Made by a program: the position numbers and the translations under genes. A stretch of DNA of 64,000 nucleotides from Nonomuraea sp. NEAU-A123 (GTDB lineage: Bacteria > Actinomycetota > Actinomycetes > Streptosporangiales > Streptosporangiaceae): NCBI RefSeq assembly GCF_018603905.1, contig NZ_JAHFZZ010000001.1, positions 806,001 to 870,000 on the forward strand, read 5' to 3'. The notes below the pieces were generated by a model. That model saw nothing but the letters and a program-made list of their open reading frames with translations. It did not search any database and was not told the origin of the DNA. Positions 1 to 64,000 of this stretch are shown here, one piece after another (position 1 is the first letter of the stretch; each line of letters begins with the position of its first letter).

Positions 1-3000
1 GGGCGGACCGCTGATCTGGGCGCCCGCCGTACCCTCGTCGTTCTCCGCGCCCACGGTCAGGCCGGCGCCGGCGGGGGCGTCACCCGGCAGGTTGGCCGGG
101 TCGTAGGCGTAGCTGATGTCCTCCACGCCGTTGAGCCCGATCCACTGCTGGAACACCTTGGTGCTGGTCGTGCCGAAGATGTTCACCCGCCACTCCAGCA
201 CCAGCCAGGTGCTGACGCCGTCGGTCAGTGTCGCGGCGAAGACACCGGGGGCGCCGGTGCCGTCGAGGTCGGTCCAGTAGGAGGCGAGCACGGCGTTCGG
301 TCGTGCCGGGTCGGGCAGCGTCTGCGGGAGGAACGCGATGTCGTCGGCTCCGTTGGTGCCGCCGGCCACGCTGTAGCCGTTGGAGACCACGCCGATCCTG
401 TTGTAGGTCTTCCCGGCGAAGGTGAAGGCGGGCACCGTGAAGTTCAGCGCCTGCTCGTCCCCGATCGGGATCGGTGTGATGCCGAAGGCGTCCAGCGGAA
501 TGTATCCGGCCGGACCCTGACCCGGTGCGATGGTCGGTTTGTCGGGTTGCTTGGCGGCCAGGGTCGCCTTGGTCGTCGCGATCTGGGTGCCGACCTTGGT
601 GGCCCCTGTCACGCTGTTCAGCCGAAGGCGCGCGTCAAGTGTGCTGAGCGCGGTCACCTCGGCGGCGGCCAGGCTGTTGTTCTGCACGGTGACCGTACAG
701 GTGGACTCGCCGGTGTTCCTCGGGATGGTGGACGGCGCGCAGGTCTGGTCGACCGGTACGATGCCTTCCTGGCGGAAGAAGGCCACCGGCAGGTGCAGCG
801 CACGCGAGCCGCCGACCTGCCTGAGGTCCACCTGGCCGAAGTACTGCCCGTCGGGCAGATCCGGCGCGGTGATGATCACGTTCAGCTTGGCGCTCTTGCC
901 CGGCGCGACGGTGAAGCGCGCCGGCAGCACCGTGATGTTGGCGCCGCTGACGCTCGTGCCCGAGGCGGTGAACGTGAGCGTCTTGTTGGTGGTGTTCGTG
1001 ACCGTGCGCTTGGCGTTGATGATGCCGGGCATGGTCGGCGCGTTGACCGAGGGCAGGTTGAGATCGATCCGGTTGAGCGGGTCGGCGGCCGAGGCGACGA
1101 AGTTGGCCGCGCTCTCGTCCAGGGTCAGTCCGGGGTCACCGGCCTTGGTCAGGTCGATGCGCCCGCCGCCCATGTCGAACGGGTCCGCGGCGGTGGTGCG
1201 GTCCGGCTTGGTGACCCCGGTCTTGGCCGTGGTCTCCAGGGCCGACTTCACCTGTCCCGGGGTCCAGGTCGGGTGCAGCGCGAACACGAGCGCGGCCGAG
1301 CCGGTCACGTGCGGCGCCGACATGGAGGTGCCTTGGATGACCTGGTAGAGGTTGCCGGGCGGCCCTTCGAGCGGTGACTCGGGGGTCGGGGTCATGCCCG
1401 CCAGGATGTGCAGTCCGGGCGCGGTGACGTCCGGCTTGAGGAAGTCGCCGCCGGGACCGCGCGAGGAGAAGTACGTCATCACGTCGCCCTGCCAGCTCGC
1501 CTTGACTCCCTGGGTGAACGACGCGGTCGCGCCCGGATGCGCGGTCAGGAAGCTCAGCAGGATGTCGGTGTCGGGCTTGTCGACGTGCACCGACGGGATC
1601 CAGTGGGCGTCGGTGAAGACGTCGAACGGGAAGGCGTTGTAGAGGATCATCCCGGCGGCGCCGCCCTGCCGGACGTTGAAGCTCTTCAGCACCCGGTTCG
1701 GGCCGCGTTCGCAGGCGACGATCTTCCCGGTGAAGATCCCGGCCGGGGCCGGGGTGTCACACAGCGCGTTGGAGTACGGGGGAGCGGACGCCAGCACCAC
1801 GGGCAGCGGCGAGGCGATCCCCGAGGTGATGGACGCGCCCTTGATCGTCGCCGTCGCGCCGCCACCGGACAGTGTGACCGTGGACTGGAACGTTCTGGTC
1901 TGCGTGGACGCGGCCACCGTGGTCACCCACGGGCTGCGGTGGTCGGTGGTGTTGGCGCCGGGCCCCGAGTTGCCCGCCGACGCCGAGACCAGCACGCCCG
2001 CCGCGTACGCGTCGAGGAAGGCCAGCTCGACCGGGTCGCTGTACGGGTCGCTGCCACCGGAGATCGAGAAGTTGATGACGCGGACACCGTCCAGGATGGC
2101 ACGTGCCACTGCCTGTGCCGCGTCGGACGGGAAGCAGCCCTCCGCGCCGCACACCTTGTAGACCGAGACCTCGGCGGCGGGCGCGATGCCGTGGATCGGG
2201 CCGCGGCTGATCCCCAGCGGGTTCGCGTCGGCCACCGGGCCGCCGGCCGACGTGGTGGCGGTGTGGGTGCCGTGGCCGTTGGAGTCACGGGCGCTGTCGG
2301 GATAGACCTCGCCGCCGAAGACCGCGTTGTAGGTCTCCAGGAACGGCTGCCCGCCGATCAGCTTGTTGTTGCAGGTGAAGGGATCGCTGGCCGGGGTCAG
2401 CGGGTTGTCGCCGAAGTTACAGACCCGGGCCGTGCCGTCCTTGGTCGGACCGGGGGCCGGCAGGCCGCTGGGGGCGGCGAACTGGGGGTGCTCGGGCCAG
2501 GCGCCGGAGTCCAGCACGCCCACGATCACGCCCTTGCCCGAGGAGTTGCTGCCGCCGAGCTGGCTGTAGATGGTGTCGGCGCCGATGAACTGCGGGCTGG
2601 AGTCGGTGAGGAGCTGCTGGGGCTTGTCCTCCTGTACGGCGACCGCGCCAGGCAGCTTCAGCACCTCGGCCACCTTGTTGCCCGGAATCCTGAGCGCGAT
2701 GCCGCCGTAGACCGTCCTGACCCGCTGGCCCACGACGGCCCCGGGGACCTTGCTCGCCAGCCCGCCCAGGAACTCCTTCTCAACGCTCTCGATGTGCTGG
2801 CCGTACTTCTTGGCCTCGGCGCTTCTGGTGTCAAGAGCCTTTCCGGTGACGGCGGGACTGGTGCCCGGCAGGCCGGGCAGTCCGCCCCGGTAGGCGGCGA
2901 GCGAGTCGTAGTCCAGTTTGACCATGATGTTGATCGGCGCCGGCGAGGTGACCCGGAGCAGCGCCTGGTCGCTCTTGGCCAGCTTGCCCGTCGGGGACTT

Positions 3001-3174
3001 GGCGCCCTCGACAAGCTGGGCGCCGGTGATGGGAGTGGCCTGCCACTTCGCGTTCGAGGGAGACGGCGTGGGCGTGGCCCGCGCCGCGGCGGGGCTCATG
3101 ACCACCACCATGCTCAACCCAATGGCCACCGAGGCGAACCGCCGCGCGCGCGATAAGCGGGAACTGGATAACAC
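1..3174 (-). CDS. Secreted subtilisin-like S8 serine peptidase (3' end beyond the window)
   Basis: Extracellular protease, at least 1,058 residues, running off the window start so the C-terminus is missing. A GTG at 3174 preceded by GAGGAGGA gives a basic N-terminus and hydrophobic stretch typical of a Sec signal. An I9-like propeptide follows. The S8 triad is visible: Asp in GVLDSG (codon 2509-2511), His in GHGTHTA (2272-2274) and Ser in GTSMSAPH (1324-1326). A PA-type insertion lies between His and Ser, roughly 1640-1800. After the Ser come an FN3-like segment and a further beta-rich C-terminal region, as in large vegetative (lactocepin/PopC-like) subtilases. It is transcribed alone; the upstream permease operon has a terminator before it. 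The protease call is firm; its substrate is unknown. Confidence 0.93.
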   Translation of the reverse strand, partial: MLSSSRLSRARRFASVAIGLSMVVVMSPAAARATPTPSPSNAKWQATPITGAQLVEGAKSPTGKLAKSDQALLRVTSPAPINIMVKLDYDSLAAYRGGLPGLPGTSPAVTGKALDTRSAEAKKYGQHIESVEKEFLGGLASKVPGAVVGQRVRTVYGGIALRIPGNKVAEVLKLPGAVAVQEDKPQQLLTDSSPQFIGADTIYSQLGGSNSSGKGVIVGVLDSGAWPEHPQFAAPSGLPAPGPTKDGTARVCNFGDNPLTPASDPFTCNNKLIGGQPFLETYNAVFGGEVYPDSARDSNGHGTHTATTSAGGPVADANPLGISRGPIHGIAPAAEVSVYKVCGAEGCFPSDAAQAVARAILDGVRVINFSISGGSDPYSDPVELAFLDAYAAGVLVSASAGNSGPGANTTDHRSPWVTTVAASTQTRTFQSTVTLSGGGATATIKGASITSGIASPLPVVLASAPPYSNALCDTPAPAGIFTGKIVACERGPNRVLKSFNVRQGGAAGMILYNAFPFDVFTDAHWIPSVHVDKPDTDILLSFLTAHPGATASFTQGVKASWQGDVMTYFSSRGPGGDFLKPDVTAPGLHILAGMTPTPESPLEGPPGNLYQVIQGTSMSAPHVTGSAALVFALHPTWTPGQVKSALETTAKTGVTKPDRTTAADPFDMGGGRIDLTKAGDPGLTLDESAANFVASAADPLNRIDLNLPSVNAPTMPGIINAKRTVTNTTNKTLTFTASGTSVSGANITVLPARFTVAPGKSAKLNVIITAPDLPDGQYFGQVDLRQVGGSRALHLPVAFFRQEGIVPVDQTCAPSTIPRNTGESTCTVTVQNNSLAAAEVTALSTLDARLRLNSVTGATKVGTQIATTKATLAAKQPDKPTIAPGQGPAGYIPLDAFGITPIPIGDEQALNFTVPAFTFAGKTYNRIGVVSNGYSVAGGTNGADDIAFLPQTLPDPARPNAVLASYWTDLDGTGAPGVFAATLTDGVSTWLVLEWRVNIFGTTSTKVFQQWIGLNGVEDISYAYDPANLPGDAPAGAGLTVGAENDEGTAGAQISGPP

Positions 3175-3297
3175 AAGATCCTCCTCGTCGAGGGGCTGCA
3201 CGGACTCACCACGCCGCCCAGGAGGCATCAGGTCACCCTGCGTCGAGGCACACCGGAGAGATCACTGAACCCTCCCCGGTGGGTGACGAGCTGAAGG

Positions 3298-3316
3298 GCC
3301 GCCCTTGTGGGGCGGC
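3298..3316 (-). terminator. Probable rho-independent terminator of the permease operon
   Basis: GCCGCCC at 3298-3304 pairs with GGGCGGC at 3310-3316 around a five-base loop. It lies about 100 bases downstream of the TIGR03943 stop and upstream of the protease start. The T-tract is weak on the minus strand. The rest of the 3175-3412 gap shows no gene. Confidence 0.5.
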
Positions 3317-3412
3317 TCGGTTTCCGACCGGAGTGTAACCAGCGATCACGCGGCCGAGAACCCTATCGAGTTGCCAGAATCCTGCCGACAATCCAGCACA
3401 TTTCACGATTTG

Positions 3413-4120
3413 CTACTCGTACGGCTCCACAGGCTGGTCGATCTTCGTGACGTCGGTCGCGGACATGTCGGGGATCACGTAGCCGTTGGGGATCTTGCCC
3501 TTCCACGGGATCCACTCGCCGGTGACCTGGACCCAGGAGTTCTCCCGTGGCGCGGGGACGCCCTGGACCGCGACCTTCAGGGCGAGGGCGTCGGCGGCGC
3601 AGCAGCTGATCTGCATTCGGGTGACGTACCAGCGGTTCTTCTTCTTCGACGGCACTACGAAGCCGGTCAGCCTGACCTGCCGGCCCGCGAGCGACGTACC
3701 GGCCGGATCGTAGGCGCGCCCGATGAACTCACCGAGCGCCAGCTCGGGCACGCCGCCGGAGAGCTGCCGGTAGGCCACCGGGGTGGGCGGGCGCGGCGCG
3801 GGCGCGTCGTCCTCGCTCCCCGCCGCGAACGAGCCCAACGCGGGGGGCGCGACCAGCACGATGGCGAACACGGGCACGGCCAGCAGCCAAGCCACCCGCG
3901 GCCCGTGACTGTGCCCGTGTTCGTGCCCGTGCTCGCTGGGGTCACGCCACTGCCGGACAAGAGCCACCAGAGCGAGGCCCACCAGCACCACCCCGGCCCC
4001 GATGATCAATGGCCGGAAGCCCGGTTTGACGTAGTTGACGTACGTTCCGGAGAAGGCGGAGATGTTCAGCAGCGCGCCGCCGAGGATCAGCAGCATCAGG
4101 CTCTGCGTCTGGCGTTTCAC
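3413..4120 (-). CDS. TIGR03943 family membrane protein, partner of DUF318 permease
   Basis: 235-residue protein with two N-terminal membrane helices, a His-rich cytoplasmic loop (HGHEHGHSHG) between them, and a C-terminal soluble domain containing an SCCAAD motif, all features of the TIGR03943 (YcgQ-like) family. The GTG start at 4120 overlaps the permease stop as GTGA, so translation is coupled; an upstream extension that would overlap the permease was rejected. In Bacillus the homologous pair YcgR/YcgQ is controlled by the zinc repressor Zur, which together with the His-rich loop suggests a metal-related role here. That is inference: I could not find a clear Zur box upstream. Confidence 0.85.
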   Translation of the reverse strand: MKRQTQSLMLLILGGALLNISAFSGTYVNYVKPGFRPLIIGAGVVLVGLALVALVRQWRDPSEHGHEHGHSHGPRVAWLLAVPVFAIVLVAPPALGSFAAGSEDDAPAPRPPTPVAYRQLSGGVPELALGEFIGRAYDPAGTSLAGRQVRLTGFVVPSKKKNRWYVTRMQISCCAADALALKVAVQGVPAPRENSWVQVTGEWIPWKGKIPNGYVIPDMSATDVTKIDQPVEPYE

Positions 4121-5142
4121 AGCAGCACCCACCCCGTGACGAAGCTGACGCCGATCGCCAGCGTCAGTGTGAGCGGCACGAACCGCCAGGCGAAGGCCCG
4201 CCCGAACGTCCCCGCCTGCAACGCGATCAGTTTCAGGTCGACCATCGGCCCCACCACCAGGAAGGCGAGCTTGGCCGTGGGCGAGAAAGCGGTCAGCGAG
4301 GCGGCCACGAACGCGTCGGCCTCCGAGCAGATCGACAGCAGCACCGCCAGCAGCGCCAGCACCAGCACCGACACCACCGGAACGCCGGCCACGGAGGTGA
4401 GCCATGAGCGGGGGACCACCACGTTCAGAGTCGCCGCGGTCAGCCCGCCGATGACCAGGAACCCGCCGGTATGCAGCAGGTCATGGCACATCGCGTCCAG
4501 AAAGGCGCCCCCCTTGCCCTGCCCGGGCGCCGCCGTACGACGAGGTACCGGCAGCCACTCGCTACGCCCGAACCGCGCCCAGATCCAACCGGCCAGCACC
4601 GCCACCGTCAGCGATGCGCCGAACCGCGCGACCACCATCGCGGGATCACCGGGGAAGGCCACCGCGGTGGCCACCAGCACGACCGGATTGATCGCCGGCG
4701 AGGCGAGCAGAAACGCCAGCGCCGCCGCCGGCTCCACACCCCGCGCCATCAACCCGGAGGCTACCGGCACCGAGGCGCACTCACACCCGGGCAGCACCGC
4801 GCCCGCCACCCCGGCCACCGGCACCGCCGCGTAGGTCTTGCGCGGCAGAGCCCTGGTCCAGAACGAGGCGGGCACGAACGCGGTGATCGCCGCCGACAAC
4901 GCCACCCCGAACACCAGGAACGGCAGCGCTTGCACGCACACCGCGACGAAGATGGTGGCCCACGTCTGCAGCGCCGGCGCCGTCAGATACGGAGCCAGCA
5001 GAACTCGGCCGGCCACGAGGAGCGCGACCAGGAAAACGAACGACCACGGCAGCCACGACTCACGGGCAGGCCCGCGCCCCCACGTGTCCGGCGGCAGCTG
5101 GTCCTCTGCCCCGGGCCAATCCAGCGGGGTTCCCTGCGTCAT
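4117..5142 (-). CDS. DUF318 (YraQ/YcgR-type) permease
   Basis: 341-residue polytopic protein with about eight membrane helices in two halves. The family motif PGCECASVPVA near residue 115 and a related ICSEADAFVAAS motif in the second half mark the DUF318/YraQ permease family, distantly related to arsenical permeases. The ATG at 5142 was chosen because GGGAGG lies five bases upstream; a start at 5205 has no ribosome binding site. It is the first gene of a two-gene operon with the TIGR03943 protein. Substrate unknown; a metal ion or metal complex is plausible from the homologous Zur-regulated pair in Bacillus. Confidence 0.87.
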   Translation of the reverse strand: MTQGTPLDWPGAEDQLPPDTWGRGPARESWLPWSFVFLVALLVAGRVLLAPYLTAPALQTWATIFVAVCVQALPFLVFGVALSAAITAFVPASFWTRALPRKTYAAVPVAGVAGAVLPGCECASVPVASGLMARGVEPAAALAFLLASPAINPVVLVATAVAFPGDPAMVVARFGASLTVAVLAGWIWARFGRSEWLPVPRRTAAPGQGKGGAFLDAMCHDLLHTGGFLVIGGLTAATLNVVVPRSWLTSVAGVPVVSVLVLALLAVLLSICSEADAFVAASLTAFSPTAKLAFLVVGPMVDLKLIALQAGTFGRAFAWRFVPLTLTLAIGVSFVTGWVLL

Positions 5143-5262
5143 GGCCCTCCCTGCCCAGCACTTGGTCCAGATGACACGCGGCAGCAGAGTAGCGGGTTTT
5201 GTCACGACTCTTGCGAGAAGCCGGAATTGACCACTGGCCAGTTTGCGTCGTGGAGCGTCCAG

Positions 5263-5477
5263 TCATTCGACGGTCAACGGCCTTTTGTAGTCACTCCGCA
5301 CCGGGAATCCGGTGAGCTCGGCCAGCCGTGCGGCATCCATGAACTTCGTCCCCGAGGGCGTCGCGACCACGCACACCGTCCACCCATCCGCCTGAGCGTG
5401 GCCGACCAAGGCCGGCAACTGCGCGGCGGGACGCCCCCACAGGCGATCAGATACAGAACTGGCTCACCGCGCGTCAT
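5263..5477 (-). pseudogene. Frameshifted and truncated flavoprotein (PPCDC-like) remnant
   Basis: Starts like an actinobacterial flavoprotein of the phosphopantothenoylcysteine-decarboxylase fold: MTRGEPVLYLIACGG in one frame, then a one-base shift around 5432-5440 (a GGGGG run), then RPAAQLPALVGHAQADGW, TVCVVATPSGTKF and TGFPVRSDYKRP in the next frame, ending at a stop at 5263. Only the first ~65 of the usual ~170-190 residues remain, without the flavin-binding Asn and PAT motif of the C-terminal half. Two independent lesions make this a decayed gene. The match to the family is from memory of its N-terminal pattern. Confidence 0.7.
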
Positions 5478-5525
5478 ACGACACCATCTCCCGGCTACAA
5501 CAATCACTCTTAGTCATCAACGAAT

Positions 5526-5541
5526 AACCTTGTGCAAGGTT
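5526..5541. promoter_or_regulatory. Palindromic MerR-type operator candidate
   Basis: AACCTTG-TG-CAAGGTT: 7-base perfect inverted arms around a two-base centre. ACCTTG/CAAGGT half-sites are typical of MerR-family operators in actinobacteria. It sits between the flavoprotein remnant (leftward) and a possible MerR start (rightward), with TACTGT as a possible -10 just to the right. Confidence 0.5.
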
Positions 5542-5587
5542 ACTGTGGTCCGAGTCGAACCCTACGTTCCAAGCCCGAGGTCGTGCC

Positions 5588-5643
5588 ATGGTGACCGAGC
5601 ATGGAGATCAAGGTGAGGCGGACCTGCGCATCGGCCTTGCGGG
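5588..5643 (+). pseudogene. Possible N-terminal remnant of a MerR-family regulator
   Basis: From ATG 5588 the frame reads MVTEHGDQGEADLRIG and then loses similarity. DLRIG followed by ELA is the usual opening of a MerR winged helix. Here the reading breaks within about 16 codons, just where the response regulator gene ends (5644, opposite strand). The location 46 bases after a MerR-like palindrome supports the reading, but the match is short, so this is tentative. Confidence 0.3.
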
Positions 5644-6303
5644 TCAGCCGCCGGCGCGGATGAGCCCGTGTTCGTAAGCGTAAACGACGGCCTGGACGCG
5701 GTCGCGGAGGGCGAGTTTGGTGAGCATCCGGGCGACATGCGTCTTGATGGTGGCTTCGCTGACGTACAGCCGGGCCGCGATCTCGGCGTTGGACAGGCCG
5801 CGCGCGACCAGGTGCAGGACTTCCAGCTCGCGTGCGGTCAAGGTGGCTACCTGCGCCGGCGCGGGCAGTGGTGCGGGAGTGCGGGCGAACTCCTCGATCA
5901 CCCGCCGGGTGACGGCCGGGTCGAGCAGCCCCTCGCCGGAGGCGACGACACGGATGGCGTGGACGAGCTCTTCCGGGGGCGCGTTCTTGAGCAGGAAGCC
6001 GCTCGCCCCGGCGCGCAGCGCCTCGTACACGTAGGAGTCGATGTCGAAGGTGGTCAGGACGATGACGCGGGTCGGCGGCGGGGTGTCGGTGAAGAGGCGG
6101 TGGGTGGCCCGGATGCCGTCCAGCTTGGGCATGCGGATGTCCATGAGCGTCACATCCGGGCGGAGCCGGCGTGCCTCGGTCACCGCGCTGGGCCCGTCAC
6201 CGGCCTCGCCGACCACCTGGATGTCGGGCTCCGCCGAGATGATCAGGCGCAGCCCGGCACGTATCATCTGCTGGTCGTCGGCCAGGAGCACGCGGATGGT
6301 CAC
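5644..6303 (-). CDS. NarL/FixJ-type two-component response regulator
   Basis: 219-residue transcription factor. REC domain at residues ~3-118 with acidic pocket ADD (residues 8-10), phosphoacceptor Asp55 in LMDIRMP, Thr in LTTFD and Lys in LLKNAP. A LuxR-type HTH lies at ~150-215 (LTARELEVLHLVARGLSNAE). GTG start at 6303, 43 bases after the stop of a sensor-kinase remnant that would have been its partner. All key residues are intact, so the protein may still fold and bind DNA, but its cognate kinase is reduced to a C-terminal stub. It may be an orphan regulator, may be fed by another kinase, or may itself be on the way to loss. Confidence 0.93.
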   Translation of the reverse strand: MTIRVLLADDQQMIRAGLRLIISAEPDIQVVGEAGDGPSAVTEARRLRPDVTLMDIRMPKLDGIRATHRLFTDTPPPTRVIVLTTFDIDSYVYEALRAGASGFLLKNAPPEELVHAIRVVASGEGLLDPAVTRRVIEEFARTPAPLPAPAQVATLTARELEVLHLVARGLSNAEIAARLYVSEATIKTHVARMLTKLALRDRVQAVVYAYEHGLIRAGG

Positions 6304-6346
6304 CAGGACACCATCCTTCTGGTGGGCATCGTCACGGTGCTCGATG

Positions 6347-6555
6347 TCACGGGGCCTCCCCGGTCAGCCGGAGGACGGCCGTGACGCGGTAACCGCCGCC
6401 CGGCTGCGGTCCGGCCTCCAGCGTCCCGTCGTAAAGCGCGACCCGTTCCCGCATCCCGACAAGCCCGTGCCCGCCCCCGGGTGCCGCCCCGTCGGGCCGC
6501 GGCGACCTGCCGTCGTCGAGGATGTCGAGGCGGGGCTCGGCCTGCTGGTCACCGC
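6347..6555 (-). pseudogene. C-terminal stub of a sensor histidine kinase (HATPase end only)
   Basis: In the minus-strand frame ending at the TGA 6347-6349 the translation contains DDGRSP, GGGHGLVGMRERVALY, GTLEAGP and GGGYRVTAVLRL. This is the standard G2-box-to-end region of a NarL-type (HisKA_3) histidine kinase ATPase domain. The dimerisation helix with the phospho-accepting His, the N box and all membrane segments are absent, because the frame runs into sequence that reads as a different gene on the plus strand. The upstream boundary near 6555 is approximate. Confidence 0.75.
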
Positions 6556-6733
6556 GGCCGACCCGGTGCCCGAGACCGGCAATCCGTTCGCGCGCATCCC
6601 GGCGTACGTGCTCGGCGCCTATCTCAACACCTACGGCTGGGGCCTCATGCTCACCGCGGCGGCCATCGCCTTTGCCTCGGTGGCCACCATCAGCGTGTGG
6701 CTGCGAGGGAGGGAGAACGCTTCGGGCCGGTGA
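6556..6733 (+). pseudogene. C-terminal fragment of an unrelated membrane protein
   Basis: The plus-strand frame ending at the TGA 6731-6733 reads GNPFARIPAYVLGAYLNTYG, then a hydrophobic helix ending SVATISVWLRGRE and a short tail. This looks like the last transmembrane segment and cytoplasmic tail of a transporter (MFS-like is one possibility). It has no start or upstream portion, and abuts tail-to-tail with the truncated kinase, so both look cut by one deletion or rearrangement. The family is uncertain. Confidence 0.4.
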
Positions 6734-6807
6734 CTTCCGTCAGATGTTCCCCCCGCGACTGCGCTGACGGCCATTATCCGATATCGCCTTTAACGACGAA
6801 CAGTTGG

Positions 6808-7644
6808 CTACCCCTCGATGCTGACCTGCTTGGTTGCGGTCAGCGTGCCCCGGGCGGAGCCGACGTAGGTGCCTGAGGTCGGGGCCACGTCGGTGTAGTC
6901 ACGTCCGGTGGCCACGGTCAGGTAGTCGAGCCCGGCGCGGCGCCCGTTGCACGGGTCGAACGCCACCGCACGGGCACCGGCGGGGTCGGCGACGATGACC
7001 TCCACCCAGGCGTGCGTGCCGCCCTCGCCGAGCAGGTGCCCGGAGACGTAGCGGGCGGGCAGCCCGGCCGAACGGCAGAGCGCGATCATGACATGGGCGG
7101 AGTCCTGGCACACCCCGTGGCCGATGGCGAGCGCCTCGGCGGCGGTGGTGGCGACGGTGGTCATGCCGTGCGCGTAGCTGATCGCCTCGTGTACGTACCC
7201 GCAGAACCGTTCGGCCGTGGGCAGCTTGTCCCGGCCGGCCAGCGACGAGGCCAGCTCCCGGATCGCCGGGTCGGCGGCGGTCAGGCGGGTCGGGCGGAGG
7301 AAGCGCGGGTCGGTGACTGCGGCGGCGGGCAGGAGCGCGTCGGAGCCCGGTCCGACCCGCTCGACGACGGCCTCCAGCACGAACTCGACCTGGTCGTGTA
7401 CCAGCGGCAGGCGAGACCGGGTGACCATGTTGCCGTCGGCGTCCCTGCGGTGGGTGGTCCGGGCCTCGGCGGCGGAGACCGTGATCGTGTGCCGTTGGCG
7501 GCGCTGGTCGCCGTGCCGGCGCGGCGGCACCACAACAAGACGGTGGTTCAGATCGCGTACCGGTGCGTCATAGGTGTAGCAAAAGCGCTGATGCAGGACG
7601 TAGATCTGGCGGGACTCGCCCCCCACCCGTGTCGCGACCGTCAT
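6808..7644 (-). CDS. Transglutaminase-like protein (first of three)
   Basis: 278-residue cytoplasmic protein. An N-terminal beta-rich region (bacterial transglutaminase-like N domain, residues ~10-95) precedes the transglutaminase core with Cys179 in GHGVCQDSAH, His211 in THAWVEV and Asp230 in FDPCNG, the complete papain-like triad. ATG 7644 is used because it leaves a 77-base divergent promoter region before the ATP-grasp gene; a longer frame to 7812 would overlap that gene. It is divergent from the ATP-grasp/alpha-E/transglutaminase operon and is very likely functionally linked to it. Such proteins are thought to cut or transfer amide bonds of peptides made by the ATP-grasp enzyme; that role is inferred from family surveys. 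Confidence 0.88.
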   Translation of the reverse strand: MTVATRVGGESRQIYVLHQRFCYTYDAPVRDLNHRLVVVPPRRHGDQRRQRHTITVSAAEARTTHRRDADGNMVTRSRLPLVHDQVEFVLEAVVERVGPGSDALLPAAAVTDPRFLRPTRLTAADPAIRELASSLAGRDKLPTAERFCGYVHEAISYAHGMTTVATTAAEALAIGHGVCQDSAHVMIALCRSAGLPARYVSGHLLGEGGTHAWVEVIVADPAGARAVAFDPCNGRRAGLDYLTVATGRDYTDVAPTSGTYVGSARGTLTATKQVSIEG

Positions 7645-7721
7645 TCTCCAATTCTGAACGGTATTTGTTTCCCAGCAGTTAAGACTCGTGGCGGCAACAT
7701 ATCGGTGGTACGAATCCTCGT

Positions 7722-9263
7722 ATGAGAGGGCTTCTCGACGAATATCCGCGCGGCCCGGCTTACGATGAGATGTTCGGGGCGGACGGGCTGCCGCATCCGC
7801 ACATGCGGGCACTATATGACGCCCTCCAGACCCTTACCGGCGACGATCTGGCGCGGCGGGGAGCGGCCCGTGATCGCAGCTTTCGCGACCAGGGTGTCAC
7901 CTTCTCTCATGCGGGCGAGGAATGGGTCTTCCCCCTCGACTTGATTCCACGGCTGATCCCCGCAGCCGAGTGGGAGGTCATCGAAGCGGGGGTCGCGCAG
8001 CGGGTACGCGCGCTGGAGGCGTTCCTCGCCGATGTCTACGGGGCGGCCGAGGCGGTCAGGGACGGGGTGGTGCCGCGCTCGCTGATCACCACCTCGGCCG
8101 GCTTCTGCCGGCCGGCGCACGGCATCCGCCCGCCGAACGGCGTGCGGATCCACCTCGCCGGGATCGATCTGGTCCGCGATCAGGCGGGTGTCCTGCGGGT
8201 GCTTGAGGACAACCTGCAGATACCGTCCGGCATGTCCTACGTGGTGGAGAACCGGCGCACGATGGCGCGCGTCTTCCCGGGCCTGTTCCTGGAGCAGCAG
8301 GTACGGCCGGTCGCCTCCTACCCGGGACGGTTGCTCGACGCGTTACGCCGGTCGGCGCCGGCCGGTGTCGAGCAGCCCACCGTGGTGCTGCTCACCCCCG
8401 GTGTCCACAATGCCGCCTATTTCGAGCACGCCTTCCTGGCCCGCAAGATGGGCATCGAGCTGGTCGAGGGCCGGGACCTGTTCTGCCGCGAGCAGGTCCT
8501 GTACATGCGCAGCATCGGCGGGCAGCAGCGGGTGGACGTCGTCTACCGGCGCGTCAACGACGACTTCTTCGACCCGGTGCACTTCAGGCCCGAGTCCGTC
8601 GTGGGATGTCCGGGCATCCTGAACGCGGCCCGCGCCGGCAACGTCACGATTGCCAACGCGATCGGCAACGGCGTCGCCGACGACAAGCTGACGTACACCT
8701 ACGTCCCGGAGCTCATCGAGTACTACCTGGGCGAGCGGCCGCTGCTGCCCAACGTCACGACCTTCCGGCTCGACGATCCGGACGTCCGGACGGACTGCCT
8801 GGCCCGGCTCGACCAGCTGGTGATCAAGCCGGTGGAGGGCTCCGGCGGCAGCGGCATCGTCATCGGGCCGCACGCCTCCGACGCCGAGCTGGCCGCGGTG
8901 CGTGAGCGGGTGCTGGGCGAGCCGCGAGCGTGGATCGCGCAGGAACTGGTGCTGTTGTCGACCTCGCCGGCTCAGCTCGGCGATCAGCTGTTGCCGCGGC
9001 ACATCGACCTGCGGCCGTTCGCGGTCAACGACGGCGAGGAGGTCCGGGTGCTGCCCGGCGGACTCACTCGGGTGGCACTGCGGGAGGGAAGCCTGATCGT
9101 CAACTCCAGCCAGGGCGGCGGCTCCAAGGACACCTGGGTGCTCACCTCAAGGCCGGAGCAGGGGCCAGAGGCGGACGGGCCGCCGGCGTTCCCCGCGCAG
9201 GCGGTGCGGGGCTCCGTACCCGACCAAGGCCCCCACAACGATCAGCCGCAACAGCAACAGTGA
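7722..9263 (+). CDS. Circularly permuted type 2 ATP-grasp protein (DUF404/DUF407)
   Basis: 513-residue cytoplasmic amidoligase-like enzyme. Family landmarks include LIPRLIPAAEW, the DNLQIPSGMSYVVENR segment, LTPGVHNAAYFEH, ELVEGRDLF, and the ATP-binding VIKPVEGSGGSGI glycine loop. Length matches the family (~480-520). The last ~50 residues are Pro/Gln-rich and end in a glutamine run. First gene of a three-gene operon: the alpha-E gene starts 9 bases after it. Family analyses (ATP-grasp amidoligases with alpha-E and transglutaminase partners) predict ATP-dependent synthesis of a peptide or amide tag; the substrate is not known. Confidence 0.92.
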   Translation: MRGLLDEYPRGPAYDEMFGADGLPHPHMRALYDALQTLTGDDLARRGAARDRSFRDQGVTFSHAGEEWVFPLDLIPRLIPAAEWEVIEAGVAQRVRALEAFLADVYGAAEAVRDGVVPRSLITTSAGFCRPAHGIRPPNGVRIHLAGIDLVRDQAGVLRVLEDNLQIPSGMSYVVENRRTMARVFPGLFLEQQVRPVASYPGRLLDALRRSAPAGVEQPTVVLLTPGVHNAAYFEHAFLARKMGIELVEGRDLFCREQVLYMRSIGGQQRVDVVYRRVNDDFFDPVHFRPESVVGCPGILNAARAGNVTIANAIGNGVADDKLTYTYVPELIEYYLGERPLLPNVTTFRLDDPDVRTDCLARLDQLVIKPVEGSGGSGIVIGPHASDAELAAVRERVLGEPRAWIAQELVLLSTSPAQLGDQLLPRHIDLRPFAVNDGEEVRVLPGGLTRVALREGSLIVNSSQGGGSKDTWVLTSRPEQGPEADGPPAFPAQAVRGSVPDQGPHNDQPQQQQ

Positions 9264-9272
9264 GGGAGCGAG

Positions 9273-10217
9273 ATGCTGAGCAGGGTCGCTGAGGCGCTGT
9301 TCTGGGTCGGCCGATACGTCGAACGGGCCGAGGACACCTCCCGGCTGCTCGACGTGCATTTCCACGAGGTGCTCGAAGACCCGGGCGTGGACGAGGCGGG
9401 CGCCTGCGCGGTCCTGTTGACCGTGATGGGGGTTCCGGAGACCACCGCGCAGCAGTACCGGGACAGCCGGGCCCTGCTGGAGTTGTTCGGCTACGACGAG
9501 GCCAGGCCCAACTCGATCGTCGGCGCTCTGGTCGCCGCTCAGCGGAACGCCCGCAGCGCGCGGGAGGCGCTCTCGGCGGAGATCTGGGAATGCCTCAACT
9601 CCACGCACAACTCCCTTCCGACCCGGGTGGCGGCCGCGCGCGATTTCGGTCCCGCACCGTTCTTCTCCTACGTCCGTGAACGCGCGGCCACCTTCGCGGG
9701 TTACGCCGAGGCGAGTATGAGCCGGGACGCGAGTCACGACGTGCTCGTCCTCGGCCGCAGCCTGGAGCGGGTGGACATGACCGCGCGCCTGCTCGCCGCC
9801 CGGATCGGCACCAAGCGGGGGAGTGAGGGCTGGACCTCGACCCTGCACGCCTGCTCCGCGCACGACGCCTACCTGCGTACCTACCAGCAGGGCGTCGAGG
9901 CTCCCCGGGTGCTGGAGTTCCTGCTGGTCGACCGGCTTTTCCCGCGGTCGGTCTTCCACGCCCTCAGCACCGGGGAGGAAGCGCTGGCCCGGCTCGATCC
10001 GGCGTCCGGGAGGTCCGCGCTGGACGAGCCCGCTCGCCGGGCGATCGGCCGGGCCCGGACCGACCTGGAGTTCCTGTCCGCCGCCAACCTCCTCGACGAC
10101 CTGCCGGAACGGCTGCACGCGCTCCAGCGGACCGTGTCGACGGTCAGCGAAGAGGTCACCCGGCGGTTGTTCGCCGGGTCACCGCCGCTGCAGTGGAACC
10201 TTGAGGAGTTCGCGTGA
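9273..10217 (+). CDS. Alpha-E domain protein (DUF403)
   Basis: 314-residue all-helical protein. It opens with MLSRVAEALFWVGRYVERAEDT, the highly conserved start of the DUF403/alpha-E family, and carries the paired Arg/Glu pattern later (SLERVDMTARLL). GGGAGCG precedes the ATG. Lies between the ATP-grasp and transglutaminase genes, with its stop overlapping the latter as TGATG. The alpha-E domain is thought to work with the ATP-grasp enzyme, as the two are often fused or adjacent; its biochemistry is not established. Confidence 0.92.
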   Translation: MLSRVAEALFWVGRYVERAEDTSRLLDVHFHEVLEDPGVDEAGACAVLLTVMGVPETTAQQYRDSRALLELFGYDEARPNSIVGALVAAQRNARSAREALSAEIWECLNSTHNSLPTRVAAARDFGPAPFFSYVRERAATFAGYAEASMSRDASHDVLVLGRSLERVDMTARLLAARIGTKRGSEGWTSTLHACSAHDAYLRTYQQGVEAPRVLEFLLVDRLFPRSVFHALSTGEEALARLDPASGRSALDEPARRAIGRARTDLEFLSAANLLDDLPERLHALQRTVSTVSEEVTRRLFAGSPPLQWNLEEFA

Positions 10218-11059
10218 TGAGCTGGCGGATCGCGGTCCGGCACCGCACCGGCTACCGGTACACCGAACCGGTGCGCGCCTCGTACAACGAAGCGCGGTTG
10301 ACCCCGCCGAGCATCGACGGGCAGCGCACCCTGCAGGCCGCCCTCGCCATCACACCGGCGGTCCGGCCCCTGCGCTACGTCGACTACTGGGGCACGACGG
10401 TGGACGCGTTCGACGTCCACGTCCCGCACACCGAGCTCGTCGTGCTGGCGACGTCGCTGGTCGAGACTGCCCAGGCGCGGCCGAAGCCGGTCGGCGCCAG
10501 CTGGTCCGACCTGGCCGGCCCGGCGGTCCAGGACCGCTTCGCCGAGCTGCTCGCCGCCTCATCGTACGTTCCGGCCGAGCCGGAGCTCACCGAGATCGGG
10601 CGGTCCCTGCGCGCCGGGTCGACGCCGGTGCAGGCCGGGTTACGCGCCGCCGAGTGGATCCACAAGACGCTGCGTTACGAGCGGGGCGCGACGCACGTAC
10701 GCACCTCGTCGGCCGAAGCCCGCGCGGCCGGGAAGGGCGTGTGCCAGGACTTCGCGCACGTCACACTCGCGCTGCTGCGCGCGGTCGGGCTGCCCGCCCG
10801 CTACGTCTCCGGCTACCTGCACCCGGTGGCGGACGCCGAGGTCGGGGAGGTGACCGCGGGTGAGAGCCACGCCTGGGTGGAGTTCTGGGCCGGTGACTGG
10901 GTCGCGGTCGACCCGACCAGCCTCGCCGACGTGGGCAGCCGGCACGTGCTGCTGGCCCGTGGCCGTGACTACGCTGATGTGCGACCGCTGTCCGGCGTCT
11001 ACTCCGGCTCGGCGCCGGAGCACTTCGGCGTCACCGTCGAGGTCACCCGGCTCGGCTGA
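10217..11059 (+). CDS. Transglutaminase-like protein (second of three)
   Basis: 280-residue protein with N-terminal MSWRIAVRHRTGYRY (bacterial transglutaminase N-terminal beta region) and a C-terminal core with Cys in GKGVCQDFAH, His in ESHAWVEF and Asp in VAVDPTS. The ATG 10217 shares an A with the previous stop (TGATG) and follows GAGGAG by eight bases; a GTG three bases earlier is also possible. Last gene of the ATP-grasp/alpha-E operon. Its 3' end overlaps the convergent third transglutaminase by 17 bases. Confidence 0.92.
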   Translation: MSWRIAVRHRTGYRYTEPVRASYNEARLTPPSIDGQRTLQAALAITPAVRPLRYVDYWGTTVDAFDVHVPHTELVVLATSLVETAQARPKPVGASWSDLAGPAVQDRFAELLAASSYVPAEPELTEIGRSLRAGSTPVQAGLRAAEWIHKTLRYERGATHVRTSSAEARAAGKGVCQDFAHVTLALLRAVGLPARYVSGYLHPVADAEVGEVTAGESHAWVEFWAGDWVAVDPTSLADVGSRHVLLARGRDYADVRPLSGVYSGSAPEHFGVTVEVTRLG

Positions 11060-11924
11060 CCGAGCCGCCGGAGTCTTCCTCCTCCGCGCGTACGATCATC
11101 GACTCCAGGACCGGTGCCCCGAACGTGGTGATCATGGCTACGTCAGACGCGTCCCGTCCACGTCCGATCAGGATCCGGCCCTTGCGCCGCTGGTTGTTGC
11201 GCGGATCGAAGGTCCACCACCGATCGCCCAGCCAGACCTCCATCCACGCGGCGAAGTCCATGGGCGCCGGGTCCGGCGGCACGTCCATGTCGGGCAGGTA
11301 GCCGAAGACATATCGCGCCGGGATGTTGAGTGCCCGGCAGAACGAGATCGCCAGGTGCGTGAAGTCGCGGCAGACGCCGAACCCGGAGGTGTTGACGTCC
11401 ACCGCAGTCGACAGCGGACCGCTGCTGCCGTACTGGAACGTCAGGTGACTGTTGACGTGATCGCAGATCGCCTGTACGCGGGTGTAGCCGGTGGGCAGCG
11501 TGCCGAAGCGCGACCAGGCTTCGTCGCCGAGCATGTCAGGCAGGCAATAGCGGCTGGGCAGGGTGTAGATGAGAACGTCGTCGGGCAGCTCTTCCGGTGG
11601 CAGCTCCGGCGCCCGCTCGTCGGCGTCCTCGAACGCGTCGGGCACGAGCACCAACGCGTCGTAGCGCAGCGTGGACCGTCCGGCGGGGAGCACCACCCGC
11701 ACACACGGATTGTCGTAGAGGTCGGTGTAGTGGCGGATGCGCAACTGCGGCTCCACCGACCACTCCTGCCCCACGAGACTGATCGGCGCCGCGTTCCGGA
11801 GCTCGACCTGTAAGACGGCCGGGGTGTCGGCGGCGGCGACGTGCACGAACTCGCATCCCACCCGCACCCGTCGCATGTCCACGACCTCATCGTGCTGCCG
11901 CGTTGTTTCGCTCACATTACTCAT
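11043..11924 (-). CDS. Transglutaminase-like protein (third of three)
   Basis: 293-residue protein of the same superfamily but a different subfamily: Cys in FGVCRDFTH, a core His position replaced by AAWMEVW context, and Asp in TFDPRNN, followed by IGRGRDASDVAM. The FAAWMEVW motif differs from the HAWVE of the other two paralogues (Ala in place of the catalytic His), so activity may be altered or lost. Such variants are common in this subfamily as I remember it. Starts at 11924 or, with a weak GAGG eight bases upstream, at 11876. Convergent with the operon and overlapping it by 17 bases. Confidence 0.87.
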   Translation of the reverse strand: MSNVSETTRQHDEVVDMRRVRVGCEFVHVAAADTPAVLQVELRNAAPISLVGQEWSVEPQLRIRHYTDLYDNPCVRVVLPAGRSTLRYDALVLVPDAFEDADERAPELPPEELPDDVLIYTLPSRYCLPDMLGDEAWSRFGTLPTGYTRVQAICDHVNSHLTFQYGSSGPLSTAVDVNTSGFGVCRDFTHLAISFCRALNIPARYVFGYLPDMDVPPDPAPMDFAAWMEVWLGDRWWTFDPRNNQRRKGRILIGRGRDASDVAMITTFGAPVLESMIVRAEEEDSGGSVSRAG

Positions 11925-12192
11925 CCGTAGCCGATCTCATGCATTCGAGGAAGCCCTTGAGCGCCCGGTGGTCCGGCACGATGGTGGTGATCTCAACCTA
12001 CTTGTCCGGGCCGTGCGGTCCTTCGCCGCCGGCACCGACCACACTGCCATCCTGCTCTCGGGTCCTCAGCGACGCACCATCGGCGATGGTCACATAAGCG
12101 ACAAACTGGAACAATCACTGTTTTGTGTTATCTCAGTGGTGATGTTCCCGTCTCCTGGTCGGAGCATCGGAGGCTCCGGATCGGGGTGATGG

Positions 12193-13917
12193 ATGTACGC
12201 GCGGTCGACGTACGAGGTCGAAACGGTGCTGGCGGCCGGGGCGGGCGATCACGGAGCGGTCGACGAGCTGATCAGGGGCCATCTGCAGCTCGTGTACAAC
12301 ATCGCCGGGCGCGCCATGAACGGCCACCCGGACGTGGACGACGTCGTGCAGGAGACGATGGCCAGGGTCGTGACCGGGGTGTCCGGGCTGCGCGATCCCA
12401 GGAGCTTCCGATCCTGGCTGGTCGCCATCACCATGAACCAGGTGCGGGAGTGGCGGCGGGCCACCGCCACCACCGCCGCCGCCCTCGACGAGGTGCTGGG
12501 CATGGCCGACGCCAGCGCCGACTTCGCCGGTCTCACCGTGACCCGGCTCGGCCTGTCCGGGCAGCGCAAGGAGACCGCCGATGCCAGTCGCTGGCTCGAC
12601 GACGACGACCGCGAGGTGCTCGCGCTGTGGTGGCTGGAGGTCGCGGACGAGCTCACCCGGGCGGAACTGGCCGCCGGACTGGACCTGAACGAGAAACACG
12701 CCGCCGTCCGCGTGCAGCGGGTCAAGCGGCGGCTGGAGTCGGCCCGCGCGGTGGTGCGCGCGCTCTCGGCCCAGCCCCGCTGCGCCGGGCTGGCGTACGT
12801 GGCCGACGGCTGGAACGGTACGCCGTCGCCCCTCTGGCGCAAGCGGCTGTCGCGGCACGTACGCGAGTGTCAGAGCTGCACGGATCAGCTGTCGGACCTG
12901 ATCCCGGCCGAACGGCTCCTGGCGGGACTGGGCCTGGTGGTCATTCCGGCGGGCGTCGCGGCGGGGCTGCTGGAGCTGGCGCGGACGGCCGCCGTACCGG
13001 CGCTGAAGGGCGGCCTGATCGCCAAGGGCAAGGTTGCGGCCGGTGCGGCGGGTTCCTCGCTGGCCGTCAAGCCCATCGCGATCGCAGCCGTCAGCACCGC
13101 GCTGATCGCCGGTGGCGCCGTGGTCGTCCAGAACCTCCAGCCCGAACCGCCGCCCAGCCGGGCCGCGCCGTTGATCGCCACCTCCCCGCCCCCGACCCGC
13201 CCCTCGCCGAAGTCGACGCCGAAGCCGACACCAACGCCGACGCCGACGAAGCGCCGTCCGGTCAGCCTGTACGGGCGCACCATCGACACGACGGACCAGG
13301 CGCCGCCCAGGAACCGCCGCCCCGCTCCGCTGCCCCGGCGCGCCGCAGGCACGCTGGCCATCGGCGGGAAGCACGGCTACTCCAGGTACGGCGGCGCCCC
13401 GCAGATGACGCACCGGGGCGACTACATCACCATCACCGGCAAGGGCTATCTCGAAGTCCGCTGGGGCATCCTCTATCGCAGCCGGATCGGCGACTTCCGG
13501 CCAGCCACCTGGACCGGGCTGAAGGGCAAGCTGTTCCACGTCGCCTCCGGCGGCGGGCGGCGGATGGACGACGAGCAGGCGCCGGGCGTCACCTGGATGG
13601 GCGCCCCGGAGGTCGGCTTCGTCCGGCTGCCCCGCGGTCAGCAGCAGATGTGGCAGAACGAGTTCTACTACCTGGACGGCCGGGTCACCATCCACAACAA
13701 CGAGAGCGGCACGGACCTCGACCTCAGCGTGGCGCCCAGGACCTGGAACGACGTCTGGCGGGACATCTCCACCGGCCTCGACCCCGCCAAGGGGATCGTC
13801 CGCTACGGCCTGACCCGCGACACCGGCGACGACCGCGCCCCCGTCCCGCAGTACCTCACCAGAGCGCGGCCCGCCGACCCCGCGAAGGTCCCTCAGCGCA
13901 GTCGGGTGTCGGCCTAA
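12193..13917 (+). CDS. ECF sigma factor fused to zinc-finger, membrane anchor and outer domain
   Basis: 574-residue single-chain regulator. Residues ~15-90 are sigma region 2 (HPDVDDVVQETMARV, FRSWLVAITMNQVREW) and ~130-185 region 4 (DREVLALWWLE, LNEKHAAVRVQRVKRRL). Then a zinc-finger-like HVRECQSC segment (~215-225), a hydrophobic membrane helix (IAIAAVSTALIAGGAVVVQ, ~295-315), a long Pro/Thr linker, and a ~190-residue C-terminal domain rich in aromatic and Gly residues predicted outside the cell. This architecture resembles ECF groups with C-terminal extensions (ECF52/53-like), in which the anti-sigma function is carried in cis. The lyase gene 74 bases downstream on the same strand is a likely target or operon partner. 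Confidence 0.85.
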   Translation: MYARSTYEVETVLAAGAGDHGAVDELIRGHLQLVYNIAGRAMNGHPDVDDVVQETMARVVTGVSGLRDPRSFRSWLVAITMNQVREWRRATATTAAALDEVLGMADASADFAGLTVTRLGLSGQRKETADASRWLDDDDREVLALWWLEVADELTRAELAAGLDLNEKHAAVRVQRVKRRLESARAVVRALSAQPRCAGLAYVADGWNGTPSPLWRKRLSRHVRECQSCTDQLSDLIPAERLLAGLGLVVIPAGVAAGLLELARTAAVPALKGGLIAKGKVAAGAAGSSLAVKPIAIAAVSTALIAGGAVVVQNLQPEPPPSRAAPLIATSPPPTRPSPKSTPKPTPTPTPTKRRPVSLYGRTIDTTDQAPPRNRRPAPLPRRAAGTLAIGGKHGYSRYGGAPQMTHRGDYITITGKGYLEVRWGILYRSRIGDFRPATWTGLKGKLFHVASGGGRRMDDEQAPGVTWMGAPEVGFVRLPRGQQQMWQNEFYYLDGRVTIHNNESGTDLDLSVAPRTWNDVWRDISTGLDPAKGIVRYGLTRDTGDDRAPVPQYLTRARPADPAKVPQRSRVSA

Positions 13918-13991
13918 AGGCGAAATTTCTGTTATCGACGACGGCCGCCTCAGTCTCCTGTGGCAAGAGTGACCCCTGTGAAAGGACTTCC

Positions 13992-15614
13992 ATGACCACG
14001 CAGCCCTCCCGCCGGAGCCTGCTGAAGGCGGCCGTGACCGTGGGCGCGGGCGCCGCCGTACTGCCCGCGCTGCCCGCCGCCGCCTCCTCGGCCGCGGCGC
14101 TCAAGCACCCCGGTCTGCTGCACACACAGGCGGATTTCAACCGGATGCGGGCCCAGGTGAACGCCGGAGCCCAGCCGTGGAAGGCGGGCTGGGACAAGCT
14201 GGTGGCCAACGGCCGCTCCAAGAGCACCTGGAAGCCCCGCCCGGTCGAGACGGTCGTCAGAGGCGGTACGGGCGCGAACCATGTGCAGCTCGCCATCGAC
14301 GTGGCCGCCGCCTACCAGAACGCGCTGCGCTGGAAGGTCAGCGGCGAGCAGGCCCACGGCGACGCCGCCCGCGACACCCTCAACGCCTGGTCGGCCGCGC
14401 TGAAGGCGGTGACGGGCAACGCCGACCGCTTCCTCGCGGCCGGAATCCAGGGCTGGCAACTGGCCAACGTCGGCGAGATCATGCGTGGCTACCCCGGATT
14501 CGACCTCGACCGCTTCAAGAAGATGATGCTCACGGTCTTCTACCCGCTGAACGACCAGTTCCTGAAGGGGCACAACGACGCCTGCATCACCAACTACTGG
14601 GCCAACTGGGACCTGTGCGCCATGGCCTCCATCCTGGCCATCGGCGTCCTCTGCGACGACCAGGCCAAGGTCGACCAGGCCGTGGAGTACTTCAAGCACG
14701 GCAAGGGCAACGGCGCCATCATGAACGCCGTGCCGTTCCTGCACCCCGGCGGTCTCGGCCAGTGGCAGGAGAGCGGCCGCGACCAGGGCCACGCCAGTCT
14801 TGGCATCGGGTTGATGGGCGTGCTGTGCGAGATGGCCTGGAACCAGGGCATCGACCTGTACGGCTACGCCGACAACCGGTTCATGAAGGGCGCCCAGTAC
14901 GTCGCCAAGTACAACCTTGGCGAGACCGTGCCGTTCACCACGTACAAGTGGGGGACCGGACAGAACTGCGCACCTCGCGAGCAGACCGAGGTCTCCGCGG
15001 CGGGGCGCGGCGCGAACGACCCGATCTGGGCGGTGCTCTACAACCACTACGGGGTCCGCCGCGGGCTGGCGGTGCCCTACCTCGAGGCGTACAGCAAGCG
15101 GCTCGCCCCCGAAGGGGGAGGCGGCGACTACGGCGGCGCCAAGTACGACCACCTCGGCTTCGGCACGCTGACCTTCACCCGGGCCACGGCCGCGGGCGCG
15201 GGCGGAGGCGGGCTGCTGCCGACGGGCGTGTCGCGGACCTTCGAGTCGGTCAACTACCCGAAGGCATACATCCAAGCCGCGGGCGCCGCGGGCCGCATCG
15301 GGGCGACCGCGCTCACGCTGCGGATCGTGCCCGGCCTGTCCGACGCCAAGGGATACTCCTTCGTCGACTCCGAGGGCCGCTACCTGCGGCACAAGGACTT
15401 CCTGGTCCGGTTCGACACCAACGACGGCACCGCGCTGTTCAAGCGGGACGCGACCTTCCACGCCCGCCAGGGCACGGCGGACGGGTCGGTGCGGCTGGAG
15501 TCGGCCAACTACCCGGGACGGTTCATCCGTCATCGTGACAACCTCCTCCGCCTGGACAAGGCAGAGGACACGACCCTGTTCCGCACCGACAGCTCTTTCC
15601 GCCCGGCCACCTGA
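13992..15614 (+). CDS. Secreted alginate-lyase-family enzyme with C-terminal AbfB domain
   Basis: 540 residues. Start ATG 13992 is preceded by AAAGGA. Residues 1-35 are a Tat-type signal (RRSLLKAAV then an Ala-rich h-region). The catalytic part (~40-385) is an alpha/alpha-toroid of the alginate lyase type, with HPGLLHTQADFNRM, ANWDLCAMASI and GRDQGHASLGIG, the last containing a probable catalytic His/Asp set. The C-terminal ~140 residues match the AbfB arabinose-binding (CBM42-like) domain, with two repeats of the ESVNYPxxYI and FVDSEGRYLRHKDFLV kind. Likely cleaves a uronic acid- or arabinose-containing plant or microbial polysaccharide outside the cell. Probably controlled by the adjacent fused sigma factor. 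Confidence 0.85.
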   Translation: MTTQPSRRSLLKAAVTVGAGAAVLPALPAAASSAAALKHPGLLHTQADFNRMRAQVNAGAQPWKAGWDKLVANGRSKSTWKPRPVETVVRGGTGANHVQLAIDVAAAYQNALRWKVSGEQAHGDAARDTLNAWSAALKAVTGNADRFLAAGIQGWQLANVGEIMRGYPGFDLDRFKKMMLTVFYPLNDQFLKGHNDACITNYWANWDLCAMASILAIGVLCDDQAKVDQAVEYFKHGKGNGAIMNAVPFLHPGGLGQWQESGRDQGHASLGIGLMGVLCEMAWNQGIDLYGYADNRFMKGAQYVAKYNLGETVPFTTYKWGTGQNCAPREQTEVSAAGRGANDPIWAVLYNHYGVRRGLAVPYLEAYSKRLAPEGGGGDYGGAKYDHLGFGTLTFTRATAAGAGGGGLLPTGVSRTFESVNYPKAYIQAAGAAGRIGATALTLRIVPGLSDAKGYSFVDSEGRYLRHKDFLVRFDTNDGTALFKRDATFHARQGTADGSVRLESANYPGRFIRHRDNLLRLDKAEDTTLFRTDSSFRPAT

Positions 15615-15638
15615 CCTGGGCCGGCGGCGGACGGACGG

Positions 15639-15930
15639 CTACGCGCTGAAGCCGTCGAGCAGCAGGTCGGCGACCTGGGGGCCGATGGTGGCGGGGTCGG
15701 TCCGCAGGCTGCGGGCGAACCTGGTGACGACGTGCAGGGTGCCGGTGATCGCTTGCGGGAGCAGTTCGGGTGGCAGGTCCCGTCGCAGAACCCCCTCCTG
15801 CTGCCCGCGTTTGACCAGGGCGAAGACGGTCTGGTGCATGCGCCTGGAGGCGGGTGGCGGGCAGGGGCGGTGGGAGTCGGCGGGCAGGACGTGCCCCGGG
15901 TCGTCGTGCCCGGCCTGGACGCCGCGCCGG
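15639..15930 (-). pseudogene. TetR-family regulator, C-terminal fragment
   Basis: The minus-strand frame ending in the TAG at 15639-15641 reads MHQTVFALVKRGQQEGVLR, DLPPELLPQAITGTLHVV and QVADLLLDGFSA, the end of a TetR ligand-binding domain. Upstream the frame continues without an HTH and degrades; no start with an HTH exists before the AfsR-like gene's end (15997). At about 65-95 codons it is a third of a normal TetR protein, so I call it a remnant. Confidence 0.6.
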
Positions 15931-15996
15931 CCGCACTGATCTGCTGTCCGGCGAGTACACCGGAATGGTGGTGGTCGCCATCGAGTGAAGCGGCCG

Positions 15997-18852
15997 TCAG
16001 CAGGCGGTGTCCGCTTCGAGCATGAGGCCGGCGCTCGCCTCCAGTTCGGCGATGCTGGCGCGTACCTGTGCCGCCTGGCTGTCGGCCAGGTGGTCGAAGA
16101 TGGTCAGGGCCTGCTGCCAGGTCTCGATCGCCGACACCGGGCAGCCGGTCGCCGCCAGCGCCTGGCCGAGGATGTGCAGGGTGCGGGCCTCGGTGTTGCG
16201 GTCGCCGATCTCGCGGCAGCGGTCGAGCGAGCGGTAGCACCAGCGGATCGTCTCCTCGTGGTCGCCCAGCGCGGCGTACGTGATGCACATGTCGGTCAGC
16301 GCGATGCCCTCGCCCCAGAGGTTGCCGATCGCTCGGAAGGCGGCGAGCGCGGAAAGATGGTGCTGGAGAGCCGTACGCGGCTGGTGGAGGGCGAGCAGGG
16401 CCCGGCCGATGCCGGCCGAGGCGATGCCCTGCCCCCAGGGGTAGCCGAGGTCGGTGAAGATGGCCAGCGCCTGCCGGTGGCACGCGACGGCCTGCTCCGG
16501 AGCGTCCAGGTCGCGATGCACCAGGCCGAGGGTGTTCAGCGCGTTGCCCTCGCCCCAGCGGTCGCCGAGCTCGCGCTGGAGCGCCAGCGCGCTCTCGGCG
16601 TGCGGGAGCGCGTCCTTGAACTGCCGCCGGTCCCAATAGGCCAGCGCCAGGCTGGTGCGGACCGGGGCCTCGGCGTGCCCGTCGCCCAGCAGCAGCGCGG
16701 CCTCCAGCCCTATCTCGTGGCTGGCGACCCAGGAATCCCAGTGCTTGCGCAGGTTGAAGAAGCTCCACAGCGCGCACGGCAGTCGCCAGGCCAGGGTGTA
16801 CTGGCCGAGCGCGAACGCCTGCCGTACGGCGGCCATGAGATTGGCGTGCTCGGTCTCGAGCCAGAGCAGCGCGTCCTCGTGGCCGGAGAAGGTGTACGGC
16901 TCGCACGACGGTGCGAGCGGGGGGAGCGGGAGCTGCTGATGCTGGGGGTTGAGCACCTGATCGGCCCGGTCGACGGTGTGCAGGTACCAGGACAGCAGAC
17001 GCTGGACCGCGGCCAGCCGGTCGGCGTCGGACTCCTCGGCCTCCACCCGTTCGTTGGCGTAGACCCGCATCAGGTCGTGCATGCGATACCGGTCACGGCC
17101 GCCCGTCTCCAGCAGGCACCGGTCGGTCAGGATCTCGAGCAGCCGCTGAGCCTCGGCAGCGGGCACCCCGATCAGCGCGGCGGCGGCGCCCACCCCGAAC
17201 GCGAGCCCGCGGTGCAGGCCGAGCAGCCGGAACGCCCGCGCCGCCCGCGGATCGAGCGCCTGGTACGACCACGAGAACACGGCCCGCAGGCTCATCTGCG
17301 GATCCTCGTCCACCCCGAGCAGATCGAGCCGGGACCGCTCGTCCCGCAACTGGGCGACCAGGTCCGCCAGTTGCGCGCCGGGCCGCCGGGTGACGTGCTC
17401 GGCGCTGATCGCCAGCGCCAGCGGGAGGTGGGCGCAGAGCCGGGCCAGCTCGGCCGCGGCCTCGGCCTCGGCCGTCACACGTCCGGCACCGAGGATCTTG
17501 CCCAGGAGCGTGTGCGACTCCGCCTCGCGCAGCCTGCGCAGGAACACATGCCGCGCGTCCTCGTGTACGGCCAGCCCGGCCAGGCGGGTACGGCTGGTCA
17601 CCAGCACCAGACAGTCCGAGCCGGGGAGCAGCGGCCGTACTTGGGCGGTGTTCCGGGCGTTGTCCAGCAGCACCAGCACGCGCCGCCCGGCCAGCGTGCT
17701 GCGCAGCAGCGCCGAGCGGGCCTCGACCTCCGCGGGGATCTGGTCGGCGGGTACGTGCAGGGACCGCAGCATCATCTCCAGGGCGGTGGCGGGCGCCATC
17801 GGCTCGCCGGGCCCGAACCCGCGCAGGTCTATGTGGAGCTGCCCGTCGGGAAACCGGTCCCGCACCCGGTGAGCCCAGTGCACGGCCAGCGCGGTCTTGC
17901 CCACGCCGCCGGTGCCGCCGATCGCCGCGATGACGATGGGCCGGTTCTGCCCCTCTTCCGGAAGCAGGTCGTACAACTTCGCCAGGTCCGCGTGACGGCC
18001 GGTGAACCGGGCGATGTCGGACGGCAACTGGCGCGGCACCGGCGGCGGGGGAGGGACCTCAGGCGCGGGGGGCGCCGTCGTCCCCGGTGTGGGTTCGCCG
18101 TTCAGCACGGCCTGGTGGAGCCGGCGCAGCTCGTGGCCGGGGTCGATGCCGAGCTCGTCGCGCAGCAGGTCGGCGACGTGGCGGTAGACCTCGAGCGCTT
18201 CGGCCCGGCGTTCGGCGAGATGCAGGGCCAGCATGAGCTGTTCCCACAGCCGCTCGCGCAGCGGGTGCTCGGTCGTGGCGGTCTTGAGGTCGGCGATGAT
18301 CTCCTCGTGGCGGCCCGTACGCAGCCCGAGATCGAACCAGCGCTCCAGCAGCCGCATCCGCTCCTCGCCCAGCCTGGACACCTCGTCGCGGTGCAGCGCT
18401 TCCGACAGCACGTCGACCAGCGCCGGGCCCCGCCACAACCCGAGCGCCTCGCGCAGCAGGCCGGACTCTCCCGACCGGTCGTCCGCGCGGGCCGCCCGCG
18501 CCGCCTGTACGGCGAGCTCGCGGAACCGCTCCATGTCGAGAATGTCGGCGCCGGCCCGCAGCACGTAGCCCGCCCCCACGGTCTCGATCAGCGGCCGGCC
18601 GTCGGCGCCGTCGTCCAGCACCCGGCGCAGCCTGGTCATGTGGGTGTGCAGCGCCCCGCGCGCCTGTTTGGGCGCCTTGTCGCCCCACATGTACTCGATG
18701 AGCTTGTCCAGCGATACGTGATGGTTGGCGTTGACCAGCAACGTCGCCAGCGCGATGCGCTGCTTGGCCGCGGAGAGCCGCACCGGCCGGCCGCCCCGTG
18801 TCATCTCCAATGGTCCCAGCACACTGAACCGGATCCCCGTACCCGTTTCCAT
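15997..18852 (-). CDS. AfsR/SARP-like regulator: BTAD, NB-ARC ATPase and TPR repeats
   Basis: 951-residue signal-integrating transcription factor. OmpR-type winged helix at ~8-100 (FSVLGPLEMTRGGRPVRLS); bacterial transcriptional activation domain ~105-250 (DILDMERFRELA to LGIDPGHELRRLHQAVL); Pro-rich linker; NB-ARC domain ~285-560 with Walker A GGTGGVGKTA (residues ~312-321), Walker B VLVLLDNA and sensor LVTSRTRLAGL; then TPR-like helices to the end (~660-950). ATG 18852 follows GAGAGG; longer frames upstream are not gene-like. Transcribed alone. Members activate secondary metabolite or developmental genes, but no biosynthetic cluster lies in this window, so its target is not visible here. 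Confidence 0.93.
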   Translation of the reverse strand: METGTGIRFSVLGPLEMTRGGRPVRLSAAKQRIALATLLVNANHHVSLDKLIEYMWGDKAPKQARGALHTHMTRLRRVLDDGADGRPLIETVGAGYVLRAGADILDMERFRELAVQAARAARADDRSGESGLLREALGLWRGPALVDVLSEALHRDEVSRLGEERMRLLERWFDLGLRTGRHEEIIADLKTATTEHPLRERLWEQLMLALHLAERRAEALEVYRHVADLLRDELGIDPGHELRRLHQAVLNGEPTPGTTAPPAPEVPPPPPVPRQLPSDIARFTGRHADLAKLYDLLPEEGQNRPIVIAAIGGTGGVGKTALAVHWAHRVRDRFPDGQLHIDLRGFGPGEPMAPATALEMMLRSLHVPADQIPAEVEARSALLRSTLAGRRVLVLLDNARNTAQVRPLLPGSDCLVLVTSRTRLAGLAVHEDARHVFLRRLREAESHTLLGKILGAGRVTAEAEAAAELARLCAHLPLALAISAEHVTRRPGAQLADLVAQLRDERSRLDLLGVDEDPQMSLRAVFSWSYQALDPRAARAFRLLGLHRGLAFGVGAAAALIGVPAAEAQRLLEILTDRCLLETGGRDRYRMHDLMRVYANERVEAEESDADRLAAVQRLLSWYLHTVDRADQVLNPQHQQLPLPPLAPSCEPYTFSGHEDALLWLETEHANLMAAVRQAFALGQYTLAWRLPCALWSFFNLRKHWDSWVASHEIGLEAALLLGDGHAEAPVRTSLALAYWDRRQFKDALPHAESALALQRELGDRWGEGNALNTLGLVHRDLDAPEQAVACHRQALAIFTDLGYPWGQGIASAGIGRALLALHQPRTALQHHLSALAAFRAIGNLWGEGIALTDMCITYAALGDHEETIRWCYRSLDRCREIGDRNTEARTLHILGQALAATGCPVSAIETWQQALTIFDHLADSQAAQVRASIAELEASAGLMLEADTAC

Positions 18853-19116
18853 CCGTGGACCTCTCCGCGATCTCCCGGCGGCATGACGCGCCATCCCCAA
18901 TGACACGATCACTCCGTTCGCACTCTCCACCCTGCAACAAAGGAGGACTGTTTCCGCGGGGATGGAAATACATCCCGTCCGGAGATCAGCTTCGTGCCCA
19001 TCCTTAATTCGGCCATCTTCGTGCGGGCGACAGGTAGGCGAAAGGACGACGACAGCGCCCTTGTTTAGCGTGATGACCGCAGGGGTCAGCAATTTTCCGC
19101 AGACAAGGGGGAGAAA

Positions 19117-19587
19117 ATGCGCAAAAGAAATCTCGGGGTGGCTGTGGCGTCGGCATTCGTCCTCGCCGGCGCGCTTATGTCCGCCCCGAGCGCGTCCGCT
19201 CATACAGCGGTGGCCGCGGCCGATCCCATCAACTGCGGCGGCTGGTGGCACTTCACCGGCAACGACCCATCCTCCGCCCGCATGGTCCGCTGGGGCGGCC
19301 CCAACGGGCGGCCGCAGTTCAACCTCATGTACGGCAAGATCCAGGGCATCCAGCACGGCTGGGCGCAGCTCTCCGGCGCCAAGCAGGGCGACTGGGTCAC
19401 CCTCGACGTGACCAGCGACGGGGGCCGCACCTGGGGCTACTGCGGTCCGTTCGAGGCGCGATGGGACGGGGATATCGTGTCCACGCCCGCCGCACGCACC
19501 TCAAGCGATCCGAATCTGCAGTTCCGCGCCTGCGGGGCACCGAGGGGCGTGCCCGGCAGCCGCGCCATCTGCACCGCGCCCTGGTGA
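19117..19587 (+). CDS. Small secreted protein of unknown function
   Basis: 156 residues with a clear Sec signal peptide (KRN, then AVASAFVLAGALM, cleavage near ASAHTA) and GGGGGAG just upstream of the ATG. The mature ~125 residues contain four cysteines and many aromatic residues (NCGGWWHF, WGYCGPF, FRACGAP, ICTAP), which may form two disulfides. I do not recognise a family. The Trp-rich, compact composition would fit a small binding or hydrolase-inhibiting protein, but this is a guess. It stands alone between the AfsR-like gene and the GH5 gene, with a strong terminator right after it. Confidence 0.8.
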   Translation: MRKRNLGVAVASAFVLAGALMSAPSASAHTAVAAADPINCGGWWHFTGNDPSSARMVRWGGPNGRPQFNLMYGKIQGIQHGWAQLSGAKQGDWVTLDVTSDGGRTWGYCGPFEARWDGDIVSTPAARTSSDPNLQFRACGAPRGVPGSRAICTAPW

Positions 19588-19593
19588 CGGAGT

Positions 19594-19633
19594 CCGCGTC
19601 CTGGCCGGTCCTACGTCACCGGCCAGGACGCGG
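19594..19633 (+). terminator. Strong terminator hairpin after the small secreted protein
   Basis: 16-base perfect inverted repeat: CCGCGTCCTGGCCGGT (19594-19609) pairs with 19618-19633 around an 8-base loop. It starts 6 bases after the stop codon. Confidence 0.8.
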
Positions 19634-19703
19634 TCGCCTATTGACGAGGCCGGTCAGATTTGGGTCTTGCTCGCGGGAAGACATCCTATCTATGCTCGAA
19701 CAT

Positions 19704-19734
19704 ACTCGTTAGTTAACTTTCCTAATAAACGAGT
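19704..19734 (+). promoter_or_regulatory. 31-bp imperfect palindrome, operator candidate for the GH5 gene
   Basis: ACTCGTT at 19704-19710 and AACGAGT at 19728-19734 are perfect inverted arms; inside, TTAG...CTAA forms a second weaker pair around TTAACTTTC. The element ends directly at the TAGGAG ribosome binding site (gene start 19749), so a bound protein would block initiation. The inner GTTAG-TTAACTTTC-CTAAT resembles elements I associate with secreted glycosidase genes in actinomycetes, but I cannot name the regulator. Confidence 0.55.
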
Positions 19735-19748
19735 AGGAGCACCCCCCG

Positions 19749-21812
19749 ATGCACCGATCCCTACGGCTCGTCGCACTGGCCGCGATCGTCGTCGCCTTCT
19801 TACCCGCCGCTCCGGCCCAGGCAGCCCCCACCAGGTATGAGGCCGAGAGCGCCACGATCTCCCAGGGTGTGGTCGAGTCCAACCATGCCGGATACAGCGG
19901 CACCGGATTCGTCAACTACGACAATCTGACCGGCAGCTACGTCGAGACCACGATCAACGCCGCGAGCGCGGGCACCGCCTCGATCACGCTGCGCTTCGCC
20001 AACGGCACCACCGTCAACCGCCCGATGGCCATCGCGGTCAACGGCACCACGGTCAACCGGGACTTCCCGGGCACCGGCGCCTGGACGACCTGGCAGGACG
20101 TCACGATCACCGCGCCGGTCAACGTGGGCGCCAACACGGTCCGGGCCACGGCGACGACCGCCAACGGCGGGCCCAATCTCGACTACATCGAGGCCGACGT
20201 CGCCGCGCCGTCGAACGACTACCAGGCGGAGGACGCCACGATCTCGCAGGGCGTGGTCGAGTCGAACCACGCCGGATTCACCGGTACGGGCTTCGTCAAC
20301 CTCGACAACGTCGTCGGCTCGTACGTCGAGTTCACCGTGAACGCCGCCACAGCGGGCAACGCCACGCTGGCCTTCCGCTTCGCCAACGGCACCACCGTGA
20401 ACCGCCCGATGGCCATCGCGGTCAACGGCACGACCGTGAACCGTGACTTCCCGGGCACCGGAGCCTGGACGACCTGGCAGGAGGTCACGGTCCCGGCGGC
20501 GCTGACCGCGGGCGCCAACACCGTCCGCGCCACCTCCACCACGGCGAACGGCGGGCCCAACCTCGACAGGCTGAGCGCCTCAGTCATCGGACCACCTGAC
20601 ACCGAGAAGCCGTCCGTGCCAGGCAACCCGCGCGCCACGGGCACGACGTCCGGCTCCATCACCCTGGCCTGGGACGCCGCCACGGACAACAGCGGCACCA
20701 TCAAGGACTACCGGGTACGCGAGGGCGACACCGTCGTGGCCACCGTGACGGGCGCCACCGCCCAGATCACCGGCCTGGCGGCCAGTAGCACGCACACCTA
20801 CACGGTCACCGCCCGCGACCCGTCGGACAACGAGTCGGACCGCAGCGCCACCGTCACGGCCACCACCCAGCCGGCCGGCACCGGCACCCCCGTCGCGGCC
20901 AACGGCCAACTGCACGTCTGCGGCGTCCGGCTCTGCAACGAGCACAACAAGGAGATCCAGCTCCGCGGCATGAGCACGCACGGCCTGCAGTGGTACTACC
21001 AGTGCCTCAACACCGCGTCACTGAACGCGCTGGCCGACGACTGGAAGGCCGACGTGCTCCGCATCTCCATGTACATCCAGGAGGACGGCTACGAGACGAA
21101 CCCCCGGCTGTTCACCGACCGGGTGCACAACCTGATCGAGCAGGCCACCGCCAGAGGAATGTACGCGATCGTCGACTGGCACATGCTCACCCCCGGCGAC
21201 CCCACCTACAACCTGGCCAGGGCCAAGACGTTTTTCACCGAGATCGCCCAGCGGCACAACGGCAAGAACAACCTGCTGTACGAGATCGCCAACGAGCCCA
21301 GCGGCGTCTCCTGGTCCACGATCAGGAACTACGCCCACCAGCTCATCCCCGTCATCAGGCAGTACGACCCCGAGACCCCGATCCTGGTCGGCACCCGCGC
21401 GTGGTCCTCCCTCGGCGTCTCCGACGGCGCGAGCGAGACCGAGGTCGTCAACAACCCGGTCAACGCGACCAACATCATGTACACGTTCCACTTCTACGCG
21501 GCCTCCCACGGCACCGAGTACCTCAACACGCTGTCGAGGGCCGCCGACAAGATCCCGATGTTCGTCACCGAGTTCGGCACCCAGACCTCCTCCGGTGACG
21601 GGTCGAACAACTTCACCAGGTCGCAGCAGTACCTCGACCTGATGGCCCAGAAGAAGATCAGCTGGACCAACTGGAACTACTCCGACGACGAGCGCTCCGG
21701 CGCCGTCTTCACCGAAGGCACGTGCCCGAACGGCCCCTTCACCGGCACGTCCCGCCTCAAGGCGGCCGGCGTCTGGGTCCGCGACAGAGTCCGCACCCCC
21801 GACGACTTCTGA
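19749..21812 (+). CDS. Secreted GH5 cellulase-like enzyme: CBM35-CBM35-FN3-GH5
   Basis: 687 residues. Sec signal peptide at 1-27 (cut near AQAAP). Two CBM35-type modules at ~30-150 and ~158-278, each starting YEAESATISQGVVESNHAG or its near-copy and containing NGTTVNRDFPGTGAW. An FN3 domain follows (~285-375), then a GH5 (subfamily 2-like) catalytic domain (~380-687) with LRGMSTHGLQWY, acid/base Glu in NEPSG (codon 21294-21296) and nucleophile Glu in VTEFGTQ (21570-21572). Degrades beta-1,4-glucan or a related plant polymer outside the cell; the two CBM35s suggest binding to uronic-acid- or mannan-decorated material. Monocistronic, under a palindromic operator. Confidence 0.93.
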   Translation: MHRSLRLVALAAIVVAFLPAAPAQAAPTRYEAESATISQGVVESNHAGYSGTGFVNYDNLTGSYVETTINAASAGTASITLRFANGTTVNRPMAIAVNGTTVNRDFPGTGAWTTWQDVTITAPVNVGANTVRATATTANGGPNLDYIEADVAAPSNDYQAEDATISQGVVESNHAGFTGTGFVNLDNVVGSYVEFTVNAATAGNATLAFRFANGTTVNRPMAIAVNGTTVNRDFPGTGAWTTWQEVTVPAALTAGANTVRATSTTANGGPNLDRLSASVIGPPDTEKPSVPGNPRATGTTSGSITLAWDAATDNSGTIKDYRVREGDTVVATVTGATAQITGLAASSTHTYTVTARDPSDNESDRSATVTATTQPAGTGTPVAANGQLHVCGVRLCNEHNKEIQLRGMSTHGLQWYYQCLNTASLNALADDWKADVLRISMYIQEDGYETNPRLFTDRVHNLIEQATARGMYAIVDWHMLTPGDPTYNLARAKTFFTEIAQRHNGKNNLLYEIANEPSGVSWSTIRNYAHQLIPVIRQYDPETPILVGTRAWSSLGVSDGASETEVVNNPVNATNIMYTFHFYAASHGTEYLNTLSRAADKIPMFVTEFGTQTSSGDGSNNFTRSQQYLDLMAQKKISWTNWNYSDDERSGAVFTEGTCPNGPFTGTSRLKAAGVWVRDRVRTPDDF
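19839..20586 (+). repeat. Direct duplication of the CBM35 module
   Basis: Two copies, about 19839-20203 and 20218-20586, offset by ~384 bases. The core encoding NGTTVNRPMAIAVNG and the following segment is almost identical at DNA level, with most changes at third codon positions, which points to a fairly recent tandem duplication or gene conversion. Confidence 0.85.
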
Positions 21813-21822
21813 CCGCTTGTGA

Positions 21823-21854
21823 AAGGCCTGGTACGGCGAGCCGTACCAGGCCTC
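21823..21854. terminator. Bidirectional terminator between GH5 and M6 protease genes
   Basis: AGGCCTGGTACGGC pairs with GCCGTACCAGGCCT, a 14-base perfect stem (21824-21837 with 21840-21853) and a 2-base GA centre. It lies between convergent stops at 21812 and 21868 and can serve both. Confidence 0.8.
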
Positions 21855-21867
21855 ATGCGCGACAGGC

Positions 21868-23703
21868 TCAGGTTCCGGTGACGATGTCCAGCCGCCACGC
21901 GCTGAGGATGCCGGCCGTGGCGTGCGAGGGGGCGAGATCGCTGACCCGCAGGGTCCAGCCGCCTCCCGCGGGCTGGCCCACGAGTGGCGTGACCACGGAC
22001 GGTGGCTCGGTCTTGTACTCCAGCAGCTTCGAGGTGTCCAGTTCCGCCCGATGCGACAGGACGACCCGCCGCCCGGTCGGGGAGTGCAGGACGAGCCGCA
22101 GGTCCTCGGGGTGGGTGTGGTCGAGGTCGATGAGGACCTTCAGAGTGCGTACGGTGCCCTCGGCCTCGACCGTGATCGTGTCGGCGACGCCGTGCGGGTC
22201 GCTGTCGGGGATGCGCAGGCTCGGCTTGGAGATCCCGCTGACGGTCGCGCCGTTGATCCCCACCGGCCCGGCCTTGAAGCGGATGGCCGGGCCGGGGTCG
22301 CCGATCCCCGAGAGGGTCAGCCCCGACTCAGCCCCGCTCCACAGCAGGCTCGCGGGGACCGTGGAGTGCGACAGGGCCGTGCCGTCGACCCCGCTGTACA
22401 GGTCGCGGCTGTCGCCCGCGTTGAGGTTGTTCTCCAGGTCGAGGTGGCCGTCGGCCTGGAGCAGCCCGATCTGGAAGTGACGCAGCGGGGTCCCGTCCTG
22501 CAGCTCGTTGGAGCCCCGGGTGTCGCAGTGGTACACGGCCAGCCCGCTCGCCGGCAGGTGCAGGTCCAGGCCGAGCTTGGACCGGTTCTCCACCAGGAAG
22601 TACTCCTCCGGCTGCGACGTGGAGTAGCGGAGCACCTTGCCGTAGTCCGCGTGCCTGGCCTCGAAGGCGCCGCCCGCGTTGAGGTCGATCTTGTCCGGAC
22701 ACCAACCGGCCAGCTCACGCAGGTAGGCGTTGACCGCGGCGGGGGTCTTGCCGCCGTTCAGATGGTTGCCGGAGCTCATCAGGCAGTAGCGGCCCAGGCC
22801 CGCGCTGGTGAAGTCGTCGCCGTCGCGGCGGCCGTAGTCGTACAGGTCGGGGAAGCGGCACAGCATGTGCCCGGATTCGTGGCAGAACGTGCCGATGGTG
22901 AGCTGTTCCGGCCCTTCCCCCATGCTCGTCACCATGTAGAAGTGGGTGCGCATCTCGCCGAAGACCTGCTCGTGGACGCTGTTGTGCGGCCACAGGATGC
23001 TGTCGCGGATGTACTGGGTCTTCCCGGCGTACATGATGATCACCGCGTCGACGATGCTCTGGCCGAGCGAGTCGTAGCGGCTGAGGTCGATGCCCGAGTC
23101 CACGGCCGCCTGGAGCGCTTCGGGGACGAGCAGGTCGTGATTGCGCGGGTCGGCGTACACCGTGATGTCGCGGCTCATCCGGAACGGGCCGACGACGTCG
23201 TTGGTGAACTGCAGGAGCCCGTTCGACATGGTCGCGAAGTACTCGTTGACCGAGCACGCGTTGCCGTTCTCCCGGTAGCCGGGCGCGTTCAGCAGCGCGT
23301 CCACCTGCGCTTTGGTGACCGTGGTCGCCTGGTCGGGGAAGTCCACGAGGATGGTGAGCCCGCGTACCGTCCCCACGCTGAGCCGGCGGCCTTCGAGCAG
23401 CCCGCCCGCCGGTCCCTGCGTCATCGCGATGTCCCGCGCCGCCGCCATGACCGTGCCCCGCTCGCGCAGGTGCCGGGGCACCCCGTCGGGCGCGTCGTAG
23501 GAGTCGACCCGGACCCCGGTGGACCGGAACCGCCCGTCCTCGACGTTCGCGTAGCAATAGACACCGGCCGAGGTGTCGTAGACGGCGGTGTAGCCGTCGA
23601 CGGTCTCGTAGCGGGCGTAGTGCTCGTCCCCGAAGACGACGAGCCGCACCTCGTCGCCGTCCGCCTGCGCGAAACTCAGGGTCTCTCCGAAAATGGCACT
23701 CAT
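21868..23703 (-). CDS. M6-type zinc metalloprotease with C-terminal P-domain, no signal peptide
   Basis: 611 residues. N-terminal ~95 residues resemble the propeptide of M6 (immune inhibitor A-like) proteases (DGYTAVYDTSAGVYCYA). The catalytic domain (~115-430) carries GTFCHESGHMLCRFPDLYD: HExxH zinc site with a downstream Asp, and LMSSGNHL as Met-turn. A beta-rich region and a proprotein-convertase P-domain (~495-611: DLDHTHPEDLRLVLHSPTGR) end the protein. M6 enzymes are normally secreted, but the chosen start (ATG 23703, GGGAGG five bases upstream) gives no signal peptide and nothing usable lies upstream. It is last in a probable three-gene operon with the DUF5955-like and membrane proteins, so it may act inside the cell or be exported otherwise. 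Confidence 0.87.
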   Translation of the reverse strand: MSAIFGETLSFAQADGDEVRLVVFGDEHYARYETVDGYTAVYDTSAGVYCYANVEDGRFRSTGVRVDSYDAPDGVPRHLRERGTVMAAARDIAMTQGPAGGLLEGRRLSVGTVRGLTILVDFPDQATTVTKAQVDALLNAPGYRENGNACSVNEYFATMSNGLLQFTNDVVGPFRMSRDITVYADPRNHDLLVPEALQAAVDSGIDLSRYDSLGQSIVDAVIIMYAGKTQYIRDSILWPHNSVHEQVFGEMRTHFYMVTSMGEGPEQLTIGTFCHESGHMLCRFPDLYDYGRRDGDDFTSAGLGRYCLMSSGNHLNGGKTPAAVNAYLRELAGWCPDKIDLNAGGAFEARHADYGKVLRYSTSQPEEYFLVENRSKLGLDLHLPASGLAVYHCDTRGSNELQDGTPLRHFQIGLLQADGHLDLENNLNAGDSRDLYSGVDGTALSHSTVPASLLWSGAESGLTLSGIGDPGPAIRFKAGPVGINGATVSGISKPSLRIPDSDPHGVADTITVEAEGTVRTLKVLIDLDHTHPEDLRLVLHSPTGRRVVLSHRAELDTSKLLEYKTEPPSVVTPLVGQPAGGGWTLRVSDLAPSHATAGILSAWRLDIVTGT

Positions 23704-23794
23704 CGAGGCCTCCCGTTCTGAGTTAGATGACCTCGATGGTCGCCGCGAGAAGGGCCCCTGGCCTGAGTATCCCTGTACTCAAACAAGCACCTCC

Positions 23795-24127
23795 TCACGA
23801 GCAGAGGTCGCGGATCTTGGCGATGACCTCGACAATGACGGTCACCTCGGCCGCCCTGATCGAGAGCCGTTTCAGGGCGTCGAGGATGCGCGACTTGTCC
23901 GGCTCGGGCTCCGCCAGCTCCCGCCGGACGTCGGCCGCGTCCCTGCGTGCCTTCGCCGGCTCGTCCACGGTCGTCTCGTACGCGCCGAGCAGCCTGTCCA
24001 ACTGGTCCAGGAGCTGCTCCGTCGCCGGGGAGCCGAGGTTGTTCACCGTGGCGCGGGCGTGCGTGCCCATCGCGATGGGGCCGTTGACCTGGCCGCCGGT
24101 GATGTGCACGCCGTATTCGGTGCCCAT
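23795..24127 (-). CDS. Small DUF5955-like protein with N-terminal Gly-rich motif
   Basis: 110-residue cytoplasmic protein. The first ~30 residues (VHITGGQVNGPIAMGTHARA then TVNN) form a short beta/glycine repeat motif, also found at the C-terminus of the next upstream gene product. The rest is helical with alternating charge (LLDQLDRLLGAYE, ARRDAADVRRELAE, LDALKRLSIRAAEV). The composition and order match the DUF5955 family as I remember it; such short proteins often accompany effector or NTPase-based conflict systems. ATG 24127 with AGGGAGA upstream; 18 bases after the membrane protein's stop. No enzymatic motif. Adapter or regulator for the neighbouring protease is a guess. Confidence 0.7.
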   Translation of the reverse strand: MGTEYGVHITGGQVNGPIAMGTHARATVNNLGSPATEQLLDQLDRLLGAYETTVDEPAKARRDAADVRRELAEPEPDKSRILDALKRLSIRAAEVTVIVEVIAKIRDLCS

Positions 24128-24145
24128 GGGGAATCTCCCTTCTCG

Positions 24146-25891
24146 TCAGGTGCCGGGCCGGAAGCCATTGACCGTCGCCGACGCGTGCTCCCCGAAGGCG
24201 ACCGGGCCGTGCACCGTGCCGCCGGCGCCCACCGACAGCGTGTTCATGGTCACGCCGGCCGCCTGCAGCCGGTAGGCGCCGGTCTCCACCTTCCGTTCCT
24301 CCAGGAAGTCGAGGACCGCCTCGGTGAGCCGCTGCTCGATCATCTTGATGTACTTCGCGACGTCGAGCACCTGGATGTGGGTCTGGAGGCTCTCGCTCGC
24401 GCCCAGCTCTCGGACGCTGACGCGGGCGCCGTACGGATAGACGATGTGGTCGCGCGGGTTCGGCGTCATCGCGCTCTGGCGTACGGACTCCACGGCCGTA
24501 CGGACGACCCGTACGGGAGCGGCCAGCACGTCACGCAGCAACTGGAGCTTCAGCACCTTCAGCGCTTCCCAGGTGATCCGCCCGCTGGTCATGGTGGGGA
24601 GGCTGTCGACCACGTGGTAGTGGTCGTGGGCCGGAGGGAGCACGGTGACCACGAACTGCGTGTAGAGCATCCGGCCTTCGACGGCCAGGTAGATGAACGC
24701 GGAGGTCAGCGCCTCCTGGTCCTCGGCGGGCGCGACCAGGTTGCCGTCGAGGTCGCGGATCTCCTGGCCGGCATTGTTGATCGTCACGCGCTGGTAGTAG
24801 CGGACGCCGCCCTGCGGATGGCGGGCGATCGCCGCGATCTCCTCGGGGGTGGCCTGGAACCGGGGCAGGCCGTTCCGGTCGATCATCGGATGCGCCCCGG
24901 ACGCCCGGTCGCGCTGCCCGTCGGCCACCGTGAAGATCCCGCGCGTCACCACGTGATCTCCGATGTCGAGCCGCTGGATGCCCTCGTTGGGCCGGAGTAC
25001 GCGGTCGCGCATCTCGATGAGGCGGCCGCGGACGAAGCCGTGCAGCTCTACCGGGTCGATGTCGACGGGGTCCGCCCGCCGCGACGGCTTGTGGTTCTCG
25101 CGTACGCGGTCGAGCTCGACGGCGATGGACCAGCTCCGCTGGATCCTCCCGGCGCCCATGAACGCGTCCTCGTTCGCGTACATGGTGACGTTGCCCCACT
25201 GGGCTCTGCGGATGTAGTCGAGGCGGCGGGCGATCCTGGGGTGCGTGGTCCCGATGATCGGCTCGGGCGCGCCCGGCTTGAGGCCGCCGACGAGCGTCAG
25301 GTAGATCGCGATCCGGTACACCAGCGCGATGCCCAGCGTGACGACCGGAACGAGGAACTGTTGCAGCAAGGAGCCGGTGCTCCCGCTTCCGTACAGGCCG
25401 GAAAACGGCAGTCCTGATGCGAACAGGTACGCCGCCGCCGGAATGAGCGCGGTGACGAGCGCGAGAAGGATCAGCGAGAAGACCGAATAGCAGGCCCAGA
25501 ACCAGATCAGCGCCCGCACGATCAGCGGCCCGCGCCGGATCCCGTCCACGGTGAGAAGGGCGAAGGGGACGAGGGTCAACAACCATCCGAAAGTGCTCAA
25601 AGGCGCCATCAAACAACCGATGACGAAAAATCCGGTAATCAGGGCGTCGCGGACCACGAGCATCGTACGAGAGCGCCGGCAGTGGTAGATCACCGGCATG
25701 AGGTCGAACCCCCCGTACGAGGGAGGGACCGCCCGGAACTGGTCAAACAGCAGCTCGGCCAGCACTTTATCGCGGAAACCGCTATCCAGATAGGCGGCGG
25801 CACAGAGATAACGCGTCACATTACTCATGCGAGAAGAATTCATATTCCGGGTTCGCGCATGCAGGGAATCCGTTCCGGGGCTGTCGAGCAT
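24146..25891 (-). CDS. Multi-pass membrane protein with large soluble domain and C-terminal Gly-rich motif
   Basis: 581 residues, family not recognised. Start ATG 25891 follows GGGAGG by eight bases; later ATGs (25843, 25828) are possible. Residues ~75-230 contain four to five hydrophobic helices (LITGFFVIGCLMAPLSTFGW, LLTLVPFALLTVDG, ALIWFWACYSVFSLILLALV, LVPVVTLGIALVYRIAIYLT). A ~330-residue cytoplasmic domain follows, with a paired pattern of Arg/His-rich strands (FMGAGRIQRSWSIAVELD). The last ~35 residues (LSVGAGGTVHGPVAFGEHA then SATVN) repeat the motif that opens the next gene product. First gene of the probable operon with the DUF5955-like protein and the M6 protease. A membrane sensor role is possible but not shown. 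Confidence 0.75.
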   Translation of the reverse strand: MLDSPGTDSLHARTRNMNSSRMSNVTRYLCAAAYLDSGFRDKVLAELLFDQFRAVPPSYGGFDLMPVIYHCRRSRTMLVVRDALITGFFVIGCLMAPLSTFGWLLTLVPFALLTVDGIRRGPLIVRALIWFWACYSVFSLILLALVTALIPAAAYLFASGLPFSGLYGSGSTGSLLQQFLVPVVTLGIALVYRIAIYLTLVGGLKPGAPEPIIGTTHPRIARRLDYIRRAQWGNVTMYANEDAFMGAGRIQRSWSIAVELDRVRENHKPSRRADPVDIDPVELHGFVRGRLIEMRDRVLRPNEGIQRLDIGDHVVTRGIFTVADGQRDRASGAHPMIDRNGLPRFQATPEEIAAIARHPQGGVRYYQRVTINNAGQEIRDLDGNLVAPAEDQEALTSAFIYLAVEGRMLYTQFVVTVLPPAHDHYHVVDSLPTMTSGRITWEALKVLKLQLLRDVLAAPVRVVRTAVESVRQSAMTPNPRDHIVYPYGARVSVRELGASESLQTHIQVLDVAKYIKMIEQRLTEAVLDFLEERKVETGAYRLQAAGVTMNTLSVGAGGTVHGPVAFGEHASATVNGFRPGT

Positions 25892-26058
25892 CGTGGCCGC
25901 CTCCCGTTATTCGTGCGTGGGGGCGAGCCTATAGTGGGCGAATGTCTGTGGGACGCCTCGTTATCAAATAGTCTCTTTCGGGATTCCAGCGGGCGGAGAA
26001 TAGCGCGAATTAAGCATTTTTCCTATTTTTTCGGGATTATTCCGGGAGGGGTGCATTG

Positions 26059-26832
26059 GTGGATGGATCGGGGTCCAGTCAGCTATGTGGGCGATGTGGG
26101 GCCGACGCCGGTAATCTCGACCGATGCCCGAGATGTGGAGCGGCTCTCGTGGAGCCGCCGGCAGCCCATGACGACTGGGGCTCCATCGGGCCGCGCCGCC
26201 GGACGCCGCTGATCTTCGTCGGCCTGGCCCTGTCGGGTCTCGCTCTGGCCTGGTGGATCCTCGCCGGTCGCCCATGGCCCTTCGCCGACGGAGCCGATGG
26301 AGACGCCCAGGCACGGCAGGACGAGGTCCCCACCCTGGCCGAGGTCGAAGAGCTGACGCCGGTGCCGGAGACGGACCCGTCCACCGGCGAGGCCGCCCGG
26401 CAGGCCGCGAAGCTCGATGATCTGCTGACCAACAGCCACTCGGCCCGTTCCAGCCTCTCCGAGGCGATCGCCCGCGCGAGCAAGTGCGAGTCGGACGGAA
26501 GGGACACCATCCAGAGCATCACCACGAACCGCCGCGACCAGCTCACCCTGGCCCGAGCGCTCGACGTGACAGCCCTGCCGGGAGGGCCCGCCCTCAAGGA
26601 GGCGCTCGTCGAAGCGCTCGACGCCTCACACGAGGCCGACGCCGCCTTCCTCTCCTGGGCCCGGCGCCACCTGGGCAAAGGCTGCACCGGAGCCATCGCG
26701 GAGGATCGCGACTACCAGCGCGGCCTGGACAGATCCGAGACCGCGCAGGCGGCGAAAACCCGCTTCGTCGAGGTGTGGCGCCCCCTCGCGGAGACCTACG
26801 ACCTGACCCGCTGGAAGGCCGACGACATCTGA
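26059..26832 (+). CDS. Zinc-ribbon membrane-anchored protein of unknown function
   Basis: 257 residues. GTG 26059 lies seven bases after GGGAGGGG; a TTG one codon earlier is possible. N-terminal zinc ribbon with CGRCGADAGNLDRCPRCG (two CxxC pairs), one membrane helix at ~52-72 (LIFVGLALSGLALAWWILAG), then a ~180-residue outer domain, mostly helical, with two cysteines (SKCESDG, GKGCTGA) that may pair. Divergent from the membrane protein/DUF5955/M6 operon, sharing a 167-base AT-rich promoter region, which suggests common control. The topology (short inner zinc ribbon, outer helical domain) suggests sensing or assembly; no catalytic motif. Confidence 0.75.
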   Translation: MDGSGSSQLCGRCGADAGNLDRCPRCGAALVEPPAAHDDWGSIGPRRRTPLIFVGLALSGLALAWWILAGRPWPFADGADGDAQARQDEVPTLAEVEELTPVPETDPSTGEAARQAAKLDDLLTNSHSARSSLSEAIARASKCESDGRDTIQSITTNRRDQLTLARALDVTALPGGPALKEALVEALDASHEADAAFLSWARRHLGKGCTGAIAEDRDYQRGLDRSETAQAAKTRFVEVWRPLAETYDLTRWKADDI

Positions 26833-26920
26833 GGACGTGACCACGAAGCCGACGATGTCCATCGGCCGGCGGCCGATCCAGGAGGTGACGGCCGGCTATG
26901 GGCCGCCACCTCCATCAGCG

Positions 26921-29584
26921 TCAGCGCACGCGCGTCTGAGACGCCAGTGTCCCGCCGCCGGTCGCCTGCCACCCGGCCACCACCGTCGGGTGGGCGCCCG
27001 CGGCACGGGTCAGGGGGACGGTCACCGTCGTGGTGCCCCGGCCGGAGACGGTGACGACGCGGCTGCCGGCCGTGCCCTGGTCGTCGCGGACGAACAGGTG
27101 CGCCTTCCCGGCGGCGTTGGCGCGCAACGTCACCTTCACCGCGTTCTGGCCACTCGCGGCGGAGGTCACCCAGCCGCTCTCGGACTCCTTCGCCGCGGGA
27201 CCGCCGGCGAGCGGGAGATGGACGCGGACCGCCTGCTCCAGCGACTGCGGCGAGTCCAGGCTGGACAGGCCGGTGTCGGGGATCACCGGGTCGGGCGGGG
27301 TGGTCGGCCGTCCCGCCGGAGGCTGGTAGCCCGGCAGCGTCGCGACGCCCCACCGGTACGGGTCACCCTGTACGCCACCCCACGTAGACCAGCCGATCCG
27401 GGTCTGGCCGGTCTTGTCCTGGGTGTCGGAGTCGTACACCAGGACGTTGAGCCCGAGGTGCGCGGGATCGACCGCGCCCGGCAGGGTCTCCATCGGGATG
27501 GCCAGCTCGACGTCGTACCCGCCGGTGGAGACCTTCGACGCCACCCGCAGGCCGGTGGCGGGCCCCTGGTGGTTGTCGGCGTCACGTAGGGCGCAGGGCG
27601 GCCCCTCGGCCGTCACCGGCAGCACCGCGGCCTTGAACGTGGTGGAGGTGTTCTCTGACGTGCCGCGCGGGTCGAGGGTCACCTCCACCGAGTCGGTACG
27701 CCAGTGCCGCTTGCAGTCGGACGCGGGCAGGCGGGTGCCGATCACGTCGTCCTTCACGTGGACCACCAGGAACAGCGTGTCGTCCCGCCAGGTGACCTTG
27801 GCCGTGCCGGAGCAGTCCGCCGCCGACGAGCACGCGGTGCCCTCCCACAGGCGGGAGATGTCCAGGGCGGGGCCGGGGTACTCGCCGTCGCCCTCCACGC
27901 CGTCGATCGCGGGCGCCGCCGCGGCCTGCGGGATGGACGCCGCCGGGACCAGTTCGAGCGCGGGCTTGCTCACGCTGGAGCCGTCCGCGCTGGTGGTGGT
28001 GATGGTGTACGCGTAGTCGCCGCCCTGGTTCGAGGTCTTCAGCGAGGGGTCGGAGTTGGTGACGGTGAACGCCACCGTCGTCGAGGCCCCGGCCGCCAGG
28101 CCGCTGTAGGGCGCCTCGGCGCGGTCGGCGGTGAAGCCGGCGGGCAGGTCCAGGCGTACGGTGCCGGACTGGGTGGTGCCGCTCACGTTGGTGACCACGA
28201 CGCCCACCGGCCGGGAGCCGCCGGACGGGAGGGTGAGCACCGGTGTGACCAGGCCGCGGAGCTGCGGCACGCCGAGTTCGGCGGTCCACTTCTCGTACTG
28301 GGCGACCTGGGGGAGCAACTGCTGCCCACCTCGTACGGCCGGGCTGATCTCGACCTGCCGGTCGGTGTAACCGCGTCCGTGTTCGGTGGTCAGCGTGGCC
28401 GCGAGGCGAGCGCGGTCACCCGTGCCCTGGGGCGGGGTCACCGTGAACGTCGCGGATCCCGTACGCCCCTGGGCGATCCTGCCGAGGTCGCCGGAGCCGC
28501 TGACCTGCCAGCCCTCGGGGGCCTTCAGCGCCACGGCCGAGCGGCCCAGCGATTCGCGGGACGGGGCGGTCGCGGTGACCTTGACGGTGAACGCCGTACC
28601 CGGGCGGACGTCGAACGTACTGGGGCGCAGGTCGAGCAGGGTGCCGAGCGGGACGGTGCCCGCCGGGCGGGTCAGCGCGCCGTCGAGGATCGCCGTGGGC
28701 GCGGCCGCCGCCGCGGTGCCCGGCTCGGGGAAGGGCACCCGCGAGTCCACCTGGGTGAAGAAGTCGCAGCCGAGTTGGGCGGGGTCGGACGGTACGTCGG
28801 GGAAGACGGCCCAGCCCTGGGAGGCGTACGAGCGCTGGGCCTCGCGCTCGATGGCGGCCCAGGTCCTGCCCTGGCTCTGGGAGGCGCGTCCGCTCCACAC
28901 GCCGTACACGTTCTGCGCCGGGTTCGCGGGGCGGAACGTCGCGGCGCAGGTGGGGCCGACCTGGGAGGTGCCGCGGCCCCCACCGAGGAACAGGCGGGCG
29001 GGCGCGAAGGGCCGCAGCCCCTCACGGGTGATCTGCTCGGGGAACGCCTTCGGGTCGGCCGCCGCGTAGAACGCCTCGACGGCCAGCCGCGCGGCCTGCT
29101 GGTGGTTCCCGTGGTTGCCGGGGGAGGGGGCCGGATCCATCGTGAGCAGGACCTCGGGGCGGGTCTGGCGGACGATCCGCACGACCTTCTCCAGGGTGTC
29201 CTCCCCCCAGATCTGGTCGGTCAGCGGGGCGCTGACCGTGTAGTAGAAGTCGACGTCGTCGAGGTTGAACACCTCCCGCACACCGGCCTTGCCGACCGCG
29301 GTACGCTCCTCGGCCTCCCGCAGCAGGCCGAGCGCCGGGCCTTCCTCCGGCCCGACGGCGTTGCCGCCGCCCTCGCCCCGGGTGACGGTGACGACGCCGG
29401 TGCGGACGTCGTGGTCCTCGTTCCACTGGCCGAGCGTGGACAGGCTGAACGCCTCGTCGTCGGGATGGGCGCCGACGAAGAGCGCGTCGAGGTCGACGGG
29501 GGGAGCGGGCGCCTGCTCGGCCAGCGCCGGGGTGGTCGGTAAAAAGGCGAGCACAGCCGCGGCGGCCAGTGCCACTATCTTCAT
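26921..29584 (-). CDS. Secreted PIG-L family N-deacetylase with sugar-binding C-terminal domains
   Basis: 887 residues. Signal peptide 1-22 (VALAAAAVLAFLPTTPALAE). PIG-L/LmbE deacetylase domain at ~30-300 with AHPDDE zinc motif, TRGEGGGN and the HGNHQ histidines. After this come NEW3-type beta domains (~330-600: APEGWQVSGSGDLGRI) and a CBM9-like sugar-binding domain (~605-770: AAPAIDGVEGDGEY, VTWRDDTLFLVVHVKDDV), then a beta tail. Length is far above the ~250-residue core. Removes acetyl groups from N-acetylated sugars, here probably extracellular glycans. It follows the ABC permease gene by 15 bases as the last gene of the PfkB/ABC operon. Confidence 0.9.
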   Translation of the reverse strand: MKIVALAAAAVLAFLPTTPALAEQAPAPPVDLDALFVGAHPDDEAFSLSTLGQWNEDHDVRTGVVTVTRGEGGGNAVGPEEGPALGLLREAEERTAVGKAGVREVFNLDDVDFYYTVSAPLTDQIWGEDTLEKVVRIVRQTRPEVLLTMDPAPSPGNHGNHQQAARLAVEAFYAAADPKAFPEQITREGLRPFAPARLFLGGGRGTSQVGPTCAATFRPANPAQNVYGVWSGRASQSQGRTWAAIEREAQRSYASQGWAVFPDVPSDPAQLGCDFFTQVDSRVPFPEPGTAAAAAPTAILDGALTRPAGTVPLGTLLDLRPSTFDVRPGTAFTVKVTATAPSRESLGRSAVALKAPEGWQVSGSGDLGRIAQGRTGSATFTVTPPQGTGDRARLAATLTTEHGRGYTDRQVEISPAVRGGQQLLPQVAQYEKWTAELGVPQLRGLVTPVLTLPSGGSRPVGVVVTNVSGTTQSGTVRLDLPAGFTADRAEAPYSGLAAGASTTVAFTVTNSDPSLKTSNQGGDYAYTITTTSADGSSVSKPALELVPAASIPQAAAAPAIDGVEGDGEYPGPALDISRLWEGTACSSAADCSGTAKVTWRDDTLFLVVHVKDDVIGTRLPASDCKRHWRTDSVEVTLDPRGTSENTSTTFKAAVLPVTAEGPPCALRDADNHQGPATGLRVASKVSTGGYDVELAIPMETLPGAVDPAHLGLNVLVYDSDTQDKTGQTRIGWSTWGGVQGDPYRWGVATLPGYQPPAGRPTTPPDPVIPDTGLSSLDSPQSLEQAVRVHLPLAGGPAAKESESGWVTSAASGQNAVKVTLRANAAGKAHLFVRDDQGTAGSRVVTVSGRGTTTVTVPLTRAAGAHPTVVAGWQATGGGTLASQTRVR

Positions 29585-29599
29585 GGGAACCTCCGGGGG

Positions 29600-30427
29600 T
29601 TATTCGCGGACCGCCCCTTGGAGCAGTCCGCGGACGAAGTGACGCTGGAGGAACAGGTAGAAGATCACCACCGGGGTCGCGACGATGACCGACCCGGCGG
29701 CGAGCAGGGTGAAGCCGGAGGTGTACTGGCCCTGGAAGAAGGCCAGACCCAGCGGCGCGGTCCGCAGCGACTCGCTGGTCACCATGATCAGTGGGATGAG
29801 GAACTCGTTCCACGTCCACATGAAGACCAGGACGGTCAGGGTGACCACGGCGGGCCGGGCCGGCGGCACCAGCACCTGCCACAGGATGCGCCAGGTCGAG
29901 GCGCCGTCGATGCGGGCCGCCTCGACGATGGCCCGGCTGCTGGCGCGGAAGTAGGCCCGCATCCAGAACGTGCCGAACGCCACCGACAACGCGACCTGCG
30001 GCAGCGCGACCGACCAGAACGTGTCGATCAGGCCGAGAGAGCGCAGGTCGAAGTAGAGCGGCACCGCGATGGCCTCGCTCGGCATCATGATCCCGAGCAT
30101 GAACAGGTAGAACAGCACCGACTGGCCGCGGAAGCGCATGGTGCCGAACGCGTACCCGCTCATGATCGACAGCACCACGCTGACCACCACGACGAACGCC
30201 GACACCGCCAGGCTGGTACGCAGGTAGCTCCCGAAGTGCCCGATCTCCCACGCCGCCGAGAAATTTCCCAAGTGCAGCCCCGCCACGCTGAGCCCCTGCC
30301 CGGTGGCGTCGGCGCTGTCGTCGGGGCCGAGCGCGGCGAACAGGATCGACAGGATGGGAAAGAGCGCGAACGCGGCGAACGCCGACAGGATGACGTAGTT
30401 GGCCAGCCGCTCCCCACGCGAGATCAC
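29600..30427 (-). CDS. Carbohydrate ABC transporter permease (MalG-like)
   Basis: 275-residue inner-membrane subunit with six helices. The EAA loop near the C-terminal half (EAARIDGASTWRILWQVLVP) contacts the ATPase. GTG 30427 overlaps the previous permease's stop as GTGA, which settles the start. Second permease of a CUT1-type importer; the ATPase subunit is not encoded here, as usual in actinobacteria where a shared MsiK-type ATPase serves many such importers. Confidence 0.93.
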   Translation of the reverse strand: MISRGERLANYVILSAFAAFALFPILSILFAALGPDDSADATGQGLSVAGLHLGNFSAAWEIGHFGSYLRTSLAVSAFVVVVSVVLSIMSGYAFGTMRFRGQSVLFYLFMLGIMMPSEAIAVPLYFDLRSLGLIDTFWSVALPQVALSVAFGTFWMRAYFRASSRAIVEAARIDGASTWRILWQVLVPPARPAVVTLTVLVFMWTWNEFLIPLIMVTSESLRTAPLGLAFFQGQYTSGFTLLAAGSVIVATPVVIFYLFLQRHFVRGLLQGAVRE

Positions 30428-31308
30428 GAGGCCCCCCTGTCCGCGAAGCGGTTGATCACGAACGAGATCGCGAAGATGATCACCGTCAGGGTTACCCCGA
30501 TCGCCGCCGCCGAACCGATCTGGCTGAGCCCGAAGGCCCGGTGGTAGACCTCGTACGACGGCACCGACGTCGAGTTGCCGGGACCGCCGCGCGTGGTGAT
30601 GTACACCAGGTCGAACGTCCGCAGCGCGGCGATGACGGTCAGCGTCAGCGCGACCGCGATCTCCCCGCGCACCGAGGGCAGCGTGACCGCGAAGAACTCC
30701 TTGACCGCCCCCGCCCCGTCGAGCCGCGCCGCCTCGTACAGCTCCGGCGGGATGCGGCTCATCCCGGCCAGCAGCAGCACGGTCACCAGGCCGGTCTCGA
30801 ACCACGTGCCGACCACGCCGACGGCCGGCAGCGCGAACGTGTAGTCGCCCAGCCAGCCCCTGGTGAGCGAGTCGAGCCCGAGCGCGTCGAGCAGGCCGTT
30901 GAGGGTGCCGTCCGGGGCGTACACGCGCCGCCAGGCGACGGCCACCACGACCATGGCGACCACCTGCGGCAGGAACACCACCGTGCGGAAGAACCCGAGC
31001 CCGCGCACCTTGGCGTGGTTGAGTATCGCGGCCAGCATCAGCCCGATGGCCAGCGGCGCCACCGCGTAGAACCCGACGAGGACCAGGGCGTGGACGAAGG
31101 CGTCACGGAGCCCCTCGTCCGCGACGATCGCCGCGTAGTTGGACAGACCCGCCCACCGGCCGACCGACAGACCGTCCCAGTCGTACAGCGACAACTGCAC
31201 GGCGCGGCCTATCGGATAGAGCAGGAACGCCGCGTAGATGACGAACGCCGGCAGTAAATAGAGGTAGGCGACCCGTCTGGGCTCCCCGGGAGGTCGGGCC
31301 ACGCTCAC
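30424..31308 (-). CDS. Sugar ABC transporter permease (MalF-like)
   Basis: 294-residue membrane subunit, six helices, EAA loop EAARLDGAGAVKEFFAVTLP. GTG 31308 overlaps the binding-protein stop (GTGA), so all three transporter genes are translationally coupled. Partner of the MalG-like permease in a CUT1 importer for an oligosaccharide or glycoside. Confidence 0.93.
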   Translation of the reverse strand: MSVARPPGEPRRVAYLYLLPAFVIYAAFLLYPIGRAVQLSLYDWDGLSVGRWAGLSNYAAIVADEGLRDAFVHALVLVGFYAVAPLAIGLMLAAILNHAKVRGLGFFRTVVFLPQVVAMVVVAVAWRRVYAPDGTLNGLLDALGLDSLTRGWLGDYTFALPAVGVVGTWFETGLVTVLLLAGMSRIPPELYEAARLDGAGAVKEFFAVTLPSVRGEIAVALTLTVIAALRTFDLVYITTRGGPGNSTSVPSYEVYHRAFGLSQIGSAAAIGVTLTVIIFAISFVINRFADRGAS

Positions 31309-32675
31309 CCGTTCGTCTCCGCGAAGGTCTTGTAGTCCTTCTCCAGCGTGGCCAGGAACTCCTGCGGGGTCGCCTTCTTGGCCAGCAGGTCCTGCAGCGC
31401 CGCGCCCAGCGTGTCGGCGAAGGTCGGGGTCGCGTAGTCGAGATAGGGCACCAGGCCGTCGTTCTTGGTCGCGGTGCCGAACGCCTTGAAGACGTCCTGC
31501 TGCGCGCCCGCCTTGACGCTCTGCTGGTCGGTGTCGGCGACCGGCAGGTTGCCGGTGGTGGTGAGCACCTTCATGGCGTCGGCGTTGGTGATGAAGTCGA
31601 TGTACGCCGCCGCCGCGTCGGGGTTGGGGCTCTTGGCCGTGATGGCGAACGGCAGGCCCGTGCCACCGGTCGCGACGGGCGGCGCGTCGGCCGTGGCGCC
31701 GGGCGGCAGTATGAAGCCCAGGTTCTTGCCCAGGACCTTCTCCATGTCGGCCATCAGCCAGGTGCCGCCGATCAGGAAGACGCCCTGGCCCTTGCTGAAC
31801 GCCTGCCACGCCGGGTCATAGCCCTGGCCGTTGAAGCCCTTGTTGAAGTAGCCCTTGTCGACCCAGTCGACGAGCTGCTGGGCGGCCTGGGTGTTCTCGG
31901 GCGTGTTCCACGAGGCGCCCTTGCGGCCGAAGGCCAGCGTGCTGATCTGCGCGGCGGGGACGTTCCGGCCCTGCACGGTGCCGAACACGTGGATGGCCGG
32001 CCACTTGTCGAGGTTGCCGAGCTGCATCGGCACCTCGCCGGCGTCCTTGGCCTTGGCCAGCGCGGCCTGGAACTCCGCCCAGGTCTTCGGCGGCTGCAGG
32101 CCGAGGCCGGTCAGCTTGGCGGCGTTGTAGAAGATGCCGACGACCTCGCCGACCTGGGGCAGGCCGTACAGGTTGCCCTCGCCGAACAGTTTGCCGTCGG
32201 CGCTGTAGCTGGAGTAGCGCAGGACCGAGTCCGGATAGCGCTTCTTCCAGCCGTACGCCTCGGCGTAGGCGTTCAGCGGGCGCAACTGGCCGGCCTTCAC
32301 GAACGCGCCCATCGAGGACCGGCCGTTGTTGGCCTCCACCACGTCCGGCGGTTCGTTGCCGCTCAGCGCCAGGCGCAGGGTGGAGTTGAGGTCGTCGAAG
32401 GAGCGGGAGACCCGTTTGAGCTTGATGTTGGGGTACTTCGCCTCGAACGCGGCGTTGAGCTGCTTCATCTGGGCGGCCTGCCCGCCGCGTACCTCCTGGT
32501 CCCAGATGGTGAGGGTCACGTTGCCGAGGGCCGCGGCGTCGGTGCGCACCGCGCTGGGCGCCGCCGACGAGGCGGTCGTCGGCGGAGCCGAGGAGCCGGG
32601 CGCGCACGCCGTCGCGGCGAGGGCCACGACGGTGGCGGCGAGCACGGCACGCGTGCGAGGCGTCGAGGCGATCAT
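31305..32675 (-). CDS. ABC transporter sugar-binding lipoprotein
   Basis: 456 residues. Lipoprotein signal with cysteine in TACAPG (residue ~24) after an Ala-rich h-region. Family 1 solute-binding fold (TLTIWDQEVRGGQAAQMKQL, DVVEANNGRSSMGAF, GVFLIGGTWLM). ATG 32675 has AAAGGAG eight bases upstream. It captures the substrate outside the membrane and hands it to the two coupled permeases. The PfkB kinase stop lies only four bases upstream of its start. Confidence 0.93.
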   Translation of the reverse strand: MIASTPRTRAVLAATVVALAATACAPGSSAPPTTASSAAPSAVRTDAAALGNVTLTIWDQEVRGGQAAQMKQLNAAFEAKYPNIKLKRVSRSFDDLNSTLRLALSGNEPPDVVEANNGRSSMGAFVKAGQLRPLNAYAEAYGWKKRYPDSVLRYSSYSADGKLFGEGNLYGLPQVGEVVGIFYNAAKLTGLGLQPPKTWAEFQAALAKAKDAGEVPMQLGNLDKWPAIHVFGTVQGRNVPAAQISTLAFGRKGASWNTPENTQAAQQLVDWVDKGYFNKGFNGQGYDPAWQAFSKGQGVFLIGGTWLMADMEKVLGKNLGFILPPGATADAPPVATGGTGLPFAITAKSPNPDAAAAYIDFITNADAMKVLTTTGNLPVADTDQQSVKAGAQQDVFKAFGTATKNDGLVPYLDYATPTFADTLGAALQDLLAKKATPQEFLATLEKDYKTFAETNG

Positions 32676-32679
32676 GGTG

Positions 32680-33915
32680 TTACTCCTTTTGAGCAGGCAC
32701 GCGAGGCGTGTTCGGGTCCTCGGGCTCGTCGAGTGGGCCGCCGGCCTCGGCTGTGGTGCCTTCGGGCGTGGCCGGTGGCTTCCCCGGCATCTGCGGAGCC
32801 ATCCCCACATCGGCGTGCCGGGCGATGGTGGCGGCCGCTCGGCGTACCGCGCCCACCGGGTCGGTGGGCACCAGCTTGTCGAGGAAGGCGTACCGGCGGG
32901 CCAGCGAGTCGCCGTAGGCGCCGCTGTGGCCGGCCGCCGCCCGCACCTCGTGCCACCAGTCGGCGATGTCCCCCCAGCCGGGCGCGGCCAGCGAGCCGCC
33001 GAACTGCTGGACGGCCAGCGCCGAGCAGACCCCGGCGAACGCGAGCCGGTCGTTCAGCGGCCAGCCGCACAGGGTGCCGAGCACGAGCCCCGCGCCGAAG
33101 ACGTCCCCCGCGCCGGTCGGGTCCAGTGCCGTCACCCGCGGAGCCGGGACGAACGCCTCCTCACCCGTCATGGAGTCGATGGCCATGGCGCCGTTGGCCC
33201 CGTCGGTGACCACGGCGAGGGGAACCCGGTCGGCGATCGCGTACAGCGCGTCGCGAGGGGTGTCGGTGCCGGTGTAGGCCATGGCCTCGACCGCGTTGGG
33301 CATGAACGCGTGGCAGACCGAGAGCTGCTCCAGCATGTCGGGCGACCAGGCGCCGGACGGATCCCAGCCCACGTCGGCGAAGATGAGGGCGCCGTCGCGC
33401 TGCGCCAGCTCGGCCCAGTTGCACTTGCCCGGTCCGCCGAGCGGCTCCTCGGCGGACAGCGTCACGATCACCGCCTTGGACCGGGGCGGGGCGCCGATCA
33501 TGTCCGACGCCGACATGGGCGCGGAGTGGCCGTGGGTCACCATGCTGCGGTCACGGTCGACGGCCATGGAGACCGTCACCGGCGAGTGCCAGTTCTCGAA
33601 GCGCCGTGACCTGGACAGGTCAACGGATTCCTGCTCCGCGAGCGTACGCCAGCAGAAGTCGGCGTAGTCGTCGTCCCCGAACGCGGCGGCCAGCGAGGTG
33701 CGCAGGCCCAGCCGGCTGGTCGCGATGGCCAGGTTGGCGATGCCGCCCGGGCACGAGCCCATGCCGTCGGCCCAGATCTCGGTCCCGGCGGCGGGCATCG
33801 CGGCCAGCCCGGTGAACACGATGTCGAGGAAGACCGTGCCCGCTAAGAAGACGTCGAACTGTGGCCCCTCCGGGGTTCGCTGATCGGCTAGAGGGTCGTA
33901 CGCCTGGGCAGACAC
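32680..33915 (-). CDS. PfkB family carbohydrate kinase
   Basis: 411-residue ribokinase-fold sugar or nucleoside kinase. N-terminal glycine motif GSCPGGIANLAIATSRLG and the C-terminal PfkB signature DPTGAGDVFGAGLVLG with catalytic Asp are both present. The last ~60 residues form a Pro/Glu-rich tail beyond the fold, unusual for the family. GTG 33915 with GAGGAGG ten bases upstream is preferred over a longer frame. First gene of the operon, divergent from deoR-type regulator. In context it may phosphorylate the imported glycoside before the GH4 enzyme cleaves it. Confidence 0.9.
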   Translation of the reverse strand: MSAQAYDPLADQRTPEGPQFDVFLAGTVFLDIVFTGLAAMPAAGTEIWADGMGSCPGGIANLAIATSRLGLRTSLAAAFGDDDYADFCWRTLAEQESVDLSRSRRFENWHSPVTVSMAVDRDRSMVTHGHSAPMSASDMIGAPPRSKAVIVTLSAEEPLGGPGKCNWAELAQRDGALIFADVGWDPSGAWSPDMLEQLSVCHAFMPNAVEAMAYTGTDTPRDALYAIADRVPLAVVTDGANGAMAIDSMTGEEAFVPAPRVTALDPTGAGDVFGAGLVLGTLCGWPLNDRLAFAGVCSALAVQQFGGSLAAPGWGDIADWWHEVRAAAGHSGAYGDSLARRYAFLDKLVPTDPVGAVRRAAATIARHADVGMAPQMPGKPPATPEGTTAEAGGPLDEPEDPNTPRVPAQKE

Positions 33916-33965
33916 GGAACTAAGACCTCCTCGACAGAGCGAGATGTGCGCAATCTTGCATGTTT

Positions 33966-33995
33966 GCTCGCGCACTTCAAGTGTTTGGCGCGAGC
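33966..33995. promoter_or_regulatory. Nested palindrome between kinase and DeoR genes, operator candidate
   Basis: GCTCGCGC (33966-33973) and GCGCGAGC (33988-33995) are perfect 8-base inverted arms; inside lies CACTT-C-AAGTG, a second palindrome. Lies in the 132-base divergent promoter region, so the DeoR regulator next door is the obvious candidate to bind it. Confidence 0.55.
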
Positions 33996-34047
33996 TTTTG
34001 GTCAATGATGCTCACTCATGCGCGGATATGACTGATACGATGCCCCC

Positions 34048-34806
34048 GTGCTTCAGCGCCTCAGGCATGCCGAGATCATGCGCCGGGTCCGCCTCTCAGG
34101 CGCCACCAGCGTTCGCGATCTGGCCAGCCAGCTCGGCGTGAGCCCGTCGACCATCCGCCGCGACCTCGAGGTGCTCGACCGCGACGGCACGCTGAGGCGC
34201 GTGCGCGGCGGCGCCCTCGCCGAGGTCGACGCCGACACCGACCGGCCCTTCGCCGAGGTGGCGGGCGTCGACGAGCAGGACAAGGAGGCCGTGGCCGGCC
34301 GCGCCGCGCAGATCGTCCGCGACGGCGACGTGGTCCTGCTCGACATCGGGACGACGACGATGCGCCTGGCCCGCCGGCTCCGTGGCCGCCGCATCACCGT
34401 GGTCACCTCCAGCCTCGCCGTCCTCGACGTGCTCCGCACCGACCCGGCGGTCGAGCTACTGCTGCTCGGCGGCATGGTCCGCCGGACATACCACTCGCTG
34501 GTCGGGGTGCTGACCGAGGAGGCGCTGCGCCAGGTCTGCGCCGACCGCGTGTTCCTGGGCGTGAGCGGCGTCCGGCCGGACGGCCAGCTCGTCGACACCA
34601 CGCTCGCCGAGGTGCCGCTGAAGCGGGCCATGATCGCGGCGGCGGGCCAGGTGGTATTACTCGCCGACCGGCAGAAGTTCCCCGGCACCGGCGCGCTGCG
34701 GGTGTGCGGTCCCGAAGACATCGACGTGATCGTCACGAACGAGGGCGCCGACGCGACGACGCTGCGCAACTGCGCGGCCGCGGGTGCCGAGGTGCAGGTC
34801 GTGTGA
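34048..34806 (+). CDS. DeoR/GlpR family transcriptional repressor
   Basis: 252 residues. DeoR HTH at ~5-60 (RHAEIMRRVRLSGATSVRDL, VSPSTIRRDLEVLDR) and a sugar-phosphate-sensing C-terminal domain (~75-245) with LDIGTTTMRLARRL and LLGGMVRRTYHSLVG. GTG start at 34048. Divergent from the PfkB/ABC/deacetylase operon and 10 bases before the GH4 gene, so it very likely controls both and senses a phosphorylated sugar made in the pathway. Confidence 0.93.
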   Translation: MLQRLRHAEIMRRVRLSGATSVRDLASQLGVSPSTIRRDLEVLDRDGTLRRVRGGALAEVDADTDRPFAEVAGVDEQDKEAVAGRAAQIVRDGDVVLLDIGTTTMRLARRLRGRRITVVTSSLAVLDVLRTDPAVELLLLGGMVRRTYHSLVGVLTEEALRQVCADRVFLGVSGVRPDGQLVDTTLAEVPLKRAMIAAAGQVVLLADRQKFPGTGALRVCGPEDIDVIVTNEGADATTLRNCAAAGAEVQVV

Positions 34807-34816
34807 AGGGGTGGCG

Positions 34817-36157
34817 ATGAGACTGACCGTCCTCGGCGGCGGCGGCTTCCGGGTCCCGCTGGTCTACGGCGCGCTGCTGCGCGACACCGCCAAGCCGCGC
34901 GTGGAGGAGGTGATGCTGTACGACGTGTCGGCGGACCGGCTGGCCGCCATCCGGCACGTGCTCCAGCAACTCGCCGCCGGGCACGACGACCCGCCCAAGG
35001 TGCTGACCACCACCGACCTGGACACCGCGCTGCGGGATGCCACCTTCGTCTTCTCGGCGATCCGCGTCGGCGGCCTGGCGGGCCGCACCGCCGATGAGCG
35101 GGTCGCGCTGGAGCTGGGCCTGCTCGGTCAGGAGACGACCGGGCCCGGCGGCATCGCCTACGGCCTGCGTACGATCCCGGTCGCCGTCCGGGTGGCCGAG
35201 CGGGTGGCCGCCGTCGCGCCCCAGGCGTGGGTGATCAACTTCACCAACCCGGCCGGCATGATCACCGAGGCCATGCGGAGCGTGCTCGGCGATCGGGTGG
35301 TCGGCATCTGCGACTCGCCGATCGGGCTGATCCGCCGCGCCGCCGCCGCCCTCGGCCTCGACCCGGCGCGCGTGTCGCCCGACTACGTAGGGCTGAACCA
35401 TCTCGGCTGGCTGCGCGGGCTCTCCTACCAGGGCCGCGACGTGCTGCCCGACCTGCTCGCCGACGACGTGGCGCTGCGGCAGGTCGAGGAGGCCCGGATC
35501 TTCGGCGGCGACTGGGTGCGGACTCTGGGAGCGCTGCCCAACGAGTATCTGTACTACTACTACTTCACCCGCGAGTCCGTCGCCGCCATCTCCGGGCAGA
35601 CCCGTGGCGAGTCCCTGCTCGGGCAGCAGGACCGGTTCTACGCGGCCGTGCGCGAGCGGCCCGAGCACGCCCTGGCCGAGTGGGGCAGGGCACGCAGCGA
35701 GCGCGACGCGTCGTACATGGCCGACACCCGCGAGATCACCGACGCCGGCGAGCGTGACGCCGCCGACCTGGAGGCGGGCGGCTACGAAGGCATCGCGCTC
35801 GCCCTCATGGCCGCCATCGCCCGCGGTGAGCCCTCCACCATGATCCTCAACGTCCGCAACGGCACAGCGGTGCCCGGCCTGCCCGCGGAGGCGGTCGTCG
35901 AGATCCCCTGCGCGGTGGACGGCTCCGGGATCCGGCCGCTGGCCACCCGCCCGCTCCCCGGCCGGTTCCTCGGGCTCGTGCAGCAGGTGAAGGCGGTCGA
36001 GCAGACGGCCATCGAGGCCGCCATGTCGGGCTCGTCCCGCCTGGCCGTCGAGGCGTTCGCCCTGCACCCACTGGTCGACTCCGTCGGCACGGCACGCAAG
36101 CTGCTCGACGGCTACCGGGCCCGCATCCCGGAGCTGGCCGCCGTCCTTCACTCGTAG
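34817..36157 (+). CDS. GH4 family NAD-dependent glycosidase (6-phospho-beta-glucosidase type)
   Basis: 446 residues. N-terminal Rossmann motif LGGGGFRVP, metal-binding Cys in GICDSPIG and His in GLNHLGWLRG, and the YYYYF segment, all typical of GH4 6-phospho-beta-glucosidases, which hydrolyse by a NAD/Mn2+ redox-elimination route. ATG 34817 follows AAGGGGTGG. Co-transcribed with the DeoR regulator. GH4 6-phospho enzymes usually pair with a PTS, but here an ABC importer and a PfkB kinase are the partners, so phosphorylation after uptake is a reasonable model. Confidence 0.92.
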   Translation: MRLTVLGGGGFRVPLVYGALLRDTAKPRVEEVMLYDVSADRLAAIRHVLQQLAAGHDDPPKVLTTTDLDTALRDATFVFSAIRVGGLAGRTADERVALELGLLGQETTGPGGIAYGLRTIPVAVRVAERVAAVAPQAWVINFTNPAGMITEAMRSVLGDRVVGICDSPIGLIRRAAAALGLDPARVSPDYVGLNHLGWLRGLSYQGRDVLPDLLADDVALRQVEEARIFGGDWVRTLGALPNEYLYYYYFTRESVAAISGQTRGESLLGQQDRFYAAVRERPEHALAEWGRARSERDASYMADTREITDAGERDAADLEAGGYEGIALALMAAIARGEPSTMILNVRNGTAVPGLPAEAVVEIPCAVDGSGIRPLATRPLPGRFLGLVQQVKAVEQTAIEAAMSGSSRLAVEAFALHPLVDSVGTARKLLDGYRARIPELAAVLHS

Positions 36158-36235
36158 CCCTCCCTGACTGCGACGACGAGTGTCGGCACGCCTACGACAC
36201 CCTTCTGAGCATGCGGAGCGTGGGCAGGTGCGCGG

Positions 36236-36496
36236 TCAGGACGCGGGGCTTTCGGCGAGGAGCACCCGCTGGACGGAGAGCGACGCCAGCGGATCGAGTC
36301 TCAGCCCCCCGATCGGCCGGCCAGCCGCGGGGTCCTGCTCGCGCACCCGTTCGGCGGAGGTGGAAAGGTCGCGATAGTGCCGCGCCGCCGCCGCGTGGTC
36401 GGTCACGGCCTGCTCGGCGGCCTCGGCCACGCTCTGAAGGAGCCGATCGATGGAGTCGTCGCTCAACGGCTGCCGGGCGGGGGAGGAGGGGGACAC
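36236..36496 (-). CDS. Small hypothetical protein
   Basis: 86 residues, cytoplasmic, helical in its first half (DSIDRLLQSVAEAAEQAVTD) and with a RDLSTSAERVREQ stretch. GTG 36496 with AGGAGG five bases upstream makes it a real gene in all likelihood. No family recognised. Convergent with the GH4 gene; 71 bases after the start of the DUF1772 gene's tail on the same strand. Confidence 0.6.
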   Translation of the reverse strand: MSPSSPARQPLSDDSIDRLLQSVAEAAEQAVTDHAAAARHYRDLSTSAERVREQDPAAGRPIGGLRLDPLASLSVQRVLLAESPAS

Positions 36497-36567
36497 GGTG
36501 ACCTCCTGGCAACTGGCTGTTGCGGGAAGATTACTCTCGAGCGCCGCCGCTCCGCGTGAAATCCGCG

Positions 36568-37062
36568 CTAGCTCGCCTTGTTGTACAGGGTGAGCGCCCA
36601 GGCCAGCAGGCCGAAGGCGGTCGTGGAGGCGAAGACCCGGACGAGGTTCCAGCGCACCCATCGGGCCTCGTCGAACCTCTCGCGGACCGCGGCGAGGTCG
36701 GCGATGCCGTCCGGGTCTCCGGCCGCCTTGAGCGCGTCGTTGAGCGGCACGTTGATCGCGATCGTGATGATGAACGTGACGAGGTAGAGAACGAGCGCGA
36801 CCGCGATCCACGGCAGCCCCGGCCGGCCGATATGGGTGGCCGCGGCGAGGATGGTGAAGGTCAGGGCACCCACGAAGCCGCCGCCCATGAACCACGGGTT
36901 GATGATGGCCCGGTCGAGGGCCTGGAACGCGCCGACGAAGGTGCGGTCGTCGGTTTTGGCGAGGCCGGGCATGACGGTGTGCGCGTAAAGGCCGAAGACG
37001 CCGGCCACGAGCCCCATCGTCATCGTGGCGGCCATCAGGGAGACAACTCGCAACGCGTCCAT
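36568..37062 (-). CDS. DUF1772 (anthrone oxygenase-like) membrane protein
   Basis: 164 residues with four membrane helices (MATMTMGLVAGVFGLYAH-type first helix). The conserved NVPLND motif near residue 107 and a WNLVR motif at ~140 mark the DUF1772 family, some members of which act on anthrones in polyketide pathways. ATG 37062, CAGGAG seven bases upstream. No polyketide genes are nearby, so a generic oxidoreductase or structural role is as likely. Confidence 0.85.
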   Translation of the reverse strand: MDALRVVSLMAATMTMGLVAGVFGLYAHTVMPGLAKTDDRTFVGAFQALDRAIINPWFMGGGFVGALTFTILAAATHIGRPGLPWIAVALVLYLVTFIITIAINVPLNDALKAAGDPDGIADLAAVRERFDEARWVRWNLVRVFASTTAFGLLAWALTLYNKAS

Positions 37063-37273
37063 TGTTGTGCTCCTGAAAGGCGAGGGGTGAGTGGAGCGTG
37101 GCTCGACAATAGCAAGCAGGCCCTGTCGCGGCCCTTTCGCGCCGCTGTCGTGTCCAGCGAGATCGGTCCGTGGTAGCCAAGCCGGTTCGTGCGGTCCGCG
37201 GTGCAGCCAGGTCGGTGGGTGCTGTCCGAATACGGCCAGCCAAGTCGATCGTCTGCCTCGTACGGTCGGTGCC

Positions 37274-38122
37274 ATGACCCGACGCGAGCCCATCAACCCG
37301 CAACGACAGATCCGCCAGGCGGAGACATTCGCCGGCCTGCACCGACACGGCGACCCGCTGCTGCTGGCCAACGCCTGGGACGTCGCCTCGGCACTCACCG
37401 TCGTCCACGCCGGCGCCAAGGCCGTCGCCACCACCAGTGCCGGCGTCGCCTGGTCCCTCGGCGTGCCCGACGCCGCCGACCTGGGCGTGGACCGAGCCGC
37501 GGCGGCCATCGAACGCATCACGGCGGCGGTCGGCGTACCGGTCTCGGCCGACATCGAAGCCGGTTACGGACCTGAGCCCGAGGCCGTGGCCGCCACGATC
37601 ACGGCCGTCGTCCAGGCCGGAGCCGTCGGGGTGAATCTCGAAGACCGCCGCGGACCCGGCCTGTTCGAGCCCGCCGAACAGGCCGACCGGCTGGCCGCGG
37701 CCCGCGCCGCCGCCGACCGCCTGGCCGTACCCGTGTGGATCAATGCCCGAACGGACGTGTTCCTGACCGCTGACGGTCCGGTCAAAAAGCTGGAGGCGGT
37801 ACAGGAGCGAGCCGTCGCCTACGCGGCGGCCGGTGCGGACAGCCTGTTCGTCCCCGGCCTGATCGACCTGGAGGCGATCGCCGAGCTGGCGGCCGGGCCG
37901 CTGCCGATCGCGGTGATGGTGTGGGCCGGCGCCCCGACGGTGTCCGAACTGGCCGCGGTCGGCGCGGTCCGCATCAGCCTCGGCTCCGCGATCGCCCAGG
38001 CCGCGTACGCCGTCGCCGCCCGCGCCACGACGGAGCTCCTGGAGCACGGCACGTACGACTCGACCGCCGACGGGATCCCGTACGGCACCATGAACGACCT
38101 CCTCGAGACGCCTGCCGGATGA
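37274..38122 (+). CDS. Isocitrate lyase/PEP mutase family enzyme
   Basis: 282-residue (beta/alpha)8 enzyme of the ICL/PEPM superfamily. Landmarks: AKAVATTSAGVAWSLGVPD, SADIEAGYG with the Mg-binding acidic residues, GVNLEDR, and INARTDVFL. The KKCGH loop cysteine of true isocitrate lyases is missing, so it belongs to the PEP mutase / C-C bond lyase side of the family (oxaloacetate hydrolase or methylisocitrate-lyase-like). Substrate not known. Divergent from the DUF1772 gene; start ATG 37274. Confidence 0.9.
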   Translation: MTRREPINPQRQIRQAETFAGLHRHGDPLLLANAWDVASALTVVHAGAKAVATTSAGVAWSLGVPDAADLGVDRAAAAIERITAAVGVPVSADIEAGYGPEPEAVAATITAVVQAGAVGVNLEDRRGPGLFEPAEQADRLAAARAAADRLAVPVWINARTDVFLTADGPVKKLEAVQERAVAYAAAGADSLFVPGLIDLEAIAELAAGPLPIAVMVWAGAPTVSELAAVGAVRISLGSAIAQAAYAVAARATTELLEHGTYDSTADGIPYGTMNDLLETPAG

Positions 38123-38214
38123 AGACCGGTTGAACGCGCCGGTGACCGTCAGCCTGCGGACCGAGAGCGGGAAGGTGGGGGACTTGTGGTGACCGTACGG
38201 ATACCCTCGAGATC

Positions 38215-39462
38215 GTGACGTTGTTCGGCATTCGTCCAGCACAGGGTGTACGGCTCACCAACATCTTCGCCACACCCTGGCATGTGACGGACGGCCCGGA
38301 GGCGGCGGCGCCGGGCGACCGTCCACGGCTCGGGCGGCCGGAAACCTATTTCACCGGCTCGGCCACTCCTCGGGTACTGCACCGGCTGGCGCTCGACCCG
38401 CGAGAGATCGAGTTCACCGACTGGGACCGGCCGCTCGCGGGGGCCCGGTTGTGGCTGTTCGCGGTTCCGTCCACGCAGATCGTGGCCGTGCTGAGCCTGG
38501 ACCTCGACTGCGAGCTGGCCGACACGGTCGACGTGCTGGAGGACTGCTTCTACGCCGACCTGAAGATCGACGGCCGCCCGCTGGAGACGGTGGCCGCGGA
38601 GCTGGCGGGCGGGACCGGCGGCTTCTTCCCCGAACGCCATCAACTGGCCTTCGCCCCCCAGCTTCCGCCCGCCGCCTCCGACGAGATCGTCCAGCGGGTG
38701 ATCTACCGCGGCGATCTCCCGAACCGCGACGAGTTCAGCACGATCACCTACCCGAGCGAACTGAACAGGCGTCCGGAGACCACCGCCGCCGTGAGCCCGT
38801 ACGTCAGCGTGCTCTGCGGCCAGCCGGACTACGTGGAGGACGGCATCTTCCTGTCGGCCGTGCAGGGAGTGGCGAGCGCGGCGCGGCTGCGCGAGATCCG
38901 GTCGGTGGTGTATCAGGCGGTGGAGGCGTTCCGTGGCCGTGACCGGGCGCCGCAGACCACGCGGGACCGCCGCCGGAGCCTGGCGTCTCTGACCAGCCAG
39001 CTCGGCGACCTGGAGCTGGACCTCAGCTACAGCGTCGAGGCGACGGCGGATCTCGGCATGCTGGTGCCGTCGTTGCGGGTGGCGGGCTATCACGACGCCC
39101 TGTACGAGACGGTGGGGCTGGTGGGCAAGGCGGAGAACGTGGCACGCATGCTCGAACGGCTCGAACGGGCCATCAGGGCGGAACTGACCACGATCGAGAG
39201 CCTGGAGCGGCGGGCGGACGAGGACCGGCAGTTGCGGTGGTCGGTGGCTGTCGGGTTCGTCTCGGCGGTGGCGGTGCCGCTGACCTTGGTGCTTACATTT
39301 TTCGGGGTAAATGCGCAGGAAGTGGATGTGCGGGTTTCGATGTTCGATGGGCGGTACTGGGGGATCTACTGGTTGACGGCGGCCATAGTGGTGACCGGAG
39401 TGGTGGCATCGCTCGGCCTCTATTTGCGGCAACGCCACGCGATGCGCCGGGACCGCCGCTGA
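38215..39462 (+). CDS. CorA-like two-TM C-terminal membrane protein, unknown function
   Basis: 415 residues. A ~330-residue soluble region ends in long helices (LVGKAENVARMLERLERAIR, LTTIESLERRADEDRQ), then two membrane helices (VAVGFVSAVAVPLTLVLTFF and IYWLTAAIVVTGVVASLGLY) and a short basic tail. This topology is that of CorA magnesium channels. The loop between the helices begins FFGVNAQEVD where CorA has YGMN. With the GMN filter replaced, magnesium transport is doubtful; it may be a CorA-derived sensor or effector. GTG 38215. No clear operon partner. Confidence 0.65.
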   Translation: MTLFGIRPAQGVRLTNIFATPWHVTDGPEAAAPGDRPRLGRPETYFTGSATPRVLHRLALDPREIEFTDWDRPLAGARLWLFAVPSTQIVAVLSLDLDCELADTVDVLEDCFYADLKIDGRPLETVAAELAGGTGGFFPERHQLAFAPQLPPAASDEIVQRVIYRGDLPNRDEFSTITYPSELNRRPETTAAVSPYVSVLCGQPDYVEDGIFLSAVQGVASAARLREIRSVVYQAVEAFRGRDRAPQTTRDRRRSLASLTSQLGDLELDLSYSVEATADLGMLVPSLRVAGYHDALYETVGLVGKAENVARMLERLERAIRAELTTIESLERRADEDRQLRWSVAVGFVSAVAVPLTLVLTFFGVNAQEVDVRVSMFDGRYWGIYWLTAAIVVTGVVASLGLYLRQRHAMRRDRR

Positions 39463-39578
39463 ACGACGGCGGCTCTGCCTCTGCCTCTGCCGAATGGCGT
39501 ACCCGCAGCGTCTGAACGGCGCGGGGATCTGCCAAACGGCCGATAGTCCCTCGCACGCCCGGCCAGCACGCTGGTCGC

Positions 39579-40697
39579 ATGCCAACAACAACCCCACGAT
39601 CTCTGATCTCGCGCTGGCCTGAGTGGGCGGGCTACGCGGCGGCGCTGTGGTCACTGGGCTACGGCGTGCTCGGCGCGGCCTGGGCCCTTGGCGCGCCTGG
39701 CTTCCCCTGGGGCGCTTCCGACCCCGACCTGGACGGAGGGCTGTCCATCCTCGCCGGCGCCACCCCGCGCCCCGGCGGTTGGTGGATCGCCGCCTTCGGC
39801 CTGCTCACCGCAGTCGTCGCACTGACGCTCGCCCGAACCGGCCGAGGCGCGCCGCGGCTCACAACCTTGTTCCTAGCCTGGCCCATGGCGGTCTTACTGA
39901 TCATCGTGATCCCCGACTCCCGGCTCATGATGGGCGTGGCCTACTCGCCGTTGCTGGCCGTCGCACCACTCTTCGACCTGAGCCTGGGTGGCACCACCTT
40001 GGCCGATGCCTGGCCGTGGCCGGTGGTCAACCAGCTCGTGTGCGTGTTCGGCGGGTTGCTGCTGGCCGCCGCGGCGCTCGCTTATCAGCGACGTCGCCGT
40101 GATGCCTGCGATTCATGCGGGCGCACCGGCCGGGACGGCTGGACCGCACCCGACGCGGCGGCCCGGTGGGGACGCCGGGCCGTCTACATCGCCGTCACCG
40201 TGCCGCTGGTCTACTGCGCGACGCGGTGGTGCTGGGCACTTGGTGTGCCGCTCGGAGTGAGCAAGGAGTTTCTCGACGAGGGCGCGCGCGACGCTCCCGG
40301 CATCTGGCTGGCCGGTGCCTACCTGGCCACCTTCGGAGCATGCGGCGGGCTACTCACCCTCGGGCTGATGCAGCGCTGGGGCGAGGTCTTCCCTCGGTGG
40401 ATCCTCGGGCTGAGAGGCAGGCGGGTGCCGCCGCTGCTCGCCATCATCCCGGCGACGCTGGTCGCGATCATCATCACGGTGGCCGGCATGACGTACATCC
40501 GCGGGTGGATCGCGGGCCGCTTCCTCATGTCGGAGTGGGGCGCCTGGCTACCGGAGACTCTCTGGCCGGTCTGGGGAGGAGCGCTGGCCACGGCCGCCCT
40601 CGCCTACCATCTGCGCCGCCGAGGCCAGTGCCGTCACTGCGGCCAAGGCGGCGACGACCGCGCACGGGCCGAGGATTCCACGTTGATCGTGTCGTAG
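39579..40697 (+). CDS. Polytopic membrane protein with two CxxC knuckles
   Basis: 372 residues, about eight hydrophobic helices arranged in two similar halves, each half ending in a basic stretch and a CxxC motif (RRDACDSCGR near 180, GQCRHCGQG near 356). The two cysteine pairs at corresponding places could bind one metal on the cytoplasmic face. No enzyme motif. Seen as an uncharacterised protein in related actinomycetes as far as I recall. ATG 39579; a terminator follows the stop. Confidence 0.7.
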   Translation: MPTTTPRSLISRWPEWAGYAAALWSLGYGVLGAAWALGAPGFPWGASDPDLDGGLSILAGATPRPGGWWIAAFGLLTAVVALTLARTGRGAPRLTTLFLAWPMAVLLIIVIPDSRLMMGVAYSPLLAVAPLFDLSLGGTTLADAWPWPVVNQLVCVFGGLLLAAAALAYQRRRRDACDSCGRTGRDGWTAPDAAARWGRRAVYIAVTVPLVYCATRWCWALGVPLGVSKEFLDEGARDAPGIWLAGAYLATFGACGGLLTLGLMQRWGEVFPRWILGLRGRRVPPLLAIIPATLVAIIITVAGMTYIRGWIAGRFLMSEWGAWLPETLWPVWGGALATAALAYHLRRRGQCRHCGQGGDDRARAEDSTLIVS

Positions 40698-40765
40698 GTC
40701 ATGGTTCAGATCGGGTGGGGAGGGACGCTTGTGCTGCCATCCCCCTCACCGCCATCGGTCGGAAA

Positions 40766-40809
40766 GGCCCCCAGACGTGAACGCTGCGGCGGACGCGCGT
40801 CTGGGGGCC
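40766..40809. terminator. Bidirectional terminator
   Basis: GGCCCCCAGACG (40766-40777) and CGTCTGGGGGCC (40798-40809), a 12-base perfect stem with a 20-base loop, between convergent genes ending at 40697 and 40887. Confidence 0.75.
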
Positions 40810-40886
40810 TTCTCCTCCCCCGGGGGCCAAGGGAGGTATGCACCCCACGGCAGGCAGAGGCACCTTCGTACCGGCCGTGGGGATGT

Positions 40887-41300
40887 TTAGCGAGGTAGTA
40901 GCGCCCACACGACGCGTTCGCCTGCCAGGCTGCGGTGGGTGTCCCATTGGCCGTTGGTGAGGGCGTCCACGACCAGGAGTCCGCGTCCTCCTGCCTCGTT
41001 TGGTCGAGGCTGACGTACGCGTGGAGTCTCGCCGGAGTTTCCGGGGTCGGTGATGGTCAACCGCCAAAATCCCGATTCGGGGATCAGGTCCATCCGTACC
41101 CATATGGCGCTCGCGTGAATGATCGCGTTCGTGACCAGTTCTGAGGCTATTTCCTGAAGGTCGGGAAGGGTTGGATGATTCGGGCCCATCCATTTCACGA
41201 GTTCTCGGCGGGCCAGCGAGGGAATCCGGTGTGATTCCATCTCGCTCGTCGCCCATACCTTGATGCCTGCGTATGGGAGGTCTGACACTGCTGCTCGCAT
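40887..41300 (-). CDS. RsbW-like anti-sigma ATPase (HATPase_c)
   Basis: 137-residue single GHKL ATPase domain. N box ELVTNAIIH, D-box ITDPG, and GGRGLLVVDALTN glycine lid are visible. ATG 41300 with GAGG upstream is preferred to a longer frame starting 51 bases earlier. Such small ATPases phosphorylate anti-anti-sigma factors or bind regulators. It faces, divergently, the XRE/DUF397 pair, a combination repeated many times in Streptomyces-type genomes (AbaA/WhiJ-like loci). Confidence 0.88.
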   Translation of the reverse strand: MRAAVSDLPYAGIKVWATSEMESHRIPSLARRELVKWMGPNHPTLPDLQEIASELVTNAIIHASAIWVRMDLIPESGFWRLTITDPGNSGETPRVRQPRPNEAGGRGLLVVDALTNGQWDTHRSLAGERVVWALLPR

Positions 41301-41354
41301 GGCCACCTCGGAACTACAGCTCTCTTGCGGTTGTACGGTTACAGGTCCCAAGCA

Positions 41355-41366
41355 TGACCATGGTCA
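41355..41366. promoter_or_regulatory. Perfect 12-bp palindrome in the divergent promoter region
   Basis: TGACCATGGTCA, self-complementary, midway between the anti-sigma ATPase start and the XRE gene; candidate site for the XRE regulator. Confidence 0.4.
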
Positions 41367-41461
41367 ATGCGGATGTCTTCCGGAATCCCCCTACAAAATC
41401 TTCACAATCCGTGGCTATATTTGTGTGTGCGGATGTGCGGAAGGAAGAGAAAGGGAGTGAT

Positions 41462-42271
41462 ATGGCAGAAGGTGGGAATAATGCTGTAAGAAACGCCAGC
41501 GAGGAATATCAGGCACGAATGCTGAAGTACCGGACAGCAAAGGGCCTCACTCACGCCCGGCTCGCCTCTCTGCTCCCATGCAGCGAGAGCCTGATAGGTG
41601 CGGTTGAGCGGGGCACCCGGTTGCCTACGGAGCCGTTCACTCGGCAGCTCGAAAAGGCATTGGGGCTGCATGGCGAGCTGCTAGAGCTGCTGCCCCCGAT
41701 CAGGGGCTTGGGCCCGAAGTGGTTCAGGAGGTGGCCGGCGGCCGAGCAGGCGGCGCGATTCATCCGGCTCTACGAGGTGGCGCTGATCCCCGGCCTGCTC
41801 CAAACCGCTGACTACGCTAGAGCGATCTTCCAAGGCGAGCCAGGTGCGCTTCCGGGCGAAGCCGACGAAGACGTTAAGATCCGGCTCCAGCGTCAGACCA
41901 TCCTGTCTCGGCGCACTCCGCCCACGCTGTCCGTCATCCTTGACGAAAGCGCCCTATGGCGGGAGATCGGCGGACGCGAGGTGATGCGGGCGCAGTTGGC
42001 AAATCTCCTTGCTCTGATGGCCCGTCCATGCATTACCGTTCGGGTTGTCCCCCTGTCATCCGGGGCTACGGCTGGATTGGGTGGCGCATTCGCGATAGCC
42101 GACACTGGCGAGGGCACGCAGGTTGGTTATATAGAAAGCGCCGACACCGGAGAGATCACGCACGACACAGACATGGTCCAGAAGCTGGGAGAGCGGTGGG
42201 AACTTCTGTCCGCCCTCGCCCAGCCCACCTACGAAACCAAAGAGATCATTCGGAGGGTGATGGAGTCATGA
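41462..42271 (+). CDS. XRE-family HTH regulator with DUF5753 domain
   Basis: 269 residues. HTH_XRE at ~18-72 (LTHARLASLLPCSESLIGAV), then the DUF5753 domain (~95-265) with FIRLYEVALIPGLLQTADYA, LSVILDESALWREIGG and FAIADTGEG. ATG 41462 has GGGAG at the right distance. Overlaps the following DUF397 gene as ATGA. This WhiJ-like class tends to repress development or antibiotic genes until relieved by its DUF397 partner. Confidence 0.93.
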   Translation: MAEGGNNAVRNASEEYQARMLKYRTAKGLTHARLASLLPCSESLIGAVERGTRLPTEPFTRQLEKALGLHGELLELLPPIRGLGPKWFRRWPAAEQAARFIRLYEVALIPGLLQTADYARAIFQGEPGALPGEADEDVKIRLQRQTILSRRTPPTLSVILDESALWREIGGREVMRAQLANLLALMARPCITVRVVPLSSGATAGLGGAFAIADTGEGTQVGYIESADTGEITHDTDMVQKLGERWELLSALAQPTYETKEIIRRVMES

Positions 42272-42477
42272 CCGACAAAGAGCTCACCTCCGCTGCCTGG
42301 CGGACGGCGACGGCCAGCAGCGGAAATGGGGGCAACTGCGTAGAGGTTGCCCCGCTCAGCGGCGGACGCGTCGGAGTTCGGCACAGTCGGCATCCGGACG
42401 GGCCCGTTCTCATCTACACGCAGGCCGAATGGGACGCCTTCCGGGATGGGATGTCCAAGGGAGAGTTCGACTTCTAG
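42268..42477 (+). CDS. DUF397 domain protein
   Basis: 69 residues: WRTATASSGNGGNCVEVAPL and the acidic/aromatic end WDAFRDGMSKGEFDF are the DUF397 signature. Start ATG 42268 overlaps the XRE stop. Small partner of the XRE regulator. Confidence 0.92.
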   Translation: MTDKELTSAAWRTATASSGNGGNCVEVAPLSGGRVGVRHSRHPDGPVLIYTQAEWDAFRDGMSKGEFDF

Positions 42478-42606
42478 CCGGACCAGCAGGGGCCTGCCCG
42501 GCTGGGTGGGCCCCGTGCTGAGCATCGGCTGCTTGACGCGGCGCCGCGGCTGGAGCGAAGGCGCGCGTGCTGGACGTGCTGAACCAGCACCACGCGCCGG
42601 GTTCGC

Positions 42607-43110
42607 TCAGAAGACGATCGTGACTCGGCGGTTCTTGGCGCGGCCCGCCGGGTTGTCCTTGCCGTCCTTGACGTTGGGGGCGACCGGATCGGCCTCGCCG
42701 TGGCCGGTGGCGGTGGTCGGTGGCTTGCCGTGCAGGATGCGGTCCAGTTCCCGCTTGACGCTCTGGGCCCGGCGCTGTGACAGCGTCAGGTTGTAGCCGG
42801 TCGTGCCGACCGCGTCGGTGTAGCCGTCCACCCGTACCGTGCCGGAAGCCGTACGCAGGCGGTCGGCGATCCGGGCGAGGTGGCGGGCCGCGACCGGCGT
42901 CAGCCGGGCCTGGTCGAAGGCGAATAGCACGTCCGAGGAGATCGTGATCTTGGTACGGGTCCCCTCGTCGACCTCCGTCTCCAGCGGCACGATCGTGAAC
43001 TTCAGGTCGAGGATCGCCCGCTGAATGTTGGCCTCCGGCACGTCGGCGGCAGGGCCGGTCACCGCCACGGCGGCCAGCATGGGCAGCACAGACAGTGTCC
43101 GGAGCATCAT
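42607..43110 (-). CDS. OmpA-family peptidoglycan-associated protein
   Basis: 167 residues. Sec signal (LPMLAAVAVTGPAADV), then a beta segment and an OmpA C-terminal domain (~75-167) with FAFDQARLTPVA, VDGYTDAVGTTGYNLTLSQR and GHGEADP, which binds diaminopimelate peptidoglycan. Start at 43110 overlaps the lipoprotein stop as ATGA. In an actinomycete without outer membrane it would tether the neighbouring lipoprotein complex to the wall (inference). Confidence 0.9.
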   Translation of the reverse strand: MMLRTLSVLPMLAAVAVTGPAADVPEANIQRAILDLKFTIVPLETEVDEGTRTKITISSDVLFAFDQARLTPVAARHLARIADRLRTASGTVRVDGYTDAVGTTGYNLTLSQRRAQSVKRELDRILHGKPPTTATGHGEADPVAPNVKDGKDNPAGRAKNRRVTIVF

Positions 43111-43715
43111 GACGTCACCGGCACGTCGCGGAACGGCGGCCAGCCGCCGATGCTCACGTCCAGCGAGGTGACGTCGCCCTCGGGCGCGGGGAAGGTGTAC
43201 GTCCGGATGGCCGCTTCCTCCATCTTCAGGATCCAGTACGCCGGCTGGAGCGGCTGGTCCTGGGAGTCCCGTACGACGAGATAGCGCTTGAGGTTGACGC
43301 TGTCCACGAGCGTGATCGCGGTGGGTCCCGCCCCGGTGAACTCCTCCACCGAGATGTACGTCTCGCCCTTCTCGGAATGCGGGGTGATCGAAAGGACCAG
43401 GTCCAGCAGCTTGCCCCGGCGTTTGAGGCTGAGCACCAGCACGTCCGCGCTCGTCGGCGTACCGGCTCCGAAGGTGGCCTTGGCCAGCGCTCCCGAGCCC
43501 TGCGGGTCGGTGGCTTGCGATGCGGTGGTCTGCGGGTTGGTGGGTTGCTGTTCGGCGGGCGTGGCGGGGTTCGCCGAAGGCGCGTTGGGCGGCGGCAGGA
43601 ACGACCCCGGGGAACTCGGCGTCACCGTGTGGTCGGGCCCCAGCCCGGGCACGGCGCAGCCGCCCAGCGCGAGCGGGAGCAGGAAAGCCGCTGCGAGCCA
43701 TTTTCGAGTACGCAT
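43107..43715 (-). CDS. Putative lipoprotein, partner of the OmpA-family protein
   Basis: 202 residues. Lipobox LALGGC at residue ~20, a 50-residue Pro/Ser/Gln-rich linker, then a beta-rich domain (VLVLSLKRRGKLLDLVLSI, TAITLVDSVNLKRYLVVRD). ATG 43715 with GGAGG five bases upstream. Translationally coupled to the OmpA-family gene. No enzyme motif; family not recognised. Divergent from the large 956-residue gene. Confidence 0.75.
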   Translation of the reverse strand: MRTRKWLAAAFLLPLALGGCAVPGLGPDHTVTPSSPGSFLPPPNAPSANPATPAEQQPTNPQTTASQATDPQGSGALAKATFGAGTPTSADVLVLSLKRRGKLLDLVLSITPHSEKGETYISVEEFTGAGPTAITLVDSVNLKRYLVVRDSQDQPLQPAYWILKMEEAAIRTYTFPAPEGDVTSLDVSIGGWPPFRDVPVTS

Positions 43716-43860
43716 GACATCCTCCGTCTGGCGGCCGCGACCACCATACGGACGACGCCTTCGCCGTTCGAAGGGAGAAGTACGGCCGCCGAACACGTAC
43801 TTTTCCCTTGGCCAGAACGAGGCGGAGTTTCTGTCGGTAGTGATCTCTATGGTCCCTGCC

Positions 43861-46731
43861 ATGACGAGCTGGGACGAGATACGCGACCTCATCAGCGCCG
43901 GTGACGCGGACAAGCTGATCGAGCGGCTGATCACTCTGGACGACGCCGAGCGCAAGCTTGTCGCGGGTGAGCTGCGTGGCCACATCCCCGTGCTGAGCAG
44001 ACACGCCGAGACCAAGCAGCAGGAGCGCTGGATGGAGGAGACCCGGCGTCGGGAGAAGGACCGGGACTACTGGATGCACTGGCGCGAGCCCGAGCACGAG
44101 CCCTGGCAGGACTGGGCCGACCTGTTACGTCTGGCAGGGGCCGGCACCCTCAGCGCGGTCACCGCGGTGGCCTCCTGGGTGACCCGCCGGGACCTCGCGA
44201 TGTGGCGACCGTTCTCCGGCCGTACCGAGTTCGGCGATCCCGCGCCGGTCGTCCGGCTCCTCGACCACCGTCCTGCCGAGTGGCAGGCCGAGCTGGCCGT
44301 ACGGCTCGCCGCCAAGGTCCGCGGTCCCGGCGACCCCGGAGTGGCCCTCGCGCTGGCGATGCTGCGGCACACCGGGGCACCACCGCCCGAGCACGACCCG
44401 CTGGTCGTGGCCTGGGCGGTCACCGGGGCTGCGGCCAAGTCCGACCCGCTGTTTCCCGCGCTGCTGCCCCGGCTCTTCGAGGCCGAAGGGGTCGGCCGGG
44501 CGTTGCAGTACGAGAAGGCCGATCCGATCTCGCCGTGGTTCAGCGCCATCCGCGCGGCGGGCGAGCGGGCAGTGCTGCTCGACGGCTGCGTGCGCCGGTT
44601 CCTGCGCGGTGGGACCGTACAGGACCTGCGCTTCTTCGCCCGCCTCCACGAACTCCTCGAACCCACCGCGGCCGAGATCGACGCCCGCCGCCGCGACTAC
44701 CTGCGCCTGCTGCCCGCCGCACCGGGGCCGGTCGCCGAGCTGTCCCTGCGCCACCTGCGCCGGCTCGACGCGCACGATCCCGCCGACGTGGCCGAGGCGC
44801 TGGAAGGGCTGCTGTTCCGGGCCGAGGCCAAGCTCGTACGTTCCGGTCTGACCTGGTTCGACCAGACCGTACGCCAAGCGCCGGATCGAGCGGACGATCT
44901 GGTGGCCGCCCTGGTCACAGCCTTCCAGCACGAGGCGTACGACATCCAGGGCCGGGCCGTCCAGCTCGCGCTCAAGCACGCCGCCCGCTTCAGCCCGCTC
45001 GGCGCCGAGCAGATCAGGGACGCCATCCCCGTGCTGCCGCCCGCGCTGGGTGCCCGGCTGGTCGCGGTGTACGGCGGGCAGGCCGCCGTCGAGGAGCTCG
45101 GACCCGCCTTCACCCCGCCGCCGCTTCCCGAGCCGGTCCCGGTCCCGCCGTTCCCGGCCGCTCCGGAGACTCCGGCGGAGATGGAGGCGCTCGGCTGGAC
45201 CTCCTGGCAATGGCACGAGGGTGAGCGCTGGCTGGCCGGATTCGTCAGGCTTGCCGCACGTGACCGGGACGGGTTGCGATCGGCGCTCGACGTGGCGTAC
45301 GGCAGCATCTATCCGCAGCTGTTCGAAATGCGGCACTGGCTGTTGGAGAACTACTGGCGCGCCGCGATCGCCCGGGAGCTGGTCACGCCGGGGGCTGACC
45401 CGGGTGTCCCGGCCGAGCGGCCGGGACACCCGGCCGAGCGGCCCAGCCGGCGCGGAGGGCCGGCGTACGGGAGTGGGGGGATCTTCCGTGCCCTCCAGGT
45501 GGTCGCGCTCATGAGGTCCGTGGATGGTTCCGAGGTGCACGAGGGCGTTTCCGTGGCCCGGGTCGATGGCGAAGCGCACGAGTCATCACCGACGGCGTCC
45601 GGGCCGGTCCCCGAAACGCCGCGGGATCGGCTCCCCGACCCCCGGCAGGTCTCGGGCCTGGACATGCTCGTGCTGCGTCGTTTCGCGGAGGTGCTCGCTG
45701 CGCTCAAGGACGGCACGCTGCCGCCGGTGCTGCTGGCCACGCCCACTCACTCCACCGGGATGCTCGATCCCGAGGTCCTGGTCTCCCGGTTGGCGGAGTG
45801 TGAGGCGGCGCGGGCCGTACCCCTTCCTGCCGACCTGCGGCAGGCGCTGTTGCGGCTGCCGCGCGGTGCCCATCCGGAGGCGGCGTCCCGGGCGGCGCGG
45901 CTGACCTCCGAGGCGAGCCGGACGGTAGCGCGGCGGCTGGCCGACGGCGGTCTGCCCGACCCGGAGGTCGGGGTTCGGTGGAGCTACATGGACGACGCCA
46001 ACTCCTACTACTTCGACGAGCGCCGGCCTAGCGGGCCCGGCCAGATCTGGCTGACCCCACAGCTGACGGCCGAGCCGACCGGGCTGGACCTGATCGACGA
46101 ATTCATCCCCGAATCGCCGGTCGGGATTATCAACGAATACGGCCACTGCATGGGCTGGTGGCCGTCGGTCCTGCCCTCGCACCGGGAGGTCGTGGCGGTC
46201 AATCTGGTGCAACGCCTGCACTACCAGTGGGCTCGGGGCAGTACCTACCATGTCCACCCCGCCATGTTGGCCGCGGCCGACGGCCCCGCGGGTGTGGCCA
46301 CCGCACTGGTGCTGGCGTACTTCCTGTCGCAGAATGACGCGGGCGCCGGGGCGTCGGTCTTGGTGACGATGGCGGCCCGCGGGGCTCTGCCGGCCGCCGA
46401 GCTGGGAGCTCAGCTCGGGATGCTCATCCGGTGGACGTGGGTGAAGCAACAGCACGTCCTGAACGCCCTCGAGGCCGCCGCCAACCGCGGTGCGCATCGC
46501 GAGGTGTGGGAGGTACTGCGGGCATTGCTCCCCGCCCTCCTGCCCGGCGCCGCCGGGACAGAGAAGCCTCGTGCGGGACTGGCCAAAGTGGTCGGCCTCG
46601 CCGTGACAGTGGCCCAGCAGGCCGCAGCCCGGGGAGCGATTCCCGAGGTCGAGGTGGTCGCCGGGCATGAGGGCGACAGCAAGTTCCGCATGGAGTGCCG
46701 CCGCCTGCACGCATACCTGATCCGTCCTTGA
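43861..46731 (+). CDS. Very large cytoplasmic helical protein (DUF6493-like), unknown function
   Basis: 956 residues, no signal or membrane helix. The N-terminal ~60 residues are highly charged and helical. A large HEAT-like helical region follows (~110-480: repeated pairs such as LLDHRPAEWQAELAVRLAAK, LLFRAEAKLVRSGLTWF), then a Pro-rich linker (FTPPPLPEPVPVPPFPAAPE), an acidic low-complexity insertion (~535-590) and a second helical half ending with LAAELAGQL-type and KVVGLAVTVAQQAA helices. I link it tentatively to DUF6493/MolR-like proteins. No Shine-Dalgarno sequence before ATG 43861, so leaderless translation is possible. No partner gene visible. Confidence 0.6.
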   Translation: MTSWDEIRDLISAGDADKLIERLITLDDAERKLVAGELRGHIPVLSRHAETKQQERWMEETRRREKDRDYWMHWREPEHEPWQDWADLLRLAGAGTLSAVTAVASWVTRRDLAMWRPFSGRTEFGDPAPVVRLLDHRPAEWQAELAVRLAAKVRGPGDPGVALALAMLRHTGAPPPEHDPLVVAWAVTGAAAKSDPLFPALLPRLFEAEGVGRALQYEKADPISPWFSAIRAAGERAVLLDGCVRRFLRGGTVQDLRFFARLHELLEPTAAEIDARRRDYLRLLPAAPGPVAELSLRHLRRLDAHDPADVAEALEGLLFRAEAKLVRSGLTWFDQTVRQAPDRADDLVAALVTAFQHEAYDIQGRAVQLALKHAARFSPLGAEQIRDAIPVLPPALGARLVAVYGGQAAVEELGPAFTPPPLPEPVPVPPFPAAPETPAEMEALGWTSWQWHEGERWLAGFVRLAARDRDGLRSALDVAYGSIYPQLFEMRHWLLENYWRAAIARELVTPGADPGVPAERPGHPAERPSRRGGPAYGSGGIFRALQVVALMRSVDGSEVHEGVSVARVDGEAHESSPTASGPVPETPRDRLPDPRQVSGLDMLVLRRFAEVLAALKDGTLPPVLLATPTHSTGMLDPEVLVSRLAECEAARAVPLPADLRQALLRLPRGAHPEAASRAARLTSEASRTVARRLADGGLPDPEVGVRWSYMDDANSYYFDERRPSGPGQIWLTPQLTAEPTGLDLIDEFIPESPVGIINEYGHCMGWWPSVLPSHREVVAVNLVQRLHYQWARGSTYHVHPAMLAAADGPAGVATALVLAYFLSQNDAGAGASVLVTMAARGALPAAELGAQLGMLIRWTWVKQQHVLNALEAAANRGAHREVWEVLRALLPALLPGAAGTEKPRAGLAKVVGLAVTVAQQAAARGAIPEVEVVAGHEGDSKFRMECRRLHAYLIRP

Positions 46732-46767
46732 CCGAACCGATCGGCGACGCCAAGACGTCTCAGCATT

Positions 46768-47258
46768 GTGAGACTTCGTCATATGGCCGCCATCGCCGCG
46801 ATCGCGATCTGCGCGGCGGCCGTGCTGATCTCCCGGGCGACGAGTGGGTCGGTGACGGTGCCGACGGCGGGGCGCTCTGGGTGGGCAGCGCCGAGGAGCC
46901 CAACGGCTGCGTACGGACCACCAACGGCACGGTCGGCACCCGCTCGTACGTCGGCCTGAGCCTGACCGCGGCCTACCGCACGGGAACGTGGAGACTCCAG
47001 CGCCCCGACGACCCCTGCCGGGCCGCCGCGGACCGCCGGGGCCAGAACGAACGGATGGTCCCCGGCGAGCCCGTCTCGGTCCTGGTGTGCAGCCAGGCCA
47101 CCTCGGCCAGCGAGCGTCCCCCGAGGTTGGAGTCCGACGGCCGGACGGCCAGGGCCTTGGCGGAGACGCTGAACTCCCTGGGCACCCGGCCGAGCAGGAA
47201 CAGCTGCGTGCCGATCGCCGGGGCGGCCGACGAGAGGTTCTGGCTCGTCCCCGGCTAG
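46768..47258 (+). pseudogene. Frameshifted gene for a small secreted protein
   Basis: From GTG 46768 (or ATG 46783) one frame encodes a convincing signal peptide (MAAIAAIAICAAAVLISR) and then low-complexity residues. The next frame, open from upstream to the TAG at 47256-47258, encodes the mature-looking part: DEWVGDGADGGALWVGS, NGCVRTTNGTVGTRSYVG, a LAETLNSLGTRPS segment and four cysteines. A single-base change around 46824-46850 would join them. The joined product would be ~160 residues. Family not recognised. It could also be a sequencing error. Confidence 0.55.
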
Positions 47259-47308
47259 GCGGGAAAACCAGGTGCGGCGCCCCGCGGGTCTGGAGTAGAA
47301 ACGGCGTC

Positions 47309-48085
47309 ATGGATGAGCAGCCCCTGCCGGGTGGCAGGCATGTCGGTGGAGTGCGCGTCGGTGAGACCGTTCACCGGCCCGCCAATCCGTGGACGCGCAC
47401 CGTGCACACCGTGCTGGCTCATCTTGAGGCGGTCGGGTTCGAAGGGGCGCCTCGGGTGCTCGGGTTCGACGAGCAGGGGCGCGAGGTGCTGACCTTTCTG
47501 CACGGCGACACGATCGGGGAGCAGGCGCCCTGGCCCGCCTGGGCCTGGTCGGACAGTGCGCTCAAGCAGGTCGGGGCCTGGATGCGGCGGTTGCACGACG
47601 CGACGGCGACGTTCGTGCCCGAGCCCGGCGCGGTCTGGTTCATCGGGCGGCCGTGGCAGCCGGGGCTCGTCATCGGGCACCACGACGCCTCCCCTTACAA
47701 CGCGGTGTGGCAGGGCGACGATCTGGTCGGGTTCGTCGACTGGGACACCGCCGGGCCGTCGTCGCGGGAGCGCGATCTGGCCTACTGCGCGTTGACCTGG
47801 GTTCCGCTGCACGCTCGGCGCGTCGTCACCGCGCAGGGGTTCACGGCGTTCGAGGATCGGTCCCGGCGGCTGCACCTGCTGCTCGACGCCTACGGCTATG
47901 AGGGTGACCGTACGGCGTTCGGCCCCGAGGTCGTCGATCGGGCGCGGGTGAACGCCCAGGTCATCCGGCGGCTCGCCGAGGGCGGTGAGCCGGTCCACCA
48001 GGCACTGCTGCCGTTCGCCGCCAACCTCGAACAGGCCGTGGTCGAGATCGAGGCGTTGCCGGAGAGCTTCTGGGTACGCGGCTGA
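47309..48085 (+). CDS. Aminoglycoside phosphotransferase (APH)-fold kinase
   Basis: 258 residues. C-lobe Brenner motif GHHDASPYNAVW (catalytic Asp and Asn) and the metal-binding GFVDWDTAGPSSRERDLAY (DFG-equivalent). N-lobe is shortened: after the start MDEQPLPGGRHVGG there is little glycine loop, as in many choline/fructosamine kinase-like members. ATG 47309. Substrate cannot be told; small-molecule or antibiotic phosphorylation is possible, but no resistance-type context exists. Confidence 0.88.
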   Translation: MDEQPLPGGRHVGGVRVGETVHRPANPWTRTVHTVLAHLEAVGFEGAPRVLGFDEQGREVLTFLHGDTIGEQAPWPAWAWSDSALKQVGAWMRRLHDATATFVPEPGAVWFIGRPWQPGLVIGHHDASPYNAVWQGDDLVGFVDWDTAGPSSRERDLAYCALTWVPLHARRVVTAQGFTAFEDRSRRLHLLLDAYGYEGDRTAFGPEVVDRARVNAQVIRRLAEGGEPVHQALLPFAANLEQAVVEIEALPESFWVRG

Positions 48086-48268
48086 GGAACCACACCCAGG
48101 AAGGCGTGACACTTTCGTGATCTAGCCCCTGGTGATATTGTCGTAAAGCGGGTTATATTAAATCTGAGGTCCAGCAGAGGGCTTCGTCTCGTGTTATCGA
48201 GGCGTGTCTCTGTCTGGGCTTTTTTTGGTTCTGGACGGGACCGCCTGCAGTGGATATGAGGAGCAGGA

Positions 48269-49054
48269 ATGACCGTCCAGCAGGCTCAGGCCCAGGCACT
48301 CGTGCTCAACGAGATGACTCCCGAACAACTTCTGGTCCAGATGGTCAAGCCGGAGACCTCCGAGCTCGACCAGGTACGGATCCGCGAGCGGCTCGTGGCG
48401 ATGCACGAGTGGCTGGCGAACGACATCACCCGCCGCTACCGCTACCGCGGCGAGCCCGTCGAGGACCTGCGCCAAGCCGCCTACGTCGGCCTCATGAAGG
48501 CCATCAACGGGTTCGACGCCTCCCTTGGCCACGACTTCCGCGGCTACGCGGTCGTCACCATGACCGGTGAGGTCAAGCGCCACTTCAGGGACCGTACGTG
48601 GGCCATCCGGGTGCCGCGCGTCTACCAGGAGCGCCGCTCCGAGCTCAACAAGCTCGTGTCGGACCTCAGCCAGACCCTCGGCCGCGCGCCGACAGTCGCC
48701 GAGCTGGCCGAGAAGATGAAGATCTCCCAGGAGGACGTGCTGCTCACGATGGACGCCTCGGCGGCCTACAGCACGCTGTCGCTCGACGCCCCGACGGGTG
48801 TCGACGATGATTCCGCGAGCCTCGGTGACGTCATCCCCGAGCACGACGAATCGCTGGACTCCCTGGTCGACAAGCACGCCGTCAAGCCGCTCATCGACGC
48901 GCTGCCCGTACGGGAGAAGAAGATCCTGCTGCTGCGCTTCTACGGCAACCTGACGCAGGCCGAGATCGCCGCCGAGTTCGGGATCTCGCAGATGCACGTC
49001 TCGCGCATCCTGCGCAAGGTGCTCGACGACCTGCGCAAGGGCCTGTCGGACTGA
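48269..49054 (+). CDS. SigB/SigF/SigG-family stress sigma factor
   Basis: 261 residues. Region 2 at ~45-115 (YRYRGEPVEDLRQAAYVGLM, GYAVVTMTGEVKRHFRD), region 3 at ~125-190 (LGRAPTVAELAEKM) and region 4 at ~205-258 (LLLRFYGNLTQAEIAAEFG, then ISQMHVSRILRK). ATG 48269 with GAGGAG upstream. The 183-base upstream gap is AT-rich at 48130-48170 and includes GGGTTA, similar to the -10 of SigB-type promoters, so autoregulation is possible. Convergent with a PP2C phosphatase gene 19 bases away; anti-sigma factor not adjacent. Controls osmotic, oxidative or developmental stress genes in relatives. Confidence 0.93.
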   Translation: MTVQQAQAQALVLNEMTPEQLLVQMVKPETSELDQVRIRERLVAMHEWLANDITRRYRYRGEPVEDLRQAAYVGLMKAINGFDASLGHDFRGYAVVTMTGEVKRHFRDRTWAIRVPRVYQERRSELNKLVSDLSQTLGRAPTVAELAEKMKISQEDVLLTMDASAAYSTLSLDAPTGVDDDSASLGDVIPEHDESLDSLVDKHAVKPLIDALPVREKKILLLRFYGNLTQAEIAAEFGISQMHVSRILRKVLDDLRKGLSD

Positions 49055-49073
49055 ACGCCGGGCAGACGGCGAG

Positions 49074-51491
49074 TCACCGCAACTCGACACCGATGAGGCA
49101 CGTGTCGTCGTCGGTGTCCGAGTTGCAGTGCGTGAGCAGGTAATCCAGCCGCTGGTCGAGCGTCGGAGCGGCATGCCCGGCGATGACGAGCAACTGGTTC
49201 TGGGCATGCTGGAGCGCCCGGTCCCGGCGTTCGATGAGCCCGTCGGTGTACATCAGCAGGGTGTCCTGCGCTTCGAGCTGCAGCTGCCCCTCCTCGTACG
49301 CCGCCTCGGACACCGCACCGAGCAGCAGCCCCCCGACCATCGGCAGCTCCGACGCGCTCGTCCCCCGGACCAGGAGGGGCGGCAGGTGCCCCGCGCGGGC
49401 CCAGCGCAGGATCCGGGTCTGCGGATCGTACAGGCCGCAGACCGCGGTGGCGGTCACGCTGTCGGTCAGGTGATGGGCGACCAGGTTGAGCCAGGTCAGT
49501 AGCTGGGCGGGTCCGGCGCCGGTGGCGGCCAGGCCGCGCAGGGCGTTGCGCAGCACGACCATGCCGGTGGCCGCCTGGATGCCGTGCCCGGCCACGTCGC
49601 CCACCGACAGGAGCACCTGCTTGGACGGCAGCACGACGGCGTCGTACCAGTCGCCGCCGACCAGGTGGTCCTCCTCGGCCGGGCGGTAGCGGACGGCGAT
49701 CCGCAGGCCGAAAGCGTCCGTCGTCTCGCGCGTCGGCGGCATGATGGCCCGCTGCAGTTGCAGGGCCAGGCGGTTGCGCTCGGCGGTCTGCTGCTCGCTG
49801 TGGGCGAGCTGGTCGCGGGTCGCGGCAAGCGCGACCTCGGTCCAGTGCTGCGAGGAAATGTCCTGATAAGCGCCGCGGACGGCCAGCAGCCGGTCGTCGG
49901 CCCCGAAAACCGGCTCCGCCACCACGCGGATGTGCCGGGCGATCCCGTCGGGCCGCTGGAGCCGGAACGCGGTGGAAGCCGACCGCCGATGGTGCAGCAC
50001 GGTGCGCAGGAACCGGCCGATGCCGACCTCGTCGTCGGAATGGGCGTGCTCGCGCAGCCGTTCCAGGGGGATCGGCTGGTCGGCGGGGGACATGCCGTAC
50101 AGGGCGAAGAGCTGGTCGTTCCAGGTGACCTCGCCGGTGAGCGCGTTCTCCTCGAAGCCGCCGATGCGGCCCAGTCGCTGGGCGTGCTGCAGGATGCCGG
50201 CCAGCCGCGACCCTTCGTCGTGCGCGCGCCAGATCAGCAGCACGCTGTCGCCGTGGCGGGTCACGCTGACGGCGGCCTCGGTGGTCAGCCGCACCTCGTC
50301 GAGCAGGGTGGTGAGGGCCATGCGCTCGGTGCGGAACGGCTCGCCGGTCGCGTGTACGTGCTCGACCTTGGCGAACAGGCCGCCGCCCTCGGCCACCAGC
50401 GGGTACGCCTCCAGCAGCAGGGCCCCGTCGACCTGGTGGCGCGGGCGCCCGGCCGGGTCGGTGAACCGCTCGTTGGTGTGCACGATGCGGAAGTCGGTCA
50501 GCCTGCCACCGGAGTCGAGATGCGGGCACAGCACCAGGGCGGGGTCCGGCAGCGCGTCGGCCAGATTGACCAGCTCGGAGAAGGCCGGGTTGAACGGCGC
50601 GCGTCCGGGCGGGTCGCACGGCGCGGGTTCGGACGGGGCCGCCCCCAGGGTGTGCGCGCACAGGTCCGCCAGCGCCTCGATCTGCCGCTCTATCTGCGGC
50701 GGCTGCGGCGCCAGGTCATGCGGCCAGCCGATCTCCAGGACGCCCAGGATGCGCCCGCCCGTGCCCGCGGGCACCGCCACCCGCCCGCCTTCCACCTGCC
50801 GGTGGCCGATGGTGGGCAGGCCGACCTCGCGCAGCGCCGGGAACCAGACGGTACAGCGCTCCGTGAGAGCCTGGCGAGCCGGAGTGACCACGCCGGGCGG
50901 GACGTAACGCCACCGCATGGCCTCCTCGGCGCTGAGCCCCGCGTACCCGGCCAGGGTGAGCGAGGCGTCGGGGCCGGCGGCCCACACGGCGACCGCCGTC
51001 GCGCCGAGCGGCACCAGCGCGTGCTCCAGCAGCGACTCGGCGACCGCCTGCGTGTCGGTCGCGTCGAGCACGCCGCTCTCGGCCGCGCGCAGCCGGACGG
51101 AAACGGAGTGGCGATGTCCGTCGTGGTCCGATCTCGCCGAGCGCAGGAACTCGCGGGCCGTCTCGCTGATGCGGTCCTGCGCGGCCTGGTCGATGATGTC
51201 GGAGGCCAGCTCCAGCTGCGACAGCCCGGACTGCTCCGCGAGCGTGGCGAGCTGGCGGGCCGCCTGGGCGGGGCCGCAGCGCAGCCGCTCGACCAGGATG
51301 CCCTTGGCCAGCTCGATCAGGGCGCGCCCGTCGGCGGCCAGGTGGGCGTCCTGGATCTGCCTGCGCATCCGCTCGATCGTGGCGGCCAGCCGGCCGACGT
51401 TCGCGTCACCGGCCGGCGCCTCGGCACTGGTACCAGCCGCCGTGGCATCGCCTGCCGGCAGGGCGGCGCCGGGCTGCTGTGATGGCTGCAA
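49074..51491 (-). CDS. ANTAR-GAF-PAS-PP2C (SpoIIE/RsbU-type) phosphatase
   Basis: 805 residues. ANTAR helices ~38-98 (ALIELAKGILVERLRC), GAF ~120-290, PAS-like ~320-440 and ~450-560 (GGFEENALTGEVTWND), a coiled coil, then PP2C/SpoIIE ~590-805 with GGDWYDA, SVGDVAGHG and LMYTDGLIERRD metal-binding residues. It would dephosphorylate anti-anti-sigma factors and free the neighbouring SigB-type factor. The only suitable start is a TTG at 51491, which has GAGGAG seven bases upstream. 44 bases after the hybrid kinase stop, same strand: likely one operon. Confidence 0.93.
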   Translation of the reverse strand: MQPSQQPGAALPAGDATAAGTSAEAPAGDANVGRLAATIERMRRQIQDAHLAADGRALIELAKGILVERLRCGPAQAARQLATLAEQSGLSQLELASDIIDQAAQDRISETAREFLRSARSDHDGHRHSVSVRLRAAESGVLDATDTQAVAESLLEHALVPLGATAVAVWAAGPDASLTLAGYAGLSAEEAMRWRYVPPGVVTPARQALTERCTVWFPALREVGLPTIGHRQVEGGRVAVPAGTGGRILGVLEIGWPHDLAPQPPQIERQIEALADLCAHTLGAAPSEPAPCDPPGRAPFNPAFSELVNLADALPDPALVLCPHLDSGGRLTDFRIVHTNERFTDPAGRPRHQVDGALLLEAYPLVAEGGGLFAKVEHVHATGEPFRTERMALTTLLDEVRLTTEAAVSVTRHGDSVLLIWRAHDEGSRLAGILQHAQRLGRIGGFEENALTGEVTWNDQLFALYGMSPADQPIPLERLREHAHSDDEVGIGRFLRTVLHHRRSASTAFRLQRPDGIARHIRVVAEPVFGADDRLLAVRGAYQDISSQHWTEVALAATRDQLAHSEQQTAERNRLALQLQRAIMPPTRETTDAFGLRIAVRYRPAEEDHLVGGDWYDAVVLPSKQVLLSVGDVAGHGIQAATGMVVLRNALRGLAATGAGPAQLLTWLNLVAHHLTDSVTATAVCGLYDPQTRILRWARAGHLPPLLVRGTSASELPMVGGLLLGAVSEAAYEEGQLQLEAQDTLLMYTDGLIERRDRALQHAQNQLLVIAGHAAPTLDQRLDYLLTHCNSDTDDDTCLIGVELR

Positions 51492-51535
51492 CGTACGACT
51501 CCTCGGGGTGGACGAGGTGGAGGGGGGACTGCGCG

Positions 51536-55798
<4,263 letters not shown>

Positions 55799-55920
55799 GT
55801 TCACCCTGGCTCCGATCTTCGATAGTCAAAGCTTCACCAGGGAGGATAGCCAAGCGCCCATGCCTGTCGCGCCAACTGTCGAGTTGCGGTCAAGCCACAG
55901 TAGGGAAAGGAGGTAGAAGG

Positions 55921-56733
55921 TCAGGATTTGCGGCCGACGGCGCCGTACTGCGACACCTCCTGGCCGGCGTACTGGGTGGTCGGTTCGGGGCGCCATTTCG
56001 GCAGCGACACCATGCCCGGCTCGACCAGGTCCATCCCCTTGTAGAACCCCATGAGCTGGTCGGGCGTGCGGATGGTGATGGGCGTGGCGCCGCTCTCGTT
56101 CCAGATGGCCGCGGCCTGGTCCATGGCCGGGGTGCTCACGCTGGAGGCGACGGTCAGGTGGCTGCCCGAGGGGAGTGCCTCCATCAGTTCGGAGACGACC
56201 GTGTACGCCTGCTCGTCGTCGGGCACGAACTCCAGCACGCCCAGCAGCATGAGCCCGACCGGCCGCGTGAAGTCCAGCGACTCGGCGGCCTGCCGCAGGA
56301 TCGTCGCGGGGTCGCGCAGGTCGGCGTCGATGTACATGGTCGAGCCCTCGGGGGTGCCGCGCAGCAGGGCGCGGGCGTGGGCGAGGACGATCGGGTCGTT
56401 GTCGACGTACACGATGCGCGCGTCGGGCGCGGCGGCCTGGGCCACCTCGTGGGTGTTGTCGGCCGACGGGATGCCGGTGCCGATGTCGAGGAACTGGCGC
56501 ACGCCCGCCTCGACGACCAGGTGCCGCACCACGCGGGCCAGGAACTCCCGCTCGGCGCGGGCGATGATGGCCAGCTCCGGCATGACCTTGAGGATCTGCT
56601 GGCCCATCTCGCGGTCGGCGGCGTAGTGGTCCTTGCCGCCCAGCCAGTAGTCGAAGACGCGGGCCGGATGGGCCACCGAGGTGTCTATGCGGCTGAGCTG
56701 TTCCATCACGTCGTCGTTCGCGTCCTCGGTCAT
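55921..56733 (-). CDS. SAM-dependent methyltransferase, DUF574 family
   Basis: 270 residues. Family start DTSVAHPARVFDYWLGGKDH, SAM-binding FLDIGTGIPSADNTHEVAQ, YVDNDPIV and the DLRDPATIL segment are all conserved. Abundant paralogues exist in actinomycetes; substrates are unknown. Start ATG 56733 with GGGGGCG upstream. On the same strand as, and 117 bases before, the hybrid kinase gene; divergent from the esterase gene. Confidence 0.93.
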   Translation of the reverse strand: MTEDANDDVMEQLSRIDTSVAHPARVFDYWLGGKDHYAADREMGQQILKVMPELAIIARAEREFLARVVRHLVVEAGVRQFLDIGTGIPSADNTHEVAQAAAPDARIVYVDNDPIVLAHARALLRGTPEGSTMYIDADLRDPATILRQAAESLDFTRPVGLMLLGVLEFVPDDEQAYTVVSELMEALPSGSHLTVASSVSTPAMDQAAAIWNESGATPITIRTPDQLMGFYKGMDLVEPGMVSLPKWRPEPTTQYAGQEVSQYGAVGRKS

Positions 56734-56900
56734 CAGGCGCCCCCGGATCGTCGCAGCAGAGGAAAGTTCTTGTCGCGTCAGAGCCTAAAGCCCCTCGGGG
56801 GTGTCGAATGTGCGAATCGCGACTTGTGATCGTTTGTCGTGATACTTGACATCGATCGAGGGGCGCCAGGACACTCTCCTGCACCACTGGACAGATATTC

Positions 56901-56914
56901 TGTAAACGTTTACA
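56901..56914 (+). promoter_or_regulatory. Perfect LacI-type operator
   Basis: TGTAAACGTTTACA, a 14-base perfect palindrome with the central CG typical of LacI/GalR-family operators. It ends 2-3 bases before the GGGAGCGG ribosome binding site of the esterase gene (start 56927), where binding would block transcription or its start. No LacI gene lies in this window. Confidence 0.75.
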
Positions 56915-56926
56915 GGGAGCGGACCG

Positions 56927-59065
56927 ATGCCCTTACCTCGATGGAGCGGCGTCGGTGCGCTCGTGTCCCTCGCCCTCGTCGTCCTGCTGGCCGTACCGGG
57001 AGAGGCGCGCGTGTCCGCGGGCCGGGCCGGGACGATCACCGCGGCGTCCGCGCCCTCGGCGGCGCTGGGGGAGAACATCGCCTACAACCTCTACCTGCCG
57101 TACGGGTACGCCAAGGGCGCCGACCGCTATCCGGTGCTGTACCTGCTGCACGGCCGGGGCGACACCATGCAGGCGTGGACCCGCGTCAAGGACACGCTCG
57201 ACGCGATGATCAGGACGCGCCGGATCCCGCCGCTCATCGCGGTCATGCCCGACGCGCCGTGGAACGAGCGCGGAAGCTGGTACGTGGACTCCCGCTACAC
57301 CGGCTCCGACCTGCCCGGACGGCCGGTCGAGACCGCGCTGACCCGCGACCTGGTCGCCCACGTGGACGCGACGTACCGTACGGCGGCCATCCGCCAGGCT
57401 CGCATGGTCGGCGGCTACAGCATGGGCGGCTCGGGCGCGCTGCGCTTCGCGCTGGCCCACCAGGACCTGTTCGGCAGCGCCATCGTGCTCAGCCCGGCCG
57501 TCTACACGCCGCTGCCGCCGTCCGACTCCTCCGCCCGCGACTACGGCGCCTACGGCCAGGGCGGCGAGAAGTTCGCCGACGCCGTGTACCAGGAGCTGAA
57601 CTACCCCGCCCTGCTCCCCAAGCTGGACCGGGACCTGCCCGTACGGCTGTTCGTGGCCGTCGGCGACGACGAGTACGCCAACCCTGACCCGGCCGACGCC
57701 CACCACGACCTCGACTTCGAGTCCGCCGCCCTCTACAACGCGGCCAGGCGGTCGCCCGCGGTCTCGGCGCAGTTCCGCGTCCTCGACGGCGGCCACGACT
57801 GGACCGTCTGGACGCCCGCGTTCGAACAGGCGATGGCCGAACTGGGCCCGGCGCTGAGCGTCACGCCGCCGGCCGGGCTGCCCGCGCCGCTGTACGGCAC
57901 GGCCGCCCAGGACTGGGCCGGTGGCGTCGCGGCCCACGCCGACGGCTCGCTGACCACCGGCTTCGCGGCGAGCGGGCCCGTCGGCGGTCAGCCGTACGCG
58001 GGACGCCTCGACGCGGTGCTGGTCCGCGGCGGGGCGAACGGCTGGACCAGGCAGCTCGGCACCGCCGCCGACGAGCGGTTGTACGGCGTCGCGGTGCTGC
58101 CCGACGGCGGCGTGCTCGCGGCCGGTTACACCAAGGGCGACCTGGACGGCCACCACGCGGGCAATGCCACGGACGACGCGTTCGTGGTCCGGCTCGACGC
58201 GAAGGGCGAGGTGCGCTGGCTCACCCAGTTCGGCGCGCCCGGCGTGGCGGACCGCCTCTATGGGCTGTCCGCCGCCCCCGACGGCGGCGCCTATGTCGCC
58301 GGATACACCAAGGGCGCGCTCGACGGGGCCAACCGCGGGGACAAGGACGCGCTGGTCGCCCGTCTCTCCGCCGACGGCGCGGTCTCCTGGGTCCGCCAGT
58401 ACGGCGGGGTGGGGGAGGACAAGGCGTACGGTGTGGCCTCTTCCGGGACGAACCTCTACGTGACGGGCAGCGCCACCGCCGCCCTGCCGGGGACGACCGC
58501 GCTCGGCGGGCTCGACGGCTGGCTCGCCGGCTACGACCTGAACGGCACCCGGCAGTGGGCCACCTCGGTGGGCGGCGCCGGAGACGACCGGCTGAACGCG
58601 GTGGCCGTCACCACGGCGGGCCTCGCGGTCGCCACCGGGGGCGTCGGCGGCGACCTGGTCGCGGCGGCGTACACGGGCACGGGCAAGCAGCGCTGGCAGG
58701 CCACCGTCGCCACCCCGGCCGCCGACGAAGGCGCCGCGGTGGTGCCGCTACCCGGCGGCGCGGTCTCGCTGGCTGGCTACACCCGGGGTCAGGTGGGCGT
58801 GGTCGCGGGCGCGGCCGACATCCTGACGGTCCGACTCGACGCCAAGGGCAAGCAACAGACCGCCGCCCAGCTCGGCACCGCCCGCGACGACGGCGTCGAC
58901 CCCTTCGCCGAGGTCAACCTGTACGCCACCGCCACCCCATCGGGCGATCTGGCCATCTCGGGCCTGACCTACGGCACCCCGACGGGAGGCGAGGCACCGG
59001 GCAACGGCGACGTCTTCACCACCACGGTCGACCCGACCACCGGCCTGCCCACCACGAAGAGCTGA
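56927..59065 (+). CDS. Secreted esterase (esterase D fold) fused to an SBBP-like beta-propeller
   Basis: 712 residues. Sec signal (VSLALVVLLAVPGEA). Alpha/beta hydrolase of the esterase D/feruloyl-esterase type at ~35-310: LYLLHGRGDTMQAW, nucleophile Ser in GGYSMGGSGALR, acidic residue region ADAHHDLD, catalytic His in GGHDWTVW. After residue ~325 a ~380-residue tail of SBBP-like repeats (WTRQLGTAADERLYGVAVLP, VRWLTQFGAPGVADRLYGLS, SWVRQYGGVGEDKAYGVA, QWATSVGGAGDDRLNAVAV) forms a probable seven-bladed propeller. Likely removes ester-linked acyl groups from polysaccharide or glycolipid outside the cell. Under a LacI-type operator, so sugar-induced. Confidence 0.88.
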   Translation: MPLPRWSGVGALVSLALVVLLAVPGEARVSAGRAGTITAASAPSAALGENIAYNLYLPYGYAKGADRYPVLYLLHGRGDTMQAWTRVKDTLDAMIRTRRIPPLIAVMPDAPWNERGSWYVDSRYTGSDLPGRPVETALTRDLVAHVDATYRTAAIRQARMVGGYSMGGSGALRFALAHQDLFGSAIVLSPAVYTPLPPSDSSARDYGAYGQGGEKFADAVYQELNYPALLPKLDRDLPVRLFVAVGDDEYANPDPADAHHDLDFESAALYNAARRSPAVSAQFRVLDGGHDWTVWTPAFEQAMAELGPALSVTPPAGLPAPLYGTAAQDWAGGVAAHADGSLTTGFAASGPVGGQPYAGRLDAVLVRGGANGWTRQLGTAADERLYGVAVLPDGGVLAAGYTKGDLDGHHAGNATDDAFVVRLDAKGEVRWLTQFGAPGVADRLYGLSAAPDGGAYVAGYTKGALDGANRGDKDALVARLSADGAVSWVRQYGGVGEDKAYGVASSGTNLYVTGSATAALPGTTALGGLDGWLAGYDLNGTRQWATSVGGAGDDRLNAVAVTTAGLAVATGGVGGDLVAAAYTGTGKQRWQATVATPAADEGAAVVPLPGGAVSLAGYTRGQVGVVAGAADILTVRLDAKGKQQTAAQLGTARDDGVDPFAEVNLYATATPSGDLAISGLTYGTPTGGEAPGNGDVFTTTVDPTTGLPTTKS

Positions 59066-59106
59066 CCCCGCCTGGCGCGCGCTTGGAGAGGTGCGCGCCG
59101 GTGAGG

Positions 59107-59928
59107 TCAGCCCGGTTTGAGGAGGCCTGCGTCGACGATGGCCCGGCCGAAGGGGCGGGCCAGTTCGGCCAGGCGTTCGCAGCCGTCCTCGCCCAGAGCC
59201 GAGTACGCGGGCAGGGCCAGCGCGTCGGTGCGGTCCTCGATGTGCTGGCGCAGGGACTTGCCCTCGGCGCTGAGCAGGTCGCCGTCGAGGAGGCCGCGTT
59301 CGCGTAGACGCTCCTCGGCGGCCGCCCACTCCGGCTCCGGCCAGGCCCGGCTCAGCTTGAGGAAGGGCGTCGGGACCTCCCCGGTGCCGGCGTGCAGCAC
59401 GAGCGCGTCCAGCGGGCCGACGCCCTCGGTAAGCAGCATGCCGATGTGCCCGTCGCCGCGGAACTCGCGCAGCAGCGTCTGCGCGTGCCAGAGCTGGAGC
59501 AGCGGATCGTCCGGCCAGGCCAGCGCGGCGTGGGCGGCGAACAGCGGGCGCCCCTGCGGGTGCTCGCAGGCCGCCTCGGCGGCGCGCCGGGCCAGCGCGA
59601 GAACCGCGTCCAGCTCGGGCAGCTCGTGGATGCCCGCCCGGCGCAGCGCTTCACCAGCCGCCTCGTACCGCGCGGCCAGGAGCTGCTCGGGCGTCGCGTG
59701 GTCCCACGCGGCGGGCAGCGCCTGCCGTACGAGAGCGGGGTGGAAGTTGTAGAAGGTCGCGATGACCAGCTCGGCGGAGGCGCGGCCGAGCGCCGCCGAG
59801 CGCGAGGCGAAGTAACCGGCCCGGCTGTTCAGCCCCAGCGCGGCGTACCGCTTCCGGCCCTCGGGGACGAAGTAGATCATGCCGTGCACCGGCTCCAGGC
59901 GCCGCCAGGCCTGTCGTGCCGCCTTCAT
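59107..59928 (-). CDS. SCO6745 family protein
   Basis: 273 residues, cytoplasmic, helical. It opens ARQAWRRLEPVHGMIYFVPE and contains AGYFASRSAALGRASAELV and FRGDGHIGMLL, which I recognise as the SCO6745 family (unknown function, related to winged-helix-like proteins). ATG 59928 overlaps the SDR stop (ATGA). Last gene of the PucR/ligase/SDR operon. Usually found next to acyl-metabolism enzymes, which fits here. Confidence 0.85.
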   Translation of the reverse strand: MKAARQAWRRLEPVHGMIYFVPEGRKRYAALGLNSRAGYFASRSAALGRASAELVIATFYNFHPALVRQALPAAWDHATPEQLLAARYEAAGEALRRAGIHELPELDAVLALARRAAEAACEHPQGRPLFAAHAALAWPDDPLLQLWHAQTLLREFRGDGHIGMLLTEGVGPLDALVLHAGTGEVPTPFLKLSRAWPEPEWAAAEERLRERGLLDGDLLSAEGKSLRQHIEDRTDALALPAYSALGEDGCERLAELARPFGRAIVDAGLLKPG

Positions 59929-60704
59929 GCCAGCGACTCCACGAATCGGGCCATCCCGGCCAGCCACCGGTCGGGGTCGTCGGCTTTCCGGCGGGCGAAG
60001 TCGGCCACCTCGGGGTGCGGGAAGATGTGGAACCGCTCCGCTGCCAGCCCCTCGACCACCGTGGCGGCCACGTCGGCCGGGTCGAGTATCGCCCCGGACG
60101 CGCCGACCGCGCGGGCCGTCAGATGGTCCTCCGCGACGCCGCGCTCCAGCATGGCCGTCCGTACGCCCTGCGGGCACAGCACGCTGACCTTGACACCTTT
60201 GGGCGCGTAGTGGATCGAGACCCACTCGGCGAAGGCGATGGCCGCCGCCTTGGTCACGGCGTAGGGGGCGTCGCCGGGGCAGCTGATCAGCCCGGCCGCC
60301 GAGCAGGTGTTGAGCAGGTAGCCGCTGCCCCGCGAGACCATGAGGGGCACGACCGCCCGCGCGGCGTACACGTGGGCCTGCACGTTGACCGCCCACAGAC
60401 TGCTCCAGTCCTGTGCGGTGGCGTCCAGTCCGCGCCCGGCGATGACGCCCGCGTTGGAGCAGAACAGGTCGGGCGGCCCGAAGGGCGTCTCGGTCAGCGC
60501 GGCCACCTCGGCCTCCACCGACACGTCGGCCCGCACGGCCACGGCCCGGTCGCCGATCTCCTTGGCCACCCCGGCCGCGCCCGCCTCGTCGAGGTCGGCG
60601 ACGACCACTCCGGACGCCCCTTCCTCGGCGAACCTGAGCGCCATGGCGCGGCCGATCCCACTCGCCGCGCCCGTGACGACGACGACTTTGTCCCGCACCC
60701 GCAT
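59925..60704 (-). CDS. Short-chain dehydrogenase/reductase
   Basis: 259 residues. TGAASGIGRA cofactor loop, NAG in FCSNAGV, Ser in TCSAAGL, and YAVTK catalytic Tyr/Lys are in place. ATG 60704 with GGAAGG upstream. Probably oxidises a hydroxyacyl or alcohol in the pathway started by the upstream acyl-CoA ligase, 47 bases away. Confidence 0.93.
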   Translation of the reverse strand: MRVRDKVVVVTGAASGIGRAMALRFAEEGASGVVVADLDEAGAAGVAKEIGDRAVAVRADVSVEAEVAALTETPFGPPDLFCSNAGVIAGRGLDATAQDWSSLWAVNVQAHVYAARAVVPLMVSRGSGYLLNTCSAAGLISCPGDAPYAVTKAAAIAFAEWVSIHYAPKGVKVSVLCPQGVRTAMLERGVAEDHLTARAVGASGAILDPADVAATVVEGLAAERFHIFPHPEVADFARRKADDPDRWLAGMARFVESLA

Positions 60705-60751
60705 GAAGACACCTTCCTAACCGACCAGCCGGTATCCAGAACGTAGTTCTA

Positions 60752-62233
60752 CTACCGGTGGCGCGTCAACGTGCCGATGGCGCGTTTGAGGATCTTGCCC
60801 GTGGGGCTCATAGGCAACTCATCGGTGAACGAGACGTGCCGGGGGTACTTGTAGGCGGCCACCCGCTCCTTGACGAAGGCCTGCAACTCGTCGGCCTCGA
60901 CCGGCGCGCGCAACGCCACCACGGCCGCGATCTCCTCCCCGAGCTCCGGGTGCGGGACCCCGATGACGGCGGCCTGCCGCACGGCGGGATGCTCGTACAG
61001 GACCTCCTCCACCTCGCGCGGGTACACCGTGTACCCACCGCGGATGATCACGTCGCGGCGGCGGTCGACCAGGAAGAAGAACCCGTCGTCGTCGACCCGC
61101 CCGAGGTCGCCGGTGTGGAACCAGCCGTCGCGGATCGCCTCCGCCGTGGCGGCGGGGTTGTTCCAGTAGCCCTTCATCACGTTGGGGCCCCGGATGACGA
61201 TCTCGCCGATGTGGCCGGTCGGCACGTCGCCGTCGTCCTCGTCGACCACCTTCATCTCGACGTCCTTGATCGGCCGGCCGATCGACCCGGGCCTGGTGCC
61301 GTGGCGGCCGCGGTTGGACGAGGCGACGGGCGAGGTCTCGCTGAGCCCGTACCCCTCCACGATCGAGCAGCCGAACCGCGTCTGAAAGGCCCGCAGCACG
61401 TCGAGCGGGAGCGCCGCCCCGCCGGAGACCAGGATGCGCAGCAACGACATGTCGGAGGCGCCCGGATGGTCGAGCAGCGCGATGTACATGGTCGGCACGC
61501 CCTGGAAGACCGTGACGCCGTCGCGCCGGATGACCTCCAGCGCCCGGCCCGCCTCGAAGCGCCGCAGCAGCGTGAGGCGCGCGCCGGCCTGGACGGTGGC
61601 GTTGAGCGAGCAGGTCTGCCCGAACGCGTGGTAGAGCGGCAGCGCCCCGAGCACGACGTCGTCCACCCCGAGCGCGTGCATGCGGGCGACGGCCGCGGCG
61701 TTGCCGCCGAGGTTGCCGTGGGTCAGTTCGATGCCCTTGGCCCGGCCGGTCGTGCCGGAGGTGTAGTGGATGACCGCCGTCTCGCCGTCCGCGCGCGGGG
61801 CGACGTCGAGGTCGGCCGCCAGGCCGCGCAGCAGCCGCTGGAACTCGCCGGGGACGACGAAGAAGCAGTCGGTCAGGGTGCCCGCGGTGCCCGCCTCGGC
61901 GGTCTCCGCGAAGGCGTGCCAGGCGATCAGCAGGCAGGCTCCGCAGTCACCGACGTACGCGGCGATCTCCCGCCTGCGCAGCAGCGGATCGAGCGGGACG
62001 ACCACCGCCCCCATCCGCAGCACCCCGTAGTAGACGACGGCGAACTCGGGGACGTTCGGCAGCATGACCGCGACCCGGTCGCCCGCGCCGATCCCGCGTC
62101 GCCGCAGCAGCGCGGCGACGCGGGCGCTCAACAGGTCGAGCGCGCCATAGGTGAGCGCCTCTTCGTCGAGCGTGACAACCGTCCTCCCGCCGAGCCGATC
62201 GGCGGCGGTGTGGAGCCGGTCAGCGAGGTTCAT
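60752..62233 (-). CDS. AMP-dependent acyl-CoA ligase
   Basis: 493 residues. P-loop YTSGTTGRAKGIELTH, VEGYGLSETSP, TGDLGRVDDDGF hinge and C-terminal PTGKILKR catalytic Lys define an acyl-CoA synthetase of medium/long-chain or aromatic acid type. ATG 62233 overlaps the PucR stop (ATGA). Activates a carboxylic acid for degradation or lipid synthesis. Confidence 0.93.
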   Translation of the reverse strand: MNLADRLHTAADRLGGRTVVTLDEEALTYGALDLLSARVAALLRRRGIGAGDRVAVMLPNVPEFAVVYYGVLRMGAVVVPLDPLLRRREIAAYVGDCGACLLIAWHAFAETAEAGTAGTLTDCFFVVPGEFQRLLRGLAADLDVAPRADGETAVIHYTSGTTGRAKGIELTHGNLGGNAAAVARMHALGVDDVVLGALPLYHAFGQTCSLNATVQAGARLTLLRRFEAGRALEVIRRDGVTVFQGVPTMYIALLDHPGASDMSLLRILVSGGAALPLDVLRAFQTRFGCSIVEGYGLSETSPVASSNRGRHGTRPGSIGRPIKDVEMKVVDEDDGDVPTGHIGEIVIRGPNVMKGYWNNPAATAEAIRDGWFHTGDLGRVDDDGFFFLVDRRRDVIIRGGYTVYPREVEEVLYEHPAVRQAAVIGVPHPELGEEIAAVVALRAPVEADELQAFVKERVAAYKYPRHVSFTDELPMSPTGKILKRAIGTLTRHR

Positions 62234-63660
62234 GGAAACGACCGTACGTCGGCGCTCCCTCGCCTCTCATCGGTTGCGGTGGCCAGTCTTTGCCGCCCGG
62301 GATTGGTAGTGGGCGGCTGATTGGTGGTGGGCGGCAGGGAGTCGTGCAGGGCGATCGCCACGAGCAGATCGAGCAGGTCGCTGATCCGGCGCAGGCTGCG
62401 CCCGGTGCGCTCCTGGATGCGGCGCAGGCGGTATTGGGCGGTGTTGGGATGGATCTGCAGCCGCTCGGCGGAGGCACGCAGGTTCAGGTCGGCGGCGGCG
62501 AAGGCGCGGATCGTGGCGGTGAGCACGCCGCCGCGCGCCCGGTCCTCCGACAGGAGCGCGGTGATCCGCGGATCCACCAGGTGGCGGGCGGTGTCGTCGG
62601 CTCTCATCGCCAGGTACTGGAACGGCGAGAGCCGCGGGAGCGCGGCCACCCCGCCGTCCTCCGGCAGGAACTCCATGACGGTCCGGGCCTCGTCGTAGGC
62701 ACGCGGGATGCCGGCCGTCCCGGCGACGACCGTGCTGATGCCCATGGCCAGCACGATTCCCTCGCCCATGAGGTTCTCGCGTACGGCCTGCAGCCGGTCG
62801 CACAGCTCCGCGGGATCGCCGCCGGGGCCGAGCGCGGGGATGGCGACGATCTCCGCCTGCCGCACGACCGACAGCGTCCGTGTGCCGTTCGCCCCGGCCC
62901 TGGAGATGGCCGCGCAGGTCACGTGCCGCGCGTCGACGCCGCGGTCGGGGCCCGTGGTGACCGGGTTCCCGCCGGTCACGGCGCCGAGCGCGCGCGGCCC
63001 GAGCAGGACCGCGACCACCACGAGCAGCGGCGCGCGGGTGTCGGGCCCGAGGCCGTACGCCTGGGCCGCGGCGAGCTGCCTGCTGCGCGTGGGGGCGCCG
63101 CCGGTCAGCAGAGTCTCCAGCAGGTCCCGGCTCTCGCGTACGGCGTCCGCCGCGGCGTAGTGCTGGAACTCCATGTACGCGTTGGCCGCGTGCGTGCTGG
63201 CGAAGTCGCAGAAGCGCATGATCGGGGCCGCCAGCGAGAGCGCGGCCTCGTGGCCGGCGGCCGAGTGGCCGGCCCGCGCCAGCACCGACCCCCAGAAGAC
63301 CTGCTGGCCGACGCGGAAGGCGTTGATGTAGTCGGTCAGGGCGACCCCGGCCCTGGCCCGCCGCATGGCGGCCCGGCGCGCGAAGGCGATGTCGTCGAGC
63401 GTGACCGTGCGGTCTTCGAGCATCACGGCCAGCGTGCTGCGGTAGTGGCGGACCACTTGGTCGCGTACGTCGGCGAGGAAGTTCTCGTCCTGGGCCGCGT
63501 AGGCGGGGATCTCGGCCCGCATCGTCTGGACGGCTGTGTCGGCCAGTTCGGCTAGGTGATCGAGAAGCTCGGAGAGGATACGCGTGCGCTGGACGCGGAC
63601 CGTCTCCGAACCGGTGAGCGTTTCCGTGCTGAAACCACCGGACATGTCGGGATGATCCAT
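62230..63660 (-). CDS. PucR-type transcriptional regulator
   Basis: 476 residues. N-terminal RsbRD-like sensor helices (~25-160), a GGDEF-like central domain (~200-360) and a C-terminal PucR HTH (AADLNLRASAERLQIHPNTAQY, then LRRIQERTGRSLRRI). Probable start ATG 63660; ATG 63645 also possible, neither with a strong RBS. First gene of the operon and divergent from the ABC ATPase, so probably controls both. Confidence 0.9.
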   Translation of the reverse strand: MDHPDMSGGFSTETLTGSETVRVQRTRILSELLDHLAELADTAVQTMRAEIPAYAAQDENFLADVRDQVVRHYRSTLAVMLEDRTVTLDDIAFARRAAMRRARAGVALTDYINAFRVGQQVFWGSVLARAGHSAAGHEAALSLAAPIMRFCDFASTHAANAYMEFQHYAAADAVRESRDLLETLLTGGAPTRSRQLAAAQAYGLGPDTRAPLLVVVAVLLGPRALGAVTGGNPVTTGPDRGVDARHVTCAAISRAGANGTRTLSVVRQAEIVAIPALGPGGDPAELCDRLQAVRENLMGEGIVLAMGISTVVAGTAGIPRAYDEARTVMEFLPEDGGVAALPRLSPFQYLAMRADDTARHLVDPRITALLSEDRARGGVLTATIRAFAAADLNLRASAERLQIHPNTAQYRLRRIQERTGRSLRRISDLLDLLVAIALHDSLPPTTNQPPTTNPGRQRLATATDERRGSADVRSFP

Positions 63661-63827
63661 GCACTTCGCCGGGCGGTCAACGGGTCGTAACCGGTCCGAG
63701 ACACACCCTGTGCCCGGCGGACAACAGCCAGGACACATCTTGGGTGACCGTGCCCAATGTGGTTTCGGACAGGTGGCTCCTACGCTTTCAGAACATTGCT
63801 CTCCGCTCGCCGTCAGCAGGAGGCCGG

Positions 63828-64000
63828 ATGCTGGAGGTAAGCGAGCTCACGGTCCGCTTCGGAGGCATCACGGCGCTCGACGGTGTGGGCTTCTCCGTAC
63901 GGCGCGGCGAGATGGTGGGGCTCATCGGGCCGAACGGCGCGGGCAAGACCACGCTGTTCAACTGCCTGACCCGCCGCCACGACGCCGACGCGGGCCGGGT
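63828..64000 (+). CDS. Branched-chain-type ABC transporter ATPase (LivG-like), 5' end only
   Basis: First 57 codons: VSELTVRFGGITALDGV, then Walker A GPNGAGKTT in a LivG context (LFNCLTR). ATG 63828 follows AGGAGG. The gene runs off the window. Divergent from the PucR/ligase operon; probably imports the organic acid that the ligase activates. Confidence 0.88.
   Translation, partial: MLEVSELTVRFGGITALDGVGFSVRRGEMVGLIGPNGAGKTTLFNCLTRRHDADAGR

What the first reader, a model, noticed from the sequence alone, without database searches (positions are those of the whole stretch)
26921..36157. Sugar locus joining a secreted deacetylase, ABC import, PfkB kinase and a GH4 glycosidase
GH4 phospho-glycosidases usually follow a PTS; here the only kinase is PfkB-like and uptake is by ABC. 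The last operon gene is a secreted PIG-L deacetylase with CBM9-like binding domains. A route of extracellular deacetylation, import, phosphorylation by PfkB and redox-elimination cleavage would be new to me.
Basis: inference. Interest (0 to 1): 0.6.

Follow-up and report, generated by a model that had tools for sequence, protein, structure and literature searches.

The report
Actinobacterial amino-sugar glycoside uptake locus
A seven-gene set in soil actinobacteria looks built to strip the acyl group from an N-acyl amino-sugar compound outside the cell, import it, phosphorylate it and split it by an unusual redox reaction; each step has known parallels, but the whole set and its real substrate appear uncharacterised.

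Summary
The genes are real: a secreted PIG-L/CBM9 protein, two ABC permeases, a solute-binding lipoprotein and a PfkB kinase on the minus strand, facing a DeoR regulator and a GH4 glycosidase. The set is conserved: 30 of 34 named loci and 26 of 34 class-wide loci carry it, mostly in one order. GH4 plus PfkB is the older core. GH4 keeps 8 of 9 subsite residues of the phospho-enzyme ChbF and folds nearest 6-phospho-glucosidases, so phosphorylate-then-cleave is favoured. Novelty is partial: ABC plus GH4 plus kinase is known (csnREFGHK), and deacetylase plus GH4 is known (E. coli chb). New here are neighbours that hint at products: a nagB-like gene beside the set in one genus, nagB in a related locus without PIG-L, and inositol-catabolism genes near the set in three genera. 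That suggests a GlcNAc-inositol type substrate, mycothiol being one candidate. The inositol link is modest (iolB within 25 kb in 2 of 31 genomes). Alpha or beta linkage is undecided. No activity was tested.

The parts
26921..29584 (-). secreted PIG-L-family amidase/deacetylase with NEW3 and CBM9_1 domains; last gene of the minus-strand unit
   Evidence: Pfam; H40, D42, D43, H158, H161 invariant in 16 sequences; signal peptide read by eye from the sequence
29600..30427 (-). ABC sugar permease (MalG type)
   Evidence: Pfam; start
30424..31308 (-). ABC sugar permease (MalF type); exact start uncertain
   Evidence: Pfam; start
31305..32675 (-). ABC solute-binding lipoprotein
   Evidence: Pfam; ATG 32675 with upstream AGGAG, LAATAC lipobox read by eye; best NCBIfam match NgcE 97.6 bits, far under its cut-off of 399.65
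32680..33915 (-). PfkB-family sugar kinase; first gene of the minus-strand unit
   Evidence: Pfam; no NCBIfam model over its cut-off; GTG 33915 preceded by GGAGG
33945..33965 (+). conserved intergenic site TGTGCGCAATCTTGCAYGTTT, possible promoter or DeoR operator
   Evidence: consensus of 28 aligned loci, 8 rows printed; single site in the whole genome at up to 3 mismatches, reversed-pattern control 0
34048..34806 (+). DeoR/GlpR-type regulator
   Evidence: Pfam
34817..36157 (+). GH4 glycosidase, NAD/metal type, phospho-glycosidase residues
   Evidence: Pfam; residue mapping; tree and motifs; AlphaFold model pLDDT 92; fold comparison

Best explanation
The locus takes up and breaks down a glycoside that ends in N-acetylglucosamine or a similar N-acyl amino sugar. 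The secreted PIG-L protein removes the N-acyl group outside the cell, leaving a free-amine glycoside. The binding protein and two permeases import it, using an ATPase encoded elsewhere. The PfkB kinase phosphorylates the amino sugar at O6 with ATP, replacing a PTS. GH4 splits the 6-phospho-glycoside by NAD-dependent oxidation and elimination, giving glucosamine-6-phosphate and an aglycone. DeoR controls both units from the shared gap. Shown: the gene set, its conservation, the GH4 phospho-type residues and fold, and intact PIG-L metal-ligand residues. Inferred: every reaction, the order of steps, the regulation and the substrate. In some lineages the aglycone may be myo-inositol. The first two rivals below are specific forms of this route.
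For: Same set (PIG-L, two permeases, SBP, PfkB, GH4; DeoR usually) in 30 of 34 named loci; L092, L095, L096 are cut by contig starts and L107 lacks it. In 26 of 34 class loci; L161 is cut and 7 hold a PIG-L relative without the set. Kept but rearranged in Pseudokineococcus L104, and with another GH4 subtype in Actinomadura viridilutea L105 and in L145. Full-length PIG-L in 31 of 394 class genomes; 28 of these 31 are among the 93 of 394 with this GH4 clade. GH4 keeps R96, E112, T113, N150, C172, H203, Y258, R282 of ChbF (N173 becomes D; numbers of Salmonella ChbF mapped on E. coli ChbF); MelA has T, D and H at 96, 112 and 173. GH4 model: Z 45.5-47.7 to 6-phospho-(beta-)glucosidases, 41.8-43.0 to 6-phospho-alpha-glucosidases, 30.5-38.1 to other GH4 chains. 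A nagB-like gene (under cut-off) overlaps the PIG-L stop by 4 bp in L160/L161, one genus; nagB over cut-off follows the permeases of a GH4-DeoR-PfkB locus without PIG-L, L203. Literature: ChbF cuts only after ChbG removes the non-reducing-end acetyl (passage).
Against: No enzyme was assayed. PfkB matches no NCBIfam model over cut-off, so it could phosphorylate a released sugar. The window's own genome gave no nagB match at E 0.001, and only 3 of 33 genomes passed the nagB cut-off, so the fate of GlcN-6-P there is open. PIG-L could be an amidase for another acyl group. In many genomes GH4 and PfkB stand without ABC genes or PIG-L within the stretches fetched, so the substrate need not always come from outside by this importer.
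Confidence: 0.55

Rival explanations
1. Mycothiol or GlcNAc-inositol scavenging: PIG-L (superfamily of MshB and Mca) frees GlcN-Ins outside; GH4 cuts GlcN-6P-inositol into GlcN-6P and myo-inositol. A specific form of the best explanation.
For: Clustering of flanking proteins put iolG, iolB and iolD in three genera, A. viridilutea L105, G373 and G388 (run after iol genes had been seen in L105 and L175). In G388 GH4 is followed on the same strand about 50 bp later by iolB, then iolD, iolE-like, iolG (iolB, iolD, iolG over cut-off). L105 has iolB and iolC over cut-off; G373 has iolB, iolD and iolC over cut-off on the two sides of the set. PIG-L relatives act on GlcNAc-inositols (review passages). 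GH4 motif CDSP...NHLGW resembles 6-phospho-alpha-glucosidases, while the beta enzymes seen have CN[VI]P...NHMV. One paper cites a 2007 study for mycothiol as a possible carbon and sulfur reservoir (passage; the study's title seen in reference lists).
Against: iolB lies within 25 kb of GH4 in 2 of 31 genomes of the PIG-L group that have iolB (about 0.24 expected by a rough estimate) and in 0 of 54 genomes with this GH4 but no PIG-L. In G373 unrelated genes lie between; in L105 a GntR gene lies between PIG-L and the iol genes. The iolG models are under cut-off in L105 and G373. The GH4 fold is nearer beta enzymes. A CBM9 domain may point to a polymer or surface target.
Confidence: 0.25
2. Chitin/chitosan oligosaccharide use, a csn/chb-like route for beta-1,4-linked GlcNAc or GlcN dimers. 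Also a specific form of the best explanation.
For: Same building blocks as csnREFGHK (passages) and same deacetylase-GH4 logic as chb (passage); SBP best match NgcE, far under cut-off; a PIG-L enzyme, TkDAC, deacetylates diacetylchitobiose (passage); GH4 fold nearest 6-phospho-beta-glucosidases; L074 has this GH4 and PfkB beside GH9 and a BadF kinase.
Against: The own genome has another locus of csn-like make-up, L063: ROK, SBP, GH4 with CNVA motif, BadF-type kinase; L064 is similar by clustering, its kinase not seen. No chitinase or chitosanase showed up among the neighbours I scanned, but I did not search for them. Inositol genes near three relatives would be unexplained.
Confidence: 0.25
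3. GH4 acts on the unphosphorylated glycoside and PfkB phosphorylates the released sugar or the aglycone.
For: Non-phospho GH4 enzymes exist; in own-genome locus L061 a MelA-type GH4 also sits with PfkB and GH114.
Against: Residues and fold comparison place this GH4 with phospho-enzymes, unlike L061.
Confidence: 0.15

Closest known systems
csnREFGHK operon of Streptomyces (chitosan oligosaccharides)
   [quoted passage not shown] no PTS; described as conserved in many actinomycetes (passages)
   Different: ROK regulator instead of DeoR; no deacetylase in the described cluster; in the csn-like locus L063 of this genome the kinase is BadF type and GH4 has a CNVA motif. No csn sequence itself was compared.
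chbBCARFG operon of E. coli
   Same: deacetylase paired with a GH4; GH4 needs the non-reducing-end sugar 6-phosphorylated and deacetylated (passages; genes)
   Different: PTS import and phosphorylation; ChbG works on the phosphorylated disaccharide inside the cell; here PIG-L would act first and outside
LmbE/PIG-L superfamily (MshB, Mca, PIG-L, TkDAC)
   Same: PIG-L domain with the HPDD motif and a later His
   Different: secreted (by eye), 887 residues with NEW3 and CBM9 domains; similar weak scores to BshB1, Mca and MshB models (40.4, 36.4, 33.9 bits), all far under cut-off
Sinorhizobium meliloti pSymB locus (GntR-GH4-carbohydrate kinase-ABC)
   Same: GH4, carbohydrate kinase family protein and ABC importer in one direction
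   Different: no PIG-L in the stretch shown; own ATPase; different GH4 branch; function not known to me

Membership tests
GH4 (phospho-glycosidase type) | Glyco_hydro_4 and 4C domains | tested here: met
GH4 (phospho-glycosidase type) | metal Cys and His and the ChbF -1 subsite residues | tested here: met
   8 of 9 conserved, N173 to D; list of residues from PMC13197890 (passage)
GH4 (phospho-glycosidase type) | activity only on 6-phosphorylated substrate | not testable with these tools
   no assay; fold and residues agree
csnREFGHK operon | ABC importer plus GH4 plus kinase | tested here: met
csnREFGHK operon | ROK-family regulator CsnR | tested here: not met
   regulator is DeoR type; a csn-like locus with a ROK gene lies elsewhere in the genome
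chb operon | deacetylase-family gene and GH4 in one gene set | tested here: met
chb operon | PTS components and ChbG-type deacetylase | tested here: not met
   ABC and PIG-L genes instead
LmbE/PIG-L superfamily | PIG-L domain with HPDD and a second His | tested here: met
   Pfam 75.3 bits against 28.2; residues invariant in 16 sequences
LmbE/PIG-L superfamily | de-N-acylation of an amino sugar | not testable with these tools
   no assay
mycothiol or GlcN-inositol catabolism | cleavage of GlcN-inositol | not testable with these tools
   only gene neighbourhood

The most novel reading that the evidence does not exclude
A widespread actinobacterial locus for foraging on GlcNAc-inositol compounds, with mycothiol as the prime candidate: outside de-N-acylation by a secreted MshB/Mca relative, import of GlcN-inositol, ATP-driven 6-phosphorylation and GH4 cleavage into GlcN-6-phosphate for NagB and myo-inositol for the Iol pathway.
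Probability: 0.2. Interest if true: 0.8.

Novelty: new variant of a known kind. Interest (0 to 1): 0.5.

Why it matters
It defines a conserved gene set that couples outside de-N-acylation to a PTS-free phospho-GH4 route and gives concrete substrates to test. If the inositol reading holds, it would name enzymes for splitting the glucosamine-inositol bond, that is, how actinobacteria could live off the thiol of their dead neighbours.

Tried and rejected
Plain membership in csn was rejected: DeoR instead of ROK, and a csn-like locus lies elsewhere in the same genome. A wider regulon read from the intergenic site led nowhere: one site in the genome. Foldseek with the whole PIG-L model gave, in the 50 rows shown, only large unrelated multi-domain proteins at TM (query) near 0.1; the model has several domains and pLDDT 73, so this says nothing about the catalytic domain. 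Alpha or beta linkage could not be settled: motifs resemble the alpha type, overall fold the beta type, and the single alpha row is a long branch in the tree. The xylA control for chance adjacency: nearest 132 kb among 29 genomes with both genes. Contigs are many in several assemblies, so adjacency across contig ends is missed. A lead on S. meliloti Smb21216-21221 (passages) could not be tied to L217 and was dropped. Literature searches listed, in the rows shown, nothing that describes the whole set or GlcN-inositol cleavage by GH4; subscription papers are mostly not held. In the synteny tables overlapping weaker hits were dropped, and hits at 38% identity or less were hidden except for GH4, PfkB and SBP. 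In L173 the GH4 match is in three pieces.
Full report
What is there. Window 26921-36157 holds a five-gene minus-strand unit (PfkB, solute-binding lipoprotein, two permeases, secreted PIG-L/NEW3/CBM9 protein) facing DeoR and GH4 on the plus strand. The host is probably a Nonomuraea: its PIG-L protein is 96% identical to that of N. guangzhouensis and the genome has 12.7 Mb. No ABC ATPase is in the locus; the genome has seven OB_MalK matches, five over cut-off.

Conservation. A scan of named genomes with the PIG-L alignment, using two peptide patterns, returned 34 loci, 29 of them titled Nonomuraea. Of these 34, 30 carry PfkB, SBP, both permeases and a GH4 beside PIG-L; L092, L095 and L096 are cut by contig starts; L107 (Mobilicoccus) lacks the set. 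L104 (Pseudokineococcus, 54-70% identity) keeps the set with PIG-L moved next to the GH4 end. L105 (Actinomadura viridilutea) has a GH4 of another subtype at 32% identity and no DeoR match. In a class-wide sample, full-length PIG-L (E 1e-30) was in 31 of 394 genomes. I fetched 34 loci from the 28 of these outside the own genus: 26 loci, one in each of 26 genomes, show the set (two without a DeoR match, one with the other GH4 subtype, one with GH4 in pieces); L161 is cut; L152, L157, L158, L159, L162, L163 and L164 hold a PIG-L relative without the set.

The core. This GH4 clade (E 1e-100) is in 93 of 394 class genomes, and 28 of those are among the 31 with PIG-L. In 26 clade loci of the family (L041-L060, L071-L076) PfkB lies beside GH4 in 24; the misses are L050 and L051. 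In 20 further loci from 19 genomes without PIG-L it does in 17; the misses are L197, L198 and L199. So GH4 plus PfkB is the common core, and ABC genes and PIG-L come on top. Loci with the ABC genes but no PIG-L (L056, L201, L205, L206, L213), or with GH2, GH38 and/or GH29 genes (L052, L055, L200), may serve other substrates.

GH4 type. Mapped on E. coli ChbF, eight of the nine -1 subsite residues that PMC13197890 lists for Salmonella ChbF are kept, with N173 changed to D; MelA and own-genome L061 lack R96 and E112. phmmer finds 6-phospho-glucosidases first. The AlphaFold model (pLDDT 92) gives Z 45.5-47.7 with 6-phospho-(beta-)glucosidases, 41.8-43.0 with 6-phospho-alpha-glucosidases and 30.5-38.1 with other GH4 chains. 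The CDSP...NHLGW motif, however, resembles 6-phospho-alpha-glucosidases. Phospho-specificity is likely; the anomer is undecided.

PIG-L. Residues H40, D42, D43, H158 and H161 are invariant in 16 sequences down to 58% identity; the review gives a His2-Asp metal site and an Asp base for this superfamily, and substrates that include GlcNAc-inositols and diacetylchitobiose (passages). Scores to the BshB1, Mca and MshB models are all weak.

Product hints. In L160 and L161 (one genus) a nagB-like gene overlaps the PIG-L stop by 4 bp; its models are under cut-off (255 bits against 326; 181 against 237). In L203, another family and without PIG-L, nagB follows the permeases and passes its cut-off. Against this, the own genome showed no nagB match and only 3 of 33 genomes passed the cut-off. 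I first saw inositol genes in L105 and L175. Flanks of 11 genomes, L104, L105, L107 and the window were then clustered without choosing a pathway: iolG, iolB and iolD were shared by A. viridilutea, G373 and G388. Other clusters shared by three or four groups were two gene families shared by genomes of one family (one of them also in Mobilicoccus), ABC ATPases, GntR regulators, response regulators and relatives of the set's own genes. In G388 iolB, iolD, an iolE-like gene and iolG follow GH4 on the same strand, iolB about 50 bp after it. Of 85 genomes with both genes, iolB lies 0.9 kb (G388), 21 kb (G373) and 46 kb (G318) from GH4, then 148 kb or more or on another contig; about 0.24 would be expected within 25 kb in the 31 genomes of the PIG-L group. 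For xylA the nearest is 132 kb in 29 genomes. The link is suggestive, not proven.

Literature. csnREFGHK (PMC6097792, PMC5635096; passages) and chb (PMC13197890, PMC12791066; passages) are the closest. PMC8196931 cites a 2007 paper for mycothiol as a possible carbon and sulfur reservoir (passage); of that paper I saw only the title in reference lists, and it is not held.

Verdict. The route is a new combination of known parts. The most likely working is outside de-N-acylation, ABC import, PfkB phosphorylation and GH4 cleavage to GlcN-6-phosphate; the aglycone, possibly inositol, has to be tested.

Noticed in passing
L061:8853-15116 (own genome, contig C77): GH114 protein, solute-binding protein, permeases, PfkB and a MelA-type GH4 in one stretch: a possible polygalactosamine utilisation locus.
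   Followed up: partly
L063:8243-14896 and L064 (own genome, C45 and C67): L063 has csn-like make-up: ROK, SBP, GH4 with CNVA motif, BadF-type kinase. L064 is similar by clustering, kinase not seen.
   Followed up: partly
L157:6095-11469; by eye similar in L159 and L163: A second PIG-L/CBM9 protein with a Tat-like start (by eye) beside a ROK-type gene and an ABC binding protein nearest to phosphonate-type models, all under cut-off.
   Followed up: no
L052, L055, L200: The same GH4 clade with PfkB and permeases next to GH2, GH38 and/or GH29 genes and, in L052, an iolE-like protein under cut-off.
   Followed up: partly
L074:3084-15996: This GH4 and PfkB with a second GH4, GH9, a BadF-type kinase and an SBP_bac_5 binding protein.
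   Followed up: no
window 37091-38122: PEP-mutase family protein near the locus.
   Followed up: no
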